64,000 bases of DNA from Euborellia annulipes (Eukaryota; Arthropoda; Insecta; Dermaptera; Anisolabididae): NCBI GenBank assembly GCA_023213315.1, contig JAKCPI010005376.1, positions 1 through 64,000 of the forward strand, given 5' to 3'. The notes below the pieces were generated by a model that searched no databases, was not told the DNA's origin, and was given only the letters and a program-made list of their open reading frames with translations. The position numbers were made by a program, and so were the translations under genes. Shown piece by piece: positions 1 through 64,000 of the stretch. Every line of letters begins with the position of its first letter. The first letter of the stretch is position 1.

Positions 1-300
1 ACACTTGCTTTGAAAATGTGACTGACTTCATGGAAATGAGAAAAAATGGCGGGAAAACTTTGAATCTAACTTCACAGGAATGCCTACAGATGGCGCTGAC
101 GTCGCTGTATATAAAGAAGCAAGCAACGGACATGACAGTCAGTTCACTTGAGTCGGAGCAAGTGCACAGTGCTTGATAACGGCTGCAGAATAAGCAGTTG
201 AAACGTTGTACAGTATTTATATATTTTTAATAAATATTTAATACAAAAATGTGGTCTATAATTAAAAATTCTCCTAATAATAATATAATTGGACTTGGAG
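1..300 (+). repeat. Repeat V, copy 1: hammerhead-like architecture with changed core
   Basis: About 240 bp shared with 4107-4600 and, inverted, 39745-39945. The common core at 166-213 is TTGATAA, stem GGCTGC/GCAGTT, GAAA, CG, TT, then GTAC. The left end of the element may lie outside the window. Confidence 0.65.
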
Positions 301-560
301 AATTTTGCAATAATAATTTTTTTATATTTTATTGTTTATTCGGGAATTAGAATTTAGAGATCTAAATTAGTCGTATTTTTAGAAATAATTTATGAATATC
401 TGCAATAATTACAGTATTTACTTGTACAATTCACAAAAAAAATTGATATATAATCTTATCAAAACAATTTAAATCAGAAAAATTTTAATGTTAATTTTCT
501 CAAATCTTGGTATCTGGCGCTTTGACACACAATTACATAACAGGGTCCATATAAGCTTGT

Positions 561-1100
561 ACAGTATATAGAAGAAAGTAATAATGATAACGCAACAAAC
601 AACAGAAAGAAATAGAAGAAATCTAATTGCAAATAGGAAAAGAATTGAACCCCCCCCATATGGGGATTTTTTTTTTTCTGATTTGCTCAATCGCAATCAT
701 TTCTTTTTACTATAGAAAGAAAAGAGATTCGTTTTTCAGATCCAATAACAATCCAAGCAGCAGCAGATTCCGGACAATTTCTTCATAAAGCATCTCTCTT
801 TCTCTCTCTCATTTTTTTTTTTTTTTTTTGCTTTGATTTATACTAGTCAGCTGTCGTCAACGAGGCTTGATCTTGATCCCTATGTGACGACAGGCCAAAT
901 AAAGACATGTCAACTTTTCCGCCCCCCCCTCTCCCTTTTCACAACTCTTATTTATATTGGCTTCGTATAACATTATGTGCCAAGGGCTTATGGCATACGA
1001 GCCAAGCAAGAAGACATTTGCCTTATTCTTTGCAAAATATATTCTTTTATAAAAATATATTAAAAAAATAGGCAACAAGGTTGCAAAACTTTCGCAACAT
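561..1100. other. AT-rich, no gene seen
   Basis: Poly-T and poly-C stretches and a (TC)n run near 790. The open frames here are rich in F, I and L from poly-T and do not look like proteins. Confidence 0.6.
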
Positions 1101-1120
1101 ATTATGTCTGTGTGTCTGCA

Positions 1121-1203
1121 CGGATCTGGTGTGACAAGCACAGTACAGTACCTTTGGTAAGAGAAAGTTGTCTGCTGTGCGACAGCCACACCAGATTTTT
1201 TAA
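1121..1203 (+). repeat. HR end hairpin, solitary
   Basis: ATCTGGTGTGACAAGCACAG and its partner GCGACAGCCACACCAGATTT form the typical HR right end, with no body. Similar lone or decayed ends occur at 1436-1480, 3960-4010, 9480-9560, 33250-33290, 35790-35830 and 36340-36375. Confidence 0.65.
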
Positions 1204-1480
1204 AATATTTTATTTTGGATCTTTTCGGATTTTCGGCCTTTTTTTCGCCGACTTTTTTTCGGCGAGAATTATTATATTACCGGCTACATTTAAAATATAT
1301 TTTCCAGAAAACAATTATAATAAAAATAAAAATTATCCAGCAATTTTTTGTTTTGCTGACCATTTGGCGCCGCATTGTGAGTAGCGTCCGGGGCATCATG
1401 ACCCCCCCCTTGCCCCGCCCCCTCGCTACGCCACTGGCACAGTACACAACTTTCGATTACCGAAGGTACCAGATTTTTTG

Positions 1481-2040
1481 TTTTAACTTGTTATCAATTC
1501 AATGAAAAGTTTTTACAATAAAATAAGATCTCTTGTCTATGTTATATGTACAGTATGTATAACAACACTTGAGACAATGCTAATATACATAATGGCATCT
1601 CTTTAGAGCGAACAGCGAAGAAAAGCATGTCGTCTCTCTCCAAAAGGCAAAAAGCAAAAGTTATTCACCTAAATATTAAAGAGCATATATCAAACAACCA
1701 TCTCTCTCTCTCTCTGTCCATAAAAGAAGGAAAGAAAAAAAGTCTCGCTCCTCTTTTGGATGCTTTTTATTAATATAATATATATAAACACGCTATGCGC
1801 CTATATTCGACAAGCTGTCACAAGATTAGAAATTGGATTTTTAATAAAATGTTAATTTTTTTTTGTGGTTTGTGATAAGAGTCATACATCACTTTCTTTA
1901 ACTTTAAAATAATTTAAACTTACAACTAATAAAGAGTTGTTAAAAAAAAATTTCCAGCTAAAAATTGATTATTTTTTAAAATTTATAAATATAATGCAAT
2001 TTATGTTTCTAAAATTATATGTTATGTAAAAAAAATATTG
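1481..2040. other. AT-rich, no gene seen
   Basis: A (TC)n run at 1700-1717, otherwise unique AT-rich DNA. Confidence 0.6.
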
Positions 2041-2042
2041 TT

Positions 2043-2375
2043 ACCGGTCCCGTTTATTTAGCTTCCGTGCATGAAGATGGCAACCTCAAACCCAACCCGT
2101 CTCTGGTCGTAGCCATCTACTGACACTCCGTGAAGTTACATTATTTCCTATCTCTCTTTTTACATCCTCTTCTATGCTAGTGGGGATGTCCTAGATTGAG
2201 GAGGAACTCCCTCAGCACCGACTCCTTTCGAAGAATGCATCCCTGAGAGGGAACTTTATTTACGCCCATTCTACAGGACAAAATGTCACAGCAACTCTCT
2301 CTCCTCGTAGAGTTGCCTGGGAGAGATCCTATATTTTAATCCAGTGCCTGTGTTTAATCAAAAATCGTTATTTAC
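2043..2375 (-). mobile_element. SINE-1 partial copy
   Basis: End and body blocks match the family (CACAGCAACTCTCTCTCC, CTATGCTAG); the tRNA-like head is missing. Confidence 0.75.
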
Positions 2376-2912
2376 TGGTGGCAATTCTAGATGATGCCCT
2401 AAAAATACCAAAGATTTAAAATTCTGCTTGCCTACATGCAACCTAAAACTATAATAAATAAGCGGAAAATACAAATTACAAAATAAAACTAATAAATTAA
2501 ATGTTCATAAATAACTATAGTCCTGGTGTGCGGCTTTATCTATGTCCCGCGAGTGCCCTTAATCGGCTACACCATCTTCATATGGATATCGAGAATTTTC
2601 CCTTGTTCCTTGTTTAAACTCAACTACTGCTGGGATGACGAATGAAAGGACTACGGGATGAAAGAGAATGAATTTCTAAAATAAAAAAAATTATCCAATA
2701 TCAATTTTTTTTTTTTTTTTTTTAATTTCGCCCGTTTAGCCACGCGCCTTTGGACCAAAACGTCTACAAAATAAATACATAAAAATTGACATAAAAAATC
2801 AATTAAAAAATTATAATTTAGACAAAATAAAAAGAAACCATATAAAACGTACCGGTAATTTGTTTCTTCACAATGATTCCTCATAACACGAATCAATTCA
2901 ATAAACACATTT

Positions 2913-3240
2913 GGAAGTTATATCATTTCCTATCTCTAACTCCTCTTCCTTCGTTCGTTTCTATCTAAGGAACTTATCCTTATTACTGGTTCCACCCGAT
3001 TCCTTTGATCCATCCTCTATGCTAGGGAGGATGTCCTAGTTGAGGAGGGACTCCCTCAGCACCGACTCCTTCCGAAGAATGCATCACTGAGAGGGAATTT
3101 TCTTTACGTCCCTTCCATAGGTCGGGATGTCACAGCAACTCCCTCTCCACGTAGAGTTGCGTGGAGGCTATTGTGATAAGATCCTAACATGTTATATTAC
3201 AATCCAGTGCCTGCTTGAGGATTTGTTTACATTAAATAAG
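2913..3240 (-). mobile_element. SINE-1 partial copy
   Basis: The body is clear from TATCATTTCCTATCTC to GAGGATTTGTTTACATTAA; the head is missing. Confidence 0.78.
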
Positions 3241-4100
3241 GGCGAGTCTTTTTTCTTATGATATTATTTTAGAATGTTTTTTTGAATTGTGTTTTTCTTA
3301 TCATATTATTTTATAATGTTTCTTTGAATTGTTTTTTCTTACCATAGTAGTTTTAAAGCTTATTTTTATTATTGTATTAATATTGTATTGTTTATATTAT
3401 TTTGATATATGTATATTTTGTAAAAATTTTTAGCCCAATGGCAGTTGGCTAGACGGGCAGAATAAAAAAAAAAAAAAAAGGGAGAGTCTATAGCGGGCGG
3501 TACGGCTAGTATATTTTTATTTCACGGACTATTAAAAAATTGTTTGACAACATAACCTCAACAATGAAGAAGTTTTTTTTTTATGAAAATTTTCACTCTA
3601 ATATTTCTCTTTCGCTTATAAAAGAAGAAAAAGAAGATGAAAAACTTTTTGGGTCTTTTCTTTTCTGTTTTGTGTAATTTGGTTTAAGTCTTAAAAAAAA
3701 AGGGTTGACACAAAAGTAATGGTGAAGATATGCAAATGATATTATTCATTAGACTAGCTAGGGTTGGCTGGTTATTGGTTTTTGCTGCTGCTGCTGCTGC
3801 TGGGTTCTCTTTTTAAAACGGAAGTCTCTTTCTCTCTCTCTCTGCCTTATGACATAGAGTTCCGGTCGTTAGCAAGAACTTCTCTTCTCTTCATCTAAAG
3901 GTGTATATGATGCTTGAAACAATAAACAATATTTTAATGAGAATTTAAAAAAAAATATCTATGACTGGTCACACAGCACACAACATTCTCTTATCTTTGG
4001 TAATCGGAAAATATATATATATATATATGTAATTTTGGAATGACTTAATAATATTTTGTACATCTAGATATGTTAAAATCAAATTAAAAAAAAAAACACT
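3240..4100. other. AT-rich with simple repeats
   Basis: Near-tandem TTTTTCTTATCATATTATTT at 3252-3345, (TGC)n at 3785-3802, (TC)n at 3828-3842, (AT)n at 4010-4028. No gene seen. Confidence 0.6.
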
Positions 4101-4106
4101 GTAAAC

Positions 4107-4600
4107 ACTTGCTTGTTGATTATTGTGACTAACTTCATGGGAATGAGTGAAAATGGCGGGAAAATTTGAATCTAACTTCATAGAAATGCCTGCAGATGGC
4201 ACTGACGTCGTTGTATTTAAAAAGTGAAGTAACGGTCGTGACGGTTAGTTCATTTGAGTCGGAGCAAGTGTATAGTACTTGATAACGACTGCAGAATAAG
4301 CAGTCGAAACGTTGTCCAGTATTTATTTAGAAGGATGAGTAAAAAGGCCAAGCAGCTATTATTATTTCTTTATTGGTATCAAACCCCCGACGTTTCGGTC
4401 GACTATGCGGCCATCTTCATGGCTAGGGTTTAGTCGATAGTAACCCTCTTAAGTTCTTTGATAGACAATTATTTATAATTTACGATCTATCACACTCGCT
4501 TACATAGTATTTATTTATTTTTATTTTTAATAAATAATTAATACAAAAATGTGGCCTATAGCTAAAAATTTCCCTAATTATATAATAATTTAAACCACAA
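4107..4600 (+). repeat. Repeat V, copy 2, split by an insertion
   Basis: CACTTGCTTG through GCAGTCGAAACGTTGTCC, interrupted at about 4333-4505 by another hammerhead-bearing piece, then resuming at ACAGTATTTATTT and AATGTGGCCTATAGC. Stem II is perfect here (GACTGC/GCAGTC). Confidence 0.7.
4387..4428 (-). ncRNA. Hammerhead-like motif, first core base altered
   Basis: ATGAAGA (core C changed to A), stem II GGCCG/CGACC, GAAA, CG, TC. It is part of an insertion at 4333-4505 that splits the repeat described at 4107-4600. Confidence 0.5.
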
Positions 4601-4617
4601 AAGCTTTAATAAACACA

Positions 4618-5565
4618 ATCAAAAGTTGTGTTCTGTGCTTGTCACGCCAGATTTTTTGTGTCGACATATGTTTAGTTTCCGCGGATATATTAAATTTCAA
4701 GAAATAATTTTTTTTTTAAATTTTTTATTGAAAAAAAAAAACATACTTTTTTCCCATTCTCACTTACATTCACACACACACACATACACACAGTCTTTTC
4801 GGCAACTTAGGCCATATAAGACTTTATATGATAACCGTTATTTAATCTGTATATATTTATTTGGGGTCCAGGCATTTTTATTTAAACCATTTGGTATTCA
4901 AATGCACTCTAGCAAGCCAAGCCCGAGGGCCGGAGTAGAATGTATGGACTTGGGAAAATATTTATATTTTGTTACCACGGCAACTATTTCTCCTATCTTT
5001 CCTATGAAGTACAAGAGTAAAGTCTGCTTCATAAGATTTAAACGTCAAAATGAGAATATACATTTTAAAGAGCATCTAAAAAACAATTGATTTGTTTAAT
5101 TTTAATCAAAATCGTTTGAGAAAATTGAAAAATTTAGAAAAAGTTCAACAGTAAAGTACTAGTACTCTTTGGACGATTTTGTTCAAAACCTTTCTGTCAT
5201 GTGCCAGCAGGGTACCTAACTTAAATATCAAATATCAACCTTCTAGCTCTTTTCGTTCTTGAGATATTTTGTTCACAAACAGACCTCAAAACGTGTATTT
5301 CCATCAAATTTTTCATCTGACACTTTCTCTCTATATATAGGTAATAGAAAGTAAATTGATTAAAATTTTCACTTTCCTTGTGTGTTCATAAGCACACACC
5401 AGAATTATTTATAGCTGTCTATAAATTTAATGTAGAGTATAATTTGAAAATTTTTGAGTAATATCGAACATTTCTATTATTTATTTTTTTTTTTTATCAT
5501 TTATGAATGAAATATTTATTTTATCGATGCAATGGATAAAAAAAAGTCACTTCCTGTTGGTTGAA
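4618..5565 (-). mobile_element. HR repeat, long form, with nested SINE-2
   Basis: Begins with the half-hairpin AAGTTGTGTTCTGTGCTTGT and runs through the shared blocks AATGAGAATATACATTTTAA, AAAATCGTTTGAG, GTACTAGTACTCTTTGG, a CA-poor spacer and GATTTTTCATC. It then has a 220-bp extension to CACTTCCTGTTGG. The same extension occurs inverted at 8352. A SINE-2 sits at 4745-4932. Confidence 0.72.
4745..4932 (-). mobile_element. SINE-2 copy inside an HR repeat
   Basis: Body and tail match the copy at 59064-59322; the tRNA-like head is cut to GCCCTCGGGC plus a few bases. HR sequence continues on both sides (to 4700 and from 4935), so it inserted into the HR copy. Confidence 0.8.
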
Positions 5566-6045
5566 TAATGGAAATGATATCGCCACAGGGGTCTGCCTAC
5601 TATATTAATTAAATCAATTCCCAATGTCAAAATCAATAAATATTTGCTCCCTAAAAAAAATAAATAAATAAACCCACAATGGAGTTGCTTTTTAGGATGG
5701 GAACGAAAGTATAAAGGGGAATAGAAATAGTTTGTCTCAATTATCTTCAGAAATCTATAAATAACAAAAAAAGATGCAAAGAATATACAAAATGATATAT
5801 TAACAGAAAGCGAAGTTAATAGAGAAATTAATTGCAACTGATTAGAATCTTCACATAGAGCTAAAAATTAAAAATATTTTAATTTGAACATTTAAGGTGC
5901 GAACACACCGGGACCTGACTTGCGTTTGCTGACGAGGGTTCTAACAGAGTCCGGGGGCACACACTGGAACTTGAGTGACGTAATCTTACATCTCTGTTAT
6001 TTGGTATAAGTATAACGTCGCGTGTAAACAATCGAACATTATTTG

Positions 6046-6084
6046 CGCCCTGAGGATGGCTTCAATCGAGTCCGAAACGGCGAC
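6046..6084 (+). ncRNA. Hammerhead-like motif, cleavage site altered
   Basis: CCCTGAGGA, stem II GGCTTC/GAGTCC (5 of 6 pair), GAAACG, then GCG instead of the usual UH. It lies in a GC-richer 5895-6170 block that may be a Penelope-type terminal repeat. Confidence 0.5.
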
Positions 6085-6317
6085 CCAATAAAGGATGCCG
6101 GTCTCTGTGTTTTCATCTCGTCTTCTCTACTTTTGATTTGTATTCCGCGGTCTCGTAACAAACCCATGTAATTGGACACAAGTGTCTGTATGGTGTTTAT
6201 GTTTTAAATAAATTTAAAAAAAATAAATAAACCCTTCCCTTGAGACAAATTAATCTCTCAAAAAAGCTTTTTGTATTTCTGGCTCTGGCTCCTGTTCACT
6301 AAAATTCTGAAGGATGC

Positions 6318-6640
6318 CATCTCTAACACCCTGTTCCTTTTTCCAACCTCTTCTATGCTAGGGAGTATGTCCTAGTTTGAGGCGTGACTCGAAGAGTGCA
6401 TCACTGAGAGGGAACCTTCTTATGTCCCTTCTACAGGACAGTATGTCACAGCAACTCCCTCTCCTCGTAGAGTTGCCTGGGGGCTATTGTGGTGAGATCC
6501 AATATTCCAATCCAGTGCCTACTTAGGGATTTGTTTACATTAATTAAGTAGTTTTATTTTATGAAAAATTCTAGTACTCCCTGGATGCGAACACGGACCT
6601 CCTTTGCAGAAGCTGACATCCTAGCCCGCTTAGCGGGTTT
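6318..6640 (-). mobile_element. SINE-1 copy with decayed head
   Basis: The body and part of the tRNA-like head (TCCTAGCCCGCTTAGCGGG) are visible. Confidence 0.75.
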
Positions 6641-7470
6641 TTAATATACAGTGCTATACTAAAACACACACATGTGGGTCACCACAACGGTAATAGAAGT
6701 TATGCCAGTCACAACAGATTTTTAAATAAAAATTAATAAACTTTTTTTTTTTGATCTCTAAAAAACCAATTATTTATTTATTACTAATTGATTAATGATT
6801 TTTGTAGAACAAAAAAAAAATGGAGGATATACGTAAATGAGAGGTCCCTCGACAAAAAAAAAAAAAACACCATGTCATCTCTTTGTTCGAGGGATTGTAA
6901 TTTTTAAAATGACAAGTGTTAATATTACCATTGGTCGTCTGTATGTATCCAAGAGGGTGGGGGTGAGAGTCCGATCCATTTGACGCCTAGCCCCGGGGTG
7001 TCAGCACAATTTTTCGCTGTCATCGCGCTTATAAAAAAAAAGGGGTTAGGCGACAAAGGGGAGGGTTTATCTGGCAACCACAGAGGGTGTTGTATTTGTG
7101 TGAGTTTTCGTCCCCTCCCCCCCCTCGATGCGATGACAGGTGTTCAATCTTGCACGGCCAATCAGCTGATCGCCAAACGTTCATTTATCTGATCCACACA
7201 CACACACACACACATACACCTTAACAAATACAAATTTTCTATTTGAATAATGGCACCCCCATCATATATATATACATTAATAACTGAAAATTAACTTTTC
7301 ATTACTACATTTATCACTAAATACAATAAAAAGAATTTTTTTTTTAGAAAATATTGATTTATATAATTACATAAAGAAAAAATTTGATTATCTGAGTGTT
7401 TTTAAAATTAATACAATACCTACTAAAAAAAAAATAATAGAAATAAAATTTTTTTTTTTAACATTCACAC
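6640..7470. other. No gene seen; GC-richer island at 6950-7190
   Basis: The island is not a recognisable repeat or gene. (CA)n at 7197-7214. Confidence 0.5.
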
Positions 7471-7475
7471 TTTTT

Positions 7476-7620
7476 TCTCATTCACACTCACATTCACACA
7501 CACATACACACAGTCTTTTCGGTACCTTTGGCTATTTAAATCGGACTGCCCGAGGTCCGAACCCGCGACTTTTGGTATACGAGGTTAGCACGCTAACCTC
7601 TACACCAAGCCCCGAGGGCT
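7476..7620 (-). mobile_element. SINE-2 copy, internally deleted
   Basis: The head (GCCCTCGGGGCTTGG, with B box) and the AAGACTGTGTG tail are both present, but the central body is missing. Confidence 0.8.
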
Positions 7621-8159
7621 AAGAAAAAAAAATCTTAAAAATCCAAAAATTTTACCCATGAAAGAATTGAGCTACAAATTAAAAATTTTATATATTTTTT
7701 TTAATTTTTTTTTTGTTTTGGCTTTCCCGCCATAACAATATAAATACAAAAACATTATTACAAAAACATGAATACAAAAAACAAAATAGCAATAACAAAA
7801 TAATAATAACATTATAAGAAAAGTCAAAGTAGAAAAATCATCATATGAAAAATATATATAACGAAAACATTATAGGGAAAACGATAATTAAATAACATAA
7901 TATAATCAGAGCACAATTTGGTTGCTTCTGACAAAGTCAAACAAGGCCGAAAGGGTTTCAGTTTTAGGATTTTTAATCAATTTTGAAAAGTTAGGCGGGT
8001 CATTATAATTTTATTCAGCAGGTTCTGTCTATTAAACTGATGTCAAGAAAACTTAATATGTTGTGGGGATGCTTCGGCTAGCTAGCAAGCTGCAAACTGG
8101 CGTCGGGCTTAGATTTTGCTTTGAAATTAATTCAATTTTATATTTAAGTTAGGTAACTA

Positions 8160-8340
8160 ATCCCTAGTTCTGGTTCTTTTTACCCAACCTCATCTATGCT
8201 AGGAAGGATGTCCTAGTTTGAGGAGGCACTCCCTCCGCACCGACTCCTTTCGAAGAATCCATCACTGAGAGGGAACCTTCTTTCCACAGGACAGGATGAC
8301 ACAGTAACTCCCTCTCCAAGAAGACTTCTGGGCGATGTCA
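8160..8340 (-). mobile_element. SINE-1 partial copy
   Basis: Central body only. It ends where an HR repeat copy begins. Confidence 0.7.
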
Positions 8341-8351
8341 TTCCATTATTT

Positions 8352-8975
8352 AAGCAACAGGAAGGGACTTTTTATCCATTACATCGATAAAATGAAAATT
8401 TCATTCATAAATGATAAAAAAAAAATGTTTGAAATTATTCAAAAATTTTCAAATTATACTCTACATTAAATTTATAGACAGCCATAAATAATTTTGGTAA
8501 GTGCTTATGAACACACGAGAGAATTGGAAACTTTATTTTATTTTAACTTTATATTGAGAGAAAGTATTGGATTCATGTCAAAAATTCGATGTCAAGATTT
8601 TGATCGACTTAGGCTTACTCGTTTTGATCCCCTAAATGTCTGTCTGTTTGTGAACAAAATATCTCAAAAACGAAAAGGGCTAGGAGGCTGAAATTTTATA
8701 TTTAAGTTAGGCACCCCCTCTGTCACGTGACATGAAGCTTATGAACAAGATCTGTCAAAAAGCACTAGTAATTTATTGATGTATACTTTTTCAGTGTTTT
8801 TCGATTTTCTCAAAGATTTGTTTAAAATTCATAAATCAATTATTTTTTTAAAAGCTCATTAAAATGTATATTCTCATTTGGCCCTTGAAATTGTTTCAAC
8901 CATACTTTACTCTTCATAGAAAAGAATGAATTGATTGCCATGGTAACAAAATATTAATATTTTCCAACTCAGGAC
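8352..8975 (+). mobile_element. HR repeat, long form
   Basis: Inverted partner of 4930-5565. Starts CAACAGGAAGGGACTTTTTA, then GAGAGAAAGTATTGGATTCA, GTCTGTCTGTTTGTG, TTTAAGTTAGGCACCC, CACTAGTAATTTATTGATG and AAATGTATATTCTCATTT. Confidence 0.72.
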
Positions 8976-9119
8976 ATATAAGACATTTACGATATTCTAA
9001 TTAATTAATTTGGTATCCAAATGGCTTAAATAAAATCATCGGACTGCCTGGGGTCCGAACCCGCGACTTTTGGTATACGAAGTTAGCACGCTAACCCCTA
9101 CAGCAAGCCCTGAGGGCTA
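8972..9119 (-). mobile_element. SINE-2 copy lacking the tail
   Basis: The tRNA-like head with A and B boxes and the AAGCCATTTGG body match the family. It abuts an HR copy on one side and a SINE-1 copy on the other. Confidence 0.8.
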
Positions 9120-9450
9120 TTCACCCCATTCCTTTTATCAAACTTCTTCGATACTAGGGAGGAAGTTCTAGTTTGAACAGGGACTCCCTCAGTACCGACT
9201 CCTTTCGAAGAATTCATCACTGAGAATGAACCTTCTTTACGTCCCTTCCACAGAACGAGATGTCACAGCATCTTCCTCTCCTCGTAGAGTTGCCTGGGGG
9301 ATATTGTGGTGAGATCCAATATTCCAATCCAGGGCGTATTTGTTTACATTAAATAAATATTTTAATTTTTATTTAATTAAAAAAAACCCTCAGTATTTGA
9401 ACGGACCTTCTTTATAGAAGCCGTCACCAGCGAGCCCTTCTTGATTTTTA
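9119..9450 (-). mobile_element. SINE-1 partial copy
   Basis: Body plus decayed head, directly next to a SINE-2 copy. Confidence 0.75.
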
Positions 9451-9559
9451 ATATATCGGCGGAAACTAAATATATGTTGACACAAAAAATCTGGTGTGTA
9501 AAACACAGAACAGAGCTTTAAATTAACGAAAGTAAGAGAAAGTTGTGCTTCATATTTTT

Positions 9560-9725
9560 AGGAATTAAGAGTCAGCGTTTCACTAACGGGAACAGATAGA
9601 TTTTCTTTTTTTTTTTTTAATTTCATTTTATTTTCATTGATATCTAACTTCGTTATAAAGGTTTTATTAAAAGAACATATGCAAAAAATAAATATTCGAT
9701 CTCAGATGGTAACTGAAATAAGTAT

Positions 9726-9756
<31 letters not shown>

Positions 9757-10417
9757 CCTTCAAAGATAACATTCTCTTTGTTACAGCGATAAGAGAAAAT
9801 TCACTCACCCTCTGTCTCTAAATGGGAACAGAGCCCAATTACTGGGAAAATTTTATAATGAGCTGACAAGAAGATAAGACAGGGTTCGTTTGTGTGTATG
9901 TGTATGTTGGGGGGTGTTTCTCAGAGCAGTCAACCCTCTCTCCCTAAAATGGATTGCCATAAAACACCAACCACGAGAGAGTAGCGAAAAATGAGTTTGT
10001 TATACTATATAAAAGATAAGAAAAAAAATATAACTAAACTAGATAAGAATTAAAAAAAAATGAATTTCTCCCATAGGTCTCTCTCTCTTTTGTTTATACA
10101 GTATTTTTATGATAAATCATAAAAAAAAAATTTTAAATAAATTGTGTGCTTGAAATTATTATTCACCTGTGAACCATTTTTTTTTTTAATCTATGCAAAT
10201 ATTGTGGCTAAAAAAAAAAATATTTAGCTTTATAAAAACTTCAAAAAAAAAAAAAAAATATATTTTAAACCCTCTTACTCTGGATTTGAATATAAATATG
10301 AAAAAAAATTCCATATTTTTTTTTAATTATTTTTTTTAACCCTTCTCGTCTACTGTCGCTATTATACTCTATATACTATGTGCTAGAATTTTATATATTA
10401 AATTTAAAATATATTGT
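9560..10417. other. AT-rich, no gene seen
   Basis: (TC)n at 9727-9757 and many short A or T runs. Confidence 0.6.
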
Positions 10418-10557
10418 ACCGATGGCTACCGGGAGACGTTCTACACCCTGATTGCTCGGGATCACCAATTTCGATCGTTCGCTGCGCTTGACATCGCTTA
10501 AGCTTAAGCGCAACGATTGTGGTCTTCTCAGTCCCAAGCCCCCGGCTTTTAATCCAC
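10418..10557 (-). mobile_element. SINE-4 copy, apparently 5S rRNA-derived
   Basis: On the minus strand, pieces align with the internal promoter region of 5S rRNA: TTAAGCGATGTCAAGCGC (box A region), ATTGGTGATCCCGAGCAATC (intermediate element) and GGTGTAGAACG. The other end reads GATGGCTACCGGGAGACG. This copy is the most diverged of the three. Confidence 0.5.
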
Positions 10558-10751
10558 ATACCAGGTAGGCCCTATATATAATAAAAGGTGTGACGTCAGG
10601 AGTTTTAGAATTGTAATTTCAGACTGTTGTAGTATTGGGGCTGCTTATTTTTAGGTAAGCCAACTCCCAAGGCATTTGTGGGCTACGGATCTAGTCCTCT
10701 TGGTTAGAAGAAGAAATCACTAAGGGCCGGTTGCTTCACATCTAATTAACT

Positions 10752-10880
10752 AGTTAAAATATTTATTTAATGTAAACAAATCCTCAAGTACGTCCTAAAT
10801 TGGTACATTGGATCACACCACAATAACCCCCTGGCAACTCTACAGGGAGAGGGAATTGCTGTGACATCCTTTCCATATTT
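10752..10880 (+). mobile_element. SINE-1 fragment
   Basis: Linker and first body block only (ATTTATTTAATGTAAACAAA through GGAATTGCTGTGACATCC). Confidence 0.72.
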
Positions 10881-11777
10881 GATATTCGACTAAGGTGTGA
10901 AATTAGGAACACAAGTCTTGTTTATTTATTTCTTTGGATATTTAAAAATTTTTGTTAAAAAATTAAATAGTTACTAGCCGCGGCGCCCGCCTTTACAATT
11001 ATCATAAAATATGCTTTTATTAGTAAATGATCGGGAATTGATTATCAAATATTAAGTATCAAAAAAAGAACATTTGCTTAAGATACTTTTATTTTTCTTA
11101 TACCTAGCATAAATATTTATTAAAAAAAAAAATCTCGATTTGAATGCAATTTTTACGAATAGAATGGCGTCACAAGATTATCTCTTTCTTCCTTTTTATG
11201 GAAATTCTTTGTTTATAATGGATTCAAATAAGAAAAGCGAAACTGTCACCGGTGTGTCTCTTTTGTTTTAAAATGAAAGTGTATATAAAAGTAACGAACG
11301 ATGTCTTCTTCTTCTTCTTGGTGTTTAATAACCGTGCATATCTCTAACTTTATTATTACGTACGTATTTCCAAGAGGGTAAAAATATTATAGTAAACAAT
11401 GAATGTGGAGGGTGGATGGTTATAAAAATAAGTGCAAATAGAAGACGAAGAAGAGAGTTTTGCCCCCCCCCCCTTCACTCTCTAATTACTAAAAAGAGTG
11501 TGAGGGTGATATAGTGATAGAATGAAACTTTTTCCATTATGCTAATCCATGTTGGGTTAACTTGGCAAGGAATTCGTTAAGGGAGACCCTCTCTCTCTTC
11601 TATTCTATTCTGGAAATATAATTAGAGCCAATATTATCTCTAAAAACAGGATTTAGATGCATTAAATTATCCTAACTAACAAGGTATTTACGTACTAAAA
11701 ATCCTAATGGGAAAAAGTATCGGTATTCGCAGGGCAATGCAAAGCGCAAAGAGACCTTTAATTTGTTTAAAATTATT
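10880..11777. other. AT-rich, no gene seen
   Basis: Unique-looking DNA with (TTC)n at 11302-11318. Confidence 0.55.
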
Positions 11778-12150
11778 TAGAATTATAGATTACATTAGAT
11801 TATAGAAAAAATATTTGCAAACTACGTATTATAGTGAGTAAATTATAACTTGATGCCATCTATTAGAAGTAAAAGTTTCTTTTTAAAATTTTATTTTATT
11901 ATTAAAAGTATGTTCCAATTTTGCATGATATCATTAAACCACCAGTGACAGATTGATGTAGGTCGATGTGAAAGGGGACCTCCATGACTAACTACCATTT
12001 TACAAACGGACAATTTTGTATTTTATATAATAATAAAGATATATAGTACAAATAGACACTCTATAAAATTATAAATTACATTAGATTGCAGAAAAATATT
12101 TTTGCCATAGTGACAAAATTATAACCCTGGTGTCATCTATTAGAAATAAA
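11778..12150. repeat. Two copies of a CATCTATTAGAAGT repeat
   Basis: ATTAYAGATTACATTAGATT, AGAAAAATATTTTTGC, TAAATTATAA and GCCATCTATTAGAAGTAAA recur at 11778-11880 and 12064-12150, and again at 60555-60665. Confidence 0.6.
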
Positions 12151-12229
12151 TTACAAATAATAGTACAAAAGATGTTGGAGTTGGGAAGAATAAAACCAGC
12201 GTTGTCGAACACCTTTACACTTTTATTCA

Positions 12230-12272
12230 GACAGACGTTTCGGTAACCATAACGGTTGCCATCTTCAGTGCC
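12230..12272 (-). ncRNA. Hammerhead ribozyme motif, mirror copy
   Basis: Same core and stem II as 12394-12436. Stem I is GGCA with TGTC (one G-U pair). Confidence 0.7.
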
Positions 12273-12393
12273 AATGAAAGTTTTTTAAGGTGTCCCAAGG
12301 TGTGCAAGTAATTGCCGAGCGCTCCAGGCTGATGCTTCCTATACTATATTAGATTATTATGTATGACAGGGACACCTTAAAAAAACTTCCATT

Positions 12394-12436
12394 GGCACTG
12401 AAGATGGCAACCGTTATGGTTACCGAAACGTCTGCC
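12394..12436 (+). ncRNA. Hammerhead ribozyme motif
   Basis: GGCA (stem I), CTGAAGA, stem II GGCAACC/GGTTACC with a short loop, GAAA, CG (minimal stem III), TC (cleavage-site UH), TGCC (stem I). All core positions match, and stem I pairs 4 of 4. Confidence 0.72.
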
Positions 12437-13139
12437 TGAATAAAAGTGTAAAGGTGTTCGACAACGCTGGTTTTATTCTTCCCAAAACTCCTTCCCCCCC
12501 CTCCCAGCATACAATTTTTTATTAAATTTTTTTTTATTTACAAAAATTCCTTTTTTAATTAATTTTTATTTAATATTTTTTGGGGTTGGGGGGGGGGGGG
12601 GGGGGGGGGAAATAATAAAATGAAGGGAAAAGATTAAAAAAAAAAAAAAAAAAACGATGTTTTGAGGGAATTTTTTTTTTTTTTTTATTATTTTATCTCG
12701 ATTACTTTTCTTACACATTTAGCACCGCCCCCCATTTTTCCTCATTACTTTAACGTTGTTGAGCCCTTTCAAACAATTAAATCATTTCAGATAATATATT
12801 TTCACTTTTTATTAGCTGTAAAAACCGAGTGAGAGAGAGAGAGAGAAGAAATGATGTAGAAAGAATGAAAGAACGAAGGGAGGAGACAAATGAGAGAGCT
12901 GAGAAATAACTGAACGCCTCTCTGACTCTAATTTAAGATTACAAACATTTATTTTCTTTTCTTTTTTTTTTTCAAATAAACGAGTTTATAATGAGCGAAT
13001 AAAATGATTTTTGGATTGTTCTCGTGCTTGAGGTTCAGGGTTCGCTTCTTGTCCCAAAAATTTATTTCAATTCAATTGGTTACCCATCAAATTAAACACT
13101 AGGTTATTTGTTTCAAAGGTTTTATTAATTAAAAATTAA

Positions 13140-13183
13140 CACTTAATACGTATTTCGACAATTTCTTGTCATCATCAGAAGTG
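13140..13183 (-). ncRNA. Hammerhead ribozyme motif, mirror copy
   Basis: Identical to 13198-13241 in core, stem II and stem I. Confidence 0.68.
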
Positions 13184-13197
13184 ATTACATTCTTAAT

Positions 13198-13241
13198 CAC
13201 TTCTGATGATGACAAGAAATTGTCGAAATACGTATTAAGTG
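13198..13241 (+). ncRNA. Hammerhead ribozyme motif with palindromic stem III
   Basis: CACTT (stem I), CTGATGA, GACAA-GAAA-TTGTC (perfect stem II with GNRA loop), GAAA, TACGTA (self-complementary), TT, AAGTG (stem I, pairs 5 of 5). TACGTA cannot fold on itself but could pair between two molecules. The mirror copy is at 13140-13183 on the minus strand. Confidence 0.68.
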
Positions 13242-13734
13242 TTAATTTTTAATTAATAAAACCTTGACAAATAACCTAGTGTTTAATTTGTATATTTAAT
13301 TTTAATTTACAAAATGTTTCAACGAGAACCAACGGTCGAAAGTTTAAATCTTATGGTTACCCATCATCTATTAGCCGTCTGTCTGTCCGTCTGTTGACCA
13401 ACTTTCCATTAGAATTTTGAAACGTAATTTTGCTTTCATATAGAGGACGTTATGGAGAGTTAAGGAAAAATACTCGGGTTCCCATTATTCGACGTAAAAA
13501 ATTCCAGAAAATGAATTTTCCCATTGGAAAGCATTGAGTTTTGTCTTGCCTTATGAAATAAAATCATCGGGTCCGAACTAGGGGTGTTAAATAAATTTAT
13601 TACGACCTGCTTAGAGGCACTAGTCCTCGGTAGCTAAGTCCAACAAATTTAAATACAATAACAAATACAACAAAACAAAAAAAAAAAAACAAAAAATGTA
13701 TGCCATTAATAACATCAACATGTTCATGCAATTC

Positions 13735-14080
13735 CATCGAAAGAAATGTTCAATTATGGGAAAAAATAATCTATCGATTATGAAAAATAATTGATTATTC
13801 CGATTATTGAAAAAATAATCAAATTTGAAAAAAAATATAATCGATTATGAAAAAAATAATCAAATTTGAAAAAAACGATTATGAAAAAAATTAATCGATT
13901 ATACCTTTTTTCCTCTAGTAAAATTTCTATTTTTTTCCTCTCGCGAATATCATTTGACTTTTTTTTTTTTTTTTTAGTAAAACGAAAATTTTTTTTTTAA
14001 TTTCCTTTTTCTCCAAAAAATAATCGAAATAATAGATTATTTTTTAAGGAAATAAATGAATAATCGATTATTTTGCGCAG
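13735..14080. repeat. ATCGATTAT-rich simple repeat ending in a hAT-like end
   Basis: Many units of AATCGATTAT and AATCAAATTTGAAAAA, then TTTTGCGCAGGCCTAG. The GCAGGCCTA end is typical of some hAT elements, but no partner end is clear. Confidence 0.5.
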
Positions 14081-14089
14081 GCCTAGTCC

Positions 14090-15938
14090 GAATAGGAGAC
14101 CCTTGGTACTAGCATATACATGGGCGCGCTAGCCACGCTTGGTTCGCCCTTTGAAAAAGGGGAGAATTATTTATTATATAAAAAATAAATATTATATTAT
14201 AAAAATATTTTATTTTCATTTATATATCTAATTGATTGTATAATATTCATTGTTTTCTGTATAAATATGTAATAAATATGTCGCAAATATAAATAAAATA
14301 TTTTTATAATATAAATATAATATTTATTTTTTATACTATAAATAATTCTAAATAAAAAAAAAAAAATGACAACCCAAGTTTTGAACTTGGGATCCCTGGA
14401 TTACTAACCCTCTCCTCTACCCGTTACGCTATAAGCTTTAGTTGTTGATATGCTTTCTTTGAGCCTTATAACAATCCTTTTCAGATTTTAAAATTTCAGA
14501 TGAGAAAAAAATTGTTACAGGGCGCATTGGACGAAAAGTTCGATCAGGATACAAATATTTTTCAGTATAGATTCACCATATAAAAGGAGATAAAAAATCG
14601 GTGACGAGTCAACCGTGTACTCTCCTTGTAAGCCTGATGTTTTGTATTCCATGAAGATGGTAAAAAAAAAAAACTGTTCCTTTTATTCTACTCTTTTATC
14701 CTACAAATTTATAAAAAATGGCGACAAAAATAGAATACTTTCGACTAATAACCTGAAAGTAAAATACTTATAGAGCTATTTCGAAATACATACGTATTTT
14801 ACGTCATTAGATTTTCATTAAAAAAAAAAAAAAAAAAAAAAAAATTATATTAAAAATATTTTTCTTTCTCTCTCCATTAATGTTGTTGTCTAGATCAACA
14901 ACAAAAAACTAGTTCAAGGTCACGAACAATCTACTTTTTTTCACTTTCTCTCATTCCATAGAAAAAAAAAAAAATTGACAAATTTATAAAAGCAATACGT
15001 ACGTGTATTATACAATTTTCTGGTCCAAATGGATAAATAAAAAATAAATAAATGGGAAGCGTAACCAATTTCATTCCCTAGGTAATCATAAACATTGACA
15101 CACACACACACACACAGTCGTTCCTATATTGTTTCCTCATGCATTAAAAATCATTTTTTTTTTTTTTTTTTGTTCTGCATGCAGCTAAGGCTTTCACGGT
15201 CGAATTTACTGACGACTATAAAAAGAAAGAACAAGTTGTGTAATTTATTTCTTTTTCTTTCTTTCATTCTTTTCTTCTGTATATTTCAAGATTTCGATAG
15301 TGAAATTTTTTTTTACTTTCTATTACTATATAATAGTAAGGGGAAAGTATTATGATCATGAAAAATTTATTTTTCTTTACGTTTCAAGTCAAAAAAAAAA
15401 AAATCTTTTTTGACTGATAAGGAAATAAGGTTGCAAGAAATTTTATACCTCAGGGCACCTTCGGGTTGAAAACGACCCGGAACCTTTTCTAAATAGAATC
15501 GAAACCCTAAATCCAAAAAAATCGCATTTTCTCTGAATACGTTCTTTTCATTTAAACAATTAAGTTTATTAGATTTAAAAAAAAATAAAAAAAATTTTAC
15601 AATAGGTGTACAAAATATCCTAAGTTTATGATAGAGAAAAACTAAAAAAATTAAAAATTTTTGAAGTCTAAATTTGACTGGCGGTATCTCGGTTAATATT
15701 GGGAATACGAATTTGTTATGTGTACCAAATTGTAGAAAATTTAATGCTCTACAACTTTGCATTGGAGTAAGGTGGACAACATATTCTTAGTTTACAAGAT
15801 ATAAGCAAAAAACTGAAAAATGTCCAAGATTTTTGAAGTTTTTACCCCCCCCCCCCCTCACCCGTCCAAATTAGCACAGGGTCCTCTTTCGAAAACTTAG
15901 GACATCCTGGCGCACACCCAATAACCTGTAAACAGGGA
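14090..15938. other. AT-rich, no gene seen; scattered tRNA-like scraps
   Basis: An inverted AT repeat at 14165-14345 (AAAATAAATATTATATTATA and inverse). A B-box-like piece near 14377-14450 reads as a minus-strand tRNA-type SINE head. (CA)n at 15095-15114. Poly-A at 14820-14843. Confidence 0.5.
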
Positions 15939-16210
15939 ACTCTACGAGGAGAGGGAGTTGCTGTGACATCCCGTCCTATGGAAGTGTCGTAAAGAAGGTT
16001 CCCTCTCAGTGATGCGAAAGGAGTAGGTGCTGAAGGAGTTCCTCCTCAAACTAGGACATCCTCCCTAGCATAGAAGAAGTTGGACAAAAGGAACCAGAAA
16101 TAACAATTAGTGTACTTGCTAGAACCCAGGATGGAGAAGTTAGAGATAGGAAATAGTGTAACTGGGTGCCGGTAGAGGGCTACGGCCGTTTGGGTTTGAG
16201 GTGGGTTAGA
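15939..16210 (+). mobile_element. SINE-1 partial copy
   Basis: Body from CTACGAGGAGAGGGAG to GGGTTTGAGGTG; the head is missing. Confidence 0.75.
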
Positions 16211-16239
16211 AGAAAGTCTTGAATCTTGATAGGTCAAAA

Positions 16240-17455
16240 CAAAAGGGTTTAAATCAAAAATTTTATATTAAAAAAAATATATTTTATTGTAACTATAAAG
16301 ACTTAATAACAATCTTTGGTTTAAAAACATTTTTTGTTTGTTTTTTTGTTTATTTAAAGACAGGATTTTATTTTGCATACTAGCTACACAGCACGCCTTC
16401 ATCTCTTCTTTTAAAAGGAAAATTTTCTAAATTGCCTTTAATTTTAACTTGATTTAAATTAAATAAATTAAAACACAAGGCGATATATTTCTAAAGGTTG
16501 TTTCACTGACACAAATACTACACCAATATTCACTGAGAACATGAAGTGAGACTTTAACCTCTCCTTCAATAGTTTGCATTTAAATCCTGTCCTTATTACA
16601 TATCACATTACAAAACGAGTTTAAAGGCCTAAATGCCTAATTTTAATCTAATGAGTAAAATACAAAAATTATAAAAGAACACTGTGCACTATTTTTTAAA
16701 TATATATCCTAATAAAATAAATGTTTTTGAAAAGAAGATCAATGGCGTAGCATTCCCCGTCTCTTAGAAATGCGCCTCAAAATCTACAACCATTTTTGAC
16801 TTACCGTCTTCTTTTCTGGTCTGATAGCCAAAAAAAAGAAAAAAAAAATTGATAACGAAAAAATATTAGAAATAAAAGTTTTATAACTTGTTAAATAATT
16901 ATTTCCAAAAAAAATAGAAATAAAATTTAGTGAAAGGCTGGAGATCCTGGGTTCGATTCCCGAGAGCCATGGAATAATTGACACATCAACATACAAATCG
17001 TTTAAAAAAAAAAGACTTTTTTAATTGTTTTTGTTACGAAATCATATTGTGAATATATTTTCTAAATTGAAAATCGATGAAATATTAATATCAAAGATAG
17101 AATGATTTTTTTCTTTCTTTGTTTTCCAAAAATTGCTCGTAACGATTCAATTACATAGAAGGTGAAACAAAAAAAAATAAAGTTGTACGTTTATTAATTT
17201 CAATATAATACATCAAACGTAATGTTAAATTAAATAATATCAAGGTTAAAAAAAATATATATATATATATATATAAATGTATTCTGGTTGGTTATTTGTA
17301 TTTCCACGAAAACCAAAAACAAAATAGTTCAAAAATAAAACCACAATGAGAGGAATATTTTGACAGAAAAAATTTAATACTTTGCTCTATATAGGCCTAC
17401 TGATCCAAGAAATTAACACACCAAAAAACTATTATATTGTATATTGATTACAACC
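16240..17455. other. AT-rich, no gene seen
   Basis: A tRNA-like block with B box GGGTTCGATTCCC at 16930-16975 matches one inside 21879-22387. (AT)n at 17255-17273. Confidence 0.55.
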
Positions 17456-17456
17456 G

Positions 17457-17818
17457 TGAAGTTACATTATTTACTATCTCTAACTCCTCATGAGTTCAGT
17501 TCTAGCTAGAGATTCTTTCTGGTTCCACCCCGTTCCTTTTATCCAACTTCATCTATGCTAAGGAGGATGTCCTAGTTTGAGGAGGAATTCCCTCAGAACC
17601 TTCTCCTTTCGAAGAATTCATCACTGAGAGGGAGCCTTTTTTACGTCACCTCCAGATGACAGAATGTCACAGCAACTCCTTCTCCTCGTAGAGTTGCCAT
17701 GGGGCTATTGTGATGAGATCCGATATTTTATTTAATGAAAAATTCCTCAAGCCCAGGATTTGAATACGGACCTCCTTTGTAGAAGTCGACATCCTAGCTC
17801 ACCACACTAGCGCGCCCC
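17457..17818 (-). mobile_element. SINE-1 copy
   Basis: Body plus a recognisable tRNA-like head at 17750-17815; the end block is missing. Confidence 0.78.
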
Positions 17819-18555
17819 CTCATTAATTTAAAAAACAAGAATACTGTAACAATTTTTTATTATTTTTCGTTTGAGCGATTTAATTATTAAAATTAATTGA
17901 CATAAATTTTTCATAAAGCGAGACAGATAGAATCCAATGCTTTCCTATGAGTAAAAATTATAAATTTTTTGAGCCTCTTTCTCTTAATTTAAAGAACTGA
18001 ATATTTTTCCATAATATCCTGCAAAATTTCATTTCAAAATTATTACGGTTAAACAGGTGACAGACAGACAAACCGACAAACACTCCGCAATTATACCGTA
18101 TATAGATTTTAAAGACTTTAGAATTATTTTTAATGAAAAAATTATCTTTTAGTAATAATTAAATAAAGAGGAAACTTAATCATAATGAGGAACTACACAC
18201 CAAAATTTTAAACAAGTTAATTAATTTAATTAATTTAATTTTTGAATTAAATTGTTTTAAAAATATTTATAACAACAACTCTATGCCAGTCAATCCAAAA
18301 TTTAAGTTTTTGTTTTTTTGTTATTCAAATTTTAATACCGAAACAATATACCACATAGTTCTAAATAATAATTTTATTAGAAATACAAACGTATATATCT
18401 TTTTAATATTTGTTTAAGGTCTTTTTCGAAATTTAGAATCCGTCCCTATTTATTTCAATGAATTGCTATCCAATTTTTTCGCCTGTGACGGGTCTTCTAT
18501 CATCAAAATAAAAATATATTTGATTTTATTAAAATTAAATTGCTATTTTAATTGT

Positions 18556-18822
18556 ATATATGGACCCTGTTACGCATTAGTGTTTCAAGCGCCAGCTACC
18601 GAGTTATGAGAAAACTAACATTAAAGTTTTTTGTTTTCATTGGATTATATATAATTTTTTTTTTTTGTCAATTGTGCAAGTAACATTTAATATAAATTTT
18701 TTTAGGACATATTTCATAAAAAATACTATTAATTATAGTATTTGAAACAATATTCCGTGCTTAACTCAATTTTTAATTTTTTTGGCACTTGACACACTAA
18801 TGCATAACAGGGTCCATATATA
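18556..18822. mobile_element. MITE of the GGACCCTGTTA family, copy 1
   Basis: TIRs TATATATGGACCCTGTTACG and the inverse CGTAACAGGGTCC-type end at 18802-18822. It lies 140 bp beyond the gene C stop. Confidence 0.78.
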
Positions 18823-18958
18823 ATTATTGATATTAATGCTGTGTTAATTTCTTAGAGCAGTGTATTTTCCATTTGTCTAAGACGTTGAATACTTTCTCTT
18901 TGTTTGCATCACTACCCTCTTAATGTTGAATTAAAAAAAAAAAATTATTTACACCTAT

Positions 18959-19222
18959 CTAGACATGATTATGATGACTCTGATCTGTTTCTTGATGTTG
19001 TTGATACTCCTGTGGATGATTGCCATGTCCCTCTTTTCTCACAACGGCATTAAATCCATTCACTTTATCAGCCGTGTAGTCGACAATTCTTGTAGTGCCA
19101 TCAGGCTCTAAAAGTGTATAGGATCCTTTAACTACATCTCCATCTCTTGTCTCCCATTGGTTCTTGAAATCTCCAGTATGGAAATCTTTTACGCCATACG
19201 AGAAGGCGTATTTAGGCGGGGC
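18959..19222 (-). CDS. Cuticular protein gene C, last coding exon (RR-2 chitin-binding domain)
   Basis: Terminal exon, 87 codons plus TAG, of a secreted structural cuticle protein that by family binds chitin in the exoskeleton. The minus strand shows a clean acceptor (tattttccag) and then [11 protein letters not shown]. The RR-2 hallmarks follow in order: HTGD at about residue 16, [26 protein letters not shown] and [11 protein letters not shown]. The tail is rich in His and Gln ([16 protein letters not shown]). It joins in phase 0 to the exon at 21311-21421, giving DYD then APPKY, the same intron position as genes B and D. Two differences from its neighbours are F in place of P in KDFHTGD and V in place of H in DKVNGF. 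No perfect AATAAA is visible after the stop; an AATAAT-like run lies a few bases downstream. A SINE-1 copy sits about 75 bp upstream in the intron. Confidence 0.92.
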
Positions 19223-19296
19223 CTGGAAAATATAGAACATTTCAATGATTATTTGACATTCTCCCGTGTTTCAGTGCAAGAAGACTCACACCTCAC

Positions 19297-19640
19297 ACCC
19301 AACTACATAATTTCCTATCTCTAACTCCTCCTCCTGCGTTTGTTTCTATCTAATGAACTTAGGTTTATTTCTGGTTCCTTTTATCCTACCACTTCTATCC
19401 TAGGGAGAATATCTTAGTTTGAAGAGGCACCCACCGACTCCTTTCGGAATCCTATTCCTAGGAATAGGAACATTCTACAGGGCGGTATGTCACAAGCAAC
19501 TACCTCTCCTCGTAGAGGCCTGGTGAGATCCAATATTCCAATCCAGTGCCTGCTTGAGGATTTGTTTACATTAAATAAATATTTTTATTTAATCACAAAT
19601 TCCCGCACGCCGAGGATGTGAACACGGATCTTCTTTGCAA
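19297..19640 (-). mobile_element. SINE-1 copy in the gene C intron beside the RR-2 exon
   Basis: A diverged copy whose body matches the family in pieces (CTCTCCTCGTAGAG, CCAATATTCCAATCCAG). It is read on the minus strand, so it has the same direction as gene C. Confidence 0.8.
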
Positions 19641-20191
19641 AACTTTTTAATTAGGTGATATGTTTCAATGACATAATACACATTTAGTATAAGGAGAATA
19701 ACTAGAGAGCAGCTAATTATATTTTCGGCTAATGTATAAAATACGGCCAATGATTTTTTACTATGTTAGTAAACTTTTTAAGGTTTCTTTCTTTATCCAT
19801 TCTCTTTATTAGCCTAAATAAGAGCGCGGAAAGCCAATTTGGACCAAATATCTCTAAAAATAAAGAAAATATAGAAGAAAGACGAAGATGACTTTAACGT
19901 ATAAAAAGGGTATTTTAACTTACTTTTTCGTGTTTTTTCCTTGATTCATTGTATTTATCATCCAAAAAAAAAAACATAAATTAACTTATTTTGATTGTGA
20001 TTACTGTATTATTTAATAAAATATAATAGAAAAATTCTTGTTTATTTATCTGTCCTCTGTCACGTTATTGAAGCAAATTTTATTGAAGCTAATTTCATGT
20101 CAGTTCAATCAGTTAAATAATTGGCTAATCTTTAAAATAAAGTGTCCAGCCACCCAGAGAGCCAGGAGTGATTCTTTCGTTCTTCTTTTCT

Positions 20192-20489
20192 TATTTTCTT
20201 TTATTATTCCCTCAGTGCTGACGTTTCGGTCCTGTTTAGACCATTCTCAATACAGAACAATTCACAATGGTAAATGAATACAAATTTAATTGAAAATTAA
20301 TTGAATATTTACCATTAGGGCTGTCATTATTAATTTCAATTTTAATGACCGCCCTAATGGTAAATATTCAATTAATTTGTTTAAATTTGTATGCATTTTC
20401 CTAAGATTATTGTGAATTGTTCAGTATTGATAGCTCTGAGGATGGCCCTGAACAGGACCGAAACGTCAGCACTGAGGGAATAATAAGAG
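20192..20489. mobile_element. Palindromic element with paired hammerhead motifs
   Basis: The left arm mirrors the right arm around about 20332; the right arm has one 25-bp extra piece. The arms end in TTTTCTTTTATTATTCCC and its inverse. More distant mirrored pieces at 19655-19720 and 20490-20625 (AGCAGCTAATTATATTTT, GGTGATATG) suggest it sits in a larger inverted structure. Confidence 0.72.
20432..20470 (+). ncRNA. Hammerhead ribozyme motif
   Basis: AGCT (stem I), CTGAGGA, GGCCCTG-AA-CAGGACC (stem II, one mismatch), GAAA, CG, TC, AGC (stem I). Full core match. The mirror copy at 20216-20252 (minus) has a damaged CTGANGA box (TTGAGAA). Confidence 0.68.
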
Positions 20490-20988
20490 AAAATATAATT
20501 AGCTGCTCGCTCTTTTTATTCTCCTTCTACTACATCAATATTAAATAATACATGTATTTCATCTTCAGAGACAGTATTTTGACATTACGTATAAACGTTA
20601 AAACATATCACCTAGTATATCATTTATTATAGTGAAAATCTAATTTAATTAAAATTAACTTTGTAATTTAAAAAGTTTTTCACCCTCGTCTTGTCTTATA
20701 TCTCTAATTATTTCACTCCCCCATTTATATAAGAGGCAGTTTTGGGAAATAAAATTTAATGTGCTGAGAGTGGGGTGCGCGCATCAGCTGGAACAAATTT
20801 GCATATGGGATTTCCTTCATCCATATTTAGGCTAGATATTACACAATAAAATAATATAGATGACTGGAATTTATTATTATTATTATTACTAGGTGATATG
20901 TTTCAATTAATTAATATACTTGATACGTATTTCGAAACTTACAACCAACGGTAAAATTGATTAAATAAATATATACTTCAAGATATTT

Positions 20989-21235
20989 GGACCCTGTTAT
21001 GCAATGGTGTGTCAAAGACCAAAAAATTAAAATTGAGTTAAGCAGGGAATATTGTTTCAAATGTTATAATTAATAGTATTTTTTATGAAATATATCCTAA
21101 AAAAATTTATATTTAATGTTACTTGCACAATTGACAAAAAAAATTGTATATAATCCAATGAAAACAAAAAACTTGAATGTTAATTTTCTCAAATCTCTGT
21201 AGCTGGCGCTTGACACACTAATGCGTAACAGGGTC
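20989..21235. mobile_element. MITE of the GGACCCTGTTA family, copy 2
   Basis: GGACCCTGTTATGCAATGGT to ATGCGTAACAGGGTCC. The inside matches copy 1 in inverse. It lies in the gene C intron, 75 bp from exon 2. A third, one-ended copy is at 419-548. Confidence 0.78.
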
Positions 21236-21310
21236 CATATATATATTATTTTAAAGTAAATATGTATTAAATGGTCTCAGTAGCAGAAAGCTAAAAAAAT
21301 ATAAACATAC

Positions 21311-21421
21311 GTCATAATCGATGGCATGCTCTTCGTGATTAAAGTCTGAGTGATGGACCACAACTGGAATTGCTTGAATGACGGCGACTAGAAGAAATGA
21401 ACTAAGAATACTAAACAATAT
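21311..21421 (-). CDS. Cuticular protein gene C, exon 2 (signal peptide and linker)
   Basis: Internal exon of 37 codons with acceptor tttgtttcag and donor GAC/gtatgt. It reads ILFSILSSFLLVAVIQA, then IPVVVHHSDFNHEEHAIDYD. The first 17 residues are the hydrophobic core and probable cleavage site (after VIQA) of a signal peptide; the rest is a short His-rich linker. Phase 0 on both sides joins it perfectly to the RR-2 exon at 18959-19222. The start codon must come from an upstream exon that I could not identify. A candidate promoter and leader exon at 24545-24721 has a good donor but no ATG. A GGACCCTGTTA MITE ends only about 75 bp downstream of the donor. Confidence 0.85.
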
Positions 21422-21511
21422 CTGAAACAAATTGGAGAAAAATTGCGTGTGATTATTCATATGTCATATAATGTATTTCGATAGTTAAAAGTAGTCACAA
21501 TAGATTTTTTA

Positions 21512-22625
21512 CTTTCTCTTACCTCTATATATGTTAATATAGAGATATATAGAAAGAAAGTATTGATTCATGTCAAAATTTCGATGTCGAGATTTTGATG
21601 GATATGATATCCCCTGAATCCAAAAAAGTGGTTTTCCCAACATTGTCTGTGTGTCTGTCTGTTTGTGTTGAATTTAAAGAGGATAGCTACGAGGTTGAAA
21701 TTTCATATTTATGTTAGGTACCCTCCTGGGGTGTGAAAATAAGCTTTTAAAACAAATTCGGCCAAAGTGTACTATTACTTTACTGATGTACTTATTCAGT
21801 TTTTTACTTTTTTTTTTTTTTGTTTGTTCTAATAATTTTTATTTAAAATTCAAAAATCGGATAAATAGTTAAATATTTTTCGAGATCTATATATTTGAAT
21901 AAGATTATAGTATTCAAAATACCTCGATACGGACTTAACTAGTCATAGATATATTTAGCAAGACTGTGAGTCATAGGCGTAGCCAGGGGGAGGTTCAAAC
22001 CCCCATGGGACCCAAGCCATGACTAGATATTTAATACAAATTATATTTCACATAGGGCAAGAGAAAGTAAAATATATTAATTTACTCTAGCTAAAAAACA
22101 AACCAAAATGATTTATAAATACCCAAAAATAATCTTAAATTTTTGAAAAAAATTTCTTTATCCCCCCCCCCATCAAAAATCTCTGGCTACGCCAATGCTG
22201 TGAGTGTTGTTTATTGGCGAGGCCAAACATCCCATGACCCCGGGAATCGAACTCAGGTCGAGGGTCCGGTGGCCTGGTCCAATGGACATCACGCCTATGC
22301 CCCGCAAAAGACTGGAGATCCTGAATTCGATTTCTGGGAGCCATGGGATGTTTGGCCTCACCAATAAACAACACTCACAGTCTTGTTAAATATTTTTTAG
22401 ATGCTCTTTAAAATGTATATTCTCATTTTGATCTCAAAATTGTTTGAAGACCACTTTACTCATGTACTTCATAGGAAAGATAGGAGAAATGGTTGTCATG
22501 GTAACAAAATATATATATTTTCTCATGTTTATAAATTTTACATTTTGAATTTTAATATATCCGCGGAAACAAAATATATGTCGACACGAAAAATGTGGTG
22601 TGACAAGTCACACCAATTTTTTTTT
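21512..22625 (+). mobile_element. HR repeat interrupted by a 510-bp insertion
   Basis: Left end TTTTTACTTTCTCTTACC with hairpin partner AGAAAGAAAGTATTG; right end AATGTGGTGTGACAAGTCAC. The element resumes at 22388 (TAGATGCTCTTTAAAATG) after an insertion that duplicated TTAAATATTTTT. It spans the region just upstream of gene C exon 2. Confidence 0.75.
21879..22387. mobile_element. Composite insertion with two tRNA-like blocks and inverted arms
   Basis: Flanked by TTAAATATTTTT on both sides (about 21867-21878 and 22388 on). Inner arms near 22196-22240 and 22340-22386 mirror each other (GTGAGTGTTGTTTATTGG, GGCCAAACATCCCATG). Two tRNA-like blocks with B boxes GGGAATCGAACTCAGG (inverse) and GAATTCGATTTC lie between them. 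A further pair GGCGTAGCCAGG/CTGGCTACGCC brackets 21972-22197. The second block recurs at 16930-16975. Confidence 0.65.
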
Positions 22626-22639
22626 TCAATTAATTAATA

Positions 22640-23530
22640 AGTCTAAAAAGTTTGAATTATGACTTGAAATAAAAGCGTGGGGCGCTCCAAGGAGAGTTCA
22701 AAGAATAGACAATTCTTTAATCTAACTATTTTTGTGATGGCATTCTACTATATTCTCTATACCTTTGTGATTGCCTTTGTAATATGATAAATTTTTGTTA
22801 CAATCTAAAATATTCAAAGAATTTTTTTTTTTTTTTTTTAATTAAAATAACTTATTACCATGTCAAATAAGGAATCTAGACTAGCTCTTGCGCGAAATAT
22901 AGAATGTTAAATATTTCATTTTTTTTAATATATTAAACAAAAAATGTTATCTCCACTGACTTATTTAATTAGTTACTTAATTTATATTAATAATTTTTTT
23001 TTTCCAGAGTCTAATAATAATTTAACCATTATTTGAAAATGAAAAATTTAATAAATTTTTCATTTTCCCTCTTCTCATTTAACGAGACAGTTTGTATCTA
23101 CTGTATCTAATTACTTGTTGAAAAAAAAAAAGAATTTTAATAAAAAGTACTCAACGTATTTTAGAGATTATATTAAGGGTCGAGTCTCGTTTTTTTTTTT
23201 TTTTTTTTTTTTCATTAAACTGCTCTTTGATCAAATTGTCTCGATTGCGAATAGAACTCTAGAGGTTAAATAATAGATTGGTACTCTGATCTGTTGTCGA
23301 TTTTTCTGACGAGACAATTTGTTTTTTAAATCGGTAAATAATTATATTAGCCAGCTTTGGTGGGCTTCGGTCCCCTTGAATCCCTCCCTTGACTGGCCCT
23401 CCAGCCTGCGTCGTTCCTTAATCGTGAGCCGTAGACAAATCATGTTAATATACATTTCGACAATAGTTTATTAAAAATTATTACAATATATAAATACCCT
23501 CAGTTAAAAAAAAAATTGCATTATAATTGT
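22640..23530. other. AT-rich, no gene seen
   Basis: Upstream of gene C exon 2. Poly-A and poly-T runs. No first exon of gene C recognised here. Confidence 0.5.
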
Positions 23531-23532
23531 TA

Positions 23533-24033
23533 AAGGAGGCTCGCTGGTGTAGTGAGCTAGGGTGTCGGTTTCTACAAAGAAGATCCCTGTTCAAATCCTT
23601 GGCGTGCGGAATTTTTCATTAAATAAAAATATTTATTTAATGTAAAATGTAAATCCTCAAGCAAGCCCTGGATTGGAACTCACCACAATAGCCCTCAGGC
23701 AACTCTACGAGGAGAGGGAGTTGCTGTGACATCCCGTCCTGTGGAAGGGACGTAAAGAAGGTTCCCTCTCAGTGATACATTCTACAAGGAGTAGGCTACA
23801 CGCCGGTGCTGAGGGAGTCCCTCCTCAACTCCCTCCCTAGCAGAACCAGAAATAAGGATTAATTCACTAGCTAAAGACGAAAAGCAGGAGGAGGAGTTAG
23901 AGATAGGAAATAATGTAACTTCACGGGGTGCCGGTAGATGGCTACGGTCAGAGGCTGGTTGGGTTTGAGGTGTTTGTCTTCTTGCACAGAAACACCTCGG
24001 GTATATAAACGGGGATCTCGCTAATAATCATTA
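23533..24033 (+). mobile_element. SINE-1 copy directly before the broken RR-2 exon copy
   Basis: Head with B box GTTCAAATCC at about 23590, full body, and an end that runs straight into the duplicated intron end of gene C at about 24020. See the duplication described at 24034-24191. Confidence 0.85.
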
Positions 24034-24191
24034 AAATGTTCTATATTTTCCAGGCCCCGCCTAAATACGCCTTCTCACATGGAGTAAAAGATTTCCATAG
24101 TAGAGAACTCAAGAACCCAATGGGAGACAAGAGATGGAGATGTAGTTAAAGGATCCTATACACTCTTAGAGCCTGATGGCACTACAAGAGT
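24034..24191 (+). pseudogene. Broken inverted copy of the gene C RR-2 exon
   Basis: The plus strand repeats the intron end of gene C (tattttccag) and about 140 bases of its RR-2 exon, starting APPKYAFS. It has substitutions (HTGDF has become HSREL) and one extra C in the run after CAAGAAC, which shifts the frame before the QWETRDGD block. The copy then stops abruptly at a poly-T junction at about 24191. It is immediately preceded by a SINE-1 copy in the same relative position as the SINE-1 beside the real exon. Both SINE copies share unusual bases near their end (tcttcttgcac, gaaacac). This suggests that SINE and exon were duplicated together in inverted orientation. Confidence 0.85.
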
Positions 24192-24360
24192 TTTTTTTTT
24201 AGCAAAGATAAATTTTTTCCGCCCTGCGCGAAATTTTTGCCGCTTACATTTGGCCTTTTTTGCATTTTTTCCGCCTCTTTATTTATTTATATATTTTTTT
24301 CTAAATGTCTCCCGACACCCCTTAGCCATTCTCGCAGCACCCTTGGGTGGGAACCACTGC
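24191..24360 (-). mobile_element. hAT-type element end fragment
   Basis: On the minus strand the piece starts AAGCAGTGGTTCCCACCC, the common end of many hAT elements. A related end, GCAGTGGTTCTAAAC, occurs at 60674. Confidence 0.45.
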
Positions 24361-24544
24361 TTTAAGCAAATGAATTTGATTTAAGAGTATTAAAATTTTT
24401 ATTGACTTGAAACTCAAAAAAAAAAAAAAAAAATGGTGGGTTTAATATTTTTTTACGATAATAGATGCGAGGAAAATAAAATGGACTTGCCACTCTTCCA
24501 CTCAATTATGAATTGTAACCCACCTTTAAAGTATCCATTATTAA

Positions 24545-24721
24545 GTTCTTGTTGATAATTATCTCACTCACTGGTTGGGTTCTATTTCTCAAAATGAAGA
24601 GCCAGAGAGTCACTTGAATGAATGAACGAGCAAGAGATCCTCCAAGCAAGCAGCAGCAGCAGCAACGACACACACAACCCAATTGTTCTGCTCGGCATCC
24701 TCTCCACCTCCTTATATACTA
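24545..24721 (-). promoter_or_regulatory. Candidate promoter and 5' leader for gene C
   Basis: On the minus strand a TATATAAGG box lies at about 24712-24720. It is followed by a GC-richer leader containing (GCT)n and by a donor-like CCA/GTGAGTGAG at about 24569-24577. This mimics the promoter plus tiny first exon of genes A and B, and it is upstream of gene C on the same strand. However, there is no ATG between the expected start of transcription and the donor. It could be a non-coding leader exon, a decayed start, or chance. Confidence 0.35.
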
Positions 24722-25106
24722 CACTTGAATGTAAACAATTAAATCCGTATATATATATATTTGATACATGTTGTAAATTTCATTTAATTATAAATAGCAT
24801 GCATGTTGTTGTTGTTGTTTCTCCCTTTTTGTTGTGACCATTTTCCCTTTTACTCAGTATAGAGCCAAATATCCGTAACGTTATAAGTGAAAAGATGTGA
24901 ACAACAAATAGAAGAAGGCTTATTAATATTTATAAACAACAACAACCAAAAAAGATGCTGTGTGATAAATAACCTAATGATGTCTTCTAAAAAAATGCGC
25001 ATATTTTTATTAAGGGGAATGAGAATCAAAATTTAGATGAAGATAAAAAAAAGAAGCAAATAATTTTCTTAAAAATTATATTACGCGCTAACTTTATTAT
25101 AAAAAA

Positions 25107-25560
25107 TCTGATGTGACAACGCACAACTTCGGTTATTGAAAGTCGTGTTCTGTGCTGAGTCACACCTGATTTTTTAGTTTCCGCTGATATATTAGAATTC
25201 ACTTATTTAATGTAAACAAATCCTCAAGTACGTCCTGGATTGGAATATTGGATCTCACCACAATAGCCCTCAGACAACTCTACGGGGAGAGGGAGTTGCT
25301 GTGACATCCTGTATTGTGGAAGGGACGTAAAGAAGGTTCCCTCTCAGTGATGCATTCTTCGAAAGGAGTCGGGGCAAAATGAGAATATACATTTTAAAGA
25401 ACATCTAAAAAATAATTGATTTTTGAATTTAATCAAAATTGTTTGAGCGGATTTTGAGAAAATCGATTAAAAAATTTGACCTTTAAAAAGTTCAATATCT
25501 TTAAAAAAATAATATTATAGGATAATTTCTTGATTTATACACTTTTTTTTTGAGTTTCTC
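25107..25560 (-). mobile_element. HR repeat split by SINE-1
   Basis: The end hairpin (AAAAATCTGATGTGACAACG and TTGTGCGTTG-type partner to 25172) and the body at 25375-25560 (AAAATGAGAATATACATTTT) are separated by the SINE-1 at 25197-25374. Confidence 0.7.
25197..25374 (+). mobile_element. SINE-1 fragment inside an HR repeat copy
   Basis: Linker and body blocks interrupt an HR copy that resumes at 25375, so the SINE is the younger insertion. Confidence 0.75.
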
Positions 25561-27130
25561 TTCTATTTCATACTTTTCCTTGGTTGCTCATATTTTGAGG
25601 AATAGAAAAGAATATTGCGTTTTGTTACATTCATTTATTGTTGGTTGACATAGATAGATACAAAAAAAAACCTTCCAATGTATAAAATCCTACATTTTCA
25701 TTAATTTTTTTTTTTTTTTTTTTGAGCTTCTCCATTTGTGTTTGTGGGCCTGAGTATATTAGGAGGAGGATTTTTTTTTATAATTGTTCTATTATTATAG
25801 GGTTCTTTATTACCAGGTCCTTTTGTTTCCACGTTCCATTGCTCATTATTGAGTTACTCCACATTTGTCTATCAATTAATTAATTAAATTGCCAAAAATC
25901 ATTTGGTGAAATCGTATAATAATATTTATTAGAAATATAAATAACTAATAAACGCACGCGATATTTTAACAAGGTGTTATAATAATCTCCAATCACCTAA
26001 CGAGTATGAAATTCTAAGAATTATTTATTAACTCATTAGTACATGTCAGTTGTGAAGAATAATTAAGAAAAAATTATTATATTTAATTAACTAATAATGA
26101 ATGCCTTAAATTAAATTATTATTTATTTTATTTATATGATAAAATTATAGAATGATAATTGTGAAATTTAATTTTCACTTTTTCTTTGTAACGCATAAAC
26201 TCCGAAACTACTTGATCGATTTTGATGGGGCTTTTTTAATCAATATAGATTTTTACAAGAATGGTTTTAGATTAGGTTTTATTATTGAAAGGGAAAAATT
26301 TACTCTTAGATAAAAACACAGATTCCAGGATGGAAATTTTGATATATAATTTAAATAAGAAAAATTTTTTTTGAATTATTTTTTTTTATTAAATTTTTTG
26401 GTTGATTTGATGTACTGTTAAATTTCGTCCTATAAGACATAATCAGAGCCTCAATTTAAGAAGGTTTAATAAAATATTGGGTAAGAGAAAGTAAAAATTA
26501 GTTTTTAGAGGTATTTTCTATATACTTTTATACTTATTATTATATATACTTTTATACTTATTTTTATATAATCTTTCAACTTAAAATTTTTAGTTAAATT
26601 TCCCGGGAGCTTCGGCAACAAAAAACACACTTTTGTTGAACTAAAATTTTTAATTTTATAACGTTAGTTCCTCGATCTACTTTTTAATTATATCATGTTT
26701 GATATTAATTTTATACAAATAATTATTTATATTTTAACTTTACTCTTTTTATATATGTTGCAGGCCTCATTGTTTCTTAGGACAAATTAGTTTATCCTAG
26801 CCCCCCCCCAAAGTTAATTTTGCAGCGGTCCCGATCTAGTTTGTTTCGGTCCGTTGCAGTAAGATTCTCCTTAGATAAAAAAAAATTAAAAGAACCTTAG
26901 GGAATTCGCTGCTTCGAGAGCGTAGGCCAGGCCAAACTCATTTTTAGGATAAACTAGTTTGTCCTATCTTTGAAAATAATACTTTTTTTCTTTACTTTTA
27001 AAATACTTAATATTCTTTCATAAAAAATTTAGTCTATTTTAATAAAAAAAAAATTTTCTTTTAAATTAGACGATTTAAGAAAAAAACTCAAGCACTCGCT
27101 TTAAAAAAAAAAAAAATCAGACAAGAGGTT
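25560..27130. other. AT-rich, no gene seen
   Basis: A short tandem TATATACTTTTATACTTATT at 26519-26565, and a relative of the AT-rich repeat of 43.4-44.9 kb at 26120-26245. Confidence 0.55.
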
Positions 27131-27131
27131 A

Positions 27132-27132
<1 letters not shown>

Positions 27133-27165
<33 letters not shown>

Positions 27166-27427
27166 TTTATTTATTTGCAAGAAACATTTGTTTATACAAA
27201 TAGGAGATAATTTTTCTTTACGCTGAGTTTGGCATAAATTCTTAACAGTTACATACATAATTTTCTTTTTCTCCCCTTTCAATTTAAATAACGTTTATTC
27301 ACATATAAAGATATTTGCAAAATTAACCACCGCAAATCCAGGAGAGTGAAGACTGATGAAGGCGGGGTTAGTAGTCGTTGTAGTGGAGGAGTATCATTAA
27401 TAGTTTTAAGAGCGGCCCGCAAGGAAT
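27133..27427 (-). mobile_element. LINE 3' UTR with (ATT)n tail
   Basis: Downstream of the LINE stop a 260-bp AT-rich segment ends in an AAT/ATT trinucleotide run at 27139-27164. A simple-repeat tail of this kind is usual for some endonuclease-type LINEs. I could not identify target-site duplications. Confidence 0.6.
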
Positions 27428-29719
27428 TCAGTCGGAGGTTATCAAGCATCTTCGATTTAAGAGTTGCACTGTGAAGTAATAGATTTTTTCTATCTCCCTT
27501 TTGGACTTCGCAGAGCGGAGCAAATCTTCCACTCGGTCATGGGCCTGTTTCAACTGTAGGTGAGCTCTGAAATCGGAGTAAGTAGGGCACTCGAAGAAAA
27601 GGTGTTGAAGAGATTCTTTTTTTAAGGTGTTACAGGTGGGGCATATTTCATCTGTATTCACTATGTATTTATTTCCGTTGAAAAACACCGTTAGTCTAGC
27701 TTGGCAGCTCGCTCTAATTTGGCTCAAGACTCTTATTCGTTTGATTGAACAGTTGGCTTCAAGGTATTCTTCTTTAGTAGACATTTGTTGGTTGCTTATG
27801 TGTTTGTACATAGTGCTATATGTCGAGTCCGTAGCTCTCTTCGAGTCCTCTTCGTAAAAGAATTTCCCGAGTTTCTCCATCAAAATATTTTTCTTTTCAA
27901 TTATTGATTCAGCTCTTGTCTCCTCCATCAGTTTCTCCTGGTTTATGATTGCGAGGATTTTCTTCACCTGGGTGACCCAGTTCCAACCCTCTCCGCCCCG
28001 AGCTGCAACGTCGAGTTCTCGCAGTCTCTCGAAGCACTGCCTGGGAAGTCTGGACTTATCCATCTGAAGCAGTTTTATCCACCATTCTAGAATTCTGGAC
28101 ACGACTCGAAGGCTGAGTGGGCTACTTCCTGTTTCTAATCTCACTAGATGGTTAGGTGTGTTTCTGGGTAACATCAAGAGTCTCTTGTAGAACCCGACCT
28201 GGACCTTTTCTAGACACTCCATGTATCTCGTCGCCCAGACCTCCGCTCCATATAGAAGGACAGCCGCCACGCAGGAGTCAAAGAGCCGCAATCTGCCCTC
28301 CCATGACATCTCCTTCACCATCCTGAAGGTTTCAAAAATTCTGCTCATTGCCATGTGCGTTTTTGAGATCGAGTTGTCTGCCGCTTGTCGGAATTTTCCA
28401 GTGCTTGAGAAGTTGATTCCCAGGTAATTGATTGAAGGAACATATTCTATAGGAATTTCCCCCCAAGAGAGTGAGCCACCCCTCCTCCTTCTTCCCGCTC
28501 TCTTGAAATTCACAATTTTGGTTTTGACTGGGTTCAGAAGAAGTTTATTCTCATTGCAGTACTGCTCCAAAACTTTTAATTTATTTTGTGCGTCATAATA
28601 GGAGTCGCAGAACAAGATAATATCGTCCGCATAGAGAAGCATCAGTACATCCGTCCTAGGGTTAACAGACAATCCTGTCAGATTTTTTTCTCTGAAATAG
28701 TGGATGATGTCACTCAGGAACAGTGAGAAGAGCAAAGGACTCAAGCTGTCGCCTTGGAGAACTCCCTGAGTTACGTCGATGGATTCTGTGTATTTGTTGT
28801 TTACTTTAGCCTTCATTTTAGCGTGCTCATAAAGATATTGCATTACTTTAATCAGTTTTCCGCTTATTCCCAGGTTTTGCAGCTTGTACCACAAGAGTCC
28901 ATGATCCACTGAGTCGAATGCACGACGAAAGTCTATAAAGACCCCAATGAACGATCTTCCTGGGAGCCTGGTAGTGATATTGATTAAGGAGCTCAAGGTA
29001 AATATATGGTCCACGCAGCTTCTTCCCTTTCTAAATCCGGCCTGCTCCTCCGGAATTAAAGTGTTCTCTTCCGAGAAAAGCTCGACTCTCCTCGCTATTA
29101 TGCTCGTGAATATTTTCGTGAGTGAGTTAATGAGGGCTATTCCACGATAGTTCGCTGGGTTCTTCTTGTCTCCTTTCTTATATATGAGTCTTAAGTCTAT
29201 GTCGGACCATTGAGAGGGTACTTTCTCTTTCTCGAGGATAAGGTTAAAAAGATTCACGATGTAATGTTCCCAATTTGCCGGGAGATTTTTCAATATCTCG
29301 TTTGTTATCTTATCTGTTCCTGGGGATTTGGCATTCTTTATCTTTCTAATTTGGAATCTCAGTTCTTCTTGGGTTATTGGTGAGTCCATTAGGGGATGTA
29401 TATTGGGAAGAGATGGGACAAGCTGAGCGGTCGTTCTTGGAGGGTATTCTTTCTTGAAAAACTCGTTCCATTCCTTTAAGTCAACTTCGTTTTTACTAGC
29501 ATTTCTATTGGTGAAACGTTTAATTGTCCCCCAGAATTGCCTTGAGTCTTTCACATTCGAGAGATTTCTTGTTAGGCTGCAATAGTAATTTTCTTTCTTT
29601 GATTTAATGAGGTTAATATATACAAAATCAAAGATATTTAATTTCTTCACCCTTGGCAGTTTTTTTCTATTCAATACATTTTTAATAACCAAGTATAGAA
29701 AAGTCTCGTTCCATTCTTA
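27428..29719 (-). mobile_element. LINE retrotransposon ORF2 fragment: reverse transcriptase, open but 5'-truncated
   Basis: About 760 codons stay open on the minus strand. In order they carry: a linker (about 1-85, with FWGTIKRFTNRNA); RT blocks SPGTDKITNEIL, YRGIALINSLTKI, EEQAGFRKGRSCVDHIF and FIDFRRAFDSVDHGLLW; GVLQGDSLSPLLF; the catalytic YADD in LLYADDIILF (about 355); and LNPVKTKIVNF with YLGINFSSTGKF (thumb). The C-terminal part holds a cysteine/histidine cluster (CPTC, H, FFECP) like the zinc motif of many LINE ORF2 proteins. The order fits a non-LTR element of the apurinic-endonuclease type. The endonuclease domain that should precede the RT is absent, the frame is bounded upstream by a stop at 29717, and there is no natural ATG at the start (TTG only). 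The frame shows no internal stop, which suggests a young insertion. The clade is not certain. Confidence 0.9.
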
Positions 29720-30171
29720 TCTCTCTCTTTTTTTTTTTGTTCCTTATATGATTAATAATTTTACATAAATTTAACTTTACTAAAACTTGATACTTTTTAA
29801 TATCAAGTCACTCTCCACTTTTTATTTAATAATTAATTATCCTCCCTAAAGTCGTCGTCGTCGTCGTTTTAATTATGAACTTTACTCATATAACTAAAAT
29901 GTCATTTATTTTATTAAATATAATAATAATTAAAAAAAAAAGGGAAACTTATATGTATGCAAAAAGAAAATGTCGTAAAATTTAATAAAAAAAAATGAAC
30001 TATAAAATTATACTTGTTTAGAGACATGGTTCTAATTATGGGAAACCTATAGCTAACGTTAAACTTATTTAGGGTAGGAATTAATTAAAAACTTGATTTA
30101 TAGCTCCCTCTTTTGGGGTTGTTAAGAGAAAAAGTTTTTGCACTATTTACTTGCTCTATTCTTTTGTATGG

Positions 30172-30465
30172 ATTTCTCTACGAGGAGAGAGTGATATCCT
30201 GGTTCCCTCTCAGTGATGCATTCTTGGATAGGAGTCGGTAATGTACCCTCCTCAAGATAGGACATCCTACCTAGCATAGAAGAGGTTGGATAAAAGGATT
30301 AGTTCACTTGCTAGAACACAGGAGGAGGAGTTAGAGATAGGAAATAATGTAACGGGATGCCGGTAGATGGCTACGACTAGAGACCGGTTGGGTTTGAGGT
30401 GTGTGTCGTCATGTACGAAACTCACACCTCGGGTAAATAATCCTTGGTAGGAATTTTATATATAA
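30172..30465 (+). mobile_element. SINE-1 partial copy downstream of gene B
   Basis: Body and end blocks are present; the head is missing. It lies 60 bp beyond the gene B polyadenylation signal, in the opposite direction. Confidence 0.75.
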
Positions 30466-30523
30466 ATTGACTAGCTGGGTCGACCGACTTCAAAATAATA
30501 CTATTTTTTATATAATAAAATGA

Positions 30524-30529
30524 TTTATT
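30524..30529 (-). terminator. Polyadenylation signal of gene B
   Basis: AATAAA on the minus strand, 62 bp after the TAG stop of gene B. Confidence 0.55.
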
Positions 30530-30590
30530 AAGAGTTTAATGACAAAGTGAATGACAAATAAATATAGATGGAGTTTTTGTGAATTTTTTT

Positions 30591-30827
30591 CTAATAGTGA
30601 TGTCCTCCATAGACAGCAGGGTGAACAGCATGTCCTTCTCGTCTCACATAGGCGTTAAATCCATTGTGTTTATCGGAAGTATAATCGACAATTCGTTTAG
30701 TGCCGTCAGCTTCTAATAAGGAATAGGATCCTTTGACAACATCTCCATGACGAGTCTCCCATTGGTTCTTGACGTCACCGGTATGCGGATCGTGGACACC
30801 GTATTTAAAGGTGTAGTGGGCTGGTGC
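30591..30827 (-). CDS. Cuticular protein gene B, last coding exon (RR-2 chitin-binding domain)
   Basis: Terminal exon, 78 codons plus TAG, after acceptor atttttgcag. It starts [11 protein letters not shown] and runs through [38 protein letters not shown] and [11 protein letters not shown], then ends in a short His/Tyr tail (VYGGHHY). The family role is chitin binding in hard or flexible cuticle. Two conserved positions are altered: RHGDVV instead of RDGDVV, and NAYV instead of NAVV. Joined in phase 0 to exons at 32651-32791 and 34012-34020 it gives a 128-residue preprotein. A polyadenylation signal lies about 60 bp downstream of the stop. Its closest neighbour by sequence is gene D. Confidence 0.93.
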
Positions 30828-31079
30828 CTGCAAAAATTATTAACGGATTTATTTAAGTTTGTTCGGATAGTCCCTCGTAAGTGATAATAGAATAAAAAAA
30901 TTTTTTTAAATAAAATTACAAATTTTAGTGCATAAATTTATTATTATAATTTCGTCCTGACCTATCATGGGGTGAAGTTAATAATTTGATTACCAAAAAT
31001 AATAAATAAATGACTTTTGACTTAAGTATTTTTTTTTACATAATATAGATATGGCAATATCGCATTTAACAGCTGTTTA

Positions 31080-31370
31080 TTTATGTTGCTGTATAGTGTT
31101 CAGTTGTATTTTATTTATAATATTACAAATGAATAATGCAAATCAGTTTAGACACAACGGGCGGCGATTTGCTAGAAAAATCGACTATTAAAAAAAAAAA
31201 TGTAAGTGAAAGCGTGAAACGCGTTTTATTCTATGCGACGTTGCCGGATTGGTCTGAGTCACGTGACTTACTTATTTTTAAGTATGGACATTTTCGTGAA
31301 TTTTTTGTCTTTCTGTCAAAATATTTTTTAAAAGCCTACGTCAGAAAATTTTGATTTTATTTTTAACGTA
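31080..31370 (+). other. Possible start of an unknown transposon gene
   Basis: A GC-richer stretch in the gene B intron. A short frame from 31130 reads MNNANQFRHNGRRFARK and stops after 20 codons; a second frame continues to 31354. Not recognised. It might be the 5' part of a mobile element. Confidence 0.25.
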
Positions 31371-32650
31371 TGCTACGGAAGTTAATTGATAAAAATATAA
31401 GTTTTGTGTTTTTTTTTTTTCTTTATCAGTAGTAGGCTACATAATTCGATAAGTATGTGCGTTTCGTCTACATTTCCTAGAGGCTACATGTTAAATTTCA
31501 ATTAGTTAATAATTAAACGATAACCCGAGGGGGGCATTTGCTTTAAAAAAGTTGGGGGATTTTTCAAACTCCCTCCAGAAAATGAATATTATGTAGGTGT
31601 ATTTGGTTTGTTTGCTGGATGGAGGGAGGGGTTTTCCCTCTCCAAAAAAATATATTTTCAAAAAAAATTATTTATATTATATATATATTTTTTTTTTAAT
31701 AAAAAATAGTTAAGGAGAAACCCTACGACTCTGAAAAATATTGGAGAGCCCAGGTGGGCGGAACGTTATAGACAAAATTGAAAATTAATTGTTTCTACTT
31801 GTAACCACCATATTTATTTTTTCTAATCTTTTTTTCTCTCTTTTTGTTTCAGGTATGTTTCATCACTCATTGTTACTTATTCTGTCAGTCAATTACGTAA
31901 GTTTAAAATCTATTTTTTATGTATTTAATTCGTAATCTAAAGCAATTGAATCGAGCTAATTTTCGAAGAAGTTTAAGTGGTGAAATTTCCCCGCCAATAT
32001 ATTATAGACCTATGTAATATAATATAAGAGGAAAGTATTATGGTCCTAAAAAATCTCCAACCACCCCCCTCTCTATTTTTTTTTATATATCTTTACGTTT
32101 CAGGTCATAACGACCCTAGAAATGCAAAAAAAATTTAATGTGCTTACGTATAAATGTGTGATGTGCTTATATATCTGGGACTATTCATCGGATTAGTATG
32201 AGGTTTGGCAAATTTGTAGTCCTAAGTGGGCCTAAGAAGGTATTAAAACTAGAAATGAATCGGACCGTAGAGAGCGGTAAAAATGAGCGGTAAATTATTA
32301 TCGCGAACCACGTTTTTCTCAGTTTTCCCTGGACCAAATTTTTTAAAACTCAGCCATAATAATTAGGACGATAGCCTCTTAACCTGGAGCAAATTTCATG
32401 ACAATCCGTTCAGTAGTTCAAAAGTTATTCGTAAAAAAAAAAAAAAAATGGCGTTTCAAGATTTCAAACTTCGTTATTTCATATCGAGATATAATTAAAT
32501 ATTGAATTTAATTATATAATTAATATATATTTAAATCTCACATACATTATTCGTTTGAATTTTTATTTTTTACTGTCATTTTCTTTTTCGATCGTTTCTA
32601 ACAAGAAACCAATTTATTTATTTTTTATTTTGTTTTATAAAATAACTTAC

Positions 32651-32791
32651 GAAATAGTCGACCGCATGTCCATAACCAGCACCTCCAGCTCCAGCTCCAG
32701 CTCCAGCCCAACCGCCTGCCCCCCATCCTCCATGTCCGTAGGCCTGGCAGGAGGCAACGACCATCGCAACGAAACAGAGAGCAACAATCAT
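32651..32791 (-). CDS. Cuticular protein gene B, exon 2 (signal peptide and Gly/Trp-rich arm)
   Basis: Internal exon of 47 codons with acceptor tttctttttag and donor TTC/gtaagt. It reads MIVALCFVAMVVASCQA, then YGHGGWGAGGWAGAGAG and GYGHAVDYF. The first part is a signal peptide. The second is a low-complexity Gly/Ala/Trp arm built from GAG repeats, typical of cuticle proteins and likely to set mechanical properties. The exon opens with an ATG, but the upstream exon at 34012-34020 supplies an in-frame MTK, so translation probably starts there. The plus-strand reading of this exon is only a shadow. Confidence 0.9.
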
Positions 32792-32969
32792 CTAAAAAGA
32801 AATAAAAGAACAGAAATTAATATGTAATTTAATTCCGCCATCATCTTTAGATTTTAATTATTACTATCTGCGCTTCTGACTTCCGCGGGTTTCCGGGCCC
32901 TCAACCTCCCTAGGCATTGCTTAATCATGGGTGCAGATTTTCAGATAAATCGTTTCAACTTCATATCTT

Positions 32970-33765
32970 TATTATTTATTTGAAATTCCTTGGGATCCCT
33001 TTATTTACCCGAGTGCTCTTGTACAAGACTACATCTTAAACCCAACCGACTCTGTACCATCTACCGGCACCCCGTGAAGTTGCATCATTTCCTGTCTCTA
33101 ACTCCTCCTCCTGCTTTTCTAGCTAGTGAACTAATCCTTATTTCTGGTTCGTTTTCTGATCTCGTTCTCGACTCCCGTGGTCCCTATTTATAATAAATTA
33201 CTTAACCTTCGTTTGATAGGCAAAATTAACAAATCAGTTTAAACAGATTTAGTCTGGTGTGACAATTGAATCGCACCAATTTTTTTTTTATTTGACTTAA
33301 TTACACCCAAGTCCGAATTGAGAATAATGACGCTACTCTTTTTATGGGACGTGACCCATCCATTACCTGTTGAAATGTTTTCAATTTCTTCACGAATATT
33401 GGCCTAAATGTTTTCCGCGGGTCGAAAGCAAAAATGTTTTGCTCCTGATATACAAATGAATTATTGTGTGTATCTTGTTAGGGAGGATGTCCTAGTTTGA
33501 GTGAGGAACTCCCTCATGCACCGACTCCTTTCGAAGAATGCATCACTGGAGAGGGAATCTTTCTTTACGTCCCTTCCACAGGACGGGATGTCACAGCAAC
33601 ACCCTCTCCTCGTAGAGTTGCCTGGGGTCTATTGTGGTGAGATCCAATATTCCAATCCAGTGCCTGCTGATGATTTGTTTACATTAAATAAATATTTTTA
33701 TCTAATGGAAAAACTCCTCACACCCAGGATTTGAACAGGGATCTTTCTTGTAGAAGCCCACAATT
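32970..33765 (-). mobile_element. SINE-1 copy apparently split by an insertion
   Basis: The end block at 32975-33150 and the body with head at 33478-33760 fit one copy. The 330 bp between them contain an HR end hairpin (CTGGTGTGACAATTG at 33250). It lies in intron 1 of gene B. Confidence 0.6.
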
Positions 33766-34011
33766 GTCAATACCACCAAATTTTTTTTATTATTTGATTA
33801 AATTACCAAAATTCTAGAAAAAATTTCTTGAAAATAATAAATATAATTAAAAAAAAAAAACTATATAAATGAGATGGAATGCGAACCCGCGACCCTTGGT
33901 ACAGAATGTTAACCCCTACACCAAGGCCCAAGGACTTTATTTGTTTATATTAATTTAATAATTGTTTAGAAACTTAAAAAAAAATGAATATTATTTTAAA
34001 AATAAACTCAC

Positions 34012-34020
34012 CTTGGTCAT
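34012..34020 (-). CDS. Cuticular protein gene B, first coding exon (M-T-K)
   Basis: Three codons, ATG ACC AAG, followed by a perfect donor gtgagt on the minus strand and preceded by ccaaccaat. A tiny first coding exon is common in insect cuticular protein genes. It is in phase 0 with exon 2, and a TATA box lies 97 bp upstream. The 5' UTR would run to about 34083. Confidence 0.82.
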
Positions 34021-34082
34021 ATTGGTTGGTGGTATTTTTTTTTCTTAATTTCTTCTCTTTGTCTTGAGGTGCTGTTTGATTG

Positions 34083-34117
34083 TGATGTCCATTTCTCGCT
34101 TGAACAGCGCTTTTATA
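34083..34117 (-). promoter_or_regulatory. Core promoter of cuticular gene B
   Basis: TATAAAAG starts at 34117 on the minus strand. An initiator-like ATCACA places the start of transcription near 34083, 34 bp from the first T of the box. This is the same spacing as in gene A. Confidence 0.65.
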
Positions 34118-34424
34118 CTAACTATCAAATGCCTTTCAACATATTTCTTTTTTTTTTTTTTTTTTATTCGGGAGGCCATAGAAATCTCTTTCCTTCCAAA
34201 AATATTCGTGCTTCTAAAAACAAGAACATTTCATAAGTTTGGACAACGATTACATGAATTATAAATTCAATTTTTATTTATTTAAATAACTAATCAATTT
34301 TTTTTTATTTCAATTTCATTCGTCTGTGGGCTACGCTTCCTGGATTATTTTTTTTTTCTTATTCTCTATTTAGATCCTCGTCCTTATTTTCTAAATTAAT
34401 TAGATGCAATTTTCACAAAAAAGG

Positions 34425-34870
34425 ATCCAACTACCTGTCTGTTTGTAAACAAAATATCTCAAGAACTAAAAGAACTAGGAGGTTAAAATTATATATTTAA
34501 TTTAAGTACCCCACTTGCACGTGACACTAAGGTTTTTTACAAAATCGGCCAAAGAGTAATATTACTTTACTGATATACTTTTTTAGTTTTTTTCGATTTT
34601 CTCAAAATTCGCTGTAAAAAATTGATGATTTAGATGCTCTTTAAAATGTATATTCTCATTTTGCCCTCAAAAGTCTTTAAATTATACTTTACTCTTCTAC
34701 TTCATAAGAAAGAAATAAAAATATTTTTTATTATATTTATGAATTTTACACCTTAGGTTCTACTATTCTATCGTAAATTAAATTAAAAAATCTGCTGTGA
34801 CAAGCACAGAACATAATTTTGAAATATAGGAGTGAAGTTGTTTGCCGACGCACAGTCAGACCAGAATTTT
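34425..34870 (+). mobile_element. HR repeat, diverged copy upstream of gene B
   Basis: CTGTCTGTTTGTAAACAAAA, CGGCCAAAGAGTAATATTAC, TAGATGCTCTTTAAAATGTA, and an end hairpin around CTGCTGTGACAAGCACAG. Confidence 0.7.
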
Positions 34871-35092
34871 TCTCTTTATATTTTTTGTTATTTTATTGTT
34901 TGACTTCAGGGACATAGATGTATAATCAACTTAGATTTTTTTATCCCAAAATAATTAACAAATTAATACAATTCAAAAATAAAAATAGTTAACAAAACAC
35001 TAGTTAAGGAACAACACAAACTCTAAAGATAGAGCTACATCTTATAAAAATCTAGTTATAAAAATAAATAATTCAAAATGGACATTATTTTA

Positions 35093-35378
35093 ACTCCTCC
35101 TCCTGTGTTCATTTCTACCTAACGAGATATTCCTTATTTCTGGTCACACCAGGTTCCAGCCTCTTTTATGCTAGGGAGGATGTCCTAGCTTGAGGAAGGA
35201 CTCCCTCAACACCGACTCCTTTCGTAGAATGCATCACTGTGATAGGACGGGTGAAACATAAAGTTCCTCACCTCGTAGAGTTGCCTTGGGGCTATTGTGA
35301 TGAGATTCAATATCTGGCACTGGATTGGATCCAGTGCTTGCTTGAAGATTTTTTACATTAAATAAATATTTTTATTGC
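35093..35378 (-). mobile_element. SINE-1 partial copy
   Basis: Body only; a SINE-2 copy follows at once. A decayed head piece appears beyond the SINE-2 at 35680-35720 (GCCCAGGATTTGAACACGGA), so the SINE-2 probably inserted into this copy. Confidence 0.7.
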
Positions 35379-35380
35379 CC

Positions 35381-35640
35381 TCGGGCTTCGGGTAGTTGGT
35401 AGCGCGCCTGCCTTGCATACCAAGGGTCGTGGGTTCAGATCCCAGGCAGTTCGATGATTTTATTTAAGCCATTTGGATACCAAAATGGCTTAAATAAGAA
35501 TGCCTGGACCCACATATATATATTATTTAAATAACGGTTAATATATAAAGTCTTATATGGCTTAAGTTGCCGAAAAGACTGTGTGAATGTGTGTGTGAAT
35601 GTGAGTGTGATTGGAAAAAAGTGTGACTGTTTTTTATTAA
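35381..35640 (+). mobile_element. SINE-2 variant copy
   Basis: The head GCCCTCGGGCTTCGGGTAGT with B box GGGTTCAGATCCC differs in the first tRNA arm from the other copies (TAGTTGGTAGCGCGCCT). The body, AAAAGACTGTGTG and A/T tail are as usual. It inserted at the edge of a SINE-1 copy. Confidence 0.82.
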
Positions 35641-36439
35641 AAAAAATATATTTTTTTTTAATTTAAAAAATACCTCAGGCCCAGGATTTGAACACGGATC
35701 TTCTTTGTAAAAGCCGAAACCCTCATATTTTAATGAACTTATTGAGTGTAAGGACTATTTTCTAAGTTTTTTATTTTGAGATGTCGAAGTGAAGTAGTGT
35801 GCCGGCGATTAGTCACACCAAAATTTTTCCCGTTTAGTTAAAAGCCATTGGGCTAAAAATAGTTTAAAATTTTACATACATATATGAAATTTAAAATCCT
35901 ACAATATAAAAAGTTTTGCAACTTGGTTGCTTTGTTAATTTAAAATTCAGATTTTGACAGGCCATATTAATTCATGTTTATGCCCCCTCCCTCTTTTTGT
36001 CCTAGCAGTCTCTAATATTTGTACAAAAGATGATTAGTTATTAAGTTGAAGTTTATTATTAAATAATTGATAAAATCAATTTCAAAGTTGCTGATTAATT
36101 CACTCACCTCTTGTGTGTTCGATCACACAAATTAATCTCTCTCTCTCTCTGTGAGTTGTTTGTTTCCAAGTGTGTAAATATCATAAATGATTTATCAGAT
36201 TATATAATTTAACTGTTTAATCATGGATGGTACTAAGGGCAGACGTCTGGCATAAAGGAATAATAATATTGTTGTTAACTAAGAAGCTTTGCATCAAAGA
36301 AAATCAAATGGAGTGGATAGATAGAGAGATTAATCTGATGTGATTTAAACCACAGCTGATTTTTTGTGCCCTGTTATATTGATATTTAGTTTCCCATAGC
36401 ACCTTAGTTCCGAACTTGACCAATTGCTTTTCATAAGTA

Positions 36440-36600
36440 AATCTTTTTCAGCCCGTGACCCACAGAAGACACTAGCTTCTCCTGCCGGGGTCTCGGGTTC
36501 GCTTCCCGTCCCAAGCGAGAAAAATGTATTTCATTTTAATTGACTATAAACAATTTGAAATAAATAGGGATGACGTGTAGACGCCGAAAAAGACTTTAAA
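36440..36600 (+). mobile_element. SINE-3 copy (tRNA-derived)
   Basis: B box GGGTTCGCTTCCCGTCCC, then AAAAATGTATTTCA, a linker that includes TTTGAAATAAATAGGGATG, and the end GACGCCGAAAAAGACTTTAA. The second copy at 43902-44075 has the same order. Confidence 0.7.
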
Positions 36601-36619
36601 TAAAAAGAAAAAACCTTTT

Positions 36620-37245
36620 TAAGTTTTTTTTGAATTTCTCAAAATTGGCTCTAACGATTTTGATTAAAATTCATAAATCAGCAACTTTTTAGATACTCTT
36701 TAAAAAGTGTGTTTTTTCGTGAAAATTGTTTGAAATACACTTTACTGATGTATTTCAGATTTTTCAAATTCATTTTCCGGCTCTTCCTTCCATAGAGCCA
36801 ATGTTAAATCCCCATTTGGGGATTTGAATGTTAATTTAAAAAGTCAATTGAATCAACATTTCCATTGGCTCTGTGTATTAAATGTTGACTGCTTTAATTA
36901 AACTATATTTATTTTTCAAAATCTTAATTTTATATCGTATATTTTTTTATATACACAATGGAATCCTAAATAAATACAAAATTTCATAAGAATTGGAAAA
37001 CATTTTTTTGAATCGAAATTAACATGCAAATCCCCAAATGGTGATTTAACATTGGCTCTATGGGTATTTCAAACAAATTTCACAAAAAATCACACTTTTT
37101 AAAGAGTATCTAAAAAATAGCTGATTTATGTATTTTAATCAAAATCGTTAGAACCAATTTCGAGAAAAAAAAAAAAAAAACTGGAAAATTACACCAGTAA
37201 TGTACTAGTACTTTTTGGCTGATTTTGTTCAAAAGCTTCACTTAG
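36620..37245. repeat. Mirrored HR pieces around a foldback element
   Basis: The HR bodies at 36620-36765 (+) and 37075-37245 (-) face each other. Between them lies a 280-bp element (36792-37072) whose ends CCATAGAGCCAATGTTAAAT and its inverse pair over about 45 bp, each end holding the small palindrome CAAATCCCC/ATTTGG. Confidence 0.7.
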
Positions 37246-38099
37246 TTCTGAAACACCCTGTATAATTAACGTAATTGTCTCTTTCTCTCTCTAAATTGTT
37301 TATTTCTCCTTCTCTACATCTTAATTATTCATTAATCATCCAATTCCATATAATTTATCATTTGATTTGATTTTCATATAAATATAATATTAAGGTAGTA
37401 TTGTAATTAAATTTCATCTCTATCCTTAGTTTCTGAAAATTTATTACTTGGCCTGATTTCAGTGAATGATGAATAATATAAATCTCTTGCTAATATTCTC
37501 AACTCATCTCCTCTGAGTGAGTTTGTAATATGCGTTATAATTATTTACTTCTTTGTTTTAAAAGATTTGATCTAGGAAAACTGTGATTAAATTAAAACTA
37601 AAAACACTAGGTGTTATGTCTGCATTTTCGTATCTATGACGTCCGCAAGAGTGAATGCTTAACCAAGGGGTGGACAGCACGGGGAATAATTTCACAAGTT
37701 TTTCTGAACTAACATATTACCCCTGATGACTCCACTGCGCAAAGTCCTAATTAAGTAGCTTTAAAAAGAACAGATTTCATAACATGGAATGTGCACGAGG
37801 TGGTTAAGGCGTTGGATCAAAGTTCAAGTTCACATATATGGAGAAACATAAGGCTCGAATTCAAACTACTAGAGAATCATTTTTTTTTTTCCTAAGTGAA
37901 CCAAATTCATAGATGGCATTAAACTCATACAGGAATTCTAACGTGGAGCTGTCCAATCTTTATATATGTATAATCTGTGTGCTTAACATACTTTGCCTTG
38001 TGGCTCTTATTATTTACACCAAAAATAATTTGATCCCATAAATTTCTTCAAGAAGGGCGAAATTTCAAGTTTCTGCTATAATCCTGAGATCTGTTAAAG

Positions 38100-38760
38100 G
38101 ATTCGCCTTCTTTCTGTGTCCTTTTTTTGAAAAAGATACCTGTGATAAGCCTCATTACTTTCACTTAGGAGCCTTTCATCAAATTTTCTAACTATAACTT
38201 CAAGTTTACTACCATCTTCTCCAAAGCCAAATTTGAAAGTGTTAAAAGTTTTAATTCCAACTAAACCCAAACTTGATAAGAATATTGTACCTCAGCTGGT
38301 TGAGATTTCCATTGTATAATATCAGCATAAGCAGCAAAGAATTCAAGTTTCCAATTTTGCCATCTTTAAGCCACTTGAGGTGAATAAAAATTGAATTTTT
38401 GGGAGACGATATGTTAAAATTACTTTTATTTTCAGTTATATTTTTCACCGCTGCCACCATGTTAAATACATCTTGATATTGACCTATATTTATTAATTTC
38501 AAAATATCTAAATTAGGGTCCGACCGAAACAAGATCTTCAGCCAAAACCGAAACCAAATTTCGGCCTCAATCTTAGGAGCCGCCTTTCTCAAATTTTCTA
38601 ACTATAACTTCAAGTTTACTACCATCTTCTCCAAAGAAAGTGTTAAAAGTTAATTCCAGCTAAAACCAAACTTGATAAGAATATTGTACCTCCCTTTACT
38701 AATCAAGTTGCCATAGATTGTATTAAATTGTCCAATTCCAATCGAATTTGGAGTAAAAGG
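38100..38760 (-). pseudogene. Degraded gag-like retroelement relic with an internal direct repeat
   Basis: On the minus strand the relic opens at about 38750 with MAPTLPFTPNSIG. Two directly repeated stretches (38573-38700 and 38166-38300, about 85-90% alike by eye) can be read as FLSSLGLVGIKTFNTFKF, GEDGSKLEVIVRKFDERLL and YHRYLFQKKDT. This resembles the Gag of Gypsy-type LTR retrotransposons (pattern: NTF, KL-V-KF, then YxRYLF). Frames shift and stops interrupt. No protease, RT or LTR is visible nearby. The 113-codon open frame at 38251-38592 overlaps the relic and probably has no meaning of its own. Confidence 0.45.
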
Positions 38761-39001
38761 AAGAGTGGGAGCCATCTAGGAGTGAATCTGCAAAGCGATG
38801 CCCTCGACGTCACCAGTTGACCAGGCCCTCATTTGAACTTCAACTCACTTTTCTCATTAACCTTCGCCCAGACCCCCTTGGGTGTATATTAAAATCTGGA
38901 AACATCGTATAATTTAAAATATTATGTACTGATATACTTTTATGGTGATCTGATAAAGGTAAATAAAACACACACAAATTTCTCAGTATTGAGAATTTTT
39001 T

Positions 39002-39012
39002 TTTATTTTATT
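39002..39012 (-). terminator. Polyadenylation signals of gene A
   Basis: Two overlapping AATAAA hexamers on the minus strand, about 160 bp after the stop codon of gene A. Confidence 0.5.
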
Positions 39013-39173
39013 TAACGGAAAATTTGAAAAATGAAAAACATCCAGAGAACCAGATAAACGATGAGATTAAAGAGACAAGAATGATCAGGATGAGGAGAGA
39101 TCTGATGAGGAGTAGAAAAATAGAGAAGATGAGTCCAAGTCGAAGTCAGTCTATAAGAGAAGAAACAACCCGC

Positions 39174-39593
39174 TCAGTAGGCACCATGATGGGCATATTG
39201 GGAGAGGTCTTCATGTTGATCATGATGGGTGATATAGTGTTGAGGATGTGCGGCGTGGCCCTCGCGTCTCACAACGGCATTAAATCCGCTATGTTTGTCG
39301 GCGGTATAATCGACAATCCGTTTAGTGCCGTCAGCCTCAATCACGCTGTATGATCCTTTAACGACATCTCCATCTCGGGTTTCCCATTGGTCTTTGACGT
39401 CACCAGTGTGTGGATCGTGGACGCCATATTTAAAGGTGTATTTGGCCGGCGCGTGGTAATCAATGGAGGAATGCTCATCTTCATGGTGTTGATACTCAGG
39501 CTCGTGGTGATGATATTCGAGCGATTCGTGTTGGAACTCAGGGTAGGCTTGGGCAAGGGCTACCAAGGCCACCACTGCTACCAGAATCACGAT
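39174..39593 (-). CDS. Cuticular protein gene A, main coding exon (signal peptide, His-rich arm, RR-2 domain)
   Basis: Exon of 139 codons plus TGA after acceptor gtttgtttatag. It begins [16 protein letters not shown] (signal peptide core), then [18 protein letters not shown] (His/Glu-rich arm), then [17 protein letters not shown] and the full RR-2 domain: [54 protein letters not shown]. The tail is His-rich. With the first exon at 45051-45065 (MNPAQ) the preprotein is 144 residues. The RR-2 domain is the closest of the four to the family consensus. Unlike genes B, C and D there is no intron before the RR-2 domain: linker and domain are fused in one exon. A GTG start inside this exon is not needed once the upstream exon is used. 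Confidence 0.94.
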
Positions 39594-39744
39594 CTATAAA
39601 CAAACAAACAATTTTTTGTCGATTATTCTCATTATTTGAAATACCTATCCGGATCCGCATTTATTTAACCGAGGGTGTGTACGAAGACACATACCTCAAA
39701 ACCAACAGGCCATATACTGGCACCCAGTGAAGTTATATTATTTA

Positions 39745-39950
39745 TTAAGAATGTGTTTTTTTGCTTTTGGAGTTTAAATTAGGTATTATTTGGGGAATTT
39801 TTAATTATAGACCACATTTTACATTAATTATTTATTAACAATATAAATACTGTATAGCATTTCGACTGCTTATTTTGCAACCGTTATCAAGTACTGTTCA
39901 CTTGCTCCGACTCAAGTAAACTAACCGTCACGATCGTTACATGCCTTTTT
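39745..39950 (-). repeat. Repeat V, copy 3, inside a SINE-1
   Basis: Minus-strand copy from AATGTGGTCTATAATTAAAA to GGAGCAAGTGAACAGTAC. It replaces the SINE block CCTATCTCTAAC, so it inserted into the SINE-1 at 39655-40625. Confidence 0.7.
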
Positions 39951-40285
39951 CCTCCTGCGTTTGTTTTTAGCTAACGAGCTAATCCTTATTTCTGGTTACT
40001 TTTGTCCAACCTCTTCTATTCTGGAGGATTCTAGGACATTCTATTCTAGGATATTCTAGGACATGGAGGATGTCCTAGTTTGAGGAGGAACTCCCTCAGC
40101 ACCGACTCCTTTCGAAGAATGCATCACTGAGAGGGAATCTTTCTTTACGTCCCTTCCACAGGACGGGATGTCACAGCAACTCCCTCTCCTCGTAGAGTTG
40201 CCAGGGGGCTATTGTGGTGAGATCCAATATTCCAATCCAGTGCTTTCTTTAGGATTTGTTTACATTAACATAAATAAATATTTTT

Positions 40286-40520
40286 AGGATTAGGAAGATG
40301 TAGGCAGCCAGCAAGTAATAAACAAAACTCTATTTGATTATCGTCAACCTTTCGGAATCACATCGATCCGATCTTCAGGACGATAAACTGTTATCGTCTT
40401 GTAGATGGGATATATGTAATTCCCAAACGTTGACGATAATCAAATAGATTTTTTATCACTTGCTGGCTGCCTACATCTTCCTAATCCTAAAAATTACCAC
40501 TCAGCCATCGAATTTCTTCT
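40286..40520. mobile_element. 235-bp palindromic hammerhead element with 13-bp target duplication
   Basis: AATAAATATTTTT occurs on both sides (40273-40285 and 40521-40533). The arms mirror each other from AGGATTAGGAAGATGTAGGC to its inverse, with a hammerhead motif in each arm; the right arm is decayed (TTGTAGA and CAAA cores). It lies inside a SINE-1 copy, which proves it is a mobile insertion. Confidence 0.8.
40338..40386 (-). ncRNA. Hammerhead ribozyme motif (best copy)
   Basis: The minus strand gives TTATCGTC (stem I, 5' side), CTGAAGA (core), GGATC/GATTCC hairpin (stem II), GAAA (core), GG then TT, and GACGATAA (stem I, 3' side). The eight stem I bases pair perfectly. The mirror copy to the right has CG where this one has GG, the expected 2-nt self-complementary stem III. 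Type I layout with a minimal stem III, as known from Penelope-like elements. Activity is not shown by sequence alone. Confidence 0.72.
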
Positions 40521-40625
40521 AATAAATATTTTTATTTATTGAAAAAATCCCGCACGCCCAGAATTTGAAAAGGGATCTTCTTTGAAGAAGCCGACACCCT
40601 AGCCCGCTACACCAGCAAACCCCAT

Positions 40626-41880
40626 TTTATTTAATTTATTTGTAATATCATTTAAAGACAAAAAAGATTATAAAATCCCATAATATATTTAATGTGAATA
40701 TTTTTTATAAATTAATTTTTTGTTATTAACATTTTTAAAATAAATAAATATAAATAATATAAAGAATAAAAAATAAATAAATTTAAATTTAAACTTTAAT
40801 AAACTAAATTAAATTGAAATTTAAATAATTTTAAATTGAAATTAAAAAAATAAATAAATAAAATAAGATATTTAGTTATAATTGAAATTTAATAATTCGA
40901 TTATTACATCCTATTATAATAATTTATTATTATAATAAAGAATATTGAAAAAATTTAAAAATAAATTAAAATCACTAGGTTATAAGTTTCAAAGATGTGG
41001 TATTAAAAATTAATATATTTTTTTTTAACACTGAATATACAATTCAACACTCAATCAGACATGATTATACAATTAAAAGAATTTATATCAAAACTGATGA
41101 AATATAAGTATCGAAATGCACAGTAATTAAATCATTGAAACTTATACCTAATGGTTTCCATTTACATCCTAAGTTTAAATTTAAAGAATAAATAATTTTT
41201 TTTCAACTTTTAATATTAACTAGTTGCAGGGCCTGCTTTTAATTTCAATGCTAATTTAGACAAGCTCTAATTGACTTATCCTTTTTACTTTGCATAACTT
41301 CCCCCGCCTCCTCCTCCAGCCACCCACGCACACCTTTAATTATTCATGTTTACTCAACTATCACATGAATTTCACAATACTTTCTTAAATTTTTATTAAA
41401 AATATTTTATTATCAAAAATGTTTTTAGGTCACCACCATGTTAAAAAAAAAAAAAAAAATACGGATTCGACAAGATTTATTGACTCCATCTCTTTTCCCC
41501 CTCCCCTTTCCCCGAAGGAATTGAGTCGCCCACTAACAAAAGGGGTAAACAAGATTTGATGACTGTTTCTCCCTCTTTCTGACGACATATTGTCTCATCC
41601 TAAGGGAATAGACCAGAAAATCATAAAACAAAAAACAAAAAAAAAAAATATGTTTCGACTTTGATTGCTTGTCTTTTATATAAATAAATAACTCTCTTTT
41701 CTCTTTTAACGAAAAATAGAGGGGGGAGGGATTATTTAAAAACAGATGGAGAGATGAAAGAATTACGTTCGTGTCACGCTAATCTCATCTTAAACGGTTA
41801 TCAGAATGAATGAAAATTTATTTAATTATCTATCTTGAAAAGGAATTTTTTATTTTTGATAATGGTGTGATTGAGTATGT
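40626..41880. other. Very AT-rich intron DNA, no gene seen
   Basis: Part of gene A intron 1. Runs of AAATTTAAAT-type DNA at 40640-40960, then mixed sequence with poly-A at 41442 and 41638. Confidence 0.55.
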
Positions 41881-41884
41881 TTCA

Positions 41885-42590
41885 ATAAAAACACACAACG
41901 TTTCGGTCATCATCAAGTGACAGTGCTACAAATAGAGTTTTTAATCTTAAAAAAAAAAAAAAAAATTGATTATTATTTAGTATCATAGGAATGTGAATTT
42001 TTTTTTTTTTTTTTGTCAAAATTATATTTTGTAAATAACTTACAAGCCTTAGTCTAAATATGGATGTTATATAAAAGGTGTAAGTAATAAATAATAACAA
42101 ATAATAGTTTCTTTTTTTTTTAATATTCAAAATTCTATTGTAGCCCTCTTGCCTGATGATGACCGAAACGTTGAGTTTTTTTATTGGTAAATGGACAGCA
42201 GGTTGCTGCCTTCTGTATTGAATTTGTTGACTAAGACGTTGCAGTTTGATTGATTGCAACCCGTTGTCTCTTTAGCAATAAAAACTCACCACGTTTTCGG
42301 TCTCGTTAGGCAACAGGACTACAATAGAATTTTTAATTAAAAAAAAATTCACTATTACATTATTGGTTATTATTTATTACTTAGAGCTATTATAAGAATT
42401 TTAATTATTCAAAACTCTATTGAAGCCTTGTCAACTGATGATGATCGAAACGTTGTTTTTTTGTTTTTTTTATTGGTAAAGAATCAGCTTCTGCCCTAAT
42501 CGACAAATTCAAGCACACACGACAGAAAGTCAGCTTTACCAATAAAAACAAGAAAACAACGTTTCGGTCATCATCAGGTGACAGGGCTAC
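41885..42590. repeat. Cluster of five alternating hammerhead-like repeats
   Basis: Units at 41893-41921 (-), 42149-42175 (+), 42286-42318 (-, decayed), 42430-42456 (+) and 42555-42583 (-) share TTTTTATTGG, GAAACGTT and CTGATGATGA, and continue into CTATTGTAGC or similar. Stem II is reduced to TGACC or TGATC, too short for a normal hairpin. Orientation alternates strictly. The longest chance open frame here is not a gene. Confidence 0.7.
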
Positions 42591-43762
42591 AATAGAGTTT
42601 TAAATATTTAAAATTGTAAAAATATTCTCCGGCTACAAAAGTAAATTTTTTCATGAATTTAAAATTTTTTTTGGATGATTTTTAATAAATTTATCGTAAT
42701 TTCAGAGTCAAAAATCGTGTATTATTAAAACAATACATATAATCTTGTATTTTTTGATTAATTAAATCACAAGATCCGAACGGTTATAAGTTTAAATATA
42801 TTACTTTCAATCACCATTAAATTTCAATAAACTTAATATTACTTTTAATTGAGTTATAAATTATTTTAAAATTAATGTAATTTTAATATTACAAGACACG
42901 AGCTATAAATAATTACTACTGACAATATTATTTTAATTACAAAATCCCATAACAATAAAGACCGTAGTGATCAATTGAAATAAATAGAGACCTTCCTAAA
43001 TGGCCTCCGATGCCGAAAAAGAAGTGTTTCTCAAAAAATGAGGCCTTGAGGGAAGAGAGCAAATTTTATATAAAGAGCAGGGGGCTATCATTCCAATTTA
43101 GACTGATGAGTGTATACTAATTAAAAACTTTAATAGGCTATAATTTGCAGCTCTACTTGATTATTTAATCACAGAATAATGGGCGGTAATTAATAAAGAT
43201 TTCACTGCTTTTTTATTTATATATACTACGCTCTAAGGATATTCAAGAATTTCATATAAAATTTGTTACATAATTCATAAAGAAATTTTAATAATTAAAA
43301 ACAGAGCCGGGGGGGGGGTAATGATTTAATGATGATAAATATCGAGATATAAAATAATAGAGAAATAACGTCAGAGCGAACAATAATTTTTTTTTCTGCA
43401 TCCGAGGCTATATATATAAATATTTAATTATAAAATATATTTATTTATTTATATCAAAGATTTTTTGACTGGTGGTTCGAATCCAGTCAGATTTATAATT
43501 TTCCAGTCAGATTTATAATTTATTAATTATATTTTAAATATTTTTTTCGATTAATTTTAATTTAATTTAAAAATATTTTATTCATCACTATTAATTTACA
43601 TTTTTAATTTAATTTATTAAAATTTAATATTTATATTATTAATTAAAGAAAAATAATTGTGAGATTTAATTGCTTTAATTTCTAATTGCAATTTATATCA
43701 TAGACTTTGAAACTACTTAATGAAAATTTATGGGCTTTTTTTTTTTAATATAGGCTATAGTC

Positions 43763-43772
43763 GGGGGGGGAT

Positions 43773-43825
<53 letters not shown>

Positions 43826-43881
43826 AAAAAAAAAAAATAAAAAAAAAAAAAAAAAAAAAATTTAAGAAAGGGGGGGGGGGG
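43763..43881 (+). repeat. 50-base G tract followed by poly-A
   Basis: 43775-43824 is an unbroken run of 50 G, then about 36 bases of A with one T, then a second G run (43870-43881). It may be real or an assembly artefact. The poly-Gly and poly-Pro frames are meaningless. Confidence 0.85.
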
Positions 43882-43901
43882 ATAAACCCCCAGGCTATAG
43901 T

Positions 43902-44075
43902 AAATTCCCTTGGTAGAGTGGTAGAGTTTCTGCTTTTTGTGCTAGGGGTCAAAGATTCGCGTCCCGTTTCATGCGAAAAAAATGTATTTCAATGATATTG
44001 GCTACCAGTCCAATTGAGACGGGGTTTAAATGGCCTTCGATGCCGAAAAAGTCCTTAAATAAAATTTTAAAAAAA
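43902..44075 (+). mobile_element. SINE-3 copy (tRNA-derived)
   Basis: A-box-like TTGGTAGAGTGGTAGAG, then a decayed B box (AAGATTCGCGTCCC), AAAAATGTATTTCA, TTGAGACGGGGTTTAAATGG and CGATGCCGAAAAAGTCC. Tail-only pieces of this family lie at 18412-18490, 42958-43030, 46000-46045 and 49720-49795, and a B-box piece at 13020-13075. Confidence 0.72.
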
Positions 44076-45050
44076 TAGTTCACGCTAAAAATTGTGTTAA
44101 TTTTATATTCATTTGTCAAAAATGTCTCATAAACCGTATATTTTGAATATCCCCTTTTTAAGGTAAATAAGCACGGAATCTAATGGCATCAAGAGCCTAA
44201 AAAAATAACTTTTAAGTTCGAACAGTCGACACAAAACTCTCTGTCTGAGACGAAATGTCTTGTCTTGTCGTGTCCCTTTGTGTGGCGTGTCTGAGACAGT
44301 GTTATGTGATATCTTGTCTTATCTTTATTTGTATCAATCATGGTTCGAGACCCAACAGATTAATTTATAAATTATATTATACTTGAATAAATATTTTTTT
44401 TTTAGATTAATTTATTAAAATTCAATGTTTATATCAGTAAGTATAGAATAATAATTGTGAGATTTAATTGCTTTAATTTTAATTTGAATTTATATCATCT
44501 ACTCTGAAACTACTTGATGAAATTTTATGGAATTTTTTTTTTAGTGTTTAGTAAATTCCCTTTCGTTAGACGGTAAAATTTCGTTTATTCAAATTTAATG
44601 TTATTGATTAATTAAGAAAAAAAATTAGAGCGCATTTTAATGTCTGCGACGATGATTTGTAACGTCTTGTCTTGTCTTTATATCAAAGAATTTTTTGAAT
44701 AATTAATAATTAATCTATAAACTTTTAAAATTGTAGTGAAATTGAGTTATGTAAATATTAATTATGTTTTAAATAAATATTTTTTTTTTAGATTAATTTA
44801 TTAAAATTTAATATTTATATCATTAATTATAGAATAATAATTGAGATTTAATTGTTTGAATTTCTAATTGGAATTTATATCATGAACTCTGAAACTACTT
44901 AATGAAATTTTATGGGTTTTTTTTAATTCTTTTAATTTTTGTTCATTTTCAGTTTGTTGCCAAATATATATTTAAATAGGGAATTCTATCCTCTTTTTTC
45001 GGGGATTTCTTTTGAAGTGAGTGAGTGTGGATGAGAGTGAGTTAATTTAC

Positions 45051-45065
45051 CTGAGCGGGGTTCAT
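45051..45065 (-). CDS. Cuticular protein gene A, first coding exon (M-N-P-A-Q)
   Basis: Five codons, ATG AAC CCC GCT CAG, followed by donor gtaaat on the minus strand. Phase 0 joins it to IVILVAVV of the exon at 39174-39593 and completes a textbook signal peptide. The 5' UTR is about 48 nt. The intron is 5.4 kb and full of repeats, so the pairing of the two exons is inferred from phase, strand and the lack of any closer candidate. Confidence 0.78.
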
Positions 45066-45112
45066 GATGAGCTCTGTAAAGAGGTGCGTCTGTGTCGATC
45101 TCTCCTCGAAAC

Positions 45113-45147
45113 TGATAGCCAAGTGAAGACTCCCCAGGCTTTTTATA
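45113..45147 (-). promoter_or_regulatory. Core promoter of cuticular gene A
   Basis: TATAAAAA starts at 45147 on the minus strand, and an initiator TCAGT has its A at 45113, 34 bp downstream. ATG follows 48 bp later. Arthropod initiators commonly match TCAGT. Confidence 0.75.
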
Positions 45148-45429
45148 CCTACCGGAATTCTACCAAAAAGAACGGTCAGTCCAAGTGTGTAAGATCATCA
45201 CGCACACATACACTTCGTTCCAGTGGATTATTTTACATTTATTAAATTAAAAAAATAGTTTCACTTGAAAAATGTTTCAGTTTAACGGCGATTTAATTAA
45301 GAAATGTGTGTTTAGAGATTCCTTTTATTTTCATTTGCTAATTAGAATAATTGATAATTAAATTAAATACGTAATATCAGATATTGCCAAGAATCTGATG
45401 AGAGAGAGATACAAACAACTAAAGCTTTA

Positions 45430-45966
45430 TGGGGGCCCGCTGGTGTAGCGGGCTAGGGTGTCTGATTCTTCAAAGAAGATCCCTGTTCAAATCCTGGGCA
45501 TGCAGACTTTTTCATTAAAAAAAATATTTATTTAATGTAAACAAATTCTCAAGTAAGAACTAGATTTGGATATTGGATCTCACCACAATAGCCCCCAGGA
45601 AACTCTACGAGGAGAGGGAGTTCCTGTGACCGTCCTGTGGAAGGGACTTAAAGAAGGTTCTCTCTCAGTGATGCATTCTTCGAAAGGAGTAGGGTCACGC
45701 CGGTGCTGAGGGAGTTCCTCCTCAAACTAGGACATCGTCCCTAGCATAGTAGAGGTTGGAAGGTTGGAAAGGAACCAGAAATAAGGATTAGTTCACTAGA
45801 TAGAAATGAACGCAAGAGGAGTTAGAGTTAGGAAATAATGTAACTTCACGAGGTGCCTGTAGATGGCTACGGCCAGAGGCCGGTTGGGTTTGAGGTGTTT
45901 GTCATCGTGCACGATAGCACCTCGGGTAAATAAAGGGAATCCCGATAGGAATTTCAAATAATAAAT
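45430..45966 (+). mobile_element. SINE-1, nearly full-length reference copy
   Basis: The tRNA-like head GGCCCGCTGGTGTAGCGGGC (A box) has B box GTTCAAATCC at about 45488. It is followed by the AAATATTTATTTAATG linker and a 400-bp body with the recurring blocks CTCACCACAATAGCCC, ACGAGGAGAGGGAGTT, CTCTCAGTGATGCATTC and CTAGGACATC. The body ends GGTTTGAGGTGTTTG and then an AATAA-type tail. No open frame. This is the commonest repeat in the window. Confidence 0.85.
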
Positions 45967-46085
45967 AAAGCTTTATTTAACTATTGAACCACCAAAAAAA
46001 TTGAAATAGGGATGAAATTTAAATGGCCTCTGATACCAAAAAAAATTATATTTTTTAGGAAATGATGACGACTGGCTTGCTCAAT

Positions 46086-46124
46086 TTCTCAGTTTCGGTC
46101 ATCATTTGTGACCATCATCAGGCC
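46086..46124 (-). ncRNA. Hammerhead-like motif with perfect stem II
   Basis: CTGATGA, GGTCA/TGACC (5 of 5), GAAA, then CTGAG, where the UH site is missing. Probably decayed. Confidence 0.5.
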
Positions 46125-46139
46125 ATTTTACTTATCCCT

Positions 46140-47010
46140 CGTGTATGTTTGTTTGCCCTTATTGTAAAGATGGAGACACTGATATTTGTAATTATTTACT
46201 TAAATGATATAGTTTTATCTGTAATATTTTAGCTCACTTATTAATTTCTTCGAAGTTCCGTTTTCTAAATACTAAGCTCTTCCTTTTTTAATAGACCTTG
46301 TTAAAAACTATTATAGTTATCAATACCTACCTACGTTATTGTTTGATATTATGCTACGTTTTTTTTAAATTATTACAATCAAATTAAATTTAAATTCCCT
46401 GTAATATTTAAATTGATTTGAAATTTTAACAATGATATTTCGACACTCTTGTCTTTAGGAGTGATTTCTGAAATGAAGATGACACACGAGTATCGAACTA
46501 TTTATCCATTGTTATAATGTCAAATCACTGAAACTTATGACTTAGTGTTTTTTTTTTTATTGTTCTTATATACGTAATATTTCAACTAATTGGAGGACAC
46601 ATTTGCAGAATAATTATAAGCTTTCCTTGATGTCAACTTGATGACACACTTCAAGCTAATCCTATTAATAAAACCGAAATGTTAGCCGTGGACTGATTAT
46701 TTTTTTTTTTATTTTTCATTTGCTTCTCACCATCACAAATTATCATCAAAAAAAAAAAATCCAAAGAAATCTTTTTATTCTTATTATACTTATATAATTT
46801 ATTTATTCTTTGTCACCGTAACCAATTGTTACAAGAGTCTATCTTCATTGTTATTTAATGAGCAACACATTCTATTGAAGAAGATGAAGAAGGCAAAAAG
46901 AAATAAATTCGATATGGAGATTTTATTTTTTTATTTAATACAAAAAAAATAACGAATTATTTGCTTTTAAAGAATTCCCACGATTTAACACATAATGAGA
47001 ATTTTAGTTT
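46140..47010. other. AT-rich, no gene seen; decayed hammerhead-type scraps
   Basis: GATATTTCGACACTCTTGTC (46436) and GAAATGAAGATGACACACG (46480) look like a worn copy of the palindrome at 13088-13290. Confidence 0.4.
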
Positions 47011-47014
47011 CCCA

Positions 47015-47330
47015 TCTCAGGCAAATCTACGAGGAGAGGGAGTTGACATCCCGTTCTGTGGAAGGTACATAAAGAAGGTTTTCTCTCCATCAGTGATGCA
47101 TTTTGTTGAGGGAGTTCTTCCTCAAAGTAGGACATCCTCCCTAGCATAGAGGTTGGATAAAAAGAACCAGAAATAAGGATTAGCTCATTAAAATTAACTC
47201 AGAAGGAGGAGTTAGAGATGTAACTTCACGGGATGCTGGTAGATGGCCACGGCCAGAGGCTGGTTTGGTTTGAGGTGTGTGTCTTCGTGCACGAAAGCAC
47301 CTCGGGGATCTCAGTAGGAATTTCATTTAA
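47015..47330 (+). mobile_element. SINE-1 partial copy
   Basis: Body and end blocks from CTACGAGGAGAGGGAG to CACCTCGGGG. Confidence 0.75.
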
Positions 47331-47739
47331 CAATAATAATGAGAGTTTTAAAAGCAGTGATTAAGAAGTTTCACAGCCGATATAGTAGTATTATTTATAA
47401 AAAAAAAAAAAAAAAACACTTGTTATTTAATAAGATCACACGCTTTGTAGCTTGGAAAATAATCCTCCATTAATGCTCACTTCTTGATATCTCCTTTACC
47501 ATTCTTCTGCCAATCGAGACAAAAATAAACGATCCTTTTTAATCTTCTAAATGTAAAATTAAGCTAATTATTTTAAAAGGAAAAGAGGGATGATGATAAA
47601 AAAAAAAATTTAATCAAAAAATACTTTTCATGTTCAACAACATAAAAGAAGATAATAGAAGGTGATAAATGCACAAAGGATCATTTTATAGAGCTGGTGG
47701 CCTCAGATACCAAAAAATTTTGTTATTTTGTCGAACTCT

Positions 47740-48062
47740 TTTAAACTATTATATGAACGCCTAAAAAATGGATTTATGTGTTTTTATCAAAATCATTTGA
47801 ACGAATTTTGAGAAAATCTATAAAAACTGAATAAGCACATCAGTAAAGTACTAGTACTCTTTATTCTGTTTTGTTCAAAAAGCTTCGTGCCCCACAGGGG
47901 TATGTCAGTCAGGGTATTTCAATCCCGTAGCTCAAGTTTTTCATATTAAATAGAACACAGACACACACCCAAACAAACTCAATTTTTTGGACTCAATGGA
48001 CCTCAAAACGTGTATTTCGATCCAAATCTTGATATTCTTGACACAAATCCATTACTATGGAT
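47740..48062 (-). mobile_element. HR repeat, partial
   Basis: Body from AAAATGGATTTATG to TTGATATTCTTGACACAAAT; the end hairpin is missing. Confidence 0.7.
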
Positions 48063-48064
48063 AG

Positions 48065-48265
48065 AAGGAACCTGAAATAAGGATTAGTTCACTAGCTAGA
48101 GACAAAAGCATGAGGAGGAGTTAGAGATAGGAAATTATGTTACTTCACGGGGTGCCGGTAGATGTCTACGGCCTGAGGCCGGTGGGGTTTGAGGTGTGTC
48201 TTCGTGCACAGAAGCACTTCGGGTAAATAAACGGGGATCCCGATAGGCATTTCAAATAATAATAT
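48065..48265 (+). mobile_element. SINE-1 3' half
   Basis: Second half of the body and the end block only. It follows an HR copy directly. Confidence 0.72.
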
Positions 48266-48302
48266 TAAAGAATAAAAGAATTTCATCTACCGCCAATGAT
48301 TT

Positions 48303-48592
48303 ACTTCCCACACAGCACAAAATATTGCAGCAATGTTGCAGAAATATTGCGAATCTTGCTCAATATTGACAATATTGCAGCAACATTGATGCAATATTGC
48401 AAATCTTGGCAACATTGCTGCAATATTTCTCTGTCCGCCCTTTTGCAACATTGCAGAATTATTGCAGCAATGTTGCTGTTTGAGCTGCAATATTACATCA
48501 ATGTGTCTGCAATATTGTCAATATTGAGCAAGATTCGCAATATTTCTGCAAGATTGCTGCAATATTTGGTGCTGTGTGGGTTGCTGAGACTC
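48303..48592. mobile_element. Foldback element built from GCAATATTGC-like repeats
   Basis: The ends CCCACACAGCACAAAATATT and the inverse GGTGCTGTGTGGG enclose about 280 bp. The two arms (48304-48382 and 48510-48586) pair almost completely. Inside, GCAATATTGC, GCAACATTGC and close variants recur more than ten times. No coding potential. Several chance open frames on both strands. Confidence 0.75.
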
Positions 48593-48863
48593 ATTGACAG
48601 CTGCTCAGTGAGAATAAATTTTATTAATTATTATATCAATTGTCTATTAATTTTTTTTTTTCTATAACTGAAAATGTTGAGAAATTAACAATGAAAAATT
48701 AATAATATAAGAGTTCGAATCTCTGTTTTGAAATACGATAATTTAAAATATATATTTAAAAAAAATAAATAAAGTTTCCATTAGGCCTTAATGGGTTAAA
48801 TTGTAAGCATTTGATTGAATCCCCAGAATGTGGGGGACTCGATATTAAATAATATATAAAAAT

Positions 48864-49540
48864 CTGGTGTGACTGGCGCACAGCACACAACTTTCTCTTA
48901 CCTTCGGTAATCGAAAGTTGTGTTCTGTGCTTGTCACACCAGATTTTTTGTGTCGAAATATATTTAGTTTCCGCCAATATATTAGAATTTAAGATGTCAA
49001 ATTTATAAACATGGGAAAATATTTATATTTTGTTACCATGGCAACCATTTCTCCTATCTTTCCTATGAAATACAAGAGTAAAGTGTGCTTCAAACAATTT
49101 TGAGGGCAAAACGAGAATATACATTTGAAAGAGCATCTAAAAAATAATTGATTTTTGAATTTTAATCAAAATCGTTAGAGCGAATTTTGAGAAAATCGAA
49201 AAAAACTGAAAAAGTACATCAGTAAAGTACTAGTACTCTTTGGCCAATTTTGATTAAAAGCTTATTTTTCCGGTCCCGGGAGGTATTTAACTTAAATATA
49301 AAATTTCATCCTCCTAGCTCAATTCCTTCATGCTTAAAATTGAACACACACACACCCACCCACACACACACACACACCCACCCACACACAGACAGACCAT
49401 GTCGCGAAAACCACTTTTTTGGATTCAGGGGACCTCAAAACGTGAAGATCCATCAAAATCTCGACATCGAATTTTTGACATGAATCCAATACTTTCTCTC
49501 TATATATATATTACATATATACATAGGTAAGAGAAAGTAA
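48864..49540 (-). mobile_element. HR repeat, complete
   Basis: The right-end hairpin AAAATCTGGTGTGACTGGCG pairs with its partner up to 48953. Then come the body, a CA/CCCA microsatellite at 49345-49390, and a left-end hairpin (ACTTTCTCTC/AGAGAAAGTA around 49492-49536). Confidence 0.8.
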
Positions 49541-49844
49541 AAAGGTAAAATGATATGATTTTGTATAGAAAATTATAAGGAGTGGGCGTCAAATTAAATT
49601 TTGCTCCCCCTAAAAAATCTCCTAGTTCCGGCCCTGCCCTAGGGAGGAAAACGCTGGTTTAAATAAATGACCCATTAAATCTTAAAAAAAAGTATTTTTT
49701 TTAAATTTGTTTAAGGTATTTTTTGGCATCTTAGGCCATTTAGGCCCTATTTATTTCAATTGAATTAAGATTAGACTTAAACGATACTCGTATATAATTA
49801 ATATATTTATTTGGTCCGGAACTAACAAAGAGATTTTTTTTTAA

Positions 49845-50165
49845 ACACACATTTTTCTCATTCTCATTCATACTCACATTCACACAGTCTTTTCGGCAAC
49901 TTAGGCCATTTAAGACTTTTAACGATACTCGTATGTTTAAATATATCTATTGGGGGTCCAGGCATTTCTATTTAAGCCCTTAGGTATCCAAATGGCTTAA
50001 TTCCAGATGGATTAAATAATAAAAATGCCTGGACCCTAATATATATAAATTCATAAATAACGGTTATCGTAAATGTCTTATATGGCCTGAGCTGCCGAAA
50101 AGACAGTGTGAATGTGTGTGTGAGTGTGAGTGTGAATGAGAAAAAAAAGTGTGAATGTTTTTTTA
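49845..50165. mobile_element. Two SINE-2 copies, head to head
   Basis: A minus-strand copy (49845-49990) and a plus-strand copy (about 50010-50165) meet at their body regions; both heads are mostly lost. A further minus-strand head piece lies at 50186-50228, where it runs into an HR copy. Confidence 0.75.
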
Positions 50166-50225
50166 TTGTAAAAAAAAAAAAAAATGGCTTAATTAAAATC
50201 ATCAGACTGTCTGTGGTTCGAACCC

Positions 50226-50862
50226 GCACGAAGTTGTGTACTGTGCTTGTCACACCAGATTTTTTGTGTCGACATGTATTTAGTTCCCGACAGTACGGAA
50301 CATATGAATTCAGATGTAAAATTTATAAGTATGGGAAAATATTTATATTTTGTTACCATGGCAACCATTTCTCCTATCCTTCCCTATGAAATACAAGAGT
50401 AAAGTGGTCTTCAGAAGATTTCAATCGCAAAATGAGAATATACATTTTAAAGAGCATCTAAAAAATGATTGATTTTTGAATTTAAAAAAAAAATCGTTGG
50501 AGCAAATTTTGAGAAAATCGAAAAAAACTGAAAAAGTACATCAGTAAAGTACTAGTACTCTTTGGCCGATTTTGATTAAAAGCTTATTTTTCCGGTCCAG
50601 GAGGATGTTTAACTTAAATATAAAATTTCAGCCTCATAGCTCAATTCCTTCATGCTTAAAATTGAACACAGACACACCCACACACACACCCACCCACCCA
50701 CACACACACAGACAGACCATGTCGCGAAAACCACTTTTTTGGATTCAGGGGACCTCAAAACGTGAAGATCCATCAAAATCTCGACATCGAATTTTTGACA
50801 TGAATCCAATACTTTCTCTCTATATATATATTACATATATACATAGGTAAGAGAAAGTAAAA
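50226..50862 (-). mobile_element. HR repeat, nearly complete
   Basis: About 95% alike by eye to 48864-49540; the outer half of the end hairpin is missing. The CA microsatellite is at 50666-50712. Confidence 0.8.
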
Positions 50863-51324
50863 ATAAGAGATGCTAATTGTTAGACTTGTTGTTGTTGCTA
50901 TATCTGAATTTGTGTAATTAAAATCCAAGTTAATGAATTAATTAAAGAGGATCCAGATTCCTCGTGCAGGTCGTAAGGGGATGGATGGATTTTAATTGGT
51001 TCTAATTAAATGTCAATTAGGAAAATTCATTTTTAATGGTCCTGAAAATTAAGATAATAGAGAAGAATTTATTTTTTTTTTGCCCAGTAAAAATAAATAC
51101 TAATAGGCCTAATGAAATATATAGGTTATGTTAATTAAAAGAGAGAATGTTGCTTTTAATTACAAACTAGTTAATTTTTTTTAAATTAATATAAACAAGT
51201 AGTTTTATTTCAATTTTTAGTTAAGAGCAAAAAAAAAAATCACGTTTTTAAATTTTATCAAATCGTCCTCTATTCATTAATAGTTCAAAACATCACTTTC
51301 TTCTATCTAAATGTTTGATATATA

Positions 51325-51560
51325 GAGAGGGAGTTGCTGTGGATTGGAATATTGAATCTCACCACAATAGCCCCCCAACATACGAGGAGTGGAAGTTACT
51401 GTGACATGCTGTTCTGTGGATGGTTCCCTCTCAGTGATGCATTCTTCGAAAAGAGTACTGGTAGGTTATACGTCCCTCCTCAATCTAGGACAGCCTCCCT
51501 AGTATTGAAGAGGTTGGATAAAAGGAACCGAGGGACTATAAATTAGAAGTTCGTTATCTA
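51325..51560 (+). mobile_element. SINE-1 decayed partial copy
   Basis: Body blocks such as CTCACCACAATAGCCCCC and CCCTCTCAGTGATGCATTC can be recognised with several small deletions. Confidence 0.7.
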
Positions 51561-51628
51561 GAAAGAACGCAAAAATTTTTTTTAAAACCCTTTTCGACTA
51601 CTGTGGCCATTTAGGGGTTATAATTTTT

Positions 51629-51772
51629 ACTTTCTCTTACCTATGTATATATGTAATATATATATAGAGAGAAAGTATTGGATTCATGTCAAAAATTCGA
51701 TGTCGAGATTTTGATGGATCTTCACGTTTTGAGGTCCCCTGAGTCCAAAAAAGTGGTTTTCGCGACATGGTC

Positions 51773-51821
<49 letters not shown>

Positions 51822-52318
51822 GTGTTCAATTTTAAGCATGAAGGAATTGAGCTACGAGGTTGAAATTTTATATTTAAGTTAAACACCCCCGGGACCGGAA
51901 AAATAAGCTTTTAATCAAAATCGGCCAAAGAGTACTAGTACTTTACTGATGTACTTTTTCAGTTTTTTTCGATTTTCTCAAAATTTGCTCCAACGATTTT
52001 TTTTTAAATTCAAAAATCAATTATTTTTTAGATGCTCTTTTAAATGTATATTCTCATTTTGCAATTGAAATCTTCTGAAGACCACTTTACTCTTGTATTT
52101 CATAGGGAAGATAGGAGAAATGGTTGCCATGGTAACAAAATATAAATATTTTCCCATACTTATAAATTTTACATCTGAATTCAAATGTTCCGTACTGTCG
52201 GGAACTAAATATATGTCGACACAAAAAATCTGGTGTGACAAGCACAGAACACAACTTTCGATTACCGAAGGTAAGAGAAAGTTGTGTGCTGTGCGCCAGT
52301 CACACCAGATTTTTGGAT
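51629..52318 (+). mobile_element. HR repeat, complete
   Basis: Both end hairpins are present, with (TG)n at 51777-51813. The right end (CACACCAGATTTTT) runs directly into the poly-C minisatellite. Confidence 0.82.
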
Positions 52319-52319
52319 T

Positions 52320-54330
52320 TTAGATTCTTGAATATATATCTTTCAAGTGGTTTAAAGTTTTTTTTTGTTGTTTTTAGCCCCCCCCCCCCCCCGAATTTTA
52401 AATTCTTCTATAGTAAATATCTTTCAAGTGGTTTAAAGTTTGTTTTTTTTTAGCCCCCCGAATTTTAAATTCTTCTATTTCTTCAAATATGAATATGCTT
52501 TTTGGATTTTAGATTCTTGAATAAATATCTTTCAAGTGGTTTAAAGTTTTTTTTTACCCCCCCCCCGAATTTTAAATTCTTCTATTTCTACAATTATGAA
52601 CATGCTTTTTCCGATTTAAAATTCTTGAGTAAATATCTTTCAAGTGGTTTAAAGTTTTTTTTTGTTGTTTTTAGCCCTCCCCACCCCCCGCCGAATTTTA
52701 AATTCTTCTATTTCTTCAAATATGAACATGCTTTTTCGGATTTAAAATTCTTGAATAAATATCTTTCAAGTCGTTTAAAGTTTTTTTTTGTTGTTTTTAG
52801 CCCCCCCCCCCGACTTAAGTAAATATCTTTCAAGTGGTTTAAAGTTTTTTTTGTTGTTTTTAGCCCCCCCCCCCGAATTTTAAATTCTTCTATTTCTACA
52901 ATTATGAACATGCTTTTTCGGATTTAAAATTCTTGAGTAAATATCTTTCAAGTCGTTTAAAGTTTTTTTTTGTTGTTTTTAGCCCCCCCCCCCGACTTAA
53001 GTAAATATCTTTCAAGTGGTTTAAAGTTTTTTTGTTGTTTTTAGCCCCCCCCCGAATTTTAAATTCTTCTATTTCTACAATTATGAACATGCTTTTTCGG
53101 ATTTAAAATTCTTGAATAAATATCTTTCAAGTCGTTTAAAGTTTTTTTTTGTTGTTTTTAGCCCCCCCCCCCGACTTAAGTAAATATCTTTCAAGTGGTT
53201 TAAAGTTTTTTTTGTTGTTTTTAGCCCCCCCCGAATTTTAAATTCTTCTATTTCTACAATTATGAACATGCTTTTTCGGATTTAAAATTCTTGAATATAT
53301 ATCTTTCAAGTGGTTTAAAGTTTTTTTTTGTTGTTTTTAGCCCCCCCCCCCGAATTTTAAATTCTTCTATAGTAAATATCTTTCAAGTGGTTTAAAGTTT
53401 GTTTTTTTTAGCCCCCCCCCCCCGAATTTTAAATTCTTCTATTTCTTCAAATATGAATATGCTTTTTGGATTTTAGATTCTTGAATAAATATCTTTCAAG
53501 TGGTTTAAAGTTTTTTTTACCCCCCCCCCCCGAATTTTAAATTTTTCTATTTCTACAATTATGAACATGCTTTTTCGGATTTAAAATTCTTGAATATATA
53601 TCTTTCAAGTGGTTTAAAGTTTTTTTTTAGCCCCCCCTTCCTAAATTTTAAATTCTTCTATTTCTTCAATTATGAACATGATTTTTTGGATTTAAAATTC
53701 TTGAATAAATATCTTTCAAGTGGTTTAAAGTTTTTTTTTAGCCCCCCCCCCCCTCTAAATTTTAAATTCTTCTATTTCTTCAAATATGAACATGATTTTT
53801 TGGATTTAAGATTCTTGAATAAATATCTTTCAAGATGTTTAAAATTTTTTTTTACCCCCCCACCTCCCCGAATTTAAAATTCTTCTATTTCTTCAAATAT
53901 GAACATGCTTTTTTGGATTTAAAATTCTTGAGTAAATATCTTTCAAGTGGTTTAAAGTTTGTTTTTTTTTAGCCTCCCCCCCCCCGAATTTTAAATTCTT
54001 CTATTTCTTCAAATATGAATATGCTTTTTGGATTTTAGATTCTTGAATAAATATCTTTCAAGTGGTTTAAAGTTTTTTTTTACCCCCCCCCCCCCCGAAT
54101 TTTAAATTCTTCTATTTCTACAATTATGAACATGCTTTTTCCGATTTAAAATTCTTGAGTAAATATCTTTCAAGTGGTTTAAATTTTTTTTTGAGCCCCC
54201 CCCCCCCCCCGAATTTTTTGTTCTTCTATTACTTCAAATATGAACATTCTTTTTTTTAAATATCTTTCAAGTGGTTTAAAGTTTTTTGTGTAATGCCCCC
54301 CCCCCCCGAATTTTTTATTCTTATATTTCT
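52320..54330 (+). repeat. Minisatellite array with poly-C tracts
   Basis: About 20 units of 65-120 bp, each with AAATATCTTTCAAGTGGTTT, AAAGTTTTTTTT, an optional GTTGTTTTTAG, a run of 7-15 C, GAATTTTAAATTCTTCTATT and TATGAACATGCTTTTT. Long and short units alternate in part of the array (52800-53280). One stray unit lies at 54675-54715. All open frames here are artefacts of the repeat. Confidence 0.9.
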
Positions 54331-55239
54331 ATGTGATGTGCCTCTTAACAATATTCGATTTTTTGCCCATACCATGAAAACCGTTGGTTTTACTAAAGAA
54401 TGTTAAAGGACTTTTTCTTAGTAAATTTAATGCTCTTCAAAAAATTACTGATAAACTTTTTTTGTTGGACTAACGTTCTAGGAGTTACAGATGTTAATAG
54501 TCAAATTTAGGGGAATTGATGAACTTTAGGGCCGATGAGGCAGGTCTTATCGTTATCCGATCGAGCTCAAACTTTCTCAATCTACTTTTTACACCAATTG
54601 TCAACTTTTAAGAGGTTCCCGCCGAAAATACAGCCAAAACAATTTTCTCCCCTTATACCTTACAACCACCCTAATGAACATGCTTTTTTGGGTTTAAAAT
54701 TACTGAATAAATATTTGCCGAAGAAGCGAAAATGCAGCATATATGTAGGAACGAAAATAATTTTTCTGGTACGGTTAAATGTGGCCAGAATATAGACATT
54801 ATAGCTGGTATGATCCAAATACGCCTTACAAAATGATCCTGTATTACAAAAGAGCGCTTTTTTAAGAAAGTACCTTACAGCTATTTACTATTTCTGTAAT
54901 TGGCCCTTTATTTAACACAATAAATAAAGAAATAAAATATTTAGTCACTACTTATCTTCGTGATAGTAATAAATTCATATCATTTTATAATTTGCAAATT
55001 ACGTTTATTACCTTAGCGTGATTTCCTAAGCTTTTTCGAAATTCTATTTTTAAGAGCATTAAATTCTCATTTTGGAGTTTTTTTTTTATATTCACTTTTT
55101 AAAGTGTTGAGATATCAATTTGTTTTTGCGGTAAAGAAGAATCGAAGCATTGAGAATTGACCACGAGTTAAGAACGTTTAAGGTCCGTGAATTTCAGGTT
55201 TTCAACGATGGCCGTCCAAGAAACATGCTCGCATGTACC
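54331..55239. other. Unique-looking DNA between minisatellite and Helitron end
   Basis: No gene recognised. It may be Helitron interior, since a matching 5' end was not found. The open frame at 54535-54795 is not protein-like. Confidence 0.4.
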
Positions 55240-55369
55240 AAATTTGCCCGCCGAAGGCGGGCAATTGCTCGCCGAAGGCGAGCAAAGCTCGCCGGCAGGC
55301 GAGCTTGGGAGTCCAGGGGCGAAGCCCCCATATGCTGTGAGGTTCGCCGAAGGCGAACGCTGCGGCTAG
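55240..55369 (+). mobile_element. Helitron-type 3' end with a run of GC hairpins
   Basis: GTTCGCC-GAA-GGCGAAC (55342-55358), then GCTGCGG and CTAG at 55366-55369 followed by T. A hairpin a few bases before CTRR with a T next to it is the Helitron 3' signature. Three or four more GC hairpins with GAA or similar loops precede it (55246-55262, 55267-55283, about 55286-55305, 55316-55328). I could not find a matching 5' TC end. Related decayed hairpins occur at 61795-61812 and 62741-62785. Confidence 0.62.
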
Positions 55370-55747
55370 TTATTTATAATTATTAATCGCAAATAGATTG
55401 TGTTGCTGAGCGCGCCTAATTACTAATAAAAAACATTTAAACTAATTATTATTTGGTGTAGATAATAATATCTCTGAGGCGAGATAGAGAAAAAGCTCTT
55501 ACCGTTTCGGTTATGAGTGGTGCTTTTTGCTAATGGCAAGTTTGTCAAAAAAGAAAAGGAGACGACGACGTTGGTGGTGTACTAATCTATTTAAAAAACA
55601 GAATGGTAGTGAAATTGTGATGGACTTGAGGTCGCAACAAATAAACGGTCAATATAAGAATTTTACTCGAATGTCAGAGATTATTTGTCAAGTCTATTTA
55701 ATATAAAAATAATAAATTTTAATATCAATTTATATTTTATATAATTT

Positions 55748-56434
55748 TTTACTTTCTCTTACCTATGTATATATGTAATATATACTGTATATAGAGAGAA
55801 AGTATTGGATTCATGTCAAAAATTCGATGTCGAGATTTTGATCGATCTTCACGTTTTGAGGTCCCCTGAATCCAAAAAAGTGGTTTTCGCGACATGGTCT
55901 GTCTGTGGGTGGGTGGGTGGGGTGTGTGTGTGTGTGTGTGTTCAATTTTAAGCATGAAGGAATTGAGCTACGAGGTTGAAATTTTATATTAAAGTTAAAC
56001 ACCCCTCGGGACCGGAAAAATAAGCTTTTAATCAAAATCGGCCAAAGAGTACTAGTACTTTACTGATGTACTTTTTCAGTTTTTTCGATTTTCTCAAAAT
56101 TTGCTCCAACGATTTTTTTTAAAATTCAAAAATCAATTATTTTTTAGATGCTCTTTAAAATGTATATTCTCATTTTGCAATTGAAATCTTCTGAAGACCA
56201 CTTTACTCTTGTACTCCATAGAAAAGATAGGAGATATGGTTGCCATGGTAACAAAATAAAAATATTTTGCCATACTTATAAATTTTACAACTTGAAAATC
56301 GAATGTACCGTACTGTCGGAAACTAAATACATGTCGACACCAAAAAATCTGGTGAGACAAGCACAGTACACAACTTTCGATTACCGAAGGTAAGAGAAAG
56401 TTGTGTGCTGTGCGCCAGTCACACCAGATTTTTA
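55748..56434 (+). mobile_element. HR repeat, complete
   Basis: Both end hairpins are present, with (GGGT)n/(TG)n at 55905-55940. It is followed within 10 bp by the TIR element at 56442. Confidence 0.82.
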
Positions 56435-56441
56435 TATAATA

Positions 56442-57167
56442 GGTTTGTTTGTTTCAAGCCCGACGTGGATGGACACAAGTAGCCCAAGCCCACATTTCCC
56501 CAGATACACGCCTTCCCACCTGCTTCCCAAGCCCTTGCTTTGTGAAAACCAAGATAGTCCACAGGCTACTCTTGGATGCTCTTGGGCTGTTCTGGGGTGT
56601 GCTTGGGCTGCCCAAAACCCTACCAGACAAAACCCGACTCGCACGTTTTCCTTCAATTAGCATATGTCCCCGCCTACTTGTCGATAAAGTAGTAAGCCAC
56701 TTTACCACCCTAAAAACTCAATAACCTTAAGGTAGCAACTCTTCGAAGCGAACATGTGTTTTTTCTAAAAAATTGTACCGCGCTAACTTGTCGCTAACTT
56801 CAACCTGTAGAAAAACGCCGCCATTTTGTACTTTCTCTTACCCTATATTTACACATGCTCTGAATCACGTGTAAATTTTGGCGTCCACTGGCACCCAAAG
56901 CGAGAAAATCAAACACCTGGGAGCGGGCAAGTGCTTACCAGGCTCCGCCCACTTGCTTGAAAGGAACACTAGGGAACTTGCCCATGGATGCTCAATTTTG
57001 AACCAAACACCGGGAATTACCCAAGGATAGATTGGATAGAATCAAACTAAGAGGAATTTACCCTAACTCCGCCCACTTTTTCTAATCATACAACGTTTTA
57101 AGCACATTTCGAGCAATGGGCATCCAATGTACATCCAATTGCGAAAAACGAACAAACCTAATAATAT
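56442..57167. mobile_element. TIR element of about 725 bp, non-coding
   Basis: The ends TAGGTTTGTTTGTTT and its approximate inverse AACGAACAAACCTA point inward. The inside is GC-richer than the surroundings, with short direct repeats (CCGCCCACTT, GCTTGGGCT). The target duplication is unclear in AT-rich flanks (TAATA possible). The open frames inside do not resemble proteins. Confidence 0.6.
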
Positions 57168-57187
57168 ACGTATTTAGAATACAAAGT

Positions 57188-57302
57188 ACCGATGGGTACC
57201 GGTGAACGTTCCATGAGTGCTTGGAATCACCAATCCCGAGCTTTGCTTAACCTCAACGATTTTGGTGACTGTTGCTCTTTTCCGTTGCCAGGCCCCCCGG
57301 CG
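57188..57302 (-). mobile_element. SINE-4 copy, apparently 5S rRNA-derived
   Basis: The minus strand shows GAGGTTAAGCAAAGCTCGGG and GATTGGTGATTCCAAGCAC, close to the GAAGTTAAGCAACGTCGGGC and GATGGGTGACCGCCTGGG blocks of 5S rRNA. It lacks about 20 bp present in the copy at 62323. Confidence 0.58.
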
Positions 57303-57347
57303 AACGCAGAAAATGATAATAATCGAGTTGTATTTAAATTTAGCAAC

Positions 57348-57550
57348 GCCTACGGGCTTGGACTAGTTGGTAGAGTGCCTTTGGGATCCAAATGGCTTAT
57401 ATAGAAATGCCTGGACCTACAATAGATATTATAAATAATAAGGATTATCGTCAAAGTCTTAAATGGCCTAAGTTGCCGAAAAGACTGCATGTGTGTGAGT
57501 GTGAGTGTGAATGAGAAAAAAGTGTGAGTGTTAAAAAAGAAATTAAAAAA
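57348..57550 (+). mobile_element. SINE-2 copy with shortened head
   Basis: CTACGGGCTTGGACTAGTTGG resembles the first tRNA arm. The B-box part is deleted, then GGATCCAAATGGCTTA, the body and the GTGTGAGTG tail follow. Confidence 0.78.
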
Positions 57551-57584
57551 AATTAGCAACAATATTAGATTCCATACGAATAAA

Positions 57585-57966
57585 ATGTTTATATTTTGTT
57601 ACGTTGACTGCTATCTTCCCTCTGAAGTACAAGAGTAAAGTGTACTTCATACAATTTCAAGGGCAAAATGAGAATATACATTTTAAAGAGTATCTAAAAC
57701 ATAATTGATTTATGAATTTTAATCAAAATAGTTGAAGTGAATTTTGGGAAAATAGGAAAAAAAGAATTAAAAAGCACCAAAGTAAAATACTAGTATTTTT
57801 TGGCCGAATTTATTGAAAAGTTTATTTTCACGCCTCATGGGGATGCTTAACTTAAATAGAAACTTTCAACTCTTTTCGTTCTTGAAATTTTGAAGTTAGC
57901 AAGTCTCAAAACGTGTATTTCCATCAAAGTCTCAACCTAATTTCACATAAATAAGAGAAAGTAAAA
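57585..57966 (-). mobile_element. HR repeat, partial
   Basis: Body blocks GGGCAAAATGAGAATATACA and AAATACTAGTATTTTTTGGC, ending TAAGAGAAAGTAAAA. The microsatellite is lost. Confidence 0.72.
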
Positions 57967-58791
57967 AGGCAATTAAGTTTTTATAGGAAAATAAAAAAAA
58001 AATTAAGAATTTTTGTCATTATTCAGCGAGGGATATGTTAATAGAACTTTTCACCCATCCCTAATTCTATTATACACCTAGGTATGAGTAAAGACGAGGC
58101 AGAGAGAGGGAGAGAGATGATTAATTAAACGGAGCAAAACATCCATGACGTAGCGAATAATTATATAATTAATCTAAGAATAACAAAATTTGAATTAAAA
58201 AGAAAAAATAAAAAAATCAGAATCAAGGTTAAAAAATATTATTCAGTTTAATTTTATTAACTTTAAAAAAAAAAAAAGTTGTTTTTATACAAGTCAGTGG
58301 GGAGAGTCACAGTTCTAAACAAGCTTTGTGATTGTTTAGAGTAGACACGCGCCTATTTTCGAGTCCAGAAATCAAAATTGCCCCTTCCCATGAAACACTT
58401 GAATTTCCATCGATTTTTAATAATAATTATAAAATAAATGGAACTCGATACAAAAAATCTGTGATAACTAGAGCCCGGATTTTTATGCAGCAAAAACCGC
58501 TAAATATGCCATATAATATGCAGTAAAAGTATTAAAATATGCAGCCAAATATGCAATATATTTATGGCAAAAATATTAAGTAAATGGCTTCAAATTAAAG
58601 GTAATTCATGATTTCTACTGATGTAAAACTAATGCTGTTTGGAAGGAAATGATAAAAAAAAAATTCGTCTCGCAATAAAAACTAAATTTAATTAAAAAAA
58701 AAACATAGGGAGCAATCCATTGCGAAATTTTTTAAGCAAACGAGGATCCCTGTTTTGGCATTTTTTTTCTTTAATTAATTTGACTTCGAAC

Positions 58792-59037
58792 CAAGGGCGG
58801 ATTCAAAGGAGGTTTTTACCCCCCCCCCTCGAGATTTGAAAAAATACTTTTTTTCGAAAAAAAATTTATTTTTAATGTAAAAAATTAATACTTAAAAATT
58901 TGATTTGTATTTATATTCTGGCAAACAAGTACAGAATGCGCCTTTAAATTACCGAAATTAAGAAAAAATAGTGTGCTGTGCCACGAATCACACCAGATTA
59001 CCCCCTCCACCGAGAAACACCTCTGAATCCGCCCTTG
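58792..59037. mobile_element. 246-bp hAT-like MITE nested in the larger hAT element
   Basis: TIRs CAAGGGCGGATTCA and TGAATCCGCCCTTG, with the 8-bp target duplication CTTCGAAC at 58784-58791 and 59038-59045. It has a poly-C stretch, and near 58930-59000 an HR-type end (CACACCAGATT). Confidence 0.88.
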
Positions 59038-59063
59038 CTTCGAACTATGAAAACAACTGACTT

Positions 59064-59322
59064 TTTTTTTTATAAAAAACACTCACACTTTTTTCTCATT
59101 CACTCTCACATTCACAGTCTTTTCGGCAACTTAGGCCATTTAAGACTTTTACGATAACCGTTATATTAATAATATATTTATTTGGGGTCCAGGCATTCTT
59201 ATTTAAGCCATTTGGTATCCAAATGGCTTAAATAAAATCATCGGACTGCCTGGGGTCCGAACCCGCGACGTTTGGTATACGAGGTTAGCACGCTAACCTC
59301 TACACCAAGCCCCGAGGGCTAC
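59064..59322 (-). mobile_element. SINE-2, full-length copy with target duplication
   Basis: Read on the minus strand: a tRNA-like head starting GCCCTCGGGGCTTGGTGTAG (A box) with B box GGTTCGGACCC, a body containing the palindrome around AAGCCATTTGG, then AAGTTGCCGAAAAGACTGTG, a GTGAGTGTGA tail and a short A-rich end. An 11-bp duplication ACAACTGACTT flanks it (59053-59063 and 59323-59333). It is the reference copy for this family here. Confidence 0.88.
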
Positions 59323-60024
59323 ACAACTGACTTGATATTCATCCAACGAAAATTCTAGCAAAATTATATTTATTTCTTAAAAGAGGATATAAAGAATAAA
59401 AAATATATAGTTATTTATTTTGTACAATTTAAAAAATTTTTTTTTTCGTTTAATTTTTTTTTTTTTTTGTTTAAAAAAAAAAAATTAAAATAGAATGAAA
59501 CTTTTACTGAAAAGAATTTAAAATCCAAAAAGTTTTAAATATGCAACTTTATGCAATATTGACCAAATATGCAAAAATATGCAATATAGAAATTGAACCC
59601 TAGCTCCAAGGGGGCATGATTCGGATAGAAAATTGGTTTTCAGTGACGTACCTATTAGCAAATAGAATATGCAATTGCATAGGAATCCGGGCTCTAGTGA
59701 TAACACATCACACAACTTGAGATTCAAGTTTTAAGGGGGGTGTAGGAGCGGCGTCTAAACTAAAACTAAAAAAACTAGACTATTATAAGGAATCTTTCTA
59801 TGAGGTTTTTTTTTAATGAATTATATTAATATGGGACAGAAAGTTAAAAAGTAAAAATGAATTTATTGTGAATATTAATCACATCAGGGGCGTATATAAG
59901 GGGGGACCGAGGGGTCCATATCCATAAAATCCATATACATATATAGGGATATACAGGCAACAGCGCCCCCCCCCCCCCTAAAAATTCCAGGATGGGGGCC
60001 GAAATCTTTGGTTCCGCCATTTTA

Positions 60025-60545
60025 TTTTATTTACCCGAGATGCTTTCGTGCACGAAGACACACACCTCAAACCCAACCGGCCTCTGGCTGTAGCCATCTA
60101 GAGGCACCACACGGGGTGCCCGTGAAGTCACAACATTTCCTATATCTAACTCCTCCTCCTGCTTTCGTCTCTAGCTAGTGAACTAATCCTTATTTCTGGT
60201 TTCCTATATCTAACCTCTTCTATGCTATGGAGGATGTCCTAGTTGAGGAGGACCGACTCCTTTCGAAGAATGCATCACTGAGAGGAAAGCTTATTTACGA
60301 CCCTTCCACAGGACGGGATGTCACAGCAACTTCCTCTCCTCGTAGAGTTGCAACTCCCTCTCCTCGTAGAGTTGCCTGGGGGATATTGTGGAGAGATCCA
60401 ATATTCCAATCCAGTGCCTGCTTGAGGATTTGTTTACATTTAATAAACATTTTTATTTACTGAAAAATCCCGCACGCCAAGGATTTGAACAGGGATCTTC
60501 TTTGTAGAAGCCGACACCCTAGCTCGCTACACCAGAGAGCCTCCT
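60025..60545 (-). mobile_element. SINE-1 copy, near full length
   Basis: Complete minus-strand copy with a tRNA-like head at 60480-60542 (GGATTTGAAC is the reverse of the B box). A 22-bp block around CTCTCCTCGTAGAGTTGC is duplicated in tandem at about 60334-60375. Confidence 0.85.
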
Positions 60546-60858
60546 ACCAATAGATGTATAGAATTATAGATTACAATAGATTGATAAGAATGAAGAAAAT
60601 ATTTTTTGGAAACTCTAATATGGTGACTAAATTATACACTGGTGCCATCTATTAGAAGTAAAGATATTAAAGCAGTGGTTCTAAACAAAATTTTTTTAAA
60701 AATCATTTTTATAATAAAATAAAATAATTTAAAATAAAAGTCATTTAAATTGTTTAACCAAATTAAAGGTACCTCCCCAGTTTTTTGTGTTTGGCTCCTC
60801 CCTGCTGCACGCCCGTCAGAAACATGTAATAATTAAAACAAAAGTTCTAACAAATTTC

Positions 60859-60864
60859 TTTATT
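60859..60864 (-). terminator. Polyadenylation signal of gene D
   Basis: AATAAA on the minus strand, about 71 bp after the TAA stop of gene D. Confidence 0.55.
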
Positions 60865-60934
60865 AAATATTTCGTTTAAATAAATACATATAAAAAATAA
60901 TATAAAAAAAAAACGAGATGGTGGTGATTTTGGT

Positions 60935-61195
60935 TTAGTAGTGATGACCGCCGTGATGTTGTTGCTGTTGGTGGCCGTAGACAGCAGGATGAACAGCATG
61001 ACCCTCTCTACGCACAATCGCATTGAATCCATTGTGTTTGTCAGCTGTATAATCAACAATCCGTTTAGTGCCATCGGCTTCGACTAAGAAATAAGAGCCT
61101 TTGACTACATCGCCGTCGCGCGTCTCCCATTGGTTCTTGTGGTCGCCAGTGTGTGGGTCATGGACACCGTATTTGAACGAATAGTGAGCAGGTGC
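60935..61195 (-). CDS. Cuticular protein gene D, last coding exon (RR-2 chitin-binding domain)
   Basis: Terminal exon, 86 codons plus TAA, after acceptor tttaattacag. It reads [65 protein letters not shown], then [18 protein letters not shown]. It is clearly a paralogue of gene B (same APAHY start, same AVHPAVYG motif), with a longer Gln/His tail. One change from consensus is KGSYFLVE instead of KGSYSLVE. It joins in phase 0 to the exon at 61838-61996. AATAAA lies about 71 bp beyond the stop. This frame is not the longest open frame on the strand here, so it is easy to miss. Confidence 0.93.
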
Positions 61196-61264
61196 CTGTA
61201 ATTAAAGAAATAGAACCACTCATCAAAGAACGATAAAATTTATAATCTTTTATTATTATTATTT

Positions 61265-61765
61265 GAAATTCTAAAAGAGATCCGCGTTTATTTGACCGAG
61301 ATGCTTTCGTGCATGAAGACACACACCTCAAAACCAGCCAACTAACGGCACGTGGAGAAGTTACATTATTTCCTATCACTAACTCCTCCTCCTCTTGTGT
61401 TCATTTCTAGCTAATCAGCTAATCCTTCCACCCGGTTCCTTTTATCTAACCTCTTCTATGCTAGGGAGGATGTCCTAGTTTGTGGAGGAACTCCCTCAGC
61501 ACCGACTCCTTTCAAAGAATGCATCACTGAGAGGGAACCTTCTTTACGACTTCCACAGGACGGGATGTCACAGCAACTTCCTCTCCTCGTAGAGTTGCCT
61601 GGGGGCTATTGTGGTGGGATCCAAAATTCCAATCCAGGGCATACTTGAGGATTTGTTAACTATTTTTATTTAATGAAAAAAATCCCGCTAACCCAGGATG
61701 TGACACAGTTCTCCTTTGTAGAAGCCGATGTCCTATACCCCAGCGAGTCCCTTATTTCTTTTTTT
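61265..61765 (-). mobile_element. SINE-1 copy in the gene D intron
   Basis: Full-length minus-strand copy between the two known exons of gene D, in the same direction as the gene. Confidence 0.85.
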
Positions 61766-61837
61766 TTTAATAAACCCATGATTACTAGATGCAAAGCCCG
61801 CTGAAGGCGGATGATAAAGATTTTTTTAAATACTAAC

Positions 61838-61996
61838 GAAATAGTCAATAGCGTGGCCGCCGCCTCCTCCGTGTCCTCCATCAGCGGCACCGCCAGCCCA
61901 ACCACCTCCGTGTCCTCCAGCTCCAGCTGCCCAACCACCATGATGATAAGCGTCTGAGATGACAATCACAGCCAAAAAGCAGACGGCAATGCACAT
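61838..61996 (-). CDS. Cuticular protein gene D, exon 2 (signal peptide and Gly-rich arm)
   Basis: Internal exon of 53 codons with acceptor ttttttgttag and donor TTC/gttagt. It reads MCIAVCFLAVIVISDA (signal peptide), then YHHGGWAAGAGGHGGGWAGG, AADGGHGGGGGHAIDYF. The arm repeats GHGGGW-type units, as in gene B. By analogy with gene B a three-codon first exon should lie upstream at higher coordinates. I see no convincing one before the right edge, so the gene may begin outside this window, or translation may start at the exon's own ATG. Confidence 0.88.
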
Positions 61997-62322
61997 CTAA
62001 CAAAAAAAAAAAAAGACAAAATTTAAACAAAACGATTTGGAATTGTTAAAACATGACTTAGATAACTTAAATATGTTAAGCTTATTATTTATTGGTATAT
62101 ACAAACTTAGTGGTATAAATTCTCTACACATTAAAAAAAAAGTAAAATGCCCATAAAAATCCGTCAAGTATTTTCAGAGTATATGATTTGCAAATTAATT
62201 AATTAATTAATTACATTAATAATGAAGAAATTTTTTTTTTTTTTTTTTTTTTAATTACCCCTTTTTCGGCTGCAGAGGCCATTAGGGTTTTAATTTTTTA
62301 CATATTATTAAATTTATAATAG

Positions 62323-62458
62323 TATCGATGGCTACCGGGGGACGTTCAACACGCTGATTTCAGGGGGTCACCAATCCCAGATTTCGCCGCGCTTGGCATT
62401 GCTTAACAGCAACGATTGTGGTGACTGTTGCTCTACTCCGTTGCCAGGCCCCCCGGCA
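62323..62458 (-). mobile_element. SINE-4 copy, apparently 5S rRNA-derived
   Basis: The minus strand shows TGTTAAGCAATGCCAAGCGC, GGGATTGGTGACCCCCTGA and CAGCGTGTTGAACG, in 5S rRNA order. The head begins GCCGGGGGGCCTGGCAACGG. The flank toward 62270 (GGCTGCAGAGGCCATTAGGG) recurs in decayed form at 10340 and 51590, probably the SINE tail. Confidence 0.58.
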
Positions 62459-62935
62459 TGAAGAAATTAAATAGACTAATTTTAATTTTATAAATTTATA
62501 AACAAATAATTTTAAAATTGATAAATCTTTCTAATTAGCGAGATATAAATTCCATTTTTTCCAAAATTATTTTTTTCTATTCAAATAATTAAGCTATTAT
62601 AAAATCTCACAAAAATTTGGAATTAGAAATAATTAGTAGCCAAATAAATTCAGAGTTTTTTTTTTTGCCTTTAATTATATATATCACTGTCATTTTACAC
62701 TACACTTTGTTATAATCTCACTGATAAAAAAAAATTTACCGAAGGTGGAAAATTGCTCGCCTTTGGCGGGCTTTGCAGCTTGTTTTTAATTAATATCAAA
62801 TTTACATTCCTGGAATCCCCACATTTGAATTTTATTTATTGAATTTTTATCATTATTTAAAATTTTTTTGAATTTTTTTTACTTCTAAATAAGTATAAAA
62901 ACAAATACTCCCCATTCTGAAATTCTTTACACATA

Positions 62936-63917
62936 GAGGTAAAGGTGGTAATATGAGCCCTGTAGGTATTATGAGCCCCCAATATATCTCGTCATAGAGT
63001 TCACACAATCTAATGGGGATTGATGGAAACACTGTGTTCCGTTCTTTTTTAGGCCTCTAGAGAGCTTTGGTTCAGTTGTTAATGATAGATGGTGGATAAA
63101 TCAGGTGTTTGTGTTTTCTTCTACTAAAAAACTTTGAAAGGTACCTATTTAGCCCTTAATTATGATTATTATTCGATTACATTTACTTTAATAGGCTACG
63201 CTATCTAATAGAGTAGGTTTTAAGCTTTGATTTAATGTAGGTGATAATTAATTTAGACAGTAACAAAGATAGAATATGCTTTGAAGAAATTCACTATGGC
63301 TATGTCGGTAATGTGAGCCTCCTTCTGTGCCTGGTATATGAGCCCCAATTTTTGAGGGTCCGTCAATACCGGAGAGTCCGTTTTGGAAATGCCAGTGGGA
63401 GTTGATAATCCCGGAGATGAGCATACTCCCTGTAAGTTTTGTGAAGGACTTTACTCTGCCAATTATCAAGGAGAACTGTGGATATAGTGCCTGATGTGTG
63501 AAATGTGGGCGCACAATGACTGTGCTGGGACTGAAAAAGATGTTTATATTTGTGACTTTTGCAGATCATAAAATATTTTCTGTTTTCCAACTTATTTACA
63601 CTAATATAGTTTTGTAATTAACAAAATTCAATTTTCATAAAGGATATTTGTATTACTAACCTCTTTTTAACACTCTTTTTCATGTATTTACTCTAGGGGC
63701 TCATAATACCAGCACAGAAAATTTTTTCAACAAAACGAACTTTTTTGATTTTTTGTTATTATTTCACTTTCTGTGTATTTAATCGACTGCATACTTTTTA
63801 AATATATTCATCAATTGTTATAGTTGAAGTTCAACACAAATAATTTAGCAAAAATTATTTAAAAAAATTTATTATAACAAAAAAGAAACTAGGGGCTCAT
63901 AATACCACCTTTACCTC
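62936..63917 (+). mobile_element. Tc1/mariner-superfamily (pogo-like) derivative with TIRs and TA target sites
   Basis: Terminal inverted repeats GAGGTAAAGGTGGTAATATG and its partner at 63891-63917 are flanked by TA on both sides (62934-62935 and 63918-63919). The element is 982 bp, too short for a full transposase, and holds only its C-terminal remnant (63357-63574). The motif TATGAGCCC or close variants recurs several times inside, near 62965, 62980, 63315, 63345 and 63700. Confidence 0.8.
63357..63574 (+). pseudogene. C-terminal remnant of a pogo/Tigger-type transposase (PHD-like zinc cluster)
   Basis: The plus strand reads VNTGESVLEMPVG, DNPGDEHTPCKFCEGLYS, GELWI-stop-C, LMCEMWAHNDCAG, DVYICDFCRS, then TAA. 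The spacing CxxC, CxxC, WAHxxC, CxxC is the PHD-like cluster found at the C-terminus of many arthropod DDE_1 transposases. One in-frame TAG replaces the residue before the third cysteine, where Q (CAG) is usual. The catalytic DDE part is deleted. Confidence 0.7.
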
Positions 63918-64000
63918 TACGAAAAAAAATGCCCATAAAAATCTGTCACTTATTTTCAGAGATTATTAATTACAAATTTATTAATTAAAATATTATTGTT

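Follow-up and report, generated by a model that had tools for sequence, protein, structure and literature searches.

The window (the whole 64-kb stretch of DNA analysed) is AT-rich, with a GC content of 32%, and the features treated here are collected in Table 1. The sole reverse transcriptase (RT) ORF among the window ORFs scanned resembles LINE-1 and R2 proteins. Another ORF holds an insect cuticle domain, and a search with its protein returned many insects, with no close full-length match among the best 120 of 858 proteins; from its sequence, the window DNA is likely that of an insect. Around 40 kb, a member of a dispersed repeat has taken up a short palindromic sequence with hammerhead-like motifs in its arms, and similar motifs recur in other palindromes of the window.

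Table 1. Positions of the insertion, its parts, the further palindromes and the resident ORFs in the window.
Feature	Position	Strand	Basis or remarks
Second palindrome	12181..12485		cores 12268-12234 (-), 12398-12432 (+)
Third palindrome (13088-13290)	13077..13366		cores 13178 (-), 13203 (+); 63-nt tail
Fourth palindrome	20192..20495		cores 20436-20467 (+), worn 20250-20220 (-)
LINE-like reverse transcriptase ORF, 762 aa	27428-29716	-	RT domain; closest solved relatives LINE-1 ORF2p and R2
Insect cuticle domain ORF	39174-39593	-	Pfam
Dispersed-repeat member that took up the insertion (extent approximate)	40065..40648	n/a	numerous related sites in the window
Left copy of the 13-bp target duplication AATAAATATTTTT	40273..40285	+	exact repeat; empty sites
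235-bp insertion	40286..40520		between exact AATAAATATTTTT copies; absent from empty sites
Left arm, inverted copy	40286..40389	-	palindrome 40280-40494
Left-arm hammerhead-like motif	40338..40386	-	8-bp stem I, CTGAAGA, stem II region, GAAA, GG, TT
Right arm	40390..40494	+	palindrome 40280-40494
Right-arm hammerhead-like motif	40391..40439	+	worn at C3, A6, G12; stem III CG kept
Unpaired tail, 26 nt, one side only	40495..40520	+	ends 116 nt from the A of the right-arm ATG
Right copy of the target duplication AATAAATATTTTT	40521..40533	+	exact repeat; empty sites
Fifth locus, five related units in alternating orientation	41883..42624		cores 41916 (-), 42153 (+), decayed ~42300 (-), 42435 (+), 42577 (-)

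The 235-bp insertion and its host repeat

The segment 40286-40520 is a genuine insertion. It is missing in 8/8 of the host-repeat relatives that span the junction within the window, four of which hold a single exact AATAAATATTTTT and four altered or deleted forms of it; seven partial copies that reach or lie near the AT-rich stretch without spanning the junction were left out of this count. The exact 13-bp target duplication reported in the first-pass annotation was found as described, two copies of AATAAATATTTTT bounding exactly 235 bp (with the following A, the direct repeat reaches 14 nt). The short repeat alone is weak evidence, since the 13-mer occurs 9 times in the 64 kb vs 0.12 expected, several of them within host-repeat copies; given the empty sites, neither the insertion nor its target duplication depends on it alone. 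Another host-repeat copy (35175-35374), which does not span the junction, is broken at the same AT-rich motif by a SINE that extends from 35374 to ~35640 and has a relative at 59063-59319 (82%). This SINE is labelled tRNA-like from what we take to be pol III box-like sequences, and the LINE-like ORF of the window is a possible source of its enzyme.

The mirrored arms described in the same annotation are also present, the palindrome pairing at 86% over 218 columns. Its outermost nucleotides on the left, ATTTTT at 40280-40285, are target DNA that extends the arm pairing and form a 6-nt microhomology at the left junction, because of which the true target duplication may measure from 7 to 13 nt. 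The insertion contains no coding region (it is too short for an RT or GIY-YIG ORF), and this, together with the empty sites and the target duplication, bears out its description as a tiny non-autonomous element. The predicted fold of the 235 bp is a single long hairpin on both strands (-128.9 and -139.4 kcal/mol), which would compete with any ribozyme fold. A microRNA precursor was considered and rejected, as the Rfam matches in question lie under the gathering score and are expected of any long hairpin. Elsewhere in the window, the arms find nothing past short chance matches; a 19-mer taken from them is absent from the viral contigs introduced below and occurs twice in genome contigs, where we estimate ~2 occurrences by chance, so that no relatives emerged from either set.

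Hammerhead-like motifs in the arms

The left arm, read on the minus strand from 40386 down to 40338, presents an 8-bp stem I, CTGAAGA, an 18-nt stem II region, GAAA, GGTT and the second stem I strand, i.e., the order that had been recognized at first pass. An early reading, in which stem I was the terminal loop hairpin of a type III ribozyme with no NUH triplet, was rejected, since stem I pairs across the core and the layout is that of type I. The qualification of the motif as near-perfect proved too generous: the core letters of the left arm are kept, but the closing pair of stem II is C.C, stem III is GG where CG is expected, and the predicted fold pairs the G and first A of GAAA into stem II. 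The right arm keeps CG at stem III and has a worn core, as had been noticed, with changes at C3, A6 and G12 (in hammerhead numbering), and carries an ATG at 40405-40407, at the start of stem II. Neither arm at 40 kb holds the complete set expected of an active hammerhead (core C3 to A9, G12 to A15.1, U16.1, H17, and stems I-III); each keeps features that the other has lost, the lesions being different, and both cores are probably dead. Differences between the arms amount to 8/33 positions between the stem I octamers vs 2/65 elsewhere (one 3-nt gap excluded; P 0.002), as if either the motif region decayed faster, or the outer arms were kept alike, or the loss of cleavage was favoured. Furthermore, the suggestion that the mirrored layout puts two ribozymes on one transcript does not hold: the left motif lies on the minus strand and the right one on the plus strand, so any single transcript reads one motif in the sense direction and the other only as its complement.

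With an exact-core type I descriptor and a stem I of at least 6 bp, the left arm is the sole match in the window. The same descriptor gave 3 matches in 60 Markov windows, all with a stem III exceeding 4 nt and a stem I of 6 bp, never of 7 bp or more; nor did these windows contain any match combining a stem I of at least 5 bp with a stem III of up to 4 nt. A relaxed descriptor is weak in comparison, as the left arm scores 17, the maximum in 12 Markov windows is 16, and a T-run artefact of the window reaches 18.

Two covariance models were built. A hammerhead pattern retrieved 33 stretches from viral contigs, in 16 of which stem II pairs over at least 4 bp; eleven of these 16 were used, leaving out four duplicates of included sequences and one more (L017), and none is established as belonging to a Penelope-like element (PLE). 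Model R1 joins the 11 viral-contig motifs to three other window motifs, with the 40-kb candidate left out, and model R2 contains the viral-contig motifs only and no window sequence; both are partly dependent on the window, because window motifs had served to design the pattern that retrieved the viral ones, and these were then chosen for a paired stem II. Among the 14 sequences, the stem II helix shows two-sided changes at 4/6 pairs and a covariation score of 0.551 vs 0.103 when shuffled (0/500), in a test that tilts towards structure, as stem II pairing had guided the choice of most sequences; the number of pairs with two-sided changes was equalled in 53/500 shuffles. Five of the viral contigs (L014, L017, L021, L029, L031) have at least two hammerhead-like motifs each, with one extra U before stem II.

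By covariance models, with which the first-pass annotation proposed that the motif be judged, the 40-kb motif is marginal: R1 gives the left arm 16.0 bits (E 0.074 window-wide) and the right arm 10.0 bits (E 1.8), and R2 gives them 10.4 bits (E 1.4) and 7.0 bits (E 8.2), respectively. Rfam gave no hammerhead at the gathering threshold in the whole window, and none at E<=10 on four window stretches that included the 40-kb insertion, 12.2-12.4 kb and 20.4 kb; for the 40-kb motif this negative says little, because Rfam also misses the better cores at 12.2-12.4 and 20.4 kb. In six of the viral loci (L003, L004, L011, L016, L020, L033), Rfam returned nothing at the gathering score, and L011 has a sub-threshold Hammerhead_II match that partly overlaps the motif.

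It is rather improbable that the 40-kb likeness is a chance match within an unrelated palindrome, only the other loci being hammerhead-bearing. The E value under R2, a relaxed score barely above the simulated maxima and the concentration of arm differences inside the motif would suit such an accident; the exact core order joined to an 8-bp stem I, the different lesions by which each arm keeps what the other lost, and the window-wide R1 score of a candidate absent from the training set argue against it. Taken alone, the 40-kb motif is suggestive, and it becomes credible because of its place among neighbouring hammerhead-like loci.

Other hammerhead-bearing loci in the window

Four more palindromic loci with unrelated arms (12.2-12.5, 13.1-13.3, 20.2-20.5 and 41.9-42.6 kb) have hammerhead-like cores, some of them better kept. 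Comparison by BLAST of seven hammerhead-bearing stretches against each other gave no common arms; the sole match, of 14 nt, joins the 42- and 46-kb cores. In both 12-kb cores, GG/CC pairs close stem II, CGTC follows GAAA, and R2 gives 26.2 bits (E 0.00028 each). At 13 kb, each arm shows the layout and keeps its core letters exact (under R1, 13.3 bits, E 0.31; under R2, 14.4 bits, E 0.15), and the locus is bounded by the copies of a 13-bp direct repeat, TGGTTACCCATCA, at 13077-13089 and 13354-13366, a target duplication that is only modest evidence because a 13-nt repeat in the same geometry appears at 1046/20000 real places (38/20000 Markov trials). The units at 42 kb have a stem II shrunk to 5 nt, with GATG and GAAACGTT kept in four of the five; the decayed unit (~42300) has no score in R1 or R2. 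A clear target duplication is thus seen at 2/5 of the hammerhead palindromes, and at 12, 20 and 42 kb no repeat longer than 10 nt turned up, or than 11 nt when one mismatch is allowed; we took those present as chance or as the units themselves. All paired cores diverge (12, 13, 20, 40 and 41.9/42.15 kb) except those at 42.4/42.6 kb, which converge.

When spacers of up to 400 bp are allowed, palindromes take up 5.8% of the window; merging gives 15 loci, of which five (12, 13, 20, 40 and 42 kb) have hammerhead-like cores and ten have no hammerhead match. Matches of R1 at E<0.1 fall inside palindromes at 4/7 loci (P 0.0003), the training set having included members from 2 of the 4 palindromic and 1 of the 3 other loci; those of R2 do so at 3/5 loci (P 0.0017). 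The 13-kb palindrome, whose E is above 0.1, is counted in neither enrichment. The R2 cores at E<0.1 are those at 12.2, 12.4, 20.4, 42.15, 42.4, 42.6, 46.1, 4.4, 41.9 and 4.3 kb, and three loci of the window together contain 6 instances of the string CTGAnGA...GAAACGT[ACT], vs 0 in 60 Markov windows. A GATG lies at the start of stem II in the 40-kb right arm, as well as in the motifs at 12, 13, 20.4, 42, 46, 6.05 and 4.4 kb. Measured from the ATG of stem II, the insert ends at +116 at 40 kb and at +145 at 13 kb, the latter outside 111-118. Hammerhead-like cores also lie outside palindromes (6050-6081, 46091-46121, 4389-4420, 4279-4313 and 173-207), those at 4279 and 173 belonging to copies of one repeat (CTGCAGA form).

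Penelope-like anatomy and the probable origin of the insertion

In the available text of PMC3846280, the Penelope copies of Adineta vaga are completed by an adjacent inverted pseudo-LTR (pLTR), with palindromes at the inverted junctions; head-to-head is the arrangement most often observed, one inverted pLTR may have an optional 31-bp tail, and target duplications measure 8-10 bp, some copies having none. Also reported there are solo pLTRs and cases, with target duplications, in which unrelated sequence lies between pLTRs; the likely cause given is self-priming on an antisense template. Inverted pLTRs with short 3' extensions are mentioned as well in the accessible part of PMC8969392. For the Anolis Poseidon element PAc, PMC11167929 describes internal initiation and AT-rich cutting, and a hammerhead that cuts only with the protein present and is dispensable for insertion in vitro.

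The insertion at 40 kb resembles these elements, as far as the same parts of PMC3846280 and PMC11167929 describe them, in its inverted head-to-head arms, short one-sided tail, target duplication, AT-rich target and hammerhead layout, the last with an ATG (in the right arm) at the start of stem II. Trait by trait, the short target duplication at an AT-rich site is present (13 bp, with its empty sites); the two inverted arms, pairing at 86%, are arranged like the inverted pLTRs of PMC3846280 and may be those of a PLE; the one-sided tail, of 26 nt, is slightly under the ~30-40 nt published, that at 13 kb (63 nt) being longer; and, of the minimal type I hammerhead that in PLEs overlaps the start of the ORF, the layout and the right-arm ATG are there with worn cores. 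It differs from PLEs in having no RT/GIY-YIG ORF between its arms, in its worn cores, in a target duplication longer than that of PMC3846280 (as far as its available text goes) and in that a single window of 64 kb holds several sets whose arms are unrelated. By Pfam, no PLE RT or GIY-YIG domain was found among all 9 window ORFs of at least 120 aa, and no PLE domain in 13 of the 26 shorter ORFs near three solitary hammerhead loci; decayed PLE pieces could have escaped these scans. Thus, the link with Penelope advanced at first pass agrees with the anatomy and has no PLE protein among the window ORFs scanned to accompany it, and the 40-kb element is at most a non-autonomous PLE derivative, because its 235 bp hold no RT/GIY-YIG ORF.

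Other published groups come close in part. Minimal type I hammerheads of animals are, in the accessible text of PMC7761336, mostly dispersed in non-coding DNA, some lying in PLE pseudo-LTRs; at five loci of the window they form mirrored pairs inside palindromic elements, for the most part divergent ones. Metazoan retrozymes, as described in the part of PMC7229834 available, are non-autonomous short tandem repeats of ~170-400 nt with type I hammerheads and low GC. The 40-kb element is like them in its small size, type I hammerhead layout, low GC and non-autonomous nature, but its units are inverted and theirs are direct and tandem. In the literature searched, which left out key hammerhead-PLE papers, we found no description of ORF-less head-to-head pLTR hairpins with paired hammerheads.

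By analogy with the Penelope elements, the 235-bp insertion can be read, with a probability of about 0.64, as a gene-less head-to-head pair of Penelope-type pseudo-LTRs, copied in from RNA and likely inserted by a PLE enzyme in trans. On the same reading, the five mirrored loci are likely the smallest gene-less remnants of Penelope-like elements. A PLE RT/endonuclease encoded elsewhere would bind the pseudo-LTR RNA and nick an AT-rich site; copying would start inside the template, leaving a one-sided tail; cDNA fold-back or a template switch would yield the inverted second arm, which would join the target via the 6-nt ATTTTT microhomology. The hammerhead would be inherited from the pseudo-LTR and carried along, with one sense copy on the transcript of each strand; stem III being minimal, any cleavage would call for two RNA molecules. 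The one-sided tails at 40 and 13 kb fit both the optional tail in the available text of PMC3846280 and the internal initiation of PAc in that of PMC11167929, and the divergent pairs match the head-to-head arrangement of the former. Counting against the Penelope reading are the marginal score of the 40-kb hammerhead, the ten palindromes with no hammerhead match, the convergent 42-kb pair, the loci outside palindromes (4.3, 6.05 and 46.1 kb), target duplications clear at only two of five palindromes and longer than those published, the 13-kb end at +145, and the dispensability of the hammerhead for PAc insertion in vitro (PMC11167929, in the part available).

An insertion that is short, AT-rich, palindromic, gene-less and flanked by a target duplication is also what MITEs and foldback elements look like, and the ten palindromes with no hammerhead match indicate that palindromes of other origin are common in the window. 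It is nevertheless unlikely that a transposase moved the element by its arms, as terminal inverted repeats, with the hammerhead likeness irrelevant to mobility. The 40-kb element differs from those groups by its ribozyme-like cores and by its unpaired tail, which stands between the right arm and the target duplication where cut-and-paste ends should abut (as does the longer tail at 13 kb); the target duplication, which would be expected to adjoin both inverted repeats of a MITE, does not do so at 40 kb. Mirrored hammerhead-like cores recur at loci with unrelated arms, and 13 bp exceeds the fixed lengths usual for target duplications.

It is distinctly unlikely that the insertion is a SINE-like hairpin RNA which a LINE mobilised by target-primed reverse transcription, even with a LINE-like RT ORF in the window and a tRNA-like SINE lodged in another copy of the host repeat at the same AT-rich motif. 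On the minus strand, the target duplication starts with AAAAA and the 40-kb tail contains TGGCTGAGTGG, which we take to be a match to the pol III A box; the B box is absent, TTTTT comes soon after the A box, and no A-rich tail extends beyond the target duplication in either orientation. The recurrence of hammerhead-like cores in other palindromes would be left unexplained by this route.

More broadly, and tentatively, the dispersed minimal hammerheads of animals could largely be the arms of ORF-less hairpin transposons, i.e., palindromic pLTR pairs with one ribozyme per strand that originate in fold-back cDNA synthesis and are multiplied in trans by Penelope RTs; they would have arisen independently many times (five unrelated sets in 64 kb), with both ribozymes later lost in some, as at 40 kb. 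We regard this as possible and still doubtful. If true, mirrored hammerhead pairs in gene-less insertions would be the smallest unit that the PLE machinery can move, would tie the dispersed animal ribozymes to a mechanism of birth, fold-back copying, and would offer natural substrates for testing the purpose of the ribozyme, whose role in PLEs is called unknown in the accessible text of PMC7761336.

Reading by eye from the ATG of stem II, CCGAAACG is in frame and gives (T/S)-E-T at 12398, 20436, 6050, 4420 (where this frame comes after an in-frame stop) and 42577, as if the motif had once begun an ORF.
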